Below are positions 1 to 64,000 of a stretch of 64,000 nt of DNA, one piece after another. The stretch covers positions 18,657,419-18,721,418 of the forward strand of contig OY987243.1 of assembly GCA_963920765.1 (NCBI GenBank). Reading direction: 5' to 3'. The notes under the pieces were generated by a model. The model searched no databases, was not told the origin of the DNA, and saw only the letters and a program-made list of their open reading frames with translations. The stretch's first letter is position 1, and each line of letters begins with the position of its first letter. This stretch comes from Ulota crispa. Lineage: Eukaryota; Streptophyta; Bryopsida; Orthotrichales; Orthotrichaceae. The position numbers and the translations under genes were made by a program.

Positions 1-930
1 CTTTTGTTCCATCTTTGTATGTCCTTATGCTTTAAACACATTTTTGAGTTTTTTCTATGATATGTATTCATTAAGACATTCATTGTAAAATTTAGAAACC
101 ATGATTTTGAAAAACAAGATAACGGCATGTCAAGAATATTTGTGCAATTTCCTGAAAAAAACCACGGGCATTTGAACAAATTCTGTAAATTTCAGGGGCA
201 TCCATCAAATTTTCCCATGAATTAAAGCCACAAACCGGACTAGTTGTCGCAAGTTTAGAGATGTTAGCAGTACACTTTGAAGAGCTATCAATATTTAAGG
301 CTCGATTTTAGGACACTTCCAGTAATAGGACTACAGTCACTACACTGGTCCTTAGCGACTTGAATTTGTCAATTTAGACTAAAGGGAGTACAACAAAATG
401 GGGCTCTATTTAGACCTACCCTGTCCTAAAGTAAGTTAAAGAGCTTTCATGAGTACGTGAGAGCTACAGTTTTTTGAACTTCTAGTAAAACTTTGCTGGT
501 CTTTCTTGCGAGTAATACCATTTCAATGCTATGATGCAGAGACAGTGATTTTTATACAGTACAAGTTGGGGTTCTTGTTTCACACAATCACGGTTGTCAC
601 ATGGACCGCCCGTCCGTTTGCACATCAGTCCGAAGTGCCTGATTGAGCTCTTGTCCCTTTGGTGTAGTTAACTATGAGTTGAATTTAAAAAGTGTAAAAA
701 AACCTTACTTCATACATGCTAATACATGCTAGTGACACTCATTGTTGCCAACATGAAGTCTAAATGGGGATCTAAATCCATATCATACAATAAAAATGAA
801 AAATAGTAATTTGATTCTTTCTTTTTTAAGTCAATTTTTTTAAAAATGCCCTAAAAAGTAAGAGAGGACAGACACATATGTTCATGTTGTCTATTTTGTG
901 AGTCCCTTGTGTTGTCTGACAGCCAAATCT
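1..930. other. Gene-free AT-rich repeat remnants
   Basis: No supported gene. Positions 130-220 match the inner ends of the inverted arms at 26.4 and 27.3 kb (the motif TTTCAGGGGCATCC followed by AAATTTTCCC). Positions 700-810 match 2035-2135 (shared motif around TGCTAGTGACACTCATTG). Confidence 0.6.
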
Positions 931-976
931 CCTCCAAAGTAACAACCATGCACACAATTCATCTACCCATTATTAA

Positions 977-1224
977 CCCTAAGCGCCCATCCCAAATTCA
1001 AAGCGTGTTGGGCCTCATTGCAATTAATTTAGAACCGCAAATTCAAAAACAACATCTAGAAGAGTTATGTGTTGATGTTGCACAAGACTTAGCCACTTGG
1101 GATCCGTAGATGTATGAAAAATTTGATAAGTTTTCATCGCATGGATCAAAAACTTATAGTGGTCAAAGGCAACAAGCTGTTGAGTATGGAGAGGCTAGAT
1201 TTGGGACGCTGGGGCGCCCAAGGA
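977..1224. mobile_element. Short TTAA-flanked inverted-terminal element
   Basis: The element is 248 bp between TTAA at 973-976 and TTAA at 1225-1228. Its ends are imperfect inverted repeats: CCCTAAGCGCCCATCCCAAAT on the left, and on the right the complement of TCCTTGGGCGCCCCAGCGT followed by CCCAAAT. A similar right end (GGGGCGCTGGGGCGCTCAAGGG then TTAA) occurs at 21661-21686. A TTAA target with CCC ends fits piggyBac-type MITEs; the family assignment is inference. Confidence 0.5.
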
Positions 1225-1251
1225 TTAAGGACATCCTTCCATGTAAGGGGG

Positions 1252-1367
1252 GGTGGCTAATGGATTTATTTATAATCCACGGGCAATCAGTCAAATGGAA
1301 TTCCCGAAAAATTGGAACCCCCATCCGACCAATTGGCAATGGACTATAAATAAATCCACCGGCCACC
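1252..1367. repeat. Imperfect 116-bp hairpin
   Basis: The two ~47-nt arms read GGTGGCTAATGGATTTATTT... on the left and, as complement, GGTGGCCGGTGGATTTATTT... on the right, with a loop of ~20 nt. The fold is miRNA-precursor sized, but it lies among repeats and is more likely a tiny foldback element. Confidence 0.55.
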
Positions 1368-1379
1368 ATGGTTGTTACA

Positions 1380-4300
1380 TTGGGCCGCTTGTTTGCCTGC
1401 TTGCATGCTTGTACGCCCAAAGTGTCCGATTGAGGTCATGGTCTGTCTGGTGAAGTCAACTCATAAATCCCTAAGCGCTCAATCAACCATTTTCTGGTCG
1501 CTGCCTGTTTTTTTCGGGTTGCCTGAGACAAAAAAAACTTTTTTCAAAAAAAAAAATATATTTTTTTAATAGAAAATCAAGTCTACTTTCCAACTTAACT
1601 TGAATTATATCAATATAAGTGAAACTCCTCCAAGGAGAATTTTTCAAAGACAAACACTTCAATATTTGCTAGTGTTGTAGAATTTACTATTTCAGAAAAC
1701 TAATGATTTTCCTCCTTTCAAAAGATAGCATTTTTGAAGTTTAAGATAGAATGTCTATTTTTAACCAATCATACCAAATTTTGAAATCTATGAGTAAAAT
1801 TTGTGATTTTGGTGAATATTAAATGGTAAATGCTTTTGAATTCATTAAATAAGAGTACAAATTTTTTTTTTGAATGTTTGACCATTGGGATAATTGCTAA
1901 ACATCATGACTCTTATTTTCTTTTTTGAAACAAACTTCACTAAAGTTACAAGAGTATTTTTTTTGAATGCATTTATGTTTTGCCCTTACCCCCTTGAGCA
2001 TTTAGGGGTTAAAAAATGGTCCAAAATGATAAGAACACTTACTTTGTACATGCTAGTGACACTCATTGTTGCCAACATGAAGTCAAAACGTGGATTCAAA
2101 ACCATATCACATAATAAAAATGAAAATTTATAATTTGATTTTTCCATTTTTAAGTCAAAAACCCTAAAGATGCCCTAATCCGCCTGTTTGGTCCGATTTG
2201 TCCGCCTGTACTGTTTGATTTGTATGCCCGTCCATATTGTCCGACAGCCTCAACTCTCCCAAAGTAACAACCCTCCCGCAACCCCTTGCATGGAAGGATG
2301 CCCTAAGATAGGATTTCATACCAAATTAACACTGTTGTTTGTGACTGAATGGAAGACTCCACAATACAAGGGGCATGCATTCAAAAATTTTGTTAGAAAT
2401 TCGTTTCCGTGGTGATATAATTACCAGAAGTCCAGAACATATTATCGATTCAACCCTAGTTTATAACCCGGTCATGATCACGGCTTACATGCAAAACAAG
2501 AATTTGTAAACCTATCAAACATGATTAAAGGGCAAAGCATGTGAATATACATGTTGGAATTGGGTTGATTGTAAAATTGCCAAATTCTGAAATAGAATCT
2601 GACGATTTTTTGAAGGTCACCACTACTATGTGTGACCTAAAATGACAAATATGAAAACTGCAATTCTGTTCCATAGAGGGCTTGTAATATACCAATATAA
2701 AGCTCCTATGGTAATAACCCACAATCACGAGATTCTCATGGAAGCCTGATCAGGGTCTCAGTGTTATGCACCACTGTAGTCCGGGGAGAACCGCCTTTTA
2801 GTTACAAGTCAGCCGACTTTTATTGAGGATTATTGAAATAAAATGAAAGTTGGCAGATTTGTTTTCAACTAAAAACATGGTTTTAGGAAATTAGTTGAGA
2901 TACAATTTCATCTTTAGGAATTTAGCTAGACTTGCACTTGTAAATGAGGAAATGGTTCAAACAAAAATTGAAATTATAGGAAATCAACCTATAAACCTTT
3001 TCATGGTAAGGAAATTTTCCTACCTTTTACACAAAAAAAAAAAATTTCATTTGAACATGTGAAAAGAACATCATCACCTCCTAAATGTCCAAATGAGGGT
3101 AGATTCTATCAAAATCTTGTCAAGTTTAAAATTTACCTCATTCTCACAAGCAATTACACAATGCTAAAATTTAAAAAAATAAAAATGCAAGAAACAAGAA
3201 TGAGGTGGGTAAGTAAGTGAGAGGGTAAGCGGGTGAATGGGTGATGATTGATGGGATAAGAGGTGCACTTGGTGCACCAATCCTTAAAGGACACATGGCG
3301 CTCAAGTGTAAATGCTAATTTTGGAAGCCCAAGTCTTGACTCCCGACTCATGTACTAACTAGACTCCAAAAAATATGTGGACTTTCAGTTTTTAATCCAA
3401 ATTTTTTTGAAAACTGAAAATTTGGTCTCAAAATGGTAGAACTTGACTTGATTCAAATCTAGCAAAGGATACTTAAACAACAAAAGTCCACAATAAATCC
3501 TTTTAAAGTATAAAGAAGTTTGCATTGGTTGGGGCTTGGGGTAGCTTGATTTTTAGGTTGTTGTTGCCTTGATCATTGCCTTGTTTGCTATGTCTTACAC
3601 ATGGTAAGTATAAGATGAATCCTTTTTTAGCATTTGTAAAAAGCAAAAAATCCAATATGATCCATTGAAATTTGGGTTTTAATTGAACTTATTTTCTAAA
3701 CATAGGAAATCAACCAAGTGAAAAATAAAATAAAAAGCTATTGACTGACCAAAAAATATATGTCTAGACTATGACCAATTTCTTTTAAAAAAATCGAGTG
3801 GATCAAAGAAGAGTAGGAAATGTACCGAATCTATTAAAAACCCTCCTTGGACACTGGTACCACACAGCTTGAATCATCTGTACCTCCGTCTAGATCCTTT
3901 CTGAGCTGAACTTTACCCACAAATATGACAATGATGTAGGGAGGCCATAACAAGTTCTCATCAGCGTTGTCTTGTCGGACAGATTTTGGAGTTTGGTTGT
4001 CGTGTTGTCTGTCTGACGTCTAATGTTGCGTATGACAATTGTCAAGTATGAGTGACGATCTTATTTAATAAGGCCCTATTTAAAAGCTGTGATAATTTGA
4101 AAATCTACTTTAGATATGATCTAGAATATCAAATCTAATAAGTGTATATTGAATTGAGATATTTTAATGAAATGAAACATGAATATGTCAAGATCGGAAA
4201 CAAAAAGTGCTTTATTTAAAAGTCAACTTTGAAGTTGACTCTACTAGATGGACAGAGGGGCTCATGTTCGTCTATGACGTTGAGTTTGTCGAGTTGTCGC

Positions 4301-4795
4301 CATGTCGGGGAAGACAACCATGGTTCTCATATATTGAATCTATCCTTTGAACATCAGTTACTCCATTTACTGATCCATTTCATTAGTTACTTCACAAAAT
4401 TGGACCAAAGGCTGAAGCATGACCATTGGTGTGTGTTAAGGTCACTTCACACAATAACCAAAGGTTGAGGTGCTGTTAATTTCCACTAATCACATTGTAA
4501 GAAACCAAAACTTTGATTTTTCAACCCTTCACACTAAAGGTTAGAGTTCCAAATCTGGCATCCTCAAAATTGCCTACATGGCATCACTTTTCATTTGAAG
4601 CAATAGCCTCTTGAAAAAACTTTGGGTTAAAAAAAATGGAAACTCAAACTATGGTACAAGCTGTCATTTTTATTTGTAGTGTAATAAAAAACTGACAAGA
4701 TCTTGGCCATTTGATTAGAAGGTTTGGATTTTGGGCTAGGCCGTTGGAAGCTTCAAGCAAAGTTTTGTTCAAGTCTAGAGGCCATGAACACCATA
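1380..4795. other. Intergenic, no supported gene
   Basis: AT-rich sequence with only short, uncharacteristic reading frames. Positions 2030-2180 repeat 700-860. Nothing else coding or structural was recognised. Confidence 0.55.
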
Positions 4796-4799
4796 TTAA

Positions 4800-5714
4800 C
4801 CCCTAAAGGACCATTGTCCCTTCAAAAAACAAATGGGATTTTGGGCATATACGTATGGCTAAACTACTTTGTGTGATTTTTTGAAACTTTTATTGAAGGT
4901 GAGGAACACAAAGATCTACATGGGAATGTAATTTTTTCTTCATTCCGACATTTATTGAAGAAGTTATGCATGAAAATATGGAAAATGTTGCTCTCCAGGC
5001 AGCTAAAAATTTCTTAAAATTTTTTCTTCTTTTCAAATAAAATCTGAAATAGGTTCTTTAGATTTATATAGACATGGGGAGCTTTGAATCATTCAATTCT
5101 GATAGATGATATGAAAGTCATGAGGAGTTTTTGTTTGTGGGCAATTGTAGATTCTCTACTCTTATATAAACTTTGAAGTCCTTTATTTCCCACAATTTTC
5201 AATATTTTGGGAAAAAAGCAAAACCAAAGGATGTAGATTGTTTATCACAACATTAGAACCATTGGGATTTTCATTTTTCATTTTAATAATGAAATTCTTA
5301 ACAATTTAGTGTTTTGACTCATTCTCAACTTTTTTTTACTTACTAGTTCTTCCCATGTGTTGTATAGTTCCAATTGATTTGAAAATTCTCCCACACATAC
5401 CTAACTTGGTCTTTTACATGGGAAAAAAAAACCTCAACTTTGTGTAGAGCAATTTTTTTGATATAGGAGTGGTCAATGGCTTCTGAAATTTTTGGGCAAT
5501 ACGAAAAAAAACTTTTTTCTTCACTTCACATGTAAATATCTCACTCCTTTTCATTTGAAATAAGCTCATTTTCCCCCAAGTACCTCATAGTGTCTAGAGC
5601 AAGATCTTATGGTTAATTTTCAAAAAAATAAAAAATAATTTTCCATTCTTTTCATCCCCCAAAAGTGGCAGTTTTCAGTGTTTTTCATAAAAAAAGGGCC
5701 TGGTCCTTTAGGGG
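4800..5714 (-). mobile_element. TTAA-family element copy A (915 bp)
   Basis: Flanked by TTAA at 4796-4799 and 5715-5718. The left end is CCCCTAAAGGACCATTG and the right end is TGGTCCTTTAGGGG, so the termini are inverted repeats of about 14 bp. The interior matches the other copies in this window, here in the opposite orientation to copies B, C and F. No transposase frame is present. TTAA duplications with CCC-initial ends are the hallmark of piggyBac-superfamily elements, so this is read as a non-autonomous piggyBac-like element. Confidence 0.8.
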
Positions 5715-5799
5715 TTAAGTAATTTGGGTCAAAATGATAATTTTGGGACTTCTGAAGATTTGGGGCGATTACACCAAATTGAGATCTAGCGTTTTTTTT

Positions 5800-5955
5800 T
5801 GGGTACATGTGTCCTCACCTGAGAGGATGAATTTGTGAGAGAAAAAATCTTAGTGGCTCAAATTGAATCTGATACTTTTGAATTTGGTTTGAGGTGACTA
5901 TTTTGGATTGAGGTGGAGTACAAAATGGTACCTTTGTTTTTCCCAATTTACCTAA
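5800..5955. repeat. Dispersed repeat, first copy
   Basis: This stretch is a diverged direct copy of 9985-10140. Both contain the motif GAGAGRRAAAAAATCTTAGTG and end with AAATGGTACCTTTGTTTTTCCC-like sequence. Family unknown. Confidence 0.6.
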
Positions 5956-6119
5956 TATGACATTCATGGGAATTTGTTGGCAAGAGTTTGAACTTTGAAT
6001 TTGACCAAGAGTTTGGACATTGGACTTGGTCTTTGAAAATTTCACACTAAAGCCGGCCAAAAGTTTCAAGAAAAAAATTTTATGCTTATTTTCAACTCAT
6101 ATCTTAACCTCTCAACAAA

Positions 6120-6450
6120 GTTTGGCAACTCAATCCCACCACCATCTCTAGACTTGGTCCGCCACAGTGAGAAGAGGTCCTCATTGTCGCCAACGAGGTT
6201 CTCATGGGAGCAAGTGTAAGCTTAGAATGGCTGCCTGTTGCGTTTTTACAAATTTTATCCTGAACTCTGACCGCAAATGCAGAGACCAGCTTCCGCACAA
6301 AACCACTGGCCAGTCAGTCTTTTTATCAGAAAGTACAAAGGGCAAGGACGGAATTGGAGAAGTTGGATGGCGAGGATTCTGGGCCGAGAGATGGTGGACG
6401 GGGCAAACAGACCAAAGGCTGGGGTGGGAATCTTTCCATGGACATCATGC
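6120..6450 (+). promoter_or_regulatory. GC-richer upstream region of the HsbA-like gene
   Basis: About 330 bp of clearly higher GC than the flanking repeats, directly ahead of a TATA box. It begins after the repeat at 5800-5955 and probably holds the proximal promoter. No specific factor-binding site was assigned. Confidence 0.4.
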
Positions 6451-6458
6451 TATATAAG
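6451..6458 (+). promoter_or_regulatory. TATA box of the two-domain HsbA-like gene
   Basis: The sequence TATATAAG lies in a GC-rich context. Transcription would be expected near 6480-6490, giving a 5' leader rich in CT stretches at about 6490-6680. The leader probably joins the coding exon through a 5'UTR intron whose acceptor (TTTCCAG) ends at 7420. Confidence 0.6.
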
Positions 6459-7432
6459 CTTTCAACCCCCTTGTCCTAAAACCAGCTCATTTTCTTCCTC
6501 CTCGTCGTCTATCCACTACACCTGAGTTGGCCTCTCATCAGCTCTGCAGCTCTTTTCAGCAGCTTTCATCTCGCTGCCGGTGTACAGGAGATCTCCTCCT
6601 CCCTTCCTGGTTGCAACGTCTCCAAGCAAAGCTCTGACTCTGACTTGCTCGAAGCTCATCAACGTGACTGCATTGCACCATGTTTCCTTTTGTTAGTGTG
6701 CTTGTTCTATTGCTAAGTAGTTTCTAGTGTAGGTTATCAATCCTTGGCTATCGGGTGTCTGATGGTTGCTACATCGGAAGTTGGGAAAGACTAACGATTG
6801 AGCGTCATGACTTGAACATCGCATGTAATATTTAATCGAATATCTTTTTGCACTGGCTACAATAGACCATACTAACGATGCATGCATGAAACTCAGAAAC
6901 AATACATGCATTGCTCCTTGTCTGGGTGGATGTAAAGGTACATCATTTTTGTTGTTAGTGGAGTTTGTGGAATATAATCAATATATGAGTGCTCTGTATA
7001 TCCACATTGCTTGATTTGGAAGTACTTATGTGTTGCTTGAACACCGCGTGTACTTTTTAGTCAGTAAATCATTTTAGCATCAATACTGTGGTCGACACTA
7101 AATCACTAATGACAGTCTTTTTGCAAAGAAGTTATGGAAAGGAGAAGGTGAGACGGGGGGTATATTGATACATATTCCTTGTGATTGCACTTTCTCCGTG
7201 AATGTCCAGCAAAAGTTGTGTGATTATCTTCATGCAAGGGAAGTTTAACAATTGCTGTTATAATGCGATTGTCGATTTGTGGAGTGATGTCTGAGTGTGA
7301 CAATCATTGAGTTGTCTTTAGAGTTTGAGTATCTGGTGCTGACATTTGGATAGATGTTTCTGGTTCGTAAAACCTGATATTAATGTTTGTTTTGTGATTT
7401 TGACTTTGTGTAGTTTCCAGAACCGCAGCGAC

Positions 7433-9062
7433 ATGGCTTCGGCACCCAAGGCCACGGGCCTACTCGTGGTTTCCCTTGCTCTCTGCCTGTCTGTCGTGCA
7501 CGGACTTTCACCAGAGGAGCCAAAGCCAGTGGAACGAATCCAGGCAGCATTCAAGGAAGTCACGCAGCTCTCGGACGACCTTCGAGTGGAAACCCAGAAG
7601 ATCACGCTCTTCAATGCTGCCGAGAAAGGGGTGAAAATCACAGCCGGCTTCAGCACCATCATCGTGAAGGTCACGGAGTACACCGCCAGGTTGGCCGGCA
7701 GTGCCTATGGATACGACCCATCACCGCTCAACGACGCCGACGCCAAGCTGGTAGTGCAGAGCCTCACTACGTTCGTGAAGGTCCACCAGGCGCTCCTCAA
7801 CGTGGTGATCGGGAAGCACGGCCTCGCCACTCTGTTCCCCTTCTTCGAACCGATTCGAGTGGCGCTCGTCAACTTGGAGACTGTCATCGACACTTTCGCC
7901 TTCTACCTGATCGATCTCATCCCGACCCAGAAGCCCGCCGCCAATGACCAATTCAAGTACTTCCGCATACCATATATCTCTCTCAATTCTGTCTAGGAAA
8001 GAAAATAAATTTGTACTCCTAGCTGAAGGTTGTGTAAGAGCAGATGGGATAACCAGCAGGTCTCGTGTTTCCTCGCTAACCTCAGAGTTTGCCACCTGTT
8101 AAACTTCCTTCTTGAGCAGGTGATGTGGACAGATCTCTTGTTTCGAATGGCAGTGGGAATTTGAGACTCTCACACAGAGATTCGCAAATGAGACCCGTAT
8201 GGGGCTCGTCCTAAGCAAGCTTGTTTACTTGTATCCGATTGCGTTGGGTTGGTTGTCAAGTTTTGTCCCCAACTAATGCACAATGTTCTCTGGCACGGTT
8301 TTCAGATCGCTGTCTATCACGGTGAAAGACGCTGAGTCAACATACAGCAACGCCCTGGTGGCCGCGAGCTTGGCGCAGATCCAGACTGGAACTCCTCTGG
8401 TGGATGTGATCACGGGTGCCATCAAGGAGATCACGGAGCTCTCCGACAACTTCCGCACGGAAACCGCCAAGATCAACAACCTGAACGCGCCGAAGCAGGG
8501 GTTCAAGATCGCCCAGGGCTTCGCCGTGATCATCACCAAAGTGACCGCCGCAAGCACGGCCTTGGCTCCCGGTCCAGCCGGCGGCAACCCGAGCCCGCTT
8601 GACGACGACGCCGCCAAGCTGGTCGTGAAGAGCCTCACGACATTTGTGCAGGTTAGTGGCGACATTCCCCTGCAACAACATTGACTAGTAATTACTAGCG
8701 ATGTCGGAATGGCTAATTATTTTATCATTCGAGGCTTCCTGACGTGTAACTGGGAATGTATACGTTCGGTGTGAAATCAGGTCCACCAGGCATTGCTGAA
8801 TGTAGTGATCGGGAAGCACGGCGTGTTGACGCTGATCCCGTTTATCGAGCCAATTCGACTTTCGCTCGTGCAGTTGGAGCTCGTGGTCGACACGTTCGCA
8901 TTCTACCTGATCGGTCTCATCCCCACTCAGAAGCCCACTGCCACTCTGGAGGTTCAAGCTTTGGACGTCACTATTCGCTCTGCCGTAGACACTTACAGCA
9001 CGCCCCTGCTTTCCAAGACCTCCATGGCCGCGCACGCCATTGAAAGCCTCATCGCTCACTAA
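7433..9062 (+). CDS. Secreted protein with two tandem HsbA-like domains
   Basis: Three exons, 7433-7956, 8306-8651 and 8781-9062, give 383 residues. Intron 1 (GTACTT...TTTTCAG) splits a lysine codon; intron 2 (GTTAGT...AATCAG) is phase 0. Residues 1-24 are a signal peptide ending SVVHG. Domain 1 is about 29-203 and domain 2 about 204-383. Both share the order LSD(D/N)(L/F)R.ET.KI, the motif ALLNVVIGKHG, TFAFYLI.LIPTQKP and a final (D/S)TYS helix, and both lack cysteine after the signal peptide. This pattern matches fungal HsbA / cell-wall galactomannoproteins, helical secreted proteins; Aspergillus HsbA binds hydrophobic surfaces and recruits cutinase. The start is the ATG just after the 7420 acceptor; an upstream in-frame ATG at 7346 lies in the intron. 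The exon-1 frame runs on to a stop at 7994-7996, so retaining intron 1 would give a 187-residue single-domain form. Coding GC is far above the flanks. The family call is from memory of the pattern, not a search. Confidence 0.78.
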
Positions 9063-9377
9063 ACTACCGACTGTCGGTGCTCGGAAATGGCAGCACGTGG
9101 GACCGCCGCCATCTTCAAGCTGTCGGTACAGGCGGTACCGCCATCTTCGCAACTATCTAGAACCTGCTTCAATGAGAAGTTATACCATTCTCGAAGCAAC
9201 TGGGAGAGGAGTATAGTACGGCAGTGCAACAGATCGTGCGTCTACTATCACCGATTCTGCATGCACGTAGTATGTGTTGGTTATTGTGGTTTTATTGGTG
9301 TACTCAACATGTGTTGTGGACCCAGAGTACAAACATTGAAGGGAGTTCAAATGTTGACTGTGAGTTGGTGTTCTCTG

Positions 9378-9383
9378 AATAAA
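9378..9383 (+). terminator. Poly(A) signal of the HsbA-like gene
   Basis: AATAAA lies 316 bp after the stop codon, in a region followed by repeat DNA. The distance is reasonable for a plant 3'UTR. Confidence 0.5.
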
Positions 9384-9487
9384 GGTTGAGTGTTAATGTT
9401 TCTACAGAATGTTGGCTGTCAGAATTGTGATGAGTGTAAGGGGAATTAATTCCTCACTGGTTGGTTAAGGACCTATGACTTCCTGAG

Positions 9488-9811
9488 AGCATCTCCACCA
9501 GTGGCTCTGGCTCGCTCAAAGCGGATGAAATGTAGCCAGGCCCTTCTCAGATCCCGCTCAAATTCTCTTATTTGGCAGGTCTAACAAGCCACTCTCCAAG
9601 CCACTCTCCAAGACACTATTCATGCAATATTCACTCTGAATTTGGTGAGTTTCATTCTCTACTTCCTTAGATAAGTGGTCAATTGCTTATTTTTGGGGTG
9701 TGTTTGAGTGACAAGCCACCTTTTCAAAGAGCATGGGTGGAGATTAGGAGCCTTCATGCCTCGCCAAACTAGATGGAAAATTTTGAGCGAGTTTGGACTG
9801 GTGGAAATGCT
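9488..9811. mobile_element. MITE with ~30-bp inverted ends
   Basis: The left end AGCATCTCCACCAGT...CTCGCTCAAA is matched in inverse at the right end (complement AGCATTTCCACCAGT...CTCGCTCAAA). The element is about 324 bp and non-coding. No clean target duplication was found, so the superfamily is left open (hAT or Harbinger type). Confidence 0.6.
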
Positions 9812-9984
9812 TTGAGATCCTCTTACAAAACAAGTATGACATTCCTTGAAAGTGTGGAAAGTATGCTACAGATAATGTCAGTATACAGAACACAATGCGT
9901 TATTTGTTAAATTGGGAAAAACAATACATTTTGGAACTTCCAAGAATTCAGGTGATCACCTAAATTCTAGCTTACAACGATTTT

Positions 9985-10140
9985 TTTTGTACACATGCCC
10001 TCACATGAGAGGAGGAATTTGAGAGGGAAAAAATCTTAGTGACTCATACTGAATTTGATACCTTTAAATCTGGTTTAAAGTAACTTTTTGGATTTCAAGT
10101 GAAATACAAAATGGTACCTATGTTTTTCCCAATTTAACAA
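9985..10140. repeat. Dispersed repeat, second copy
   Basis: Diverged direct copy of 5800-5955 (see that entry). Confidence 0.6.
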
Positions 10141-11645
10141 GTAACACGTTACACTCTAGAATGCAACTTTACAAATAGTTATACCAACTATGATTAAAAT
10201 AGGTAGCGTGTCGATGGTGAACAATTTTAGAGTAGGGTAATTGAATATTGTTCCTGAAATCTGTTTGTATGGTGAGTAGTGCATTTGAGATAGGAGTGGC
10301 TTGTATAACTGCTAGAGAGTAAGAATTTGACAAACTACACAATAGGGAAGTTTCAACTAGCTCAACCATGTTAGACATTATTTAACAGTGTGTGTATCTT
10401 TTCTCTTAGTTGATTTTTGAACTGAACCCACACAAAAAATCACAGAATGTTGAAAAAAAATTCAAACATCCAGTGAATGAAGAGACTCGTACGTCAGTAG
10501 TTAAGCCATAATTGCAACAGTTTTTTTCCTCAGTTGTTGGAGATACTATAGAGGATTTCATGCAACTGATCCCTCAGTTCCACTTGCATATGCACAGCTC
10601 TTTCAAATACACACCAGCAACTCCCTCTCAAATTTGTTAGTTCTTGCCTAAAATTTACACTCTCTCAAAATGAGGGCCTGAATTCAACTTTGGATTCATC
10701 TTCACAATTTAAAGATCCATATTTATTCTTATGACATTTCAAAACACACATACGAAAGTAGAGTACAACTGCTTTTTCAATCCCTAAAGCCTTGGGCCAT
10801 ATTGAGACCAAAACTGTTAAAAATGTGGCATTCTAGAAAAACACCCTAAAGTGAATAGTTTGGGTCCGTTTTTCTGTAAATTTGACTGTACAGTTTCAAA
10901 CATCAATTAATTTCATTCTATAACTATTTTTCTAAACCTTAATTCCATAACATTGACAAGTCCATGACATATAGAGACCGGATTTTTTCAATTTGGAGCA
11001 ATCTCAAAAAAAAAACTCAATTAGGGTTTGTGATTCACAATAACATGCTTACATGCCTTCTAATCCTAGAGACTATGGCCTAGTTCAGACTAGCTACCAG
11101 CCAAGACACAAAAATCAGCACCTTGTTTGATGATTTGTCCGTTAGAGATTTTTCATGTCATCTTGTGTCATCCAAGAGTGTGCCGTTACCAGCCAAGTTT
11201 GGTATCATCCTTGGAGCAAGCCCCAAAACTTCATTATCTTGGCCATTGATGTGGTTAAATTGGTTGGTGAGTATAGATGTAAAAGTACAAAACAAACCCT
11301 CAGTCTAAACCGTCTAGCAGACAAAAGAAAAATTTCAACCAATGATGTTTGAGAAATTTGTGGTTAGTCGCTAGTTTGAACCAAGCCTATGTTGCACAAG
11401 TGTCTAGAGAGTATGTGTGCAAAATTTGAGACCAACTAGACTCATTCATCAAGTTGAACATGAATCACCTATACAAAATAATTGTACAATTATGTTATAT
11501 CTATATATATAATAGAATTAGGTTTTTTTATAATAAACCTTTATCTGTCGGTCAAGCAAGTGCTCAATTGCTCAAGTCCTGTATTGAGAGCTCAAATTAA
11601 TCTTATCATGTCCATAGGACACGGGATATATTAATGTGTGTGTGT
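10141..11645. other. Intergenic, nothing recognised
   Basis: AT-rich sequence with no long or structured reading frame and no clear repeat boundaries. Confidence 0.5.
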
Positions 11646-11661
11646 GTATATATATATATAT

Positions 11662-12053
11662 ATTACTACAACGACACCCTAAATTGCTAACAAGACACCC
11701 CCTCTCAGCATGAAAATGTGATTTTAATGTTTTTGCTGATTTTTTTATTTGGATCAAAAGATTTGTTTCACCTTTATCATTCTAAGGCTATACTAAAAAA
11801 AAATAGGTGTGCTTAAATTTCAAACTAAAAATATAGGACTTTTGAGTTACTTAAAGCAAAATATATCAAAAAATAGTACTGGTGCAATAATATTTCAATT
11901 TTTTTGTATTTGTCATATATTCTTTCAAGGAGGTGATAATGTTGTGATTGAATGAATGATAGACCACTTAATAAATTAAAAAATCATTAAATTATCGAAC
12001 TACATGCTCAGAGGAGGTGTCTCATTAGCAATTTAGGGTGTCACTGTAGTAAT
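11662..12053. mobile_element. MITE with ~55-bp inverted ends, between TA tracts
   Basis: The left end (ATTACTACAACGACACCC...) and right end (...GGGTGTCACTGTAGTAAT) are inverted repeats over about 55 bp, including the shared core CACCCTAAATTGCTAA. The element is about 392 bp with no coding capacity. It is flanked by (TA)n on both sides, so the target duplication cannot be read. Confidence 0.65.
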
Positions 12054-12054
12054 T

Positions 12055-12056
<2 letters not shown>

Positions 12057-12112
<56 letters not shown>
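12057..12112. repeat. (TA)n microsatellite
   Basis: About 28 uninterrupted AT/TA dinucleotides. Confidence 0.95.
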
Positions 12113-12116
<4 letters not shown>

Positions 12117-12395
12117 TGTTTATATAATAAGCTTAGTTCTATTAGTTGGGTAGTTGGGTGTCAAAATAATAGAATGTAAGGTGGTTGAGAAACTAATTAA
12201 TAGCCGAGTTTGTTGTAACCAAATTTTCTCCTTACAAATTGGCATTGGATGAGATAGGTCATGGACATGGGAGTTAAATTTTGGAGAGTTTATAGAATTT
12301 CAAGTTAATTTTTTTGGAGGGATCTCCTCCCATGATGGCCCTCTGTTGTAATTGCGCCCGAGCTAATATCCCACCTACACCTCACGTTTATGAAT

Positions 12396-12420
12396 GAAAA
12401 AAAAAAAAAAAAAAAAAAAA
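12396..12420. repeat. Poly(A) tract
   Basis: About 24 consecutive A residues after GAATG. This could be a retroposed tail, but no element body was recognised ahead of it. Confidence 0.8.
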
Positions 12421-12558
12421 GTCCCATTCATCTACGTTTTAAAGACACGGTTGGGTATCGCCTACGAGTTGGCTATTCCCTGTGATCCCCTTTCATGACA
12501 AACTATGTCCTCCATTGAAAGTTTGTCTTGTTGGGTGGCATGTACACAAGTCCACTAG

Positions 12559-12563
12559 TATAT

Positions 12564-12623
<60 letters not shown>
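12559..12623. repeat. (TA)n microsatellite
   Basis: About 65 bp of nearly pure TA. On the minus strand it is translated into a spurious isoleucine-tyrosine run. Confidence 0.95.
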
Positions 12624-12627
<4 letters not shown>

Positions 12628-12639
12628 CTATGTATAGAT

Positions 12640-13540
12640 AGATAAACACTGCTGTCACTTTTTGAGTTACTGCAAGTTAGCATTATTAGTACATGGCGCT
12701 CAAATAAATCTAGATGAGTAAACGATTTTAGATTGTTCAGCACTCACTTAAGGAAGTTCGAATCTAGGACATAAAATTAGGGCACAAATAGACACATTGA
12801 GAACTAAGATCAGAGCCTCCAAATACTGTCTACTAACGTTTGTTTTCATGCTTGATAGTAAATGGTGTAAGGATAACTAATTTTGAATGCCTCACTGACC
12901 ACCAATCTTTGACTGAAAAGGAGACTGTCTAAGGTTGCTAACGGACGCAATCATCCACTTAGAAATTGAATAAAATTTTCAAACATTGAAAAGGAAAACC
13001 TATTCTATAGATTTGGCTCTTGTTCCCAGATCTCTTCAAAATTACATATCTCCCAAAAAACACACTCTTACACACGTAAAGATTCTTTACGTGACAAACA
13101 TAATCCACTACTTTAAACACCAGGCGTCCCAGAAAAGCAAACAGCGAGTCACTTCTGTCAGAAACAAATAATTGCGTATCAATAGCCACCTTCAATCGCC
13201 TCGGAGGATTTCAGCATTGGAGAGAATGTTATCATCAATGAACAAGGGTGCCAGAAGCTAGACTAAGCACTGAAAGGCACGTATAGCGTCAATGGCAAGT
13301 CCAGTACGTGTTATCTATGACATTGCCAACTCCTTATCATAACTTGAAGTTTCGATGCTCCCATTTCTCCAAAGTGACAAAGATTTTTAAACAAGAACCC
13401 GGATGTCAACTGTCTTCTTGATTTTGGATTGAGTATCATAAGATCTTTCTTGTTTGGTGTTGAAAAGAGCTGCTTTCAATATGATTCACTGATCAAAATG
13501 CTCTGTTTGTAAAGAATGGTTTCCACCCAATAAAGAATGC
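12640..13540. other. Region downstream of the J-like gene, no gene seen
   Basis: This is the 3' side of the minus-strand J-like gene and probably includes its 3'UTR. A short perfect hairpin (GTAAAGATTCTTTAC) lies at about 13077. No other coding sequence is supported. Confidence 0.4.
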
Positions 13541-13543
13541 ATC

Positions 13544-15284
13544 TCACCAACTTCGCCTGTTCTGCAAATTCTTGTATGACTCCCATACTTGTCTGAATTT
13601 TGTCATATTTGCAGCTGAGGGAAGACAACAAGCACGAAACAAGAAGACATTAGAGCAAATTATGTTAATCCATTTAGCACCAAGATACCACCATCCAAAA
13701 AGCGCCAATAGCTACTTGAGTCCTGAAAAACAGATTCGTATGACTCTAGGGTAAATGGCATTATGTGCAAGTATTTTCTTCGTCACTGATTTAATATATC
13801 CTAGTCTTCTATCCGATTTTAATAACCTTTCGAACTGATAGTTAGCATCTTACAACAAAGTCACTTGGTTTTCTGGTACTTGGGACACAAGCGCCTTAGA
13901 CTACTTGACACGTTACAAAGATAAAGGTGCTCAGGTAAAAACAGTCTTCCTAAAAACTGCATGTCTTGAAAACCAAATCAGGAATAAACAAAAATACCTC
14001 TCTTCTTTGGATCCTTTTCTTTATTGTTCTCAGGGTGAAACAACATAGCTTTATCACGGAATGCCGCCTGTGGAAATAAACATACAGCAAGGTTAGACAT
14101 GGCAAAACAAAACCCTGGTAACTACCAACTACAATTTCGATCTCTATTCAAAGAGAGGAATACTGATTGGAGAGATTCACTTGGGTCGGCCGTATGTACC
14201 TTGAGTTCAAGAGGGGAATAGGGTTGGTGCCTCCTACACATACACATCAGGTTGCGTTAAGGATCAAAAACTGGGATTTTGAGGTGAAATTCAGAAACAG
14301 GCCAATCTTTGTGAAATGATGTAGCGGCCAAATATCATAAGACGTGCATTCCGATTCAGGAGAGAAAGCCCTGAGATTGAAATATTCCACCCATTACTGT
14401 TTTCAACCCAATTTTCATTCAGAAAATGGAGTTGAAATAGGAAAAACGTACTTTCTGAGTCCCAGAATTTGGTAGTGGTCTATCGGTCTCTGCGCTACGG
14501 GGTCCTGATCAGGTGCTCTTGGAGCTCCGTCCCAAAAAAGTTTCTCCCACTCCTCCCGAACGTAATTGAAGCGCTCCATATACGCTTCCCAGTAGCCTTC
14601 TTGACTCTTAAAAATGGCAATTCCCAACCACATTATAAACTTAATGCCAAATCAAACTTCCCTCATAGCAAAAATCTGGACAGAGTCTTCCCATATTAGA
14701 AGGGTTACTGCTAAAAAAATCACCAAATACTATTATAAGATCAACTAGCTCCATCGTTCCACCAAGTTCCTACATTTATCTCCTGTTCCTCAACAACGAA
14801 TTCAAGAAGCTGAAAAATTCCATACTGAAGAAAGAAACTATGAGCACAAACCCCCTACAAAAATGGATTCACACGACCTTGAAGCACGTGAACTTACATT
14901 GTCACGTATACGGATATTCTGCATTCGTGTCATGCGATTGGCAAAAATCCTTTTGTAATTAAGAGGCTTAGGTCTCGGATCTGGCTCATCCATGTTTACA
15001 AGCGTGTATCCCTTCCCAAATTCTGGCCTAAGCCGTAGAATTTCACCATCTACAGCCCACCACTCATCGGGTGCAAGACTCTTGGTAGCCATTGCCCTTC
15101 TTCCTCCATTGAGCAGCTATTTACAAATAAGATCAAAACAATGCCTTGTCATGCAATATTTAAAGAAGAAGCACTAGTACACAATTGAGCTGTCATAAAA
15201 AATGCATGATCCCATCCTATCAGTAACACATACCTCGGACGTCCGGAGTGCTAGGCCTGTAGCTCGGTTTCTTAATGCCAGCAT
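13544..15284 (-). CDS. Mitochondrial-type J-like protein with HPE in place of HPD
   Basis: Six coding exons on the minus strand, 15234-15284, 14898-15116, 14452-14606, 14200-14233, 13998-14067 and 13544-13614, total 600 nt and 199 residues. All introns are GT-AG and all phases agree. Residues 1-26 (MLALRNR...GGRRA) are rich in Arg, Leu and Ala and lack acids except one Glu, as in a mitochondrial presequence. Residues 90-130 are a charged helix with YWEAYMERFNYVREEWEKLFW. Residues 133-177 form a J-like fold: DHYQILGL, a PYS loop, LKAAFRDKAMLFHPE and then a basic stretch; the protein ends with a helix FRQVWESYKNL. The J motif HPD is HPE at residues 164-166, so stimulation of an Hsp70 may be lost. 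The 34-nt exon supplies the residues missing between LGL and the AFRDKA helix, which supports the model. It is probably a conserved plant organelle protein of unassigned role. Confidence 0.8.
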
Positions 15285-15292
15285 CCTGCCTC

Positions 15293-16824
15293 CTGCACGT
15301 CAAAATAAAGCTCACTACAGCGCCCAGAGTTTTTTCACCAAAAAGAGGGTTTCCAGAAACCTACAACTTTGATACATCATATCTCAGTCAATTGGATGAT
15401 CCACAAAACGTGACCATTGAAAACAATGGAATGCCTACTTCGAAAAGGGGTTGCAAATTTTGGGAACAATTGACCGTGGGAGATGGGAGATTATAACATT
15501 TGATCGAAAAACAAGTGATGGCAAAATCTCATTTTTTTGCATGTAATTGCTATTTATTGATTTTTACAAAATCTTATAAGCCCTTGATTCATCTCAAATT
15601 TTGTGGGTAGCAAGATTAGATGTGAATGCACACACTTGCAAATTATCAAAGATTGTGCTTCTTTGAATGCTAAGTTTGAGGGCTTCAAATTGCAATGGCA
15701 CGGAAAATGATGACCGGTAGAGTCGGTGAGAATTACCTTGAAAAGGGTCTAGAACGTGTTTGTACCCTTGCAGTGAACTCCTCGCTACCACAAAATACAT
15801 TGCAAGGAAGTTTGCAAGGGATATTGACCGATTGCAGCCTATAAGATGCACATTGCCACCTTGCTATGTATGGTGTTCCATGCAATCATGACTCCCTAGC
15901 TACTTGTACAACATTTAACTTACCTTGCCATTACTTCACTTGCAAGGACCACTTAAATACCTTGATAATTGTAGTTTAGTTCAAAATCAAAAAATAGATC
16001 TGGCAGCCCAAACAGCCCAAAAGCTACTCTCAAAACAACCTTCCCGCTTATATCGCACGGGCTTCAAATATGACTTCAGGATTTAGGGTTGAAAATTTTA
16101 AAAATTAGACAAATCATCGAGAGACGCAGTACCTAATCACTACTCGCGCGGGCTATCCACCCCGTTTCCGTTCCTCGCCTGTACGCTCACTCGTCACCCT
16201 CCTCACCCCTGCCACAGAAACCTCTTCCGTGGGCCGCCTCCAAGAGCGGCCGGGCCACAAGGCAGCTCACCACGAGGCCTTTCAAATCTTTCAATCATAT
16301 CACCGCGTGGCCACACCGAATCAGATTCTGGCTGCCACAAAAACAATTACCCGCTTACACACGATCCACTGGAATAAGTCGACACAAACCAATACCTGCC
16401 TCAAAGATGCTCTCCAAGGTCGTATCCATCACTTCAAGTCCCAGATAAGTTCTACATTGGAAACACCTGAACCATGGCCGAATATCTTTGTCATACCAAC
16501 CTCGACCTCAAAATAAGGATATGAATCGTTGATCGCATTGACTCATGCAATCGTTTCATATTACGAATTCAACTCGCCAACACCAAATCACTCCTTTTAA
16601 CCTAATCAAGCGACAGATATGCTATCCACCGCACTCTCTCCGTTGCTACAACTTCTTCATGTCCATTTCGATGAGACCGACTCTTGGAAGAGCTGAGCCT
16701 CTTCGGATTTCTCCCGCATTCCAAGAATTCACAGTTGTCGCCAGAGTGCAGATAGAAAAAATCAATTGGCAACGAAAGAAAAAACAGGAAACCTAGAAGA
16801 AAGCAGCACAATGAGAACACTCAC
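15293..16824 (-). other. Probable 5'UTR intron and GC-rich promoter-side DNA of the J-like gene
   Basis: An acceptor (GACGTGCAG) lies 8 nt before the start codon and a good donor (GTGAGT) lies at 16824-16819 on the minus strand, so a 1.5-kb leader intron is likely. The stretch at 16130-16540 is GC-rich; it holds short open frames without recognisable features. Positions 15593-15985 are a repeat also found near 21.4 kb. Confidence 0.4.
15593..15985. repeat. Dispersed repeat shared with 21.4-21.6 kb
   Basis: Matches 21412-21605 over TTGCAAGGGATATTGAC, TTGTACAACATTTGACTT-like and ATAATTGTAGTTTA motifs in the same order. Family unknown. Confidence 0.55.
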
Positions 16825-16960
16825 CACAAGTAAAAGAGAAACGCGGGGAAAAGCGGCACCAGAGATACTACAGCCGCAGCAGCAAGGCGGAGTTGCAACC
16901 CTAACACGCGCACACGAGAGTAAGCGTAATTCCATACAAGAGCCGAAGTACTAGTCCGCT
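16825..16960 (-). other. Candidate untranslated first exon of the J-like gene
   Basis: A GC-rich stretch ends at a GTGAGT donor and contains CAACCCTAA (16896-16904), which resembles the telo-box found in leaders and promoters of plant housekeeping genes. The 5' boundary is not defined by the sequence; the exon is inferred. Confidence 0.4.
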
Positions 16961-17081
16961 TCGAAGCAGACTCCAAGCTGGGTCGGGGTACGTCGTCTCC
17001 GCGACGCCTGGCGCACAGGCATCGGTGCCCGACGTTCCCAGGTGGCTCTTTTCGTTGTTCTCTTCTTTCTCCTTATTCATA

Positions 17082-17246
17082 GGGGCACAATTTCAAGACC
17101 CTTTTATTAAAAAAATTAGGCTTGATTTGAAGAGGCTGTTACTTTTTTTGAAATTAGCTAACATTTAATGTGATGTATCTAAACGTCCCAATGTCCAAGC
17201 AGAAAATTTATTGGGATTTTTAAATTAGTTTTTTAAATTGTGCCCC
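17082..17246. mobile_element. 165-bp TA-target MITE
   Basis: Perfect 12-bp inverted ends (GGGGCACAATTT / AAATTGTGCCCC) are flanked by TA on both sides. This is the layout of Stowaway-like (Tc1/mariner) elements. It lies just upstream of the J-like gene. Confidence 0.65.
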
Positions 17247-17249
17247 TAT

Positions 17250-19030
17250 CTATAATGTTTTTCATTTTTGTGCCCCTTTTTTTAATTGCCCCTTTTTAAA
17301 AGCTTTTGAGTGTGGTTTTTACTTTACTTTGCAAACATTTTAGGTTTATTAAAGAAGTTGTTTCTATCGGTCGGAGACCTTGAATATTTCAATAACCCCT
17401 TCACATTAGTTTGGTTGAATTTTTGATATTTAGAGCAAAAATGAGGTATCTTTCTGTACTTTGTTTTCTAATTTATTTTGGACATAATCTTTGACTACCT
17501 CTCAAGTAGCAGCATGGTGACAAAACCTTTGCAATGAGGCATTCTTCATGCACTCTAATTGAGTTACATGTTAGCAACATGTCCATGGGATCTTGACCAC
17601 ATATATTTTATTGTTTGAAATAACAATAAATGTCTTAGTTCATAATATATAGAACTAATCTAAATTTGAAAAAAATACTTAATTATCATGATTTGCAAAT
17701 TAATCTAATTAGTGCTAGTTAGCATTATTTGCACAAGATATGCTATTTGAAGTAACTTGTGTAGCCCAGCAAGTGTTCTGATTTTGCATAATAAATTCTC
17801 ATTTTCATGTCATGTGTATTTATTACAAATCACATTTAATTAAGACAAGACATGTGGATCAACTTTTGGCTTTGGGTAAATATTTGGAAGATTACAACTC
17901 TCAACTTCATGAGCCTAAAGCAAGTTTAATGAATTTGATTTTCTAAGTTTGTATCTTGAAGTTAGGGTAGCATAAGAATATTAAGCTTCCAAGTTACATG
18001 TTTTGTGTGAAGAGTTTTAGAAAAGTAGCTAACATGTTTTTGTTTATATTAGTGCATAGTAAAAAAAAGTATATGGTAAAACTTTAATACTAGTTCAATC
18101 ATATTAGAGGCATTAAATCATATACTAATGGTGCAATATTAAAATAAACCATACATTCTAGTAATGATTCAAGTCCTTATATTGTATATATTTTTTGTGT
18201 GTTGCAATAGAGATGTTATAAGTTTCATTTTAGTATGTCATATGCATTTATTGTATTTAAAAAAAATTGCATCAACATTAAATTTTAATTAAATTGTGCA
18301 TGTGATCAGTACATATTGAATCAATATTGAATCTTGAAGGAAAGAATTCCATGATAGATTTATCATGTACACTCTAAAAGAATTGCAAAGTGTTTTGTAG
18401 ATTTAAAAAATTATTATTATTATGTAGATATTTTCTATTGATATATGTTGAGTTGTTAACTTTCTATGAAGCTATAAATGCAATATTTGTTAATTTGGGG
18501 AAAAAAATGCTATTTTGGGACTTTTGGATTCTATGTTTCTACTCAAATTTTGGTGATTTAGAGTGAGTTTTGTGATAACTTTTTCAAGGCCTTACATCAA
18601 TGATGAAATATCTTGAAGAAATTATCAAAAAAATCAATTTAAATCACCAAAACAAAATCATAGGTGCAAAGTACAATATCCCAAAACTGGTTTTTGTAAA
18701 GACCTTTTTCCAGATTAACCAATATTGTGTTTATAGCAATTTTAATTTGAACTTATAATGTGAAAGTTATAGACTTTTCTTCAAAAAAATGAAGAGCAGC
18801 CGCATTATATAGGAACAACAACTTTGAAAGAGTATAGTTTATGGAGGTAAGTACTTTCAAAGTTAAAATTTGAAAAGAGTATAGATGATAAAGTTAGGTT
18901 AAAAATATTATAGTTCAATAGATTTGAAGCATTGTTAAGACCAGAACACTATGTGCTGTAACAACTTGATGTAACAACTTGATATATAGCTACTGTGAAT
19001 TATATGTATGCCTACTTCATAACATTATAA
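17250..19030. other. AT-rich intergenic, nothing recognised
   Basis: Very AT-rich with no open frame of note and no defined repeat ends. Confidence 0.55.
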
Positions 19031-19039
19031 CATTTGAAT

Positions 19040-19215
19040 CAACAACACTAGATTGTGAGCAATGAGCAATGAGTGGTGAGCAATGAGCTAAAGAGACTTT
19101 TTAGAGTGTAGGAGGAGAAATAAAATTTTCAGTAATTTGAGATTGGATGTTTTGAAACAACAAAAAATTCCCTAAAGCAACACAATTTGTCTCTAAAGTG
19201 CATTAATCATTTGAA
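19040..19215. repeat. Left arm of an inverted repeat pair
   Basis: Matches the complement of 21165-21352: a GAGCAATGAG cluster, then AGTGTAGGAGGAGAAATAAA and CTAAAGCAACACA. Between the arms lie a CACTA-type MITE and TTAA copy B. The arms may be the ends of an older element, with B and the MITE nested inside. Confidence 0.6.
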
Positions 19216-19269
19216 AGAGGGGAGTGGGCCCTTATGGGTTAATTAACTCAAAGATTGGGCTCACAAATG

Positions 19270-19470
19270 CACTAGAAAAGGGCAATCTGGATTCTAATTG
19301 CCCCTTGCTGGATGCACACTAAGGAAGTGAAATAATTTAAGAACTATCTTCAGAACTACTAACTCAAATAGTATTTGAGTTGGTAGTTTTGAAGATAGTA
19401 CTTAAACTATTTCTCCTCCTCTATGCATCCACTGAGGGGCAATTAGAATCCAAATTGCCCTTTTCTAGTG
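19270..19470. mobile_element. CACTA-ended foldback MITE (201 bp)
   Basis: Almost the whole element is one palindrome. It starts CACTAGAAAAGGGCAAT and ends with the complement, and the arms continue through GGATTCTAATTGCCCC and a central TTTGAGTTGGTAGTT. CACTA ends point to En/Spm (CMC) elements. The flanks ATG and CGT do not match, so the target duplication is lost or mutated. Confidence 0.7.
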
Positions 19471-20097
19471 CGTTTAGGAGCTGTATCCCTCACTTTCTTA
19501 ACTCCTAATAGGTGTTGATATTTTTCTTCTATTAACATTTGAACATTGTACTTGACCTTAGGAATTCAAGTTCCAAATGTGCAAAGCAAGAACCTGATTT
19601 GGCCAGTCCTTTGCACCTTTAAGCATACCTTCAATTTTCTCTAGAAAATGAGCGGTTGAGAACATTTAAATTTGACTTTCTAATAGTCAATTCAAATCTC
19701 CAATATGGGAGCAAGTATTACGTATGCTGAATAATATGCTACTTGGAATATTAGAATTTATCTCAATAAATTTTTCTGCTTTCAGAGGAACATATATGTG
19801 GTATTTAGGCAAGACTAGACTATTGAATCTTTATAAATAAATAAATAAAATAACTTATATATAATCAAGTAAGATGTTTGAATGTACTGTACATGATCTA
19901 CAAAATGATTCTTCTAAAACAAAATGCATTTCTTACTATGGCAACTAAAGTCATGTGGAATCATTAAAAAGAAATTGATAGACTTTTGTAAAATTGAGGA
20001 AAGATGTTTGGCAATGTATTGTACATGATCTACAAAATCATTGCACCAATTATTGCCCATGGCAATAAAATGTAGGTCTTTTATGGATATAATTTGC
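19471..20097. other. Intergenic, nothing recognised
   Basis: AT-rich sequence between two mobile elements, with no supported gene. Confidence 0.5.
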
Positions 20098-20101
20098 TTA
20101 A

Positions 20102-21029
20102 CCCTTGAAGGACCAAGCCCTTTTTTCAGTAAAAGTTACTGAAAACTGTCACTTTTGGGGGAATGAATAGAAAGATAGGAAAAATAACTATTTTTGGAAA
20201 TCCAATTGTAAAATCTTGTCTTAGACTATGGGAGGTATTTGTGGAAAAAAAATCATCTCATTTAGGATGTAGAGGAGTGAGATATTGACATCTGAAGTGA
20301 AAAAAAAATTTCCCTGCTGCCCAAAACTTTTTGAAGCCTTTAATTGCCACTAAATATAAAAAATGCTCTATGCAAAGTTGAAGTTTATTTTTTCCATGTA
20401 GAAGATCAAGTTAGGTAAGTGTGGAAGAGTTTTCAAATGAATTGGAGGTGTGGATCATACTTTGTAAAATATTGCAATGTTGTGAGGCCATGAAATTTGC
20501 ATATACACAAGGCCAAGTAGGAGGATTTATGTAAATTTGAGACATATGAATTCTTTTGATCCAAATGGTGAAAACCAAGGAATCTTAGTCTACTAAAACT
20601 TGGAAAAAAAAGAAGTCAACAATCAAATTCACAAAGAGCTCAAAAAAATAATGCACCAAAGGCAAAAGGAATGGAGGTATGGAAATCCCGTGCATGCCTG
20701 TAAACTAAAACTTTTCACTCATAAATCAAAATTGAATGATTCAAAGCTCCTCACATATGTATAAATCTAAAGAATGAGTTTTAGATTTTTATTTTAAAAA
20801 AACATTATTTTTTAGAAAGTTTTTGGTTGTCCGGCCTCCCCTGATTTTCATAAATTTATGCATAACTTCTTCAATAAATGTTGGAATGAAGAAAAAATTA
20901 AATGCCCACACAGATCTTTGAATTCCCCATCTTCAATAAAAGTCTCAAAAAATCACACAAAGTAGTTTAGCCATAGGTACATGCCCGAAATCCCATTTGT
21001 CCCCCAAAGGGACAATGGTCCTTTAGGGG
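20102..21029 (+). mobile_element. TTAA-family element copy B (928 bp)
   Basis: Flanked by TTAA at 20098-20101 and 21030-21033. The left end is mutated (CCCTTGAAGGACCAAGCCC); the right end is intact (TGGTCCTTTAGGGG). The interior aligns with copies C and F throughout, including GCCACTTTTGGGG-like and TGCATAACTTCTTCAAT-like motifs. Confidence 0.8.
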
Positions 21030-21164
21030 TTAATATTCATTGATTTCAATATGCTAAACAACCATCACGGATTTTTTCATCCACCTTAGATTGCCACTTC
21101 TCATCCATATTAATTTTCATTCATTGACTCCAATGAATACCATTGATGTATTTCATCCACATCC

Positions 21165-21352
21165 TCCCCTCTTTCAAATGATAACTGTACTTTAGAGACA
21201 AACTGTGTTGCTTTAGGAATTTTTTGTTGTTTCAAAACATCCAATCTCAAATTATGGAAAATTTTATTTCTCCTCCTACACTCTAAAAAGTCTTTTTTAT
21301 TGCTCACTGCTCATTGTTCATTGCTCATTGCTCACTGCTTACCGCTCACAAT
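21165..21352. repeat. Right arm of the inverted repeat pair
   Basis: Complement of 19040-19215, ending in a run of GCTCATTGCTCAC motifs. Confidence 0.6.
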
Positions 21353-21411
21353 TTAGCAACCCTGCTTGAACCCTTGCCAACATCTTTCCCACCACCACAA
21401 AGCTTACACAT

Positions 21412-21605
21412 GGAAGCTTGCAAGGGATATTGACTAGTTGCAGCATGTAAAATGTTGCTTGCCACTACGTCCTTGTTGCCCCATGTGGTGTTTCACCAAA
21501 TCAAATCTCTTGCAGCGCTTGTACAACAATTTGACTTTCCTCACCATTACTCCATTGACATGGACAACTTGAATGCCTTCATAATTGTAGTTTATAGCAA
21601 GACCA
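21412..21605. repeat. Dispersed repeat shared with 15.6-16.0 kb
   Basis: Second copy of the repeat at 15593-15985. It is followed at 21661-21682 by an end like that of the short TTAA element at 977-1224. Confidence 0.5.
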
Positions 21606-21689
21606 AAAAGTTAAATTCAATGCTTCAAAACAAGGCTTTAAATCATGGGAGGCGATATATGGGGCGCTGGGGCGCTCAAGGGTTAATGA

Positions 21690-23615
21690 ACAATGCCACG
21701 GAAATGCCTCTTAGAAGCAAGTTCCTTGGATTTGTTTGTGACAATAATACATTTTTTTGTAAACAACATAGAGAGTAATTTGACAGTTGTATATCAACAT
21801 CCACAAGTAGTAGAGGACATTGCGTATAGTGCATACTTGTGATGAAAAAAATTGCTTAAGGTAGGAGGCTCTAATTCCAACCAGTTTCTAATTGCATTCG
21901 CGGTTTAGGAATGCGTAACATATTTCTTTGAATATCTATGACTACCATTGATGAGTTAGGTAGGCTTAGATGGTTGATTTATGGATCTCCTACCTTACCT
22001 TACAACATTTCCATGTGCCGTATGTTATTATTGCTAATTCTACATTACCTACTGTAAAGTGCAACACTCTTCCAAATGAGTCATATATTATACCATTAGG
22101 AAGGTGATGTTGAGAGCTTTTTAATTGAGTACTATACGTCTGATTTAGATTACCTCACTCATGAAATTTTGTTGAACAATTGATGACAATTCATTATAAG
22201 TTCGAATCCACCATAAAAAAGATCTTTGACAACAAGGCAATCTTCCTCTTTTGGTTATTTTCTTGCTCCTCATATACAACAGATGAGTAAGGTAGGTAGC
22301 TCAAATTGTTACCCTCTCACATAAAGCATCCCATAGGTAACTCATGATTATATACGAAGTGGTTCTTAAATGGACCTCTTTACGTCATTAAAAAAAGATG
22401 TATTCTATTGCAAGAGCCAGTCATACTATTCGGTTTTACCTCAGCTCTTTACAAGCTGCAAGGGAACAGTTTATGGAAGACCTTGAATCACAAATAGGTA
22501 CCTACTACAATTTTTTTTGAAAATTGATCAACAATTCAATAATGCTTCAAAAAATATGAAAAATTTGTGTTACATTTGACATCTATTTCTCTTTGTTTGA
22601 GAATTAGACAAAAATAAATCCTATCTTAGAAAACCCATGAAAAGGTAGATCAGTCCTTAAAGTGACGCTTTATGAGCTACCTGCCTCAAAGTGATTGGTA
22701 AAACTTCGATTGCTAAAGTGGGAATGTACTTCACCAGCTCTACCATATACATATCAGGGCATTTTTTTCGACCTGGCAGTTTTTGCCCGATTCCAAAAGC
22801 ACGCAGGCTATTGGAGAATAAATGAAGGGAGCAGCCCCAATTAGTGGCATCAGTCGCCAGATGGCTTTCTTTCGCAAAAAAAAAGGGCTGATATATATGA
22901 CAACCTCACCTACTTCGCAACACATGGAAGTCTGCTCAGACGCCACCTCATCATTTAGTTATGACACCATTCTGTCTTGGATTTCTTGGACCTCTTCAAT
23001 GACATGAGCCAGACTGTCAGTCTGATGCCGGGGCCGCATAGGCCTAAAATCGGCAGTTTGAAACCTTTGAAGAGTACTTTGTATTTTTGGAAAAGGAAAA
23101 TTAGGAAACAATTACTTTTCCAAATTATCATTTAAGGTAGGCGCACACATAAGCGTGGAAATAAGGGTATTGGAGTAGGTAAAACAATTGATTAACTTTG
23201 AAAAAAATACTGTATGTTAGGAAATGGAAACCAAAAATATTGGCACCAATTTCAAGGTTCCAATTGCAAGCATTTGTTCACAAAGATTTTTCAAAGTCCA
23301 AAATCATTGAAATTGTAGGATCCATGTGTAAGAGATGCTAAAAACAAGGCTTGTTGGTTCTTAAATAGTGAGATGGGTACTCAAAACCTCATGCTAGTCA
23401 CCCACAACCATCACTTCATCACCCATAACCATCACTCAATCACCCACAACCATTTGTTTTTTTATTAATTAGCCCTACCACTGTCAGGTGACGGGCATGG
23501 GGACACAACGCTTATGGATGTTGCTACCTTATTATTCACCTAAATATAACCTCTCCACTATTTTGGGGCACAAGGTTTGAGATGCCAATTTGTGGACTCT
23601 CAAAATTGACAATTT
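21690..23615. other. Nested repeat remnants, no supported gene
   Basis: A TAAGGTAGGAGGCTC motif at 21858 and related motifs at 22287 and 23134 match the ends of the TA-target MITE at 29896. Positions 23390-23450 repeat a CACCCACAACCATCA unit. No coding sequence is supported. Confidence 0.45.
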
Positions 23616-23619
23616 GAAT

Positions 23620-23761
23620 TACTAAAAGAAATCTTGTCCTAAATGATTGGTTCACGATGACTGCAAATGTCCTAAACGACTGTAATTAAGTCATTGTATA
23701 GTCATTTAGGACATTTGAGTCGTTGTGAACCAATTGTTTAGGACAATTTTTTCTTCTAGTG
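23620..23761. mobile_element. CACTA-type foldback MITE with AAT duplication
   Basis: A 142-bp element whose right end reads TTCTTCTAGTG and left end TACTAAAAGAA (one change from CACTA). The arms are inverted repeats over about 60 bp, with GTCCTAAA and TTGGTTCAC motifs. AAT occurs immediately on both sides (23617-23619 and 23762-23764), matching the 3-bp duplication of CACTA elements. Confidence 0.8.
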
Positions 23762-23995
23762 AATAGACCAAAAAAGTGGACCCTAGAAAGTCAAAGAATC
23801 TACTTTTTCACAAACATGTAAAATCTGCCACTTGTTTTTTACAAATTGCCAATTTGAAACGCCGGTTCTAGCCTGCGTGGCCCGACCTTGACTCTCTTGC
23901 CCAAGAATTGTCGTGCTTACGCCCAACGATGACCGCCTATTAGTGAATGCAACACACCCTCATTGGTTTTTGTGGATAACCTAGGAATAACTTAT

Positions 23996-24924
23996 CCCCT
24001 AAAGGACCAAGCCCATTTTTATGAGAAAATCACTGAAAACTGCCACTTTTGGGAGAATGAATACAAGGGTAGGAAAAAAAGTTTTTTTGAAAATTCATCT
24101 ATAGGATATTGCCCTAGACTATGGGAGGTACTTGTGGAAAAAAAATCAGCTCATTCTAGATGTATAAGAGTGAGATATTGACATCCAAAATGCAAAAAAA
24201 GTTTTTTTATTTGCTGCCCAAAAATCTCAAAAGCCTTTGATCACTCCAATATCAAAAAAGTTGCTCTACGCAAAGTTGAAGTTTATTTTTTCCATGTTGA
24301 AGACCAAGTTAAGTATGTGTAGGAGAGTTTTCAAATGAATTGGAGGTGTGGATCATACTTTGTAAAATATTGCAATGTTGTGAAGCCATGAAATTTGCAT
24401 ATACACTAGGCCAAGTAGGAGGATTTATGTAAAATTGAGAAATATGAGTTACTTTGATCCAAATGGTGAAAAACAAGGAATCTTAGTCTATTACAACTTG
24501 GAAAAGAAAAGTAAAAAAAAAAAAATTAAAGCACCAAATTTTACAAAGGGGCAAAAGGAATGGAGGTTTGGAAGTTCCGTATGTGCCCGCAAACAAAACT
24601 TCTCACTCATCAATCAAAATTGAATAATTCAAAGCTTTCCACATATATGAAAGTTTAAAGAATCAATTTTAGATTTTTATTTTTTAAAATGCAATTTTTA
24701 AAGAAGTTTTTTGGGCTGCTTGGATTGCCCGCCCTCCCTGTTTTCTGAAATTCATGCATAACTTCTTCAATATATGTCATAATGAAGAAAAAATTTCATT
24801 CCCAGGTAGATCGTTGAATTTCTCGCCTTCAATAAAAGTTTTAGAAAATCACAATAAGTAGTTTAGCATAGGTACATGCCTAAAATCCCATTTGTCCCCC
24901 AAACGGACAATGGTCCTTTAGGGG
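23996..24924 (+). mobile_element. TTAA-family element copy C (929 bp)
   Basis: Starts CCCCTAAAGGACCAAGCCC and ends TGGTCCTTTAGGGG. The flanks are TTAT and TTAG, each one change from TTAA. The interior is collinear with copy B. Confidence 0.8.
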
Positions 24925-24929
24925 TTAGG

Positions 24930-25900
24930 AGTTTCATTTTGCGGGCAATGAAGGTAGGAAGAGTGTAGAAAAAACATAGAAAGTTATCTTTTACTCTCAA
25001 ATTTGAAAAATTTCAAATGAAACTGAAAGTTACGAATTGTCTGTTAGAGCATTCTCATCATTGGGATTAACAATTTTCAAATTCTTCCAAAACTTATTAG
25101 CATATTAGTTATATCTTTCATTCATCAATACCTTTTACATTACATTTTTTGTAAACAAGAATCCAAAATGTTTTTTGGTTAAATTTTTTAATATATGCTA
25201 TCAACCCTTTTCCAACATATTCAAAATTGCACAAGAAATACAACATGTGTTTTTCTCTAAAAAGTTTGAAAAACAACACTTCACCTTCTGGAAGGATTAG
25301 AAAAACCTACATTTTGAAGTTTAGGCACATTGATCTTGCAATTGGTGGGGACATTCATTTCAAAATTTTGGGACAATGTACTTGTGCAAGTCAACCAAAG
25401 GATCCTACGGTTGGATTTGTTAAAAAATAAGTTTCAATGAAGATTTTGACCTTGCTTTGGGACTAATCTTTTGAAGTAGTTTTGGGCTTCTAAACACAAA
25501 AGAATTTTAGGGGTTAACTGTGTCCGGGTTGAAAGTTGATCTGGTGAAAGTGAAACTTTTTCCGCATCCACTTGCACAGGCTACCATATCTTTCTTTATT
25601 TAGAACAATTTATGCACGGATATGACGCTTCATTGAGCCATAACTCATAAATTTGTCGAAGAATTGTAAATGGATGTCTACTATAGTATTGCCCTGCTGA
25701 CTTGGTGCTCCCCTTCATCTGCCATCACACGTGATTACAGGCAAAAATAAATAAATAAATAAATAAATAAATAGGCAATGCGTACACTTGTTCTGCTTGA
25801 ACTATCGGAAGTTCGGAGCTCAACAAAAACTTGCAGTTAGTGTAGTGCCAGCCGATTGAAATTGCAAAAAATCCGGTTCAAATCTCAACTGACTAGATAA
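24930..25900. other. Intergenic with a short AAAT repeat
   Basis: No supported gene. A stray TTTAGGGGTTAA end occurs at 25506-25517. An (AAAT)n tract lies at 25745-25774. Positions 25690-25800 are directly repeated at 30410-30500. Confidence 0.5.
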
Positions 25901-25909
25901 AAAAACGGT

Positions 25910-26040
25910 TGGGGCTAGATGGCATGCCGTTTTGGCTGGGCCCCACTCTTTCGCAGCCTAGCAGCCTGCCTCGTCTTCCTGCTTGACCCTTCTTTCCAAT
26001 TGTGTGGCTTCAGCTTCCTGCTCCTCCTCTTGCTTGCTTG
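25910..26040. repeat. Repeat copied in inverse at 29765-29895
   Basis: ATGGCATGCCGTTTTGGCTG and the following 110 bases reappear on the other strand at 29765-29892. The copy here lacks the MITE that lies next to the other copy, so it acts as an empty-site reference. Confidence 0.75.
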
Positions 26041-26130
26041 CTTCCTCCCTCCAGCTCACTTCCTTCCTCCCTCCAGCTCGCTTCCTTCCTCCCTCTAGCT
26101 CGCTTCCTTCCTCCCTCCAGCTCGCTTCCT
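26018..26130. repeat. Tandem CT-rich minisatellite
   Basis: About four to five copies of a ~25-bp unit, CTTCCTTCCTCCCTCCAGCTCG. The unit is partly kept in the inverted arm at 27590. Confidence 0.85.
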
Positions 26131-26429
26131 CCCTTGTGCTCTCTTCTTGTGTTGCTTAGTGTTGCTTGCTCATGGTGTCGTGAGCTTCCTGACATTCCTG
26201 ACATCGCTCGCTTCCCCTGACTTGTATTTCCTTCATGACTTAAGTTGAAGAAGGGAATGTAATGAAACTAAAATGAAACAACATGCGCACAAAAGAAGAA
26301 GGAAAGTGACATGCACAACAAAACAAACGCTTGAAAACTTTAGTTCAAGGATATCTGTGTCATTTCAGAAAAAAACAGGGGTATCCATGTAAATATTGCA
26401 AATTTCAGGGGTATCCATGAAATTTTCCC
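26100..26429. repeat. Left arm of a 330-bp inverted repeat
   Basis: Nearly exact complement of 27261-27590, including ACTTGTATTTCCTTCATGAC, AACAACATGCGCACAAAAG and a terminal GGTATCCATGAAATTTTCC. The spacer is about 830 bp. The matching end GGGAAAATTT points inward on both arms. Confidence 0.8.
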
Positions 26430-27260
26430 TTTATTATACTCTATACATTGCTTAGTACCATACATATATTTGGGAGCAAAAGACTGAGCACTCGAGTCAT
26501 GGCCTGGTTGAAGTCCTCTAGTCTCAGCGGCCTGATCGATGCTGTTCATCAAGCTCGGTTGGCAGCATCCGTGCTTCCTCCTAATACAAGAATGCAGGGA
26601 TGATTTCTTCTTTATAATATATGCAAGTTAATGATGCTTCGTGAACAACTCATTTCAAATTTCTACAACTATTTTTAGCCATATGAGCACCTACGGGTTG
26701 AAGGACAAATGCCAAATGTATTCCATACATGAGTAATAGTGCTACAAAACCCAAAAAAAGCAACTGCATTTTCGTCATCAGAAGTTGATACCTCCTGTTC
26801 TTTGTTTTGTAAAAGCTCTCGATTAAGGCAATAAGCTGCAGCTATGGAAAGATTGTGATACAAAAAAAAAATTCATAGATTTAGATTGCACTGTTTACCC
26901 TCATTCAAGAGTAGTCAAAACAAGCAAAACCTCAATAGTGATGAGAGAGCTAAAAGAACTAAAAAACTAACGAAATCCAAAAATGGCGAGGGTAAAAATG
27001 TTTCAAATTGCCTTAAATCACTTCTAGATTATCCATCTGTCATATGATACGAGATATAGTTCTTCACAATCAAATGATTCTTCGAGTTCTTCTAAAGCCA
27101 AAATGACCCGCAAGGTCTTCAGCCTGTTATCTGTGCTTGGCAAGTCTACCAAAATCTTGTTCAAGCACTGCTAGGATTACAATGAGTTGCTTCAGCCAAC
27201 ATGCATCTATACACAACAACACGATGGGAAACTTGTAAAACATCCAGGCACTTAATTTTT

Positions 27261-27590
27261 AGGAAAAATTTCATGGATACCCCTGAAGTTTGCAATATTT
27301 ATATGAATACCCCTGTTTTTTTTCTGAAATGACACAGATATCCTTGAACTAAAGTTTTCAGGCGTTTGTTTTGTTGTGCATGCCACTTCCCTTCTTCTTT
27401 TGTGCGCATGTTGTTTCATTTTAGTTTCATTACATTCCCTTCTTCAACTTAAGTCATGAAGGAAATACAAGTCAGGGGAAGTGAGCGACGTCAAGAATGT
27501 CAAGAAGCTCACAACACCAAGAGCAAGCGACACTGAGCAACACAAGAAGAGAGCACAAGGGAGAAAGCCAGCTGGAGGGAGGAAGGAAGC
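27261..27590. repeat. Right arm of the 330-bp inverted repeat
   Basis: Complement of 26100-26429. A diverged piece of the same end sequence occurs at 130-220. Confidence 0.8.
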
Positions 27591-27599
27591 GAGCGGTGT

Positions 27600-28100
27600 C
27601 GGGTTGAGAAGAGCGCGCTTTGGGAACACGCAGGGTGTCTTGCTGCGATCGTGCGTTACCGACTAAAATTGTCTTCAATCTTGATCTTTTCTTCAAATCT
27701 TCAGTCTTCAGTATTCCGTTGGCCTATCCTGTGGCTGGCTTTAAGAATATAAGGGTCAAGGTAGGGATAAGAGCCCACTGGATACGGGACGGGTAGATCG
27801 GGACAGCAGACACAAGCTGCCGTTCGTATGACGGGATCCTAAAATCAAATTCACGATTTGCTGGCCAAAACTCCAGATCGTGAGAACAGAGCAAGTCTCG
27901 ACCATGTGGGTGATCAATCCCACTACGTCACCACGACAATAAATGAGGTTAAATTTGGTTTAACCCAAACTGTTTGCAACAAGGTTTACAAAACAAAATG
28001 GAAATGAATTGACAAATGAGCCTCCAAAACCGGCTAGGAATAACAAAGCCACATCCCACACATACATAAAAAATAAACCCAAAACATTCCTCTTGAAATT
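27600..28100. other. Intergenic, nothing recognised
   Basis: Moderate GC and no supported gene or repeat boundary. Confidence 0.45.
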
Positions 28101-28104
28101 TTCA

Positions 28105-28182
28105 TATCTTCAGATCTTCAAGTCTTCATGTTTTCAAGTCTTCAAGTCTTCATGTTTTCAAGTCTTCAAGTCTTTATGTTTT
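28105..28182. repeat. 24-bp minisatellite
   Basis: About three copies of TCAAGTCTTCAAGTCTTCAT followed by GTTT. Confidence 0.85.
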
Positions 28183-28289
28183 AATAAAAACAATGAAGAA
28201 AATCACAAATAACAAGTCCTAGAAAAGCAGCAACCTTCTATCTAGTGCCACAGATGGCTCAGAGATTCAAATGCTAAGTATAATAGCAA

Positions 28290-29100
28290 TTTGAAAAGCT
28301 CTTCTAACCCTTTAATATCTCTCCAAATTTCAACTCAATTTGAGATATTGTCCAAAGGTTATGCGGGTTCAAAGTAGAGGCTCTTCTTTCTTCTTACAAA
28401 CTAAACACTGCTTCTATAAACCTCTATAACTTTTGTTCTATACATCACCCATAGAAACGTGATATCAATTTAGAAAGATGATATTACTGGTTACAACCTT
28501 TAAAATTTTCACTTCAAAATAAAACTCTGTCTGAAAACTTTAGTCAATCAAAATGCGGGTCTCAATTTTTTTAGAGAGCATCCAAACCTCCAACTTCTAC
28601 CCACTATAACTTCTTCAATAAAACTCCAAATGAAATGATTAAAGATAATTCAAAAAGCTATGACAACAAACTATCACTCCTAAAAATCTGAAAAGAAAAT
28701 TTCATACTGTCCAAAAGTTATAGTTCTTCAAAGTTTTGGCCTTCTCCTAACAAAAACGCAGCCACCTCCAAACCTTCACACTTCCATAACTTTCTCGTCC
28801 AAGCTTCAAACCTCAAGTTTAAGGATTTTCTAAAAAACCAAGACTAAGATAAATACTCCCTCCAAATCTTGTTGCAAAATGATATACAGATCATAAGTTA
28901 TAGCTTGTCAAAATCTCAGCCTTTCTTCATAGTTTGACTTTTTGATTCCAAAATTCAAACACTCATAACTTTTGCATCACAACTCCAAATCAAACTTGCA
29001 AACTCATTTTGAAAAGGTAATCACACAAGGAACAACCTCCTCAAATTTCAATTCAAATTCATGTATACACAGAAAAATCTCACATCAAAGTTTCGGGATT
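28290..29100. repeat. Degenerate tandem array, ~180-bp unit
   Basis: Four and a half diverged units begin near 28380, 28560, 28741 and 28921. In each, a CATAACTT-like motif (28425, 28607, 28787, 28974) is followed about 90 bp later by a TGTCCAAAAGTTATAG-like motif (28340, 28520, 28705, 28880). The order is constant but identity is low, so this is an old satellite-like array or the tandem tail of a retroelement. Confidence 0.65.
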
Positions 29101-29425
29101 TTTTTCCTTCTTCCCACCAACACTCATACACTAATTTTCAACAACTAAGGGATCTTTCCTTCATAATTTCGACCCTATCTAAGGTAGGGAGGTGGGGCAC
29201 ATCAGCCCATGCCCTCCCTATCCTAACCCCACCATAGATGCCAAACCCTTTTTCCTTTCACACCTTTCTTATTGATTTCTAAACCCTTAGTATTTTTATT
29301 CAAACAAAGGCAAAATATATGAGCCTTCCAAAACATCTAGATAAATATATGAAAATGATTAAATTACAAAATAAATGCCATTGTAAAATGGCCACGTGCC
29401 CTTGCGAGCATATAATAGCGTCAAA
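29101..29425. other. Intergenic, nothing recognised
   Basis: AT-rich spacer between the tandem array and the SINE-like element. Confidence 0.45.
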
Positions 29426-29429
29426 CGCT

Positions 29430-29755
29430 TGTCTTCAGTCGCCAAGTCGTGGACTTGGTTGGCTGGAGAAGCGATCGTCTCTGGTCGCCCGCTGATTCGG
29501 GTTCAAATCCCATCGGACTCGTCGAGCGGTGATGGCGGCTCACGGCTTGGCAGCTAGTGAGGCAGGAAATTGGCCCAGCCAATCCGCTACCTACCCCCCT
29601 GAGCTATGCATGTGACAAGACGGCGCAGCGCACTGGAATCTATGGCCGCTGCGCTGTCACCAAACCGTGGTTCTCACCACGACCATCTCTTTTGCCTTGC
29701 TTGTTGATTTATTGAAATCAACACAAACATAAATATATAACAAGTATCTACATGA
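29430..29755 (+). mobile_element. tRNA-like SINE candidate
   Basis: A polymerase III B-box match (GGTTCAAATCC, 29500-29510) follows an A-box-like stretch (TCGCCAAGTCGTGG, near 29439). The GC-rich body leads to an A/T-rich tail with ACAAGTATCTACAT. The last ~100 bp recur in inverse at 63897-64000. Together these suggest a tRNA-derived SINE. The exact 5' end and any target duplication were not determined. Confidence 0.5.
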
Positions 29756-29895
29756 TGGAGATATTTCCAACATGACAGCGAGAGGAAGAGCAGGAAGCTG
29801 GAGCCGCACAGTTGGAAGGAAGGGTCGGGCAAGAAGACGGGGCAGGTTGCCAGGCTGCGAAAGAGTGGGACCCAGCCAAAACGGCATGCCATCTA

Positions 29896-30222
29896 AGGTA
29901 GGAGGCTCATAAATGGAGCATCTGAGGGTTGAAACTGAAATTTGGGTAGGTGAAATTCCTTGAAATGGTTTGTAGTAAACTTTCCTTGAAAGACAAGAAG
30001 AATCCGCATCTAATCCAAGTTGTTTCATATTTTTTGAAACTTTGTGGAACTAGTTATGAATATTTGAAGTGGAAAGGCGATAAAGCTCTAAAATGGAGCA
30101 CCTCCTCAAATGTACATGAGCTATACATTGTTGAAAGGTTATGAAAAATAAGATGTACAAAAAAAGTACATTTGTGGAGGTGCTCCATTTTAGAGCCTGC
30201 TCCAAATTTGAGCCTCCTACCT
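29896..30222. mobile_element. 327-bp TA-target MITE with an empty-site copy
   Basis: The ends AGGTAGGAGGCTCA and its complement are flanked by TA (29894-29895 and 30223-30224). The arms share further inverted matches (GGAGCACCTCC near 30092 and its complement near 30176). The repeat it sits in is present at 25910 without it: there GGGGCTAGATGGCATGCC has one TA at the junction. This fits a Tc1/mariner-type insertion. Confidence 0.8.
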
Positions 30223-30224
30223 TA

Positions 30225-30755
30225 GCCCCAGCCATAACAAACCGGTCCATTTTTTCAAAAAAAATCAGTAGGAATTTAGTAATTTTAGAGAAAATAACCG
30301 GTACATTAGTTGAAATCCGGTTGAAAGCGAGAAATGCCAGATTTTAGCCAGTTAAGCTAGAATTTCTCCCCGAACCCTGCTCGGAACGCAACTTGCTAGT
30401 TGCTGCTCTGCTGACTTGGCGGTCCCTTTCATCTGCCAACACACGGGACTACAGGCAAAAAAAAGGCAATGCGTACACCTGTTCTGCTCGGACTATCGGA
30501 GCGTAACTTGCAGTAGATCCTACCGATATGGAGGTCTCTGGCAGCCCCGCTCCGATCCTCTGAGTCGCTCTCTTCTACAAATACTGCTGGCAAGAGTGCT
30601 CAGTACATCTGCTACCCGGGTTACTACATCAAAGCAATAATGCTGAGCTCGTGATGCGCCTTCTTGAAGTGGTGCAGATTCGTCTAGTCGGCATCTACCA
30701 GGCTAGCCACAGGTGTTGCTTTTGGAGGTTGTGGAGTGATCTGCGCAGCGTCAGA
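30225..30755. other. Repeat remnants and region upstream of the methylase-like gene
   Basis: Positions 30410-30500 repeat 25690-25800. From 30520 GC rises. An earlier exon may exist at about 30668-30746, with an open frame between an AG and a possible donor, but it could not be joined in phase. Confidence 0.35.
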
Positions 30756-32439
30756 GTAGTCTGGATTATTCACAATTACCATGTTTTCTTATGCTTCTAT
30801 TGCCACCCGCCTCATGCCGGTTCCTCGAGCTTATTTTGTTGAAATCCTCACCTTCACCGACACTCTTCAAGGAACTCAGGTAATCTCGAAACTTGCTTCC
30901 ATTTGTTGCTGTTGAAAAGCGGTGGTGTTCGTACGCAAGAAGCTCAAGGGTCTTAGTGTTCTTTTTGCTGTTCATATGCTTCAATTTCAGTTTCGTTTAA
31001 CCACAACCAGGTGAAGAGGCTCAAGTGATTCTCAGTCAGTACAGCAATTTCTTAAGTCTTGCAACTTTCACCGAGCACGGGACAGACTGATATAATATAT
31101 GAGAATTTGATACTAGCGTCACTTTTGTCGTAGAGGCGCAGTTCATAGCGCTGAAAATGTGGTACTTTGACTCACAAAGTTCTAAACAATAAGGTTGGTC
31201 TAGATTCAGCTTTGGAGCCGCTAAGTGACGTTTTATATATCTCTCAGGTATTTATTCATTAGCCTAGAAAATTGCTTTACAACCTGATTACTTGAGCATT
31301 GCAAGCGAAAGGAATTTGAACATGGATCCTGCACAGAACGGCATTTTGGTCATGGGTACGAGCTCCCCTTATCTGTAGTATGCACTGCTTTCTGTTTGTT
31401 TAGTGCCTACTCATGATGAAACTTGTTATTTCTATCTCGATTAAGGATTCTGAGATTAGCTGTTGCATGCAGATGATGTCGAAGCTCAACGCCGCTCGCA
31501 GTGGCTCACCAAACTCAATTCTCTAGTTGCCAATGAGACAAGTCTTATGAGAGGGGAAAACAAAGTGGGCTTTTGCATATTGGAGATGCCTAGGTATAAC
31601 TTTTAGAATAAAATTTTTCTAAGTTTGAATTTTCACACGTATGTTATTTTAAGCGCTTTACAAATTGTCCATGTTTTATTTTATTTTTTAAAAAATTATT
31701 CCAAAAGTTTGGTAGTATTACTAATACTACCAATACTAAGAGTGTTTGAGATAAAATTTTGAATTGTTTCTTGCAACTACACTCATCCTGATGATTTGGT
31801 GCTTGACTGCACAGCAAGCATGGGTAAGGTCTCTCATATTCATTTATTATTTTTTTTCTAAGTAATACATTTCACTTTGAGTTCTGTTTAGGTTATATTT
31901 TCCTACAATTGCATGCTTTTTTGAAACCTTAGTGCCATTTTTTTTTTCCATTGTGCATCTCTGTTTTTATGTGGATGATGCTTCAACACCAAAGCATTGA
32001 TATGTAGGCTTGGTAGTTTGCATAGTCGTTTTTCAAGTTCAAGCTCTTCTTCCTTTGTCTATTATAGTTTTGCCAAGTATTGTTTTAACATAATTTCGAT
32101 TTCAAAGTCTTTTTGTTTATTGTAGAGGCTACAATCCACGCATGCTGCGCTCTTCAGAGACACATCATTGCTACTGAAGATGATGCTAAGATCTTTCATC
32201 AGTATCTAGTGCCACTTCTTTCTAGTGCTGGCCCAATTGCTGCCAAAAAATCTCGGCTAAATGACAACATTAGCTTGTTGGATTCTGACAATAATAGAAA
32301 ACTTTGTCCAAAACAATAGAAAACCAACAGTTTCTTGTTGTTTTGGACACTTGCCCACGCTAATTGACTAATTTAACATAATTTTGTAAAAAACTAAATA
32401 CGTTTTGTTCATTTCGAATGACTATCTAAATCAACAAAA

Positions 32440-33520
32440 AATTTAGAATCTTTAAGGATCTTTTGGGAATTTTTTGGGAATTTATGGGAATCTTTAAGAG
32501 TTGAAGAATCTTTTGGGAATCATTGAAAATCTTTTCAAGAAGATTTTAAGAATATTTAAAAATCTTTTCAAGATTTTAGAATCTTTGAAATTTTTTTTAG
32601 AATCTTTTAAAATCTTTTAGGAATCTTTGGAAATCTTTGGGAATCATTTCAAGTTTTTCTAAAATCTTTGAGAATGTTTGAGGACAACGGAGAATTTTCT
32701 TAGAATCTTTGAGAATCTTTTAGAAATCTTTGATAATCTTTGGGAATCTTTGGAAATCTTTAAAATCCTTTTGAAATTATTTTAGAATCTTAGAAATGGT
32801 TGAGAATGTTTGAGAATCTTTGGAAATCTTTGAAATTCTTTGCGTGTCTTTTTAAGTTATTTTGGAATCTTTGAGAATGTTTGAGGAGAATTGAGAATCT
32901 TCTTGGAATCTGTGAGAATTGTTTAGAAATCTTTGATAATCTTTGAAAATCTTTGAAAATCTTTGAGAATTTTTTCAAGTTTCTTTGGAATCTTTGAGAA
33001 TGTTTGAAAGTCTTTGGAAATCTTTGAGGATCTTTTTGGAGTCTTTGAAAATCTTTTAAGAATCTTTGGGAATTTTGGGGAATCTTTTCAAGTTTTTTTG
33101 AATTCTTTCAAAATGTTTGAGGACATTTGAGAATCTTTTAGAAATTTGTGAGAATCTTTGGAAATCCTTGGAAATCTTTTGAAAAATTTTTCAAGTTTTT
33201 TTGGAAGCTAAAAATATTTGAAAATCTTTTTAGAATCTTTGAGAATTCTTGAAAATCTTTGAGTACAGTTTGGAACATTTGAAAATCTCTGGAAAAATTT
33301 TAGGAATTTTGATTTTTTTGAGAATTTTGGAAAATCTTTAAAAATCTTCTTAGAATCTTATTAGAATCTTTTTGGAAGCTTTGAGAATCTTTAAAAATCT
33401 TTGGGAATCTTTGGGAATCATTTGAAAATCTTTTTGGAAATTTTAAATATCTTTGAGAATCCTTGAGAATTTTCAAGAACCTTTTTAGAATCTTTGAGAA
33501 TCTTTTTAAAATCTTTACAA
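32440..33520. repeat. Subterminal degenerate repeats (AATCTTTGRGAATC)
   Basis: About 1.1 kb of closely spaced variants of GAATCTTTGAGAATCTTTGG, period roughly 11-14 bp. In CACTA elements such arrays are transposase-binding sites; here the role is inferred from position. Confidence 0.75.
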
Positions 33521-34469
33521 AATTTGTTAAAATACTTCAAAATATTCATAGAAATAGAATCTCTTATATTGAATTAGAGTTTTTTAGGAATCTTTTTGTA
33601 ATTCATCAAAATATTTTAAAATATTTTTACTAAAAATAGTACTACAACAGTTTAGGTTTGTTTTTGAAATCTTTCTAGAATCTTTTTGGACCTCATTGAA
33701 ATGCTTTGAAGTTTTAAAAAATAAAAGAAATTTTCATTACAAATAGAATCTTTTAGAAGTTTGAGTGTACATTGACTAGTTTTATTTTCTTTACTTTTCA
33801 CAACTTGGTTAGATTTAAAATTAGCAACCTTTAAAATCAAGTAAAAACATGCCTATAGTAACAAAAAAATCAACAATTTTTTGTTGATCTGGACACTTTT
33901 GAACACAACTTCACTAATTCAACAAAAAAATTTATAAAAAGTACAACATTTTATTGTTTTAAATACCAAAATTTCTTTACAAACAAATATAAAAGATGCT
34001 TTTCAATTCTTTGTAAAAATCATATATGTCCCTCAAGGATTGAAAGTACCAAAATTATCTTTCCTTTTTGTATAAATATCAACAATGCTTCTAATATATT
34101 GGGAAAATATTAAAAATGCTCCTCAATTATTTTAAATTATTTATATCTTTGTTTTATATGATAACCATGTGTATAGTTTAATGCAAATTCTTACAAGAAA
34201 CCAAAGGTGATTTTTACATTTCAAATAACACAAAGATATATCTAACATTTCAAAATAGAAAAGCTTTTTTGTAATTTTTCCAATATAATAGGAGTATAAT
34301 TGATACTCCTACAAAAAATAAGGAATATTTTTTATGTCATATATTTTTGGCGTAAACTTGATATTTTGAAAGACTTAAAGGGTGTTTTTAGTATTTTTCC
34401 TTCTATTACTAACCAAATGAATTAAAAAGAAACCAATCTTATAAAATACTTTTATAAGCTTTAAAAGAT

Positions 34470-34881
34470 GAGAATTGATATGTGTACCACACCCTTCTAA
34501 TTACTATACCACACCACAGGGTAAATTTTAGATTTCTACCATTAAAAAGCTGAATTTGAAAATTTTGAATTCAGATTTGGATTTAGAGACTATGATATTG
34601 TCTAGAACCATAAAAAAAGTTGCAGTTCAAAAACACCCAATGAAAAAGTTTAGATAGGGAGAAAATTGTTACTTTTACTTTTGTTTGTAAAAAAAGATAA
34701 GCTTTTTCATTGGGTGTTGTTGAATTGCAACCTTTTTTATGGTCCTAAACAATACCATGGTCTCTAAGTCCAAATTTGAATTCAAAATTCTCAAACTCAA
34801 ATTTTTGATGGTAGAAATCTAAAATTTATCCCGGAGGTGTGGTACAGTAGTTCAAAGGGTGTAGTTCACATATTAATGCCC
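34470..34881. mobile_element. Mutator-type foldback element, copy 1
   Basis: The 412-bp element has long inverted arms (about 190 bp each) that begin GAGAATTGATATGTGTACCA-like and meet around CTTTTACTTTTG. The flanks TTAAAAGAT (34461-34469) and TTAAAAAAT (34882-34890) are a 9-bp duplication with one change, the Mutator signature. Copy 2 is at 45976. Confidence 0.82.
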
Positions 34882-36274
34882 TTAAAAAATATCCAAAACT
34901 ATTTAAAAGTTTATAGAATTTTAATTTTATAATTGCAAGGTTTTAATTCTGCAATTTTTCATGATTTCATGTTATTTGAAGCTATCAAACTATAGAGGCT
35001 ATTTTAACAAAATAAAGTTTTTTTTACAAAAAAACTAGCAGTAAGTAATAATTATTAATGAATCCAACTTTTGCCTGCAGCAATCTTTTTGAGATTTGTG
35101 AATTCCAATAAAAATTTACAAACAAAATCAAAAGGATGGAAATACACAATTTTTTTAAAATTTCTAAACACCTTCTCTGATTTTAGCTCATAATTTTTGA
35201 TAAAAAAAATTGAAATCCAAAAAAAGTGTTGCCAGTGCAAGTAAAATACATTTACCAACTTTTTTTAATTCTAAGTTTTTTGGAGAAAAGTCCTTTAATG
35301 TGCCGAAATAGCCTCCAAAGTCTACTGGCTTACCAAAAACATGAATATTTAATGCATAAATACAATCATGATTTTACAATGCACATGTGTGAGTGCATGT
35401 GTGCTAGTGGTTGTGAATGATGTGGTAATCTTGTGGTTTGTAAACCCGGTGGTGGGAGGTTTAAACTTCACTACTGGCAACTCTGCTTGACATTGCGGGT
35501 AGTTGTCCAATCCCTAAAAAAATTTCACTTTTTAATTTTTTTTTTAAAATTATAAAAAAATTTTTTTTTTAAATTTTTAAAAAAAACTGAACAACATATA
35601 ATACGTGAAAATTAACAGAAAACAACAAATAATCAACAAAAAATCAACAGAAAATCAACATACTCTTATTGAAAAGTACCCAAATCAACTTGACCAAATC
35701 AATAGAAAAAATCAATAATTTTTTATTGAAATTCTATTGATTTTGTGCTAAATTTTCTACTAGTGTGAGGAGGAAGATGTCTCTAAAAAGGATCCTAAAC
35801 CAGCTTGTGCAGTGCCAGTGATGTTAAATTGTTTTTATAAGTAAGTTTGTCTACTATGATTAAGTGTTTTTCTTAATTTCTCTTTCAATACATGCTAGTT
35901 TTTTGGATTTAACTAATGATCATTAATTTTGCTATATTTGCAGCTCAAGCTTGAGTTATGCTCCTCTTTTTTCAAAGCATAGTGATGACGATATTTCCGA
36001 GGATTCTTTTGTTCTTCCTTCCTATGCTAAGAAGACTGCTCACGCCCAAACTGCTAGTTGTCAAACTGCTCGCTACCTTTGCAAGTATTATGGTGATGCT
36101 AGAGTAGTTAAATACTTAGATTTGTGTACAAATGACTCTCCAGCAACTAAGTCATTGCCATCTTTGAACTTTACTAATGATATTTCAGCCACTCCAATTT
36201 CCACCTCAGTCTACTTAGGAGAGTCTCTTATGGATTTAGAATGTACTGTAAATACTCCAAGCGTGGCTCCTTGA

Positions 36275-37628
36275 TTTTATTGAATTTAGGCAATTTTTCT
36301 TTTTTTTCTTTGTTGCGTGCATTCTGTGCTCTAATTCATTCTCTGCAGAGTGTGATGCACTTCCAATCTAAGAAATACTTGTTTTTATCGTATTTCAATA
36401 TCTTTTACTATCTCTATGATTTGCCTTGTTAATTTCATTGTTTGAATATTTGGACATTTGACACTTGTTATTTTAGTCAGATTTTTATGTTTAGTTTTAA
36501 TCCCATTCTATATTCATTGCTGAATTCCACACTCCTCTAACCTAGATAGTGTTATTTTTCATATCTTTGTGTCTTTCAAATAATTATAATCTGTTCATAT
36601 TGGTTAGTCAAGTCAAATGTTTTTTTTGTTTTTTACTTCATAAAGGTATTTTAATTGGATTGATTTGCACAAAAATTTGCCCACGGCCTTACGGTGCTTT
36701 TCTACGGTCATAGGTTTTTCATATTTTATTTACAATATTTTATGCTAACGGCTGACGGCTCACAGAGTTACACTCACATAATAGCATTTCCCATCTGGAG
36801 GTCTAGGGAGGTCATATTGGGGTACCTTGATCATGCCATTACCCAATGTTGTTTTCTAATGTTTTGTCTTTAAAACAAATTTGACTGCAAAGTTTCTAAT
36901 GCTTTTCACGCATTGAATTTCATTGGCAACATTGTCGTGAATTACTCCGTCTAAATTTTAGAATTAGGTCATGTGGACAAAAATATTGTTAAATGTGATA
37001 AATCTCTATATTTAATATAATACTAGTCATAATTATGCAATATTTAACTATGTTTGGACTCTATAAACAATAATTTATGTGCAAAACATTTAAGTGTCTT
37101 TTACTATTTTGCATGCATCATGTGTAAAATATTGGGAGATTCATGTCCCGCAACACGGGAAGATTTCTTCACGTTTTATAAACAAACAAATTACATAAAT
37201 ATTCTAGATTTAGTTAAACATGACATGCTTTTGTTGCAATTTAAATGAATTGGTAAAGAAATTCTAAATTTAGTCACACTTGTAAATAGTGATCACTAGA
37301 CACATGGAAAGAAAAGTTGCATTTGCATAGCTGATCCAAACAAACCATGTCATTACAAGCTTGGAAAAGCATTGCTTCAAATACTCTTGTTTTTTCAAAA
37401 AGAAAATTGGATTGTGCCAAGAGTCTTGAAGTTGTTTTCATGAGTGCATTTTTTTTATATAATTTTTAGTTGAAAATCTCTTATGTAATAGTTTTATGAA
37501 ATGATTTTCTTTCATGTGTGGAGGTATAAAGACCCCCTGTATTCTTGAGTTTGCAAAGTATATATGGAGGCATGACTAAACTTTACTGCACCAAGGAAAA
37601 TCATCCTAAGGCTCTTTTCTAGAGCACA
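36275..37628. other. Intergenic downstream of the methylase-like gene
   Basis: AT-rich; the first part probably contains the 3'UTR. No further gene or defined repeat seen. Confidence 0.5.
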
Positions 37629-37632
37629 TTAA

Positions 37633-38571
37633 CCCCTAAACCACAAAAGTTTGTTCAACAGTTGGTTGAAAGTTCAGATAGGTTCCAATGAAGTCAAGTT
37701 TTGGCAGATGATTCTAAAATTTGGAGACAAGGTGCACACAATGAATACCTTTGGGTACAAATATAAACACTTTGATTGGATGCTCAAGTAAAAACTTATG
37801 TTGTCTAAAAGAATTTGGGCAATTTGGCATCTTTGGAGAATCTTATGCTAAAACTCTCACTGATTTTTGAAATTTGGCATGTATGTACTAATAAAATATG
37901 ATACACAATTGTCAAAAAAATAATATAAATAGAGCTCTCACATCACAACCTAAGAGGAATCAAACTTTGTTAACTATATTTGGGTGGTTACAAGAAAAGA
38001 TATTTTCTTCTAACTTCAAGCCCTATTATCTATCAATCTATAAATCCAAATTTCTTGAATTTTTTTTCCATATTCTCAAGGTTTGTCTCTAACTTCTTGC
38101 CATTTAGATTTCAAATAGAAGACTTCCTTATTGCACAAGAAATTATGAAAAAATGACTAGTATATTGCCAATTCACTGAACCTCCTTGCATAACAAGGTG
38201 GTTTAGAATAAGCTAGGTTCTATATTTGCTTCTAAAAATTTTCATGAGTGAACCTAACATCATGTATTTGAGAACAGTCAAAAATCTTGTTTTTGTGTAG
38301 AGCAAAAAATTTACTTTAGGAGGGCTTGAAGTCTGCTGACCTTTTTTTGCAAGAATGAAAAAAAGTTGCTTTTCTCACTTCAAACATTATAACCTTACAA
38401 TCTATGCAGTCAAATGAGCTGGAATTTTTTCCACACGTTGCCTCACTTGTATGCTACAATTTTGTATAGTTGAAACTCAAAAACTAGTTTTTATTTTGAA
38501 TTTTAAATAAATCATCAAAAGTGGCAATTTTGGTCTTATTTTTCTCTACAACACTTGTCAGACTTTCGGGG
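37633..38571 (-). mobile_element. Diverged TTAA-family element (939 bp)
   Basis: Flanked by TTAA at 37629-37632 and 38572-38575. The ends are CCCCTAAACCACAAAAG and, as complement, CCCCGAAAGTC. The right part (around AAAAGTGGCAATTTTGG and GAGCAAAAAATTTAC) aligns with copies A and G, so it is a distant member of the same family. Confidence 0.65.
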
Positions 38572-38575
38572 TTAA

Positions 38576-39805
38576 ATTGAAAATTTCTAAGTTGGTATGA
38601 AGTAACTTGAGGAGGTAACTACAATTTATCAAAGCAAAAGGGACACAAATAGCTATTCTTGATCATAGGTTGCACCGCTCATGATTTAGAAGCTACTTGT
38701 AAATAGAGCACATGAGTCTAAAAAGCAATCAATACAAAACCAAGGATGCTCAAATAAGTCCTTTAAAGCGTGCAAGTAATGTCAAACATGGACTTGGATG
38801 CATTACCTCTTAAAGCACCCATTCCATATTCTAATACTCAAACTCTAATTGAAAACATGTTTTTATTTATTTTTATATGACGTTAATCTATATTTTATTC
38901 AAAGACAATTCTCAATACAATTATGACCAACAAGTAGACTAAGCAATAGCCCTTGTCACTCTATTCAATCCCTAAAACCACCCGTGTACAAGGATAATTT
39001 CTCACCATAAATGTGTGGTCCATTTTTAAAACTCTCTGCACTATTTTTGACACTTTTATAGGAATGGTGTTGTGATGCAAGGGAAGCTATTTAGTGAGCA
39101 TAGAGCCATGAGCCGTGAGCAATGAGCTGGGAATTTTGAGCATAAAATATCTTTTAACACAAATCAAAGGAAAAATATAGGAAAAACTACAATCATTTTT
39201 TTTAAAAGTGAACATTTTTTTTTGTTCAAAGGTGATAAACATTTTCCTAAGACTGAGGCAATTGAAGACCCTATAACCAAGTGAAATAAAATAGTTACTA
39301 GCTAGAAACTCAAGTTGGTTGTAGAAAAATGGAACATTTTCCACAAAGCTGATTTTTATAGGTAATCCAAGTTAGTAATACATATTGAAGTTATCACATG
39401 AAAACATTGAGGTAAAATAAGAGAGCAAACACTCTTTGAAAAAACAAGCAAAGTCTTGGTAAACATTTTGAAAGCCTTTGGGTCAAAATTCAATAAGAGG
39501 TTCAATATTGACTCTCATTAATTGTTAGAAATTCTAAAAACTACTGATAATACAAATTTTTTCTAATTGGAAAAAAACCTTTCCCAAAACCAATTTTTGG
39601 GATATGAATTTTGTATTTGTGAGAGAATATTGGTGATTTATAGTGAGTTTTTTGATAACTTCTTTAAGATATTTCATCATGATGCAAGGTCTTGAAAAAT
39701 CATCATAAAGTTCAATCCAAATCATTGTAAAACTCTTAGACATGAAAATTTCAAAAGTCCCAAAATTAGGTTTTGTTCAAATTAATATTGTGTTTTATCC
39801 TCCAC
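38576..39805. other. Intergenic, nothing recognised
   Basis: AT-rich. A GAGCCATGAGCCGTGAGCAA cluster at 39102 resembles the motif runs at 19040 and 21300. No gene supported. Confidence 0.5.
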
Positions 39806-39808
39806 CTT

Positions 39809-40080
39809 CATAACATTTAGTAGCATGAAGAGAGGCTGCCTTTCCCTCTCTTCAAGTATCATCCAAAAACTTCATCATGACAAAAAAAAAAAAAAAAAAA
39901 AAAAAATCTTTTTTGACATGGCTGGGCCTCCACATTGGCATATGTGCACTAAACCGAGACTCTCTTTCATAAACTCTCTGACAAATTTAGCTAAGTGTCT
40001 CCATAGCTAAAGAATGGTGTGGCATATTCCACACCATTCCCTTGGAGGGAGGGCAACCTTTACTAGTGCTACTGAACGGT
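39809..40080. repeat. Dispersed repeat shared with 59.66-59.93 kb
   Basis: Direct copy of 59660-59930: AGAGAGGCTNCCTTTCCCTC, ACTTCATCATGACA, then ACATGTGTGCACTAAAC-like, then CATATTCCACACCATTC-like. The central poly(A) (39882-39906) is replaced by (TA)n in the other copy. Confidence 0.75.
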
Positions 40081-40081
40081 A

Positions 40082-40908
40082 TGTTTGGCAGCCCTTCACC
40101 AATCCTATTTGACTTTACCTATGTGTTTCTTTTAAAAGGACAAAAAGACAATGTCGGACAATCTAAGATACAACAAACCAAGACTTAGACATCAACTCAA
40201 ACCATGTCAATTATATAACAAAATTTGGAATTTGACTAGTGTGAAGCAAATAGAAAAGTAGGCATAAAACAACTTCAAAGAAAAAATCTAACCATATGTA
40301 GCCAATTGACTTAAATAAAGAAAAAAAATCTTCAAAAGACTACAAGTTTGAAGAACTTAAACAATTTAGTGAATCAAATTAGGGAAGCTAATTGTAACCG
40401 CAAAGGTATTTAGATGCAATTATGCAATGTGGGTACCGTTCGAAGTTGCTTCACTTTGAAAACTAAAAGTTGAAGCATATGAAAACTTAATTATTTAGAA
40501 ACATCATTGTCCATATCCAATTCACAAACTACTATAAGTGTGCATTACAAATTATTACAATGCGCCCACTACCTATGTTTAGGTGGATAAAAAAAAATTT
40601 AGCAGATCAAGTAAACAAAACATAATATGCTTATCAATTTTAATTGCAGTACTAGTGTAATAATCTTTCTCAAATTTTAAAACTACATTGCAGGACAATT
40701 AAATTGTTGATTATATAGCAAGACCAACTGAGTCTTATGTAGAATAGCATGAATGTTTGAATCATCAATCAAGACATGTTTTAAAGTACTTCTACTGAGT
40801 AATTGCAAAGTTTACGTGAAACATGTTATCCACATAGAAACTATGTTCTTCAATAAACAATCTTCTTATCAAAAAACTTGGTTTCATATGCAATGGTTAA
40901 TACTATAA
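40082..40908. other. Intergenic, nothing recognised
   Basis: AT-rich with no supported gene. Confidence 0.5.
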
Positions 40909-40914
40909 TATTAA

Positions 40915-41806
40915 CCCCTAAATGTCCAAGGGTATTTTTCTTGTTTTGGAAGGCAATTTTGAAGATTTTGAACTGTACTTGTAAGGTTGTTATTAACTTA
41001 TTATACATCAAAACAAAACTATAACCATAGGATCTTGAACTTCAAAGCTTTTAGATGATGCTACTAAATAAACCTCAAAAAAGGCTGCAAGGATTTTGAG
41101 ATATTTTTGATTGAATTTGGATGAGTATGGAATTGATTGATTTTTTTAGCGGCCCAAAACTTCTAACGCAAAAATGGCAATTTTTGTGTACAAAAACGGG
41201 AAACAAGCACTTATGATGATTTAGCATTGTTATTGTTGCTTCAAAACTTTTGACCCCCTTCTAAATCCATGACCACAATTTCATAAATGAGGCAGCAATG
41301 CAATTGCAAGAAAGCTACTATCTAATACAAAGAATTTTCTTAACTCCAATAATTGGCCAAAAATCACTATGAGTGAAAGAGAGTTCAACAATGACTGAAT
41401 TTTAATTTGCACAACAAAGACGTTCCAAGTGAGATTAGCCCTAAACTCTTGGGGAATTTATTAGATGATGGATTTTCAATGGAAGGGCCCTCACTGCCCA
41501 AGAGAGTGTCCAAGGAAAATCTTGATTTTATTCTCAATTTGTTACGTGCCTTTCCAATGTGGCAGCTTGTTAGAGGCTCTTTAGTGACACCATTCATCAC
41601 ACTTTTTGGTGCACAAGAGGTATCTTTGCAATTTAGCCTCCACCAAAAACAGTTGGATTAACGTATGGAGGACATTAAGATTGAACATTAAAGTTAACTT
41701 CAAACAACAATAACTCCAAAAAAACTTTAAAATAATCAAATCTTTGCCTTGAACAAATTTCACAGTTTCTTAAAAGACAAAGTTTGATGCCTTTGGCATT
41801 TCAAGG
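40915..41806. mobile_element. TTAA-flanked element (892 bp), first of a chain
   Basis: Lies between TTAA at 40911-40914 and TTAA at 41807-41810. The ends CCCCTAAATGTCCAAGG and, as complement, CCTTGAAATGCCAAAGG are imperfect inverted repeats. The right-hand TTAA is also the left flank of the next element. Confidence 0.6.
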
Positions 41807-41810
41807 TTAA

Positions 41811-42038
41811 CCCTTAAACAACCAAGCAACCATAGTACATGGTACGTAAGCTGATGTATAACTAGCCTTTGCTACCAACAAAAAGTTTTAATTTGGGATC
41901 TTGACTACCTCACTAAAACAACACTGATCTATTTTCTAACTTCTTTGTTGATCTCAAATGTAGTAAAAGTGTGGATGCATGCCAAATACAAGAAAAATAC
42001 ATCATATTGTATTCTGTACTATGGGCTGCTTGGTTGTT
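41811..42038. mobile_element. TTAA-flanked 228-bp MITE, second of a chain
   Basis: Lies between TTAA at 41807 and TTAA at 42039. The ends CCCTTAAACAACCAAGCA and TGCTTGGTTGT are inverted. A second copy of the interior (shared GCATTGATCTATT-like, ATGTAATAAAAGTGTGGAT-like motifs) is at 63530-63761. Confidence 0.7.
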
Positions 42039-42042
42039 TAAC

Positions 42043-42605
42043 CCCTAAAGGACCAAGCCCTTTTTTCTGTGAAAATCATTGAAAACTGCCACTTTTGGGG
42101 GAATGAGTAAAAAGCTAAGAAAAAAAGTTTTTTTTGAAAATCCAACCATAGGATCTTGCACTAGACTACTAGAGCTATGCGTGGAAAAAAAATCAGCTCG
42201 TTTCACATGAAGAGGAGTGAGATATTGACATCTAAAGTGAAAAAAAATGTTTTTTTCCCTGCTGCCCAAAGATTTTAGAAGCCTTTGACCAATCGTATAA
42301 CAAAACAAAAAAATGCTCTATGCAAAGTTGAGGTTTATTTTTCTCATGTTCAAGATCAAGTTGGGTATTTGTAGAAGAAATTCAAATGAATTGGAGGTAT
42401 ACAACATGCTTCAAAAAATCTTGCAATACCAGGAGGTAATGAAATTTGCAAATGCACTAGGCAAAATTAGAGGATTTGTGTAGAATTATAAAATTCAAAA
42501 TACACTAATTGAAACGGTGAAAACAATGGAATGTTGGTACACTACCACTTGAAAAAAAATTAAAATTAAAAAACAGATACAAAAGGTCCTCAAAAAATTG
42601 ATATG
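42043..42605 (+). mobile_element. TTAA-family copy D, left part only
   Basis: Starts CCCCTAAAGGACCAAGCCC directly after TTAA (42039-42042) and follows copies B and C for about 560 bp, then stops. The missing right end may be the fragment at 56675-56887. Confidence 0.7.
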
Positions 42606-42639
42606 TAAAGTCCTCTGTAAATTTGAGAAACGAGCATAT

Positions 42640-43190
42640 GAAGAGGGGGTTCCTGGATCCCATGGCCCGGGTCCCTTTACCCCAACCCTCTCAGCCGCAG
42701 CCCTACCCTGCAGCAACAGCCACGGGGCAGGACATGCGGGCCTCCCATTTTCCCGTCAGATGGGTTGGGGATGAGATCGGGCTCCCCACCCGGTCTTTAC
42801 TCCGGCTTGGTCCCGCTCCGCTATTGCTCCCCGCTCCGTGCTCCGCTGCCGGTTTGCTCCCCGCTCCCGTCTAGCGCCGCAGCCGGCTCGTTGTCGCTCC
42901 CTGCTCCCTCCCGCGCTGCTGCCGCTCCCCGATCCCTTTCCGTGATGCTGCCGCTCCCCGATCCCCTTCAATGATGCTGTCGCTCTCCGCTCCCCTCCCG
43001 CGCCGGAGTTGCTCGGTGTCGCTCCCTGCTGGTTCGCAGCACGTTCGCCCTAGTTCCTATTGCTCTCTGTCGTTAGTGGTTCCACGTCAGCTTGCGTTTC
43101 TTGTGTTGACATGCTTGCGGTCCCACATGCTGCAATACTGCAGCATTTTCTTGTTGCTGGATTTACCAATTGTTCCCTCCTCCAAGTAAG
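42640..43190. other. GC-rich island with short tandem units
   Basis: About 550 bp of strongly GC-rich, C-biased sequence in AT-rich surroundings. GCTGCCGCTCCCCGATCCC is repeated at 42918 and 42948 with variants before and after. Open frames exist on both strands but look compositional. Identity unknown. Confidence 0.5.
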
Positions 43191-43605
43191 TTACTGATGT
43201 TATTCTCATTCACTCCCGAATCATCGGGTACTATAACATTTCCAATTATATCATTGGAATGCTGTTGGATACAGATCAATTGAACTCACCAGTGTCTCTC
43301 ACAGTTGCTGGTGATCACTGGCTTGTTACTCCAAAGTTGGCTCCCCTGTGTGCCCCTTCCTGTAAAGAAAAAAAATTTAGCGATTCAAGAATAAAATTCA
43401 GTGAAGCCTCTATTTTGAACAGATGTAATTAATTGTAAAAAAAGTATATACTCATTTAATTATGATTACCCAGTACATAAATAATATACATGAATGTTTT
43501 TTACATAATTCCAAATATACTACTACATCAATAAATATATATAACGACTAAGATGTATTATATAAAGAGGGTTTAGAATATAAACTTACAAGTCCATTTT
43601 TTGTC

Positions 43606-45246
43606 TTACTGAAGGTTCTCATGATACTTTTGGAAATACCCCTTATGCCAGCACATAAACTTATTGTCACATAATGGACAATAAGTTTTAGGGTGTGTTA
43701 CTGGAAGGGATCCATCGTTACATACAACGCATGGGCCCCTTGTAGAAGTAGTTGCCGGAAAACAAACTTTTCAATGTAGTGTTCCATTTGGCAAAATCAG
43801 TTTAGGGTTCCAATTTTGTGTAAGAGCTTCACAAAGTTGGGTTCTAAACTGCAAATGCGTCATTGGAGGAGGGGGAGGAGTACAATATTTACACTTATCA
43901 AAGTAAACAATGTACATGTTCATGATGGTTGTATCAATAAGAAAAAAAATACCCTATGCTACCATTTGTGAGACCGAGTTTGGCATGAGTAGGATGCCCG
44001 AAGTTAATCCGCCACATCAGCTCCTCTCATATGTGTAGTATACTCAACGAGCATAGGAGATGTAGGAATTTCCTTGCGTACTGCACAATTACGTCGCGGT
44101 ACTTTCACAAGAGGAAATTCGCCCAGAGATTGTAATGGAACCATGTGCGTGGAAAGAATAAACACAAGCCTCTTATCCTTCCACAATATATCACTAATAG
44201 ACCTAGATTCGTGCATTTGCCATACTAAATTGCCTTGTGCACTTTTGGCAAAAAAATTTGTATTTTTTAAAATTAAAGGAAGTCCAATTCTATTTGCCCA
44301 TACAGTTCTCGTAGCATATATGTGGTTTTTTAATAATTCTTGGAAAAGAGGTATGCTAGTTAAAAAATTATCCATAATTATGACATGACCCCAACCCTCA
44401 TATATAGACAACAACTGCAAGACGACATTGTGTGTTAATTTAGGGTGACCATGTAATAATATGGCTTTGTTTGTTAAAGTAGAATCTTTTCCATAGTACA
44501 CCTCAAAATTTGATACAAACTTAGAAACCAAATCCGCTAAACACCACACTTTAATTCCCAATTTTTCTAGCTTTTGTGGCATATATTGTTTGGTTGGGCA
44601 ATAAGAACCTTTATATCTAATCATCATCTCATCAATTGTACCAAAACTTGTCAACATTCCATGACGACTAACAAGTTTTCCTAACTGCATCTAGCAACCA
44701 TTGTACTTGTCCCATTTTATCTTACCCTGGTAATTTTTTATCTTGAACATAAGTTTGTGAATTTGTAATATGTAAACACCTAGTTAATAAATTGAAGCGT
44801 CCTTGAGACATTGGGTTTGAAATTATTGGACAATAAAAAAATGTACCTTTTTTTACTAGTATGATTTTAGGTTAGGTTGTTTTTTCATTCCCATATACAA
44901 CAATTGCGATATAGACTTGTAATTCTTTTACAATAAATTCAATCCAAGATGAGCCTCCTTTAGTATTTCCCTTTGAGTCAAGGGCAGTGGCATACCTATC
45001 AGTCTCCGTGACAATATTGTGCAATGTAGCAAATGGCCAAAATACTCCAAATAATTGAAGAAACGACGGGAAAATCCGCCATGAGACATTCAATGAAGAT
45101 GCCCCCATAAAGTTCATGTGCTGAGGATCATAAGTAATAAAATCTTCATTCCACGACTCCTCCCAATAGATATGCCTGAAGTTCTGTTGGCCTTCTACAT
45201 CAACACTGTTGTCATTGATGTCTTCATTATTGACAACGTCATCCAC
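43606..45246 (-). pseudogene. Decayed piggyBac transposase
   Basis: Pieces in piggyBac order run leftward. Codons at 45246-44872 hold the N-terminal region with IVTETDRYAT and WIEFIVKELQVY. The 44690-44004 frame holds the catalytic core: IDEMMIRYKG (Asp20 of this 228-residue piece), IIMDNFLTS (Asp107) and WKDKRLVFILST (Asp172), so all three catalytic aspartates are present. Next comes SHKWWHRVFFFLID, near 43960. The C-terminal Cys/His zinc-binding domain (CVVC ... YCPLC ... CWHKGYF) ends at a stop at 43606. Between the first two pieces there is an in-frame TAA and a frameshift, and more shifts follow the core. It is not functional as it stands. piggyBac elements use TTAA targets, as do many elements here. 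No introns are evident. Confidence 0.85.
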
Positions 45247-45249
45247 TGA

Positions 45250-45974
45250 ATAATCTCTCTCTACTTACACGAAGTCGTCTTCATGTAGTCCACGAACTGC
45301 ATGTCCATTACATTAATATTAGAGGCTTAGTAATAGTCAATGACCATATCATTCCAAACCAATAAATATAGTACAGTACATCACACATTTCAAAAACTAA
45401 AAGCCAAAAACTATTGCAAACCAGTACATGTGAAATTCTATTATGTAAAAAAACCCTAAATCACTATACAATGAATACTTTCTGCAGTTGGTCATTCCAT
45501 ATCATATACATGAACATGCCAATACATGTGCAGTGCCATAAAATATTGCTTTACCCAAGAAATAATAAATTACACAATCATTATTTGTATGTGTTTTTGG
45601 TGACGTTGGTTATTTCTACAATTCATTATAGGATACAATATGGAATTTTGCACTGTGACAGCTACGTGGTAATATGTACTTTACCATAATGGAGAAATAC
45701 TTCATACTGTACTATACTGGAAGGAAACAAAAACAACTGGTCTTGTATAACGCCAAAGTTTCTATCTAAACCGCATACTACAAAGGGTGCCCGGTATTTT
45801 AGAAAACGAATACCATTAGATACTGAGAATGTCTTCTACATCCAATCCATTAATAATGTTGTATTATACTATGCAAGTACATGGGATTATGTTCAGACAT
45901 ATTCACCACGTGTTTGCAAAACACGCATGTCAATATAATTATGACTAAGAAGATTGAAATGGACTAAAGCAAAT
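45250..45974. other. Upstream flank of the piggyBac relic, no gene
   Basis: AT-rich with no supported gene. It may contain the decayed 5' end of the piggyBac element. Confidence 0.45.
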
Positions 45975-45975
45975 T

Positions 45976-46377
45976 GGGAATTGATATGTGTACCATACCC
46001 TTTGTACCACACTCGAGAGAAAATTTTAGATTTCTACCATCAAAAAGTTGAATTTGAGACTTTGGAATTCAGATTTGGACTTAAAGACCACGATTCAATC
46101 TAAGACCATTAAAAAAGTTGCAATTCAACAACACCCAATGAAAAAGCTTATCTTTTTTACAAACAAAAGTAAAAGTAACACTTTTCTCCCTACTTAAACT
46201 TTTTCATTGGGCGTTGTTGAATTGCAACTTCTTATATGGTTCTAGATTAAATCATAGTCTCTATGTCCAAATTTGAATTCCAAATTCTCAGATTCAACGT
46301 TTTGATGGTAGAAATCTAAAATTTTCTCTAGGGTGTGGTACAATAATTGAAAGTGTGTGGTACACATATCAATTCCC
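45976..46377. mobile_element. Mutator-type foldback element, copy 2
   Basis: A 402-bp element that starts GGGAATTGATATGTGTACCA and ends with its complement; the arms run to the centre. The flanks AAGCAAATT (45967-45975) and AAGAAAATT (46378-46386) form a 9-bp duplication with one change. It is a close relative of 34470-34881. Confidence 0.85.
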
Positions 46378-46389
46378 AAGAAAATTATG

Positions 46390-47835
46390 TCTATAATGTA
46401 CTTTTGCTTCCTTCAAATCCAAATAAAAATACCAAACTTTGCATACATAATAATACATGAACCATAAAATGCAAATTAAAAATACATACATACTTGAAGT
46501 TCTGGAGATTTTCTATAGTTATGAAAAATGACCAGTATGTTCAAAGCAAAATATATTTTCATTATTAGACGGAAATAATAAAAAGAATTTATTCCAAGTG
46601 TTTCTCAAGCATTCATGTATGTAGCAAATGGTGGCCAATAATTTGCATGATACCCTCATAAGAGAAAAAGAATTCAACATAAATTTGTCGGTCATCCACA
46701 TGCATTGCAATATTGAATACATTTTCATGATGTATCCAATCATATGTAGTACGTAGGAATATATTATTTTTGTCTTCACAAAAAACTTAGTTTTGCAAGT
46801 TTGGTACAAAAAATTATGTAATCTCACGTGGGAGGTGAAAATCTATTGTCAACTGCAATGTCCTAAACCACAATATCATAATGAGTTGAAATTTGATATG
46901 ACATGCAAATATTCCAGAATTCAATAGAATGTCTCACACTAATTAATTCCAAATACACCACCAACTTCAAGTTCCTCTACAATTACTTAGAGATTTCATG
47001 CATTACATTCTCTTGGTTCATTTCTTTCAAAAATTACTATATCACAAGTTCCCTAGCCTACTAGTCCTATTTCTTAAACAAATAAATCTAGAAGATAAGA
47101 ACTTCTAGAACTACTTAGATATTTCATGCATTACATTCACTAGGTTCATTTCATTTAAAAATTACAAAGTCACAAGTTCCCTAGTCTACTAGCCCTATTT
47201 TTGAAACAATTAATTCTAGAAGATAAAAACTTCTAGAATTACTTAGATATTTCATGCATTACACTCACTACACCAAATAGTGCATTTAGGTTGCCTTACC
47301 CTCAGAAAGTTACTTCTTGACTTATCCCTTGACCACTTAGAGGTGCATGAAACTCTTTAGATACTTGAATTTTACATGTTTTAAAACTTGGAAGCTACTA
47401 TTTTGTTTTTCTGAAGCTTTGTTCTTATTGCTAGGCGCATTAAAAATTGTTCTTGCAGTAATTATTGATGAAAGTCACTTTAGCAACAATAAATATTTAT
47501 ACAGTGTAGACTGTCAAGAAATTACTGTAGGACAACGTATATGCACTATTTGGTGTAGGCTCTTCTCATTTGAAAAAATACCAACATCACAATTTTCCTA
47601 GTCTAGTACCCTAATTTTTGAAAATTTAACTCTAGAAAATTATAACAATGAATAAGGCGGGGAATACATGATAACATAGTGCGTGACACTTATAACCAAC
47701 AACTATTGGTCAAACAAGAAATACTAAAGCACAACACATATACTCATTACTTCAAATGTAATTCCACCACCAAGTGGGAGAAACCCTAAGCTTCATCTTG
47801 GTGAACTCAAATTTTACATAACTCTTTTTTTAACA
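46390..47835. other. Intergenic with a short internal repeat
   Basis: No supported gene. Two to three copies of a ~120-bp unit occur at 46980-47260 (ATTACTTAGAWATTTCATGC, then CACAAGTTCCCTAGNCTACT). Confidence 0.5.
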
Positions 47836-49439
47836 AAGTGTGAGTCCTAGATTCAGCACCAAAAGTTTTGAATTTATTTTTCATTTTACTTAGCTTTGAA
47901 ATCACATCAATATAAGTGGAATAGCCATTTATGTTGATTTAGAGTGGTTAGACCAAATGGTTAGCGGCACGCCATTTACCCTACTCCAATTTGGTGAGTT
48001 GTTAGGAGCAATTCGTGAGGTTTTAGTAGTTTTTAGTTAGTTTGAGTGACATACATACTAGGGGCTTGGGATCCCCTCCAAAAGTCCCTACTAACCTAAT
48101 TAGAGAGGGTTAGTTTAGGAGTAGATTAGTTACGCTACGGCCAAGGGCCACATCATCAGTTTACAACCTGACATCTATCAGCAACAACATTTGGTGCGTC
48201 TATATCTAAGGTGCCCAATACCTTTAACTCCTTAGAGAGCGTGAGTCCAAGCGGTTAGCCCTGCTAGGCTATTGGTCAACCCCGATAAAAAGAGGTTGAC
48301 AAATGGCAGTAAAATGCCATCAAAATTCATGGAAGAGTTTCTCAAGGATTTATGAAGATCCCCCAAGTGTCAAGTCGGTTTGATAGCGGCAGGACCTTAA
48401 ACAACAACATCCATCCAATTTCAAGACAGCTCGCAACATCCAATTTCAAGATATCATCAATTTGGAGCCCCATTGACGAAAGAAAGGAGTATTTTCCAGC
48501 TCTCCTGACAATGTTGGAAGACCTTGAAAAGTCGATTTCTCAATTTGGGATGAATTCCCAATTTTGGATTTTTCATCCATCCATCTCTAACTCTTCATTC
48601 AAGTTTCTTGATGCCCTATAGCTTGGAATTGGAAATGTGAACAATCAAAACCAACTATCTTAGATCCAAGGAATCCAATGCCATTGTCTATTTGTTGTTT
48701 GGAGCTACGTTCCAAAAGTTATGGCAAATTCATCCAGATTTCATCCATTTTTTAGTTTTCTTAGATTTTAGATAGATTTCAAGGGATCTATGGATCTTCT
48801 AGATAGAAGGCCAAGGTGTCCTCCCTCAAAAGTATAAAGGGAGGCCCACCTCCTCCCAAACCATCACTTTGATCATCACTTTCTTGTTTTTAGATCATTC
48901 AGTACTTGTAACCCCACCCCTCTTCACTTGTTGTCATTTGGATCCATCATTCTCATTATTTCCTTGTTTTTTGGTTTCTTAGCCTCCTCCCTCACTTGGA
49001 CCCACCTCTCCTTAGACTTGATACGTCTCTTTTAATTAGAATTAGAAGTTTGTCCTACTAACCACTAAGGGGTTGGATTACGACTGGCGATGCCGCTTTT
49101 CCACACCTCTTAGAAGTCCTAGCTAGTCATTGTGGTTCTTGTCAGTCCTTAGGGTTGCAGTCAGATAGACATCATGGTCCATAGCCGTTGCTTACCACTC
49201 TCTTACCAGTACCTTACCAGAACTTCGTTCTTGCATCATCATTGCATCGCAAGCCCTCCTAGCAGCTGTGGGGGAATCCTGATAGCTCAGCCTCACGTTG
49301 GCCAGCTCCCTTGATTCCACAAGCAAGCTCTTTGAGAAGTTACTTTGCTAACTAAATCTCTCCGCTTGAGGCCTAGCCTTGTCCTTGGCACTTGACATGA
49401 CCCATCATCCCCAACTATCAACCGCCTTTTCCAGAGACT

Positions 49440-50240
49440 GATTTCCTAGCATCCTCATTTCTAGTCGAGCCCCATTGCCCCTCACAATTCTGAGCCCAGC
49501 CTTTGGCCTCCCACGATCAGTCAAGCCCTGCTGTTCTTCACAATTATGAGCCCAGTTTTGGCCTCTCCGATCAATCGAGCCTCTGCTGCCCCTCATGATT
49601 TTGAGCTCAGCTCTTGGTCTCCTCACAATTAGTCGAGCCTTTGTCTACCCTCTCTCAATTTTGAGCTCAGCTCTTGGCCTCTTACGATCAGTCAAGCCCT
49701 GCTGCCCCTTTCAATTCTGAGCTTAGCTCTTGGCCTCTCACGATCAGTCAAGCCCTGCTGTTCCCTCACAATTCTGAGCCCAGCTCCGGTCTTCCCCGAT
49801 CAGTTGAGCCCTTTGTCTACCCTCTCTCAATTTTGAGCTCAGCTCTCGGACATTCTCACGATCAGTTGAGCCCTTTGTCTACCCTCTCTTAATTCTGAGC
49901 TCAGCTCTCGAACATTCTCACGATCAGTCGAGCCTCTGTCTACCTCTCTCAAATTCTGAGCTCAGCTTCGGTCTCTCCGATCAGTGAGCTCTGCTGTCTG
50001 CCTCTTTTGAATTCTGAGCTCTACTCTTGGCCTCCTCTGATCAGTCAAGCCTCTGTTGTCCCCTCACAATTCGGAGCTCAGCTCTCGGCTCTCTTTGATC
50101 AGTCAAGCCTTTGTCTTCTGCCGCAGTCGCAAGGCCCCTCTTTGAGGACCAGCTAGCTGGATAGAGCCAACCGGGTACCAGCGACCCAGTCACTGGGTCT
50201 CCAAAACCTCGGCCCTTCACCTCCAGCAAGCCAGTCTTTG
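49440..50240. repeat. Tandem array in the left arm (~55-62-bp unit)
   Basis: About 13 diverged units built on CACGATCAGTCGAGCC, then a variable CTGCTG or TTTGTCTACC segment, then TCAATTCTGAGCTCAGCTC. GATCAGT motifs fall at about 49517, 49687, 49742, 49797, 49860, 49922, 49979 and 50039. Confidence 0.85.
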
Positions 50241-52249
50241 AAGCTCCGAATCTGCCGTCCCTGCCAAGCAGGAGGTCCCCCCCTCTTAAGGGAAATTTTG
50301 ACTTTTTAGAATTGTTTACTCAAGCCTTAAAGGTCGTTACCAAACATTTGGCTTAGTGTAAGTAAAACATACCTTGATCCAAAGTACAAGGGACTCTCAT
50401 TATTTGGACTAGACATTGCGTCATAATAAGCGCGTATAACTACAACCGTCATACTTTCAAACCATTGACCAAACAAGAGGATATTCCTCGGCATCCAAAG
50501 CACCATTGCGGCTATCCAAGGATTAATGTAATTCTTGACCTACGCAATTGGGAGCCGGTTTATGTTGTGATTATTCGTCACAAGGTAATAACATAAATTG
50601 GGCCACTAGGAAGGGTCCACTTAACAATCCACTAGAGTGCTGTGATTATTTGTCTTTAGAATAGAAACGCAACCAGTTAAGCCAAGTACCACCACACCCA
50701 CGCTCAAGGAGGAATGGAGGTTGCCCAAGGCCACGCAATGGGGTATGTGGAGCCCCACAACAAGGTGTGATCACTCACGTTCCCATTTTGATTAGCCAGA
50801 TCACCAACGTGCAAAATACTAAGTAGATTGTTTTCTTCTTTGTTCATCATTGTATGTTGTAGACTTATTAGAAAAGATCCATTGCTTTGAAGGCGTCTTT
50901 AGTTGGAAATCTACAAACAAACCCACCCTCTTGCTATTATAGTTTTTCCCGTTTTCTTAGAACCCGGTTGTGCTTGCGATTACTTCAAAGGGTTTGAACA
51001 CTCACACAAAGCTTTAAGCTAACCGCTTGAATTAGGAGTTATTGGTTATAAGTGTCATGCACCATATTAGATACATAATAAATACATAAATAAATAGTAA
51101 TAATGAAAAAAAAAAAAAAAAAAAAACTTAAAAATTTCAGAACAGCAGCTAGAACTCGATGGAAAAGGAAAAGACGTGTTTACTTGCTGCTACTATTTGG
51201 ATGGGACTCCCGGAACCATGGACTTGAGCCTCTAATCCGCTCTAGTCAGGTGTGAGTGCTCAAACATCCCCTTGAAAAGTAAGCGCAAGCACAATTGGAT
51301 TCTAACAGAATTGGAAAATGGGCATAAAACAGCAAGAGGGTGGTTTTGGTTGTAGATTTCCAACTAAAGATGCCTTCCAAATAATGGATCTTTACTAATG
51401 AGCCTACAACATGTAATGATGAACAAAATGGCACTATATCCCTAAGGAGCTGGACGTCGTCCTAACGTGGCTAAGTGTGAATAAAGTGGAAAGCGGGGTG
51501 ATCATACCTTGTCGTGGAGTCCGTTATGCCCCATTGCCTCACCATGGATGGCCTCCATCTCGTGGTTGGGAAGTAATTACCTCAAGCGATTGGTAATTCT
51601 CAATTATTGACAAATAATCACAACACTCTACCGATGGTTGGATCAAAGGTTCCTTAGTGGAATGGCTTGCCTCTTATGCTTGTGACAAATAATCATGACA
51701 TTAACTAGCGCTAAGGAAGGAGGCCAAGAAGGTACTTGACCACACTTAGTTAATCACAATAGTATCCCTGGCAACGCAAGTGGACTTTTTCCCTGCTTCA
51801 CATGCGCTATGACGGGTCCATTGTTTGAACTATCAAGTTATAACGCCACATCAATAAAAATCTAGGAACAATGTATTGAAGCATGCAAAGAATAATTAAT
51901 CAATTCTAGGATGCCTTAGCTTAGAGATCCGCACTTCCAACAATTGAGTTAGGTGGGCTTTTAAAGCTCTGTCCTTCCCTTCAAACTTGGGAGAGATCAA
52001 GGAGGCTTGAAAGGTGAGAGTTGAGGCCCTGGATGTGGAGCCTTGGAGGCCGGTGCCCAAAGGTTGAAGGCGTAAAGTTGAGATTCAAAGGCCGCGGGTC
52101 GAGAGTCAAGGGCCTAAGGCTGCAAGTGAGGCGATACTTGGCTGGATGGTGCGCGGCGTTGGTTGATACCCGATGCTGGTACTCAGTTGCCGTCGGAAGG
52201 AGACTCAGACCGTAGGTAAGAGCTCGGACTTGAGTTGAAAGGGGCAAGC

Positions 52250-53140
52250 AGGGACTAGCTAGCATGAGAATGCGTGAGTTCAGACTCAAAATTGAGAGGG
52301 ACGACAAGATTGTGACTGGCGTGAGAATGCCGAAGCTAGACTCAAGGGACAAGAAAGGCGATAAGGCGTGATTGGGTGAGAATGTCGAAGCTCAGATGAG
52401 AGAGACGACAGGGCTTGACTAGGGGAATGCCGTGAGCTCAGACTCAAGGGACTGAGAGATGATATGGCTGTGACTGGCGTGAGAATGCCATGAGCTCAAA
52501 CTCAAAATTGAGAGGGACACATGGCTTGATTGGCGTGAGAATGCCGGAGCTAGACTCGAGGGACAAGAGAGACGACAAGACTTGACTAGGTAAGAATGCC
52601 AGAGTTCAAACTTGAGAGACGACAGGATGGTGACCGGTGTGAGAATGCCGTGAGTTTAGAATTGAAATTGAGAGGGACAACAGGCTTAACTGGGTGAGAA
52701 TGCCGTGAGCTCATACTCAAAATTGAGAGGGATAAGGCTTGACTGCGTGAGAATGCTGGAGTTCAGATTTGAAATTGAGAAAAACATGGCTTGATTGGCG
52801 TGAGAATGTCGTGGGCTCAGACTTGAAATTGAGAGGGATAACAGGGCTTGACTACATGAAAATGCCGGAGCTCAAATTTAAGGGACAAAAGAGACAATAG
52901 GACTTGACTGGGTAAGAATGCCAGAGTTCAGGCTCGAGAGACGACAGGACGGTGATTGGCGTGAGAATGCCGGAGCTAGGCTCAAGGGACAAGAGAGATG
53001 ACATGACGTGACTAGGTGAGAATGTCGTGAGCTCAAGCCCAAAATTGAGAGGGACAGGGTTGACTGGCATGAGAATGCCGTGAGCTCAGACTTGAAATCG
53101 AGGGGGACACAAGGCTTGACTGGCATGAAAATACCAAGGG
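52250..53140. repeat. Tandem array in the right arm (~55-bp unit)
   Basis: About 16 units of GACTGGCGTGAGAATGCCG, GAGCTCAGACTCAAAATTG and AGAGGGACAACAGG-like sequence. This is the complement of the left-arm array. Confidence 0.85.
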
Positions 53141-54699
53141 CTAGACCCGCAGGTTGGAGGAGCAACAGCTGGTTGGAGACAATGGGAAATGCCACGTGCC
53201 AAAGGAATCCATGGGCAGGGCAAGGCTAGGCTTCAAGCTGAGAGATTCAATTAGCACAGTGTCTTCTCAGAGAGCGTGCTTGTAGAATTGAGAGAGCTGG
53301 CCAGTGTGAGGTTGAGCTATTAGGATTCCTTGAGAGTTGCTAGGAGGTCTTGCGATGCAATGACAAGGTGGTGGCAAAGTTCTAGTAAGGTACTGGTAAG
53401 CTTATCACTTCTAGAACACACAGCAAGGGGCGGCTCTCTACTAAAGTGGGATACATGTGGGCAAAAATGGAAGTAAGAAGGAGAGAACAAGGCACAAGTG
53501 AGGAGAGGTGAGGGAAGGGCTCTAGGAGTGAGAGAGTGGGTATGGAAAGAGTACAAGGGGTCTAACACAAAAAGTCATGATAACAAGTGATGGTAAGTGG
53601 CCTAAAACAAGGAAGTGATCATAACAAGTGATAAGAGGTGACAAGTAACCAAGGGAGTGTTGAAAATGATTACAAGTGATGGTTTGGAAAGAGGTGAGCC
53701 TCCCTTTGTACATTTGAAGAGAAAACCTTGGCCCTCTATCTAGGAGATCCATAGATCCCTTGAAATCTACCTAAAATCTAAGAAAAACTCAAAATGGATG
53801 AAATCTTGATGAATTTGCCATAACTTTTGGAGCGTAGCTCTAAATGACAAACAAACGGTGGCATTGGATTCCTTGGACCCAAAACAACCATTTTTGGTTG
53901 TTCACACTTCCAATTCCAAGCTACAAGGCGTTGGAAAACTTGAATGAAGGGTTAGGGATGGATGGATGAAAAACCTAGAATTGGGAATTCATTCCAAATT
54001 GAGAAATTGACTTTCCGATGTCTTCTAACGTTGTTGAGGGAGCCGAGAAACACTCCCTGCTTCTGTCAATGGGGCTCCAAATGGACGATATCTTAAAATT
54101 GGATGTCGAGCAACTTCTTAAAATTGGATGGATGTTGTCGTTCAAGGTCTTGCGGCTATCGAACCGACTTGACACTTGGAGGATCTTCATAAATCCTTGA
54201 GAAACTCTTCCATGAATTTTGATGGCACTTTACTGCCATCTGTCAACCTCCTTTGACCAAGGTGGATTGGTAGCCTAGTAGGGTTAACTGCTTAGAATCA
54301 CACTCTCTGAAAAGCGGAAGGTCTTGGAAACCTTGGGTATAGACGCACCAAATTGACAATGTGACTTGGACTAGGTGATGTGGCCCTTGGCCATGGCATA
54401 ACTAATCTACTCCTAAACTAACCCTCTCCAATTAGGCTAATGGGGATTTTTTTGGATCCCAAGCCCTAAGTATGTGTGTCGTTCAAAATGACTAAAAACT
54501 ACTAAATCTCACTAAACCTCTCCTAATGACTTACCAAATGGGGTAGGGTAAATGGCGTACCACTAACCATTTGGCTTAACTAATCTAAATCAACATAAAT
54601 GGCTATTCCACTTATATTAATGTAATTTCAACGCTAAGTAAAATGAAAAAAGAAATTCAGGACTTCTGGTGCTGAATCTAAGACTCACATTAGGCAGCC

Positions 54700-56670
54700 G
54701 CTCCCGAGAGCGATTGCCATCTCTCCTCACACTGCGTCGCGCCTCAAGCAGACCTTCGACGACGCCAAGTTGAGTTCTCGCTGCGCCGATGTGAGCATAT
54801 CCGGCATAGCCAAATTGGCTTGCTTCTTCCACAAGGCGCTGGATCCCTCCCCTTCAGCCAACTTCAGCATTTTGTGCGTTATCCAGTGTTTTCTCTCAAG
54901 AGTTAACTTCAATTTCTCTTTTGACCTAACATTCATTCTCTCTTTGACTGTCAGAGTCAACTTCAATTCTTTTGTCATTGCCATATTAAGTCCCTCTTGC
55001 AATGTTGAAATTAATTCCTTCTTGTCGATGTTGGTGTAGACGTCGCTGGTCAGTGCTGCAAGAGGCCTTGCGTGACATGGACCCTCTCCCAACACAATTA
55101 TGTAACATCTCTAGAGGTTAACCAAACTCCTTTAAGGATCCGACGTTGTTCTAATTTGATTCTCCATCTGCAAAATTGTCTTCTGGGAATTCTTCAAAGG
55201 ATGAGTTCATGAACATTGAGAGAGTCTCTTCATGATCACCAAAATCAGGGTCACAAACACCAACGACGTTCTCAAAATTTGTATCACCAAATGTGTTGTG
55301 CGTGTTTGGCACATGAGGTACAAATGCAAGTGTTGGGGACACGCTGCATGGGGACAAAACGTGAATTCTCTAAGGAGATGGACTCCTACTTGGACAAGGT
55401 GCAGTTTCTGTTGTATGTGGCTCTTGCACAAGAAGGTGGCAACTTTGCATGACTGGGAGACCATCCCCTCCAACTTGCACAATGAACACTTCTACAATGA
55501 GTACATAATAAATACTCAAGAAACCAAATGAGCATGGCAATTTCAGAAATTCTATGAGGTTCATGCACTCACGTTGCTCAATTGGGTTTTGCTCCGCCTA
55601 GACATGATTCTTGCAACAAGTATAGAAAGTGAAGATTAAGGTGTACCAGCTGGATGACAAATTCACAAAGATCGTGTAGTGTCTCAAATTGTAGTGGAGA
55701 AGCACAAGCTCAAGCGCTAAAGGAATCCAAGAATTCTTCACAATGGAGCTAACGCTAAAATTATATGTGTGCCTTTATTGTAATGGTCGTGCAAAAACTT
55801 AGGCTTCAAGGAATCATGAAATTCTTATTTTTGTAAACATTGAATGATCTAACATTATTCTCATTCTTAGTTTAGGTAATTAGATTTTGGAATTTGGTAT
55901 GTGAGCCACTTCTCGCGGCTCTTCTCGCTTTGCATTTAGTATAGGGCAATTCCCGAGGAAGAAGGGATTGCGAGAAAAAAATGTTGACAAGGAGGGCAGA
56001 GCTTGACATGGAGGTGCTTTTTATCTCGCAATCCCCTACAACAAAGGCGTTGCCCGACGTAAATCACAAGCAGAAAGGATGAGAAATCGAGGATGAGAGT
56101 TGAAACTGGATGAGAAAATTGTAATGCTTGATTATGCACAACAACCTGCAAAATTGGGCATTACGCTGCGGAAACCACCTCCGCAAATGAACGGCAAGAA
56201 TTCTGGGAGTGGTTTACGTGTACCTTCAAGCTCACAAATGGCACAGCTCCACTTGGTATAAGTAGCAGTTCCTCAGTTGACCAATCGATGGTTCTAGTCC
56301 CTCTACCGGTGGTCGCGGGCTCGCGGCCCTCCGACCAGCTCTTCGCTTTTGACCGGCAGGTGGTTGGATAAAACCGTTGCAGCTGGGTGTTCCCTCGCAG
56401 CTTGTGTTCTCGTTTGCAATCGCGGGTCCCGAGTCTTGACCCTTGCAAGCAAACGTCGACCCTTAGTCTGACCCTCCCCACTAACCATGCGTTGCTGCAA
56501 GAGCGTGTATTGCAGCTCCTCTCATACCCTATTTTTACGCAGGTCCAAAGCTTGTCAGAGCATGTTAGACTGGGACCGACATATTTTTCTTGAATTTTGT
56601 TGCCCAAGCAACTAGTGTTTCTGCATTTCTTAGCTGCCCCATTTTCTAGTCAAACCTCCATTACAAAGGA
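54700..56670. other. Mixed-GC region with decayed reading frames
   Basis: No intact gene is supported. Minus-strand open frames at 54727-55095 (122 residues, Lys/Leu/Glu-rich), 55151-55357 (acidic) and 56161-56607 (148 residues, basic) are unrecognised; they may be remnants of retroelement or host exons. Positions 56160-56560 are GC-rich. Confidence 0.4.
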
Positions 56671-56674
56671 GAGG

Positions 56675-56887
56675 CCCTACCCAAGCTGCCCCTTCTCGCC
56701 TAGTTTCAGAAAATTCTTCATAACTTCTTCGCTAAATGTCAAAATGAGGAAAAAATTGGATGCCCACATAGGTATTAGAATTCCCCATCCTTAATAAAAG
56801 GTTCAGAAAACCATGCAAACTAGTTTAGCTATAGGTACATGCCCAAAATCCATTTGTCCCCCGAGGGGACAGTTGGTCCTTTAGGGG
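56675..56887 (+). mobile_element. TTAA-family fragment E, right end only
   Basis: About 210 bp collinear with the last part of copies B, C and F (ATAACTTCTTC..., TAGGTACATGCCCAAAATCC), ending TGGTCCTTTAGGGG, then CTAA (one change from TTAA). Confidence 0.75.
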
Positions 56888-56891
56888 CTAA

Positions 56892-57640
56892 GGGTTAAGG
56901 AGATGCATTTGTAGACTAACTGCACCTGTTATCTGAGGCTAGGATTGAGCTTACATATTAATATTATATATATGAATAGCATTCATTTACTTGCCTCCTA
57001 TAAGCACACTCAAGGATTAAGCATATGTGAGTTGCAGTTACGAACATAAGCTGCAGAAGGGTACACTTCCAATATTGCATACAAATGGTAATTTGATCCC
57101 AAATGTTGTAGACTATTATGTCGTTTTGCTAGCATAATTGGGCTACGAAAATGAGAATGGATCATAAAATCACCTGAAGGAATGAAGAGTTATGAGAGCA
57201 TTGCGTGGCTCCTTCTCCTGGCAAGTAATCTCCCTAGCGCTTGGGCGCAAGCCTTCGGATCTGAAGGGCTCGGCCGGAGGTCCAGGGAGATTGCGGTTTT
57301 TGCTCCCTACAACTTAATTTGTTCATATTTATTGCTCTTCTATTGTTTTTTTTTTTTTTTTTTGCTAGACTTGGTTTTGTTGGGTATGATCCCAGCGGCC
57401 CGGCTTGATCATACTGGACTCGGCTGCTTGAAACCAAATCTGTATCACACCCTATTCATCCTGAGAACTTCCAATGATGCTAGGCTAGGCCCTGGCCAAA
57501 TGCCTCAGGCTCCTAGGTTTTTTTTTGCAGATGAACCTCTCACCTTTTGGACGTGAGGAGCCTGGACTCGCGGAGCCTGGACTCGCGGATAGTGGCAGAC
57601 CTCAAGGTACAAGGTAAGAGTATCTTGTTGCATCTGGTTT
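56892..57640. other. Short flank with an open frame of doubtful status
   Basis: A frame from 57182 starts with a signal-peptide-like stretch (SIAWLLLLASNLPSAWAQA) but runs through a poly(T) tract at 57351-57363 and has no recognisable domain, so it is not called a gene. Confidence 0.35.
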
Positions 57641-57643
57641 TAA

Positions 57644-58552
57644 CCCCTAAAGGACCAAGCCATTTTTTCAGTGGAAAGACTGAAAACTATCACTTTTGGG
57701 GGAATGAGAGGAAAGGTATAATTTTTTATTTAAAAAAAAATCCAACCATAGGATCTTACTTTAGATAGCATGAGGTACTTGGACAAAAAAAATTGAGTTT
57801 ATTCTAAAAGACAAAGAGTGAGATTTTTACATATGAAGTGAAGAAAAAAGCTTTTTTTCATATTGCCCAATATTTTTAGATGCTGTATACCACTCCTATA
57901 TCAAAAAATTTGCTCTACGCAAAGTTGAGGTTTTTTCTTCCCATGTAGAAGACCGAGTTAGGTATGTGTGGGAGAATATACAACACATGGGAAAAAATAA
58001 TAAGTAAAAAGAAGTAGAGAATTGGTCAAAACACTAAATTGTTGAGAATTTAATTATTAAAATGAAAAATGCAAATCCCAACTGTTATAATGTTGTGATA
58101 AACAATCTACATCCTTTGGTTTTGTTTTTTTTCCAAATATTGAAAATTGAGTGAAATAAAGGATTTCAAAGTTTATTTTAGAGTAGAGAATCCGTAACTG
58201 CCCCCAAACAAAAACTCATCATAACTTTCATCTCATTGATTGAAATTAAATTATTTAAATCTTCTCAGGTATGAAAAAATCTAAAGAAACAATTTCAAAA
58301 TTTTGTTTGGAAAGAATGAAATTTTTAAAGAAGTTTTTGGGCTGCCCGGATGGACAACCCTCCTCAAAATTTCATAAATTCATGCATAACTTCTTCATCA
58401 AATGTCGGAATGAAGAAAAAATGAGATGCCCACATAGATCTTTGAATTCCCCACCTTCAATAAAAATTTCAAAAAATCACGCAAAATAGTTTATCCATAG
58501 GTACATGACCAAAACCCAAACAGTTCCCAAAGGGACAACGGTCTTTTAGGGA
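57644..58552 (+). mobile_element. TTAA-family element copy F (909 bp)
   Basis: Flanked by TTAA at 57640-57643 and 58553-58556. It starts CCCCTAAAGGACCAAGCCA and ends CGGTCTTTTAGGGA (two changes). It is collinear with B and C at both ends. Its middle part (57990-58200) also matches A and G in inverse orientation. Confidence 0.8.
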
Positions 58553-58756
58553 TTAACTTAAGTCTTTGTTTTCTTGCCACCTGAGAGCGGCCGCGACGTC
58601 TTCATGGGTGCGGTAGAAGCCCCACGCACATGGAGCTTATGGCCCCCTTGTCCAACGTTGTACAGGGCAGGGCAGGCCCCCACCTCGACCTACTTTTTGG
58701 AGGGAAGCAGGTTTGGGCCATCTTCCCCACTGTGAAAAAAAATACCCCCCCTCCCT

Positions 58757-59626
58757 CTTTGTACAATACAGTCCCAAAACAAAGTCCAAGTTTTTGCAAT
58801 ATGCATACCTCACAAACATATTTGACATTTTATTTTTTTGTATTATCAATATTTATTTATTATGCAATCTTGATTAAGCATACCAAATTTTAAATTCAAA
58901 AAATCAAAATCCCATTTCTTATGAGTTACTTTTTGTATTACTCATGGTTTTACATGATAATTGAATAAAAAACATTGGTGATGAGTTTTTGAGATTTGAT
59001 TGCATGAGTATGTAGGAAAGATCCATATGCACATCTTGTGAGTTACAAAAAATCTCATTAAGTAAAAATATATAATTTTTGAAGAATTTAATGTGAGGTG
59101 TGTTATGACCAAATTTTGTAAAATATATATCTCTATGTTTTAACCAATTTTTGGCAAAGTAAACATATCATCATGCTCAAATGCACAAATTTAATCATAA
59201 TGTAAGAGTCAAGTAGAAAATTATATTTATTCTAAAGAAATAAACATTTCACAAAATTTAGACATGGCCACCACAACATTGAAATCTCTAAAAAGGAATC
59301 TTGAAGCTCTTTTGGAGATGCTTGTAATAAGGAAAGATGTGCATATGGATGTTTTCCACATATCCATGCAATCAAATCTTAAAAATTCATCACCAATTTT
59401 TTTTATTTAGTTATCATAAAAGTCCATGAATACTACAAAAAATTACTCACCAAAAATGCAATTTTGACTTTTTGGAATTGAGAATTGGTATGCTTAATCA
59501 AGGTTGCATAAGAATTCAATTTGATGATGCAAAATATTAAAATGTCAATTATGTTGTGAGTTATGCAAGTTGTTTGAATGACATAAAAGCAAAAACTTAG
59601 ACTTCTTTCTAGGAATTGTACAATGG
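58757..59626. mobile_element. Foldback element of ~0.87 kb, type 1
   Basis: The arms are inverted copies of about 320-350 bp: TTTGTACAATACAG and AAGTTTTTGC on the left, with complements at 59590-59626; then GCATACCTCACAA, TGATTAAGCATACCA, AAACATTGGTGATGAGTTTT. Non-coding. The outer boundary is approximate and no target duplication was read. Confidence 0.65.
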
Positions 59627-59659
59627 TATACAACAAAGGTTGTCGTCCCGCTTTACATA

Positions 59660-59726
59660 ACATTCAGTAGCCTAAAGAGAGGCTACCTTTCCCTCTTTTT
59701 AGGTATCATCCATAAACTTCATCATG

Positions 59727-59765
<39 letters not shown>

Positions 59766-59930
59766 TTTAATATTATATTATATTTTTTTGACATGGTTGG
59801 CTCCCACATCAACATATGTGCACTAAACTAAGCCTCTTTTTCATAAAATTTTTGACAAATTTAGCCAAGTGTCCTCTTAGCTACTGATGGATGTGGAATA
59901 TTCCACACTCTTCAATTGGAAGGAGGTTAG
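59660..59930. repeat. Dispersed repeat shared with 39.8-40.1 kb
   Basis: Direct copy of 39809-40080 with a (TA)n tract at 59731-59757 in place of the poly(A). Confidence 0.75.
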
Positions 59931-59972
59931 GCATGCTAAATGCTATTGAATGTTATGTACCATTCAAATAAT

Positions 59973-60775
59973 TTAGCATGTTATAGAATAAAATTGGCAT
60001 TAATTGGCATTTTATTGTCTTGAGTTTCATATATTTCATTCATACCTCCAATTCCAATCAAGCATATCAAAATTCAACCCCAAAATTTTAAAATCCAATT
60101 TTTGATAAATTGTTTTGTGTCAAAAGCATGGTTTCACAAGAAAATTGATTGAAAAATATTGGTGATGAATTTTTGAGAATTAATTGCATGAATGTAAAAG
60201 AAAAATTTATACGCACATTTTCCATGCTAAAAAATCCTCCTTACCTTACGTAACAAAAACTTGACCTTCAAAAGATTTAATGTGACTTGAAATATGCCCA
60301 AATTTTGTAAAATAGATGTTTCTCTATAATAATCAAAATTTGCTATTTGACCTACATACTGTGACTAAGTTTGTACCTTTGAACATGGTGTTGTGTTTGT
60401 TTGGTGAAAAGCTATTTGAAAAGTACAAACTTGCATTTTACAAAATTTGGGCATATTGCAAGTGACATTGAATCGTTTGGTCAAGTTTTTGTTACTTAAA
60501 GTAAGGGGGATTTCTTTAGCATAGAAAAGATGTACATATGAATGTTTCTTACATATTCATGCTATTAATTCTCAAAAAGTCATCACCAGTGTTTTTCAAT
60601 CACTTTTCTTGTGAAACCATGCTTTTCACACAAAATAGTTTACCAAAAATTGGATTTCAAATTTTTGGGGTTGAATTTTGATATGCTTGATTGGAATTGG
60701 GGGTATGAATGAAATATATGAAACTGAAGACAACAAAATGCCAATTAATGCTAGTTTTATTCTATAACATGCTAA
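59973..60775. mobile_element. Foldback element of ~0.80 kb, type 2
   Basis: Inverted arms of about 290 bp start TTAGCATGTTATAGAATAAA on the left, matched at the right end. They run through ATGCCAATTAATGC-like, ATATTTCATTCATACC and TTGGTGATGA motifs. The inner part resembles type 1, so the two are distant relatives. Confidence 0.7.
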
Positions 60776-60779
60776 GTGG

Positions 60780-61265
60780 TAAATGGAGGCAACAAACTTT
60801 GTTGGACTTGGAGGGCATTATATTGCTGCCCCTAAACTATCCATGGATTGTGAGAAGTTTTGGAGTGCGGTTTGATGAAGGTGAGAGGGGTCAGTTCAAT
60901 TCAAGATTTTATGTTATTTTTGTAGTTTTATTTGGGGGGATGCTACTAGATGCTTTAAGGAGTGATTTTACAAATTTCTATACTTTTAGTTTTTGGGTAT
61001 TGAAAACTTGTTTTTTTTTTCAAAATTTGAGAAGCATTTATAAGGGAAATTTTGAAGAACCACCCTTACCCCTCTCTAGGATTACTTGAGAAACATGATC
61101 TTCTTCATTATCAAACATTAGTGCCAATATTCCAAGCCTCTTTAATTTATATTTTTTCATAAATTAACAAATTAGCTTCATTTATACACATCATGAAAGT
61201 TAATTTGTGTATTGTCATAAATTAACAAAAAAAAATTATTTGCATATTTGATATCATATTAATTA
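60780..61265. other. Intergenic, nothing recognised
   Basis: An open frame from 60709 starts inside the foldback element and lacks features. AT-rich to 61265. Confidence 0.45.
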
Positions 61266-61269
61266 TGAC

Positions 61270-61680
61270 AAAGCATTAAAGTGTTTGTATTGCAACACCC
61301 CCTCAAGTGAAAGGTTAGTCAACAATTTACAATGATCATCTTTTAAAAGTTTATGAATAGAGAAGCCAAATTCAACTCTGGCCACGCTAAGGAATATGGT
61401 GGCTTTATGGCCACAAAAGTTGCCCAATGATTGCCATGTGGCATATGCCAAGTGCAATTTTTTTATAGGGAACCAATGGGTGCTTAATTTGTGCACATTG
61501 TCAAGAGTTAATTTGTTGATTTTTCCATTTATTTTTAGAAAACGTAAATTAAAGAGACTTGCAATATCCCCCTCTGGGAAGCCTATAATGTCACCTAAAT
61601 ATTTAATCCTAACTCACTTGGGCCCTCTTCCAAGAGGAGAGAAGAAGAGCCTCTATAACACATGAGTTCAATTTTTGAGA
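61270..61680 (-). pseudogene. Possible LINE-type reverse transcriptase fragment
   Basis: Read on the minus strand, adjoining frames give IKYLGDIIGFPEGD, FLKINGKINKLTLDNVHKLS, then IKKLHLAYATWQSLGN. The order YLG, then K(I/x)NGKI, then a short loop before a hydrophobic stretch resembles the end of the reverse transcriptase domain in plant non-LTR elements. An LRR-like reading of SLFNLRFL is an alternative. Several frameshifts. Weak call. Confidence 0.3.
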
Positions 61681-61689
61681 AGTTCTTAG

Positions 61690-62512
61690 AAGGGTGCTTT
61701 TAGAAATTGCTTGACTTAGAAAGTTCACCTAGCAGGTGAAAAAGGAGAATAAACAAACGGTGGGAGTTCCAAGCTTACAATCCGTAAGCCCTGAGCTGTG
61801 AGGGCTGGAGTGAGCAAACCTGCATTCTTGTGCCCTCATACGCAATGTCGCACGGGCTTTGTAAGCCTCATGTGTGCAGGCCTAGAGTTATCGTTGCTTG
61901 GGAAGGAGTTGGTACTTTGAAATTAAGGTTGTTCAATTAACCACGTGAATTGGGTTCATTGGAGGAGTCTCTCTTCTCGCGCAACTACGACCTCTTAGAA
62001 GGCGTAGCAGGAGCGCAAACGCATTGGAGGTGAGCCAAGACAGCAATCACCAAAAGACTTCCACCTTCGCTTCACGATATTTCTCTGTTGAAGTCTCTCC
62101 TGGCGCTTGTCATGCAAGCTTTTGGAGGCGCATGGAGGGTCCAGAGACTCAAGGAGAGGAGCCGCTTGAATCCAATTCTCTCTCTGCGCAATGCCCCGTC
62201 CTCTTTAGAGGCGCAGGAAGGGTTTGACTATGTGGGGAGAGAAGGTCTTCTCCAATTCTATTGTTTTCTCTACACTTTGTTTAATTTGGTTTCATTCCAA
62301 TCACTCCCTGAGCTTAGCCATGCTACTTTCGAAGGCATAGCCATTATCAATGGCTCAAGGAGAGACTCTTGCAATTCTCATTGGATCATTAGAATTACCC
62401 TTGCTCAGAGCCAGCGCCGATGTTGCTGCACTCCTTGCACACAAGACTGCAGCAGTCGAAGGAGTAGAGGAGGATGGGCCCATAGGAGGTGAATCTCAAA
62501 GTGCAAGATTCC
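61690..62512. other. GC-richer region with unrecognised frames
   Basis: Positions 61730-62500 are less AT-rich. A plus-strand frame 62088-62492 (134 residues, Arg/Ser-rich) has no recognised domain and no clear start context. No gene is called. Confidence 0.35.
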
Positions 62513-62516
62513 TTAA

Positions 62517-63436
62517 CTCCTAAAGCACCAAAGTCCCCTCGGGAGACAAATGGAATTCCGGGCATGTACCTATGGCTAACCTACTTTTTGTGATTTTTTG
62601 AAACTTTTATTGGAGTTGAAGAATTCAAAGACCTGCGTGGGAATGTAACTTTTATTTCATTTTGGCATTCATTGAAAAAGTTATGCATGAAAATCTGAAA
62701 AATGTTGCTCTCCAGGCAGCAAAAAACTTCTTTAAAAATTTCATTTTTTTCAAATAAAAATTTGAAATAGGTTCTTTAGACTTATACAGACATGGGGATC
62801 TTTGAATCATTCAATTATCATAGGTGAGATGAAAGTTATAAGGAGTTTTTGTTTACGAGCAGTTCTAGATTCTCTACTCTAAAATAAACTTTGAAATCCT
62901 TTATTTTATTCAATTTTCAATATTTTGGAAAAAAAAACTAAACCAAAGGATATAGATTGTTTATCACAACATTATGATCGTTGGAATTTGTATTTTTCAT
63001 TTTAATAATGAATTTCTTAACAATTTAATGTTTTGACTCAAACTTTATTTCTTTTTATGTACTAATTTTTCCCATGTATTGTATAGTTCCAATTGATTTG
63101 AAAATTCTCCCACATATACCTAACTTAGTTTCTTACATGGAAAAAATAAACCTCAACTTTGTGTAGAGCAATTTTTTTGCTCTAAGAGTGGTCAAAGTCT
63201 TTTGAAATTTTTGAGCAACACTAAAAAAAACTTTTTTCTACAATTCAAATGTAAATATCTCACTCATTTTTGTGTAGATTAAGCTGATTTTTTTTACCAC
63301 ATGTACCTCTTATTGGCTACTGTAAAATCTTACGATTAAATTTTTGTAATTTTTTTTTTTAAGCTATTGAACTTGCTTTCTAAAAGTGGTAGTTTTTTGT
63401 GTTTTTTGCAGAAAAAATGGCTTGGTCCTTTAGGGG
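62517..63436 (-). mobile_element. TTAA-family element copy G (920 bp)
   Basis: Flanked by TTAA at 62513-62516 and 63437-63440. It begins CTCCTAAAGCACCAAAG (two changes) and ends TTGGTCCTTTAGGGG. It has the same orientation as copy A and is collinear with it, including GTTGCTCTCCAGGCAGC and CCTTTAGGGGTTAA. Confidence 0.8.
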
Positions 63437-63529
63437 TTAAAATACCGTGAATATTAGTAACATGCTATCATTGTCTGGTTACTTATGTATATTATTTGAA
63501 TTTTGATATGGCTCTTTTATGCCATTTAG

Positions 63530-63761
63530 CCCTTGAACGACCATAGGAAATTGTATGTACGCTGACGTATAATTGTCATTTACTATCGATAAGAAATTTG
63601 AATTTGGAATCTCAAGTAGCTCACTAGAACAGCATTGATCTATTCTCCAACTTTATTGTTGGTCTCAAATGTAATAAAAGTGTGGATCCATTCCAAATAC
63701 CCAAAAAAAAAAATAATTCCATATTGTACTGGTCGCAAAGGATTTTTTTGTCATTTAAAGG
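63530..63761. mobile_element. Second copy of the 230-bp TTAA MITE
   Basis: Matches 41811-42038 throughout. The flanks are TTAG (63526-63529) and TTAA (63762-63765). The left end is CCCTTGAACGACCA. Confidence 0.65.
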
Positions 63762-63896
63762 TTAAATAGTGGCGTTATTCTCAATTATGCTGTTCATTCT
63801 ATAATATATATAGTTTTGCCTCGATACAATTATCTTTATAAAAAAAAGGCTTGGGTAAGATGACTGTCTGTTGTCTTGATAGAGATTCCTCTATTA

Positions 63897-64000
63897 TGTA
63901 GATACTTGTTATTTATTTATGTTTGTGTTAATTTCAATAAATCAACAGTTGAGGCAAAAAGAGTAGTCGTGGTAAGGACCACGGTTTGGTGACAGAGCAT
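63897..64000 (-). mobile_element. SINE-like element, 3' part, cut by the window end
   Basis: Complement of 29652-29755 (TGTAGATACTTGTTAT ... GACCACGGTTTGGTGACAG). The tRNA-like head would lie beyond the window. Confidence 0.7.

Follow-up and report, generated by a model that had tools for sequence, protein, structure and literature searches.

A gene of Ulota crispa predicted to encode a secreted two-domain Mp1p/HsbA-like protein, a candidate extracellular lipid carrier

The window, i.e. the whole stretch of 64,000 nucleotides analysed here, covers positions 18657419-18721418 of contig C2 in a genome of 274.8 Mb and 157 contigs. At 7433-9062 on the forward strand it holds a gene with three exons, GT/AG borders and an open product of 383 amino acids, such that the introns of the original prediction were confirmed. 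The reading frame is kept by two alternative splice models, of which we preferred the present one since the residues following the junction, SLSITVKDAESTYSNAL, match the end of repeat 2 in the alignment. The gene comprises the following features:

7433..7956, + strand: exon 1, with the start, the signal-peptide-like stretch and most of repeat 1
7433-7504, + strand: signal-peptide-like stretch (residues 1-24), within exon 1
7529..7956, + strand: folded part of repeat 1, four predicted amphipathic helices with an Mp1p/Afmp4p-like fold
7957..8305, + strand: intron 1 of 349 nt (GT..CAG), towards the end of repeat 1, without counterpart in repeat 2
8306..8651, + strand: exon 2, completing repeat 1 (to about 8378) and covering repeat 2 through its first half
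8400..9059, + strand: repeat 2, split by intron 2 (the fold modelling covered repeat 1 only)
8652..8780, + strand: intron 2 of 129 nt, within repeat 2 between TFVQ and VHQ, a site at which repeat 1 has no intron
8781..9062, + strand: exon 3, with the second half of repeat 2 and the stop codon at 9060-9062
9378..9383, + strand: AATAAA, a possible polyadenylation signal

The N-terminus of the protein is hydrophobic, with a nine-residue mean hydropathy of up to 3.0 in the windows from residues 10 and 11, and is followed by a plausible cleavage site between VHG and LS. The claimed signal peptide can thus be retained as a candidate that is based on the hydropathy profile. The predicted mature chain has 359 amino acids, a mass of 38.5 kDa and a pI of 5.7. 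A single cysteine is present in the whole protein, inside the signal-like stretch, and the 383 amino acids hold no N-glycosylation motif. The TATA promoter that had been proposed was not convincing: upstream, only the TATA-like words TATATT at 7161 and TATAAT at 7259 were found, about 170 nt or more before the ATG.

Within the window 248 stop-to-stop open reading frames of at least 60 amino acids were found. The 150 longest (at least 70 amino acids), minus 13 others that overlap the gene, were scanned against Pfam. Among these 137 frames two families were detected at E ≤ 0.01, PF17615 from the gene at 7433-9062 and a piggyBac transposase. The transposase piece lies at 44007-44690 on the reverse strand (PF13843, E 5.4e-30, the best of the scan; frame assigned by eye). 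A genome search for piggyBac gave at least 120 matches with 116 of 528 candidates scored; some of these are pieces of one copy and most contain stops. Elements of this type are rare in land plants. The 3' side of the gene is adjoined by a repeat at about 9482-9700, perhaps reaching further, with some inverted matches and with near-full copies of 81-87% identity on contigs C1 to C10 (40 of 870 first-look candidates scored). It is probably a small DNA transposon. A large inverted-repeat structure at 48508-54034, which may be a foldback-type element, has outer arms of 316 nt that are 85% complementary and encloses minisatellite arrays at 49476-50109 and 52397-53132 with units of about 56 nt. An AT-rich array of about 1 kb at 32446-33533 has several periods, including 10, 41 and 203 nt.

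Beyond the N-terminus the protein is made up of two repeats of about 165-180 amino acids, and the claim that one domain occurs twice therefore holds. In the alignment of both repeats 95 of 165 residues (58%) are identical. Between them pS is 0.56 while pN is 0.28 (dS about 1.0, dN about 0.35), such that the repeats diverged under protein-level constraint. At the sequence level a duplication of the domain within the gene is supported. The history of intron 2 is illuminated by a decayed copy of the gene (L006), which carries the donor CAG/GTTAGTG exactly at the intron 2 position. As this copy is nearer to repeat 1 than to repeat 2 (about 75% vs 47% at the protein level), the simplest reading is that the ancestral domain had intron 2 and that the present repeat 1 would have lost it later.

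The gene is situated 18.66 Mb along a contig of 36.98 Mb. That the genome is of plant type, as originally stated, is borne out by the LOB family, which we take to be a streptophyte family: 22 matches were obtained in the host genome and none in 14 control genomes. The GC3 of the gene, 0.768, is ordinary when compared to a median of 0.77 (range 0.47-0.98) in 13 LOB stretches of the host, a rough yardstick as LOB genes may be GC-rich; these are 13 of the 18 stop-free stretches among the 22 matches. An alien composition that would point to a recent transfer was not seen.

Within the host genome, only three further copies were found at E ≤ 1 (six candidates scored). They are decayed 5' copies on contigs C8, C7 and C3, with one in-frame stop each in the matched stretch. 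L006 is identical to the window at 349 of 425 ungapped positions (7352-7782). The copies on C7 and C3 (L007 and L008) share about 2 kb including sequence outside the gene (1569 identities, 168 mismatches, 416 gap positions), so that gene fragments were spread within a larger duplicated unit. The mid-contig position, the ordinary GC3, the GT-AG introns and the decayed copies argue for a resident gene and against contamination. Fungal contamination, against which the original prediction had cautioned, can be dismissed, within the limits of a single assembly, on account of the mid-contig position, the decayed copies on three other contigs and the copies of the 3' repeat on C1 to C10. The gene thus appears to have resided in the plant genome for a long time.

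Sequence profiles assign the protein to PF17615 (C166), its sole Pfam match above threshold, with 86.3 bits for the whole protein (curated cut-off 36.7) and 54.7 and 42.3 bits for the single repeats (50.8 and 44.1 with other borders). In a genome-wide PF17615 search the gene stood alone at E ≤ 10. For the HsbA family PF12296, the domain originally named, the 383-aa protein gave a match (24.6 bits, E 3.8e-5) that fell short of the gathering score of 33.5; the single repeats gave 16.8 and 19.4 bits (16.8 and 19.7 with other borders; E 0.0012-0.0097). A genome-wide PF12296 search returned nothing at E ≤ 0.001, and such a search thus misses even the gene at 7433-9062. Further weak Pfam matches were DUF6389 (E 0.001), a spectrin model (0.058) and Abi_C (0.094). 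The NCBIfam model MerTP matched the whole protein at E 3.6e-8 and the single repeats at 0.00067 and 0.0039. This match is surely spurious, its whole-protein value being inflated because weak matches sum over two repeats, and the single-repeat HsbA values are no stronger. In repeat 2 the PF12296 match extends over almost the entire domain; the MerTP match covers 40 residues. One reversed and four shuffled copies of the protein gave no C166 or HsbA match at E ≤ 1; the reversed copy matched the unrelated Baculo_PEP_N at E 0.0076. Sequence comparison marginally supports a relation to HsbA.

The fold provides a second line of evidence. The model of repeat 1 is all-helical, and in a structure comparison it resembled the lipid-binding domains of Mp1p and of Afmp4p, which we take to be an Aspergillus protein. 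The seven top rows all belonged to this one family, although helical bundles reach high Z by chance in such comparisons; a second comparison supported the result less strongly. Repeat 2, at 58% identity, should share the fold of repeat 1. As judged from the model, the HsbA label would rather be right than wrong in terms of fold, though it stays below the Pfam threshold.

We modestly favour the reading that this intact land-plant gene encodes a secreted, bivalent lipid carrier or scavenger of the Mp1p/HsbA type that acts at the wall and cuticle. It builds on the computed gene model, the duplication, the protein-level constraint between the repeats and the fold predicted for repeat 1. Secretion, the fold of repeat 2, a lipid channel, its ligand and the site of action we infer. 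The signal-like N-terminus would be cleaved, placing the 359-aa mature protein outside the cell. Each domain would form an amphipathic helix bundle enclosing a hydrophobic channel, which would take up a long-chain fatty acid or a cutin- or wax-like acyl chain. An acyl chain in each repeat is suggested by the likeness in fold to the fatty-acid-binding domains of Mp1p. With two domains per chain the protein would offer two binding sites and could carry or scavenge lipids extracellularly.

It is considerably less probable, though still to be reckoned with, that the likeness arose by convergence, the protein being an unrelated helical bundle of the plant lineage whose true family is the function-unknown C166 of Pfam. 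That PF17615 alone exceeds its threshold would fit such a bundle, as would the high Z values that helical bundles reach by chance and the ease with which the protein picks up weak unrelated matches. However, the seven top structure rows fall into one family, sequence profile and fold point to the same family by two routes, and the PF17615 and PF12296 matches lie on the same stretches of the protein. Adsorption in the manner of HsbA is a rather unlikely alternative, in which the protein would act as in Aspergillus oryzae, coating hydrophobic surfaces and recruiting a secreted esterase, without carriage of lipid in a channel. The predicted repeat 1 fold and the weak PF12296 match agree with this, and PMC5872309 describes, in the part considered, that HsbA brings lytic enzymes to hydrophobic solids. 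Cutinase recruitment, which the original prediction had invoked, found no support, however: an exon-wise search of the host genome, which covered the fungal-type cutinase family PF01083 alone, gave no match at E ≤ 0.001 (2 candidates scored). Descent from an archaeal virus, as the Pfam name would imply, is hardly credible. In its favour, PF17615 gives its naming protein, ORF C-166 of the Sulfolobus virus SSV1, 262.7 bits. Against it, the direct comparison of the plant protein with C-166 yielded 22.7 bits over one short stretch (11/37 identities, single-comparison E 0.006), phrog_8228, the PHROG of C-166, was not among the six weak PHROG matches of the plant protein at E ≤ 1 (best E 0.0087), and C-166 by eye is proline-rich with hydrophobic ends and without a repeat pair. 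As PF17615 recognises a plant protein hardly similar to C-166, the family probably mixes a virus protein with unrelated plant-like sequences. For annotation, its name and the apparent virus link are probably misleading.

Returning to the lipid carrier, transfer of its domain from a fungus is possible. A fuller version is tentative and on balance doubtful: the HsbA/Mp1p domain would have passed from a fungus to a land plant and been duplicated, and the resulting bivalent secreted protein would move the plant's own cuticle lipids or capture lipid signals during fungal contact. The three decayed copies, together with the differing introns of the two repeats, would then be the record of a transfer old enough for a normal plant composition. 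By tblastn no relatives were confirmed in viral_contigs (74 pattern matches) or genome_contigs (36), collections that are neither plant nor fungal and whose scans require short exact peptides. Among titles and abstract beginnings in the openly licensed literature, in part the leading matches only, no report of a plant gene of this type was found; the PF12296 papers among the matches listed concern, by title, fungi or soil microbes. Should the predicted fold and function be borne out, a land plant would also make use of a lipid-binding domain of fungal surface and virulence proteins, in an Mp1p-like two-domain layout. For cuticle biology the gene would offer a candidate carrier of acyl lipids outside the cell, and transfer from fungus to plant could be examined on it as a test case.

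Among known systems, C166 is matched by both plant repeats above threshold, whereas SSV1 C-166 itself shares only a short weak stretch. HsbA is of a secreted type, as is predicted for the plant protein, and its profile gives a sub-threshold match to both repeats; the plant protein differs by staying below the curated cut-off, by its two domains and by its land-plant host, most fungal HsbA proteins being single-domain according to the portion of PMC5872309 considered. Afmp4p (5j5k, 5j5l) has one domain per solved chain (151-152 residues) and is 15% identical in model 2. For Mp1p of Talaromyces marneffei (LBD1 and LBD2; PDB 5e7x, 5ecf, 5csd, 5fb7, 6j6f) the identity in this model is 13-14%. In the sections of PMC5488042 and PMC4999278 considered, Mp1p is described as having two lipid-binding domains and binding palmitic and arachidonic acid; the latter source further gives a Ser/Thr-rich stretch, a GPI anchor and no intron. 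In contrast, the plant gene has two introns. The C-terminus of its product, TPLLSKTSMAAHAIESLIAH, has 13 serines or threonines among the last 60 residues and by eye no hydrophobic tail. What Mp1p and the plant protein, with its two repeats, would have in common is a tandem of lipid-binding domains, provided that repeat 2 folds as predicted for repeat 1 and that the plant repeats bind lipid.
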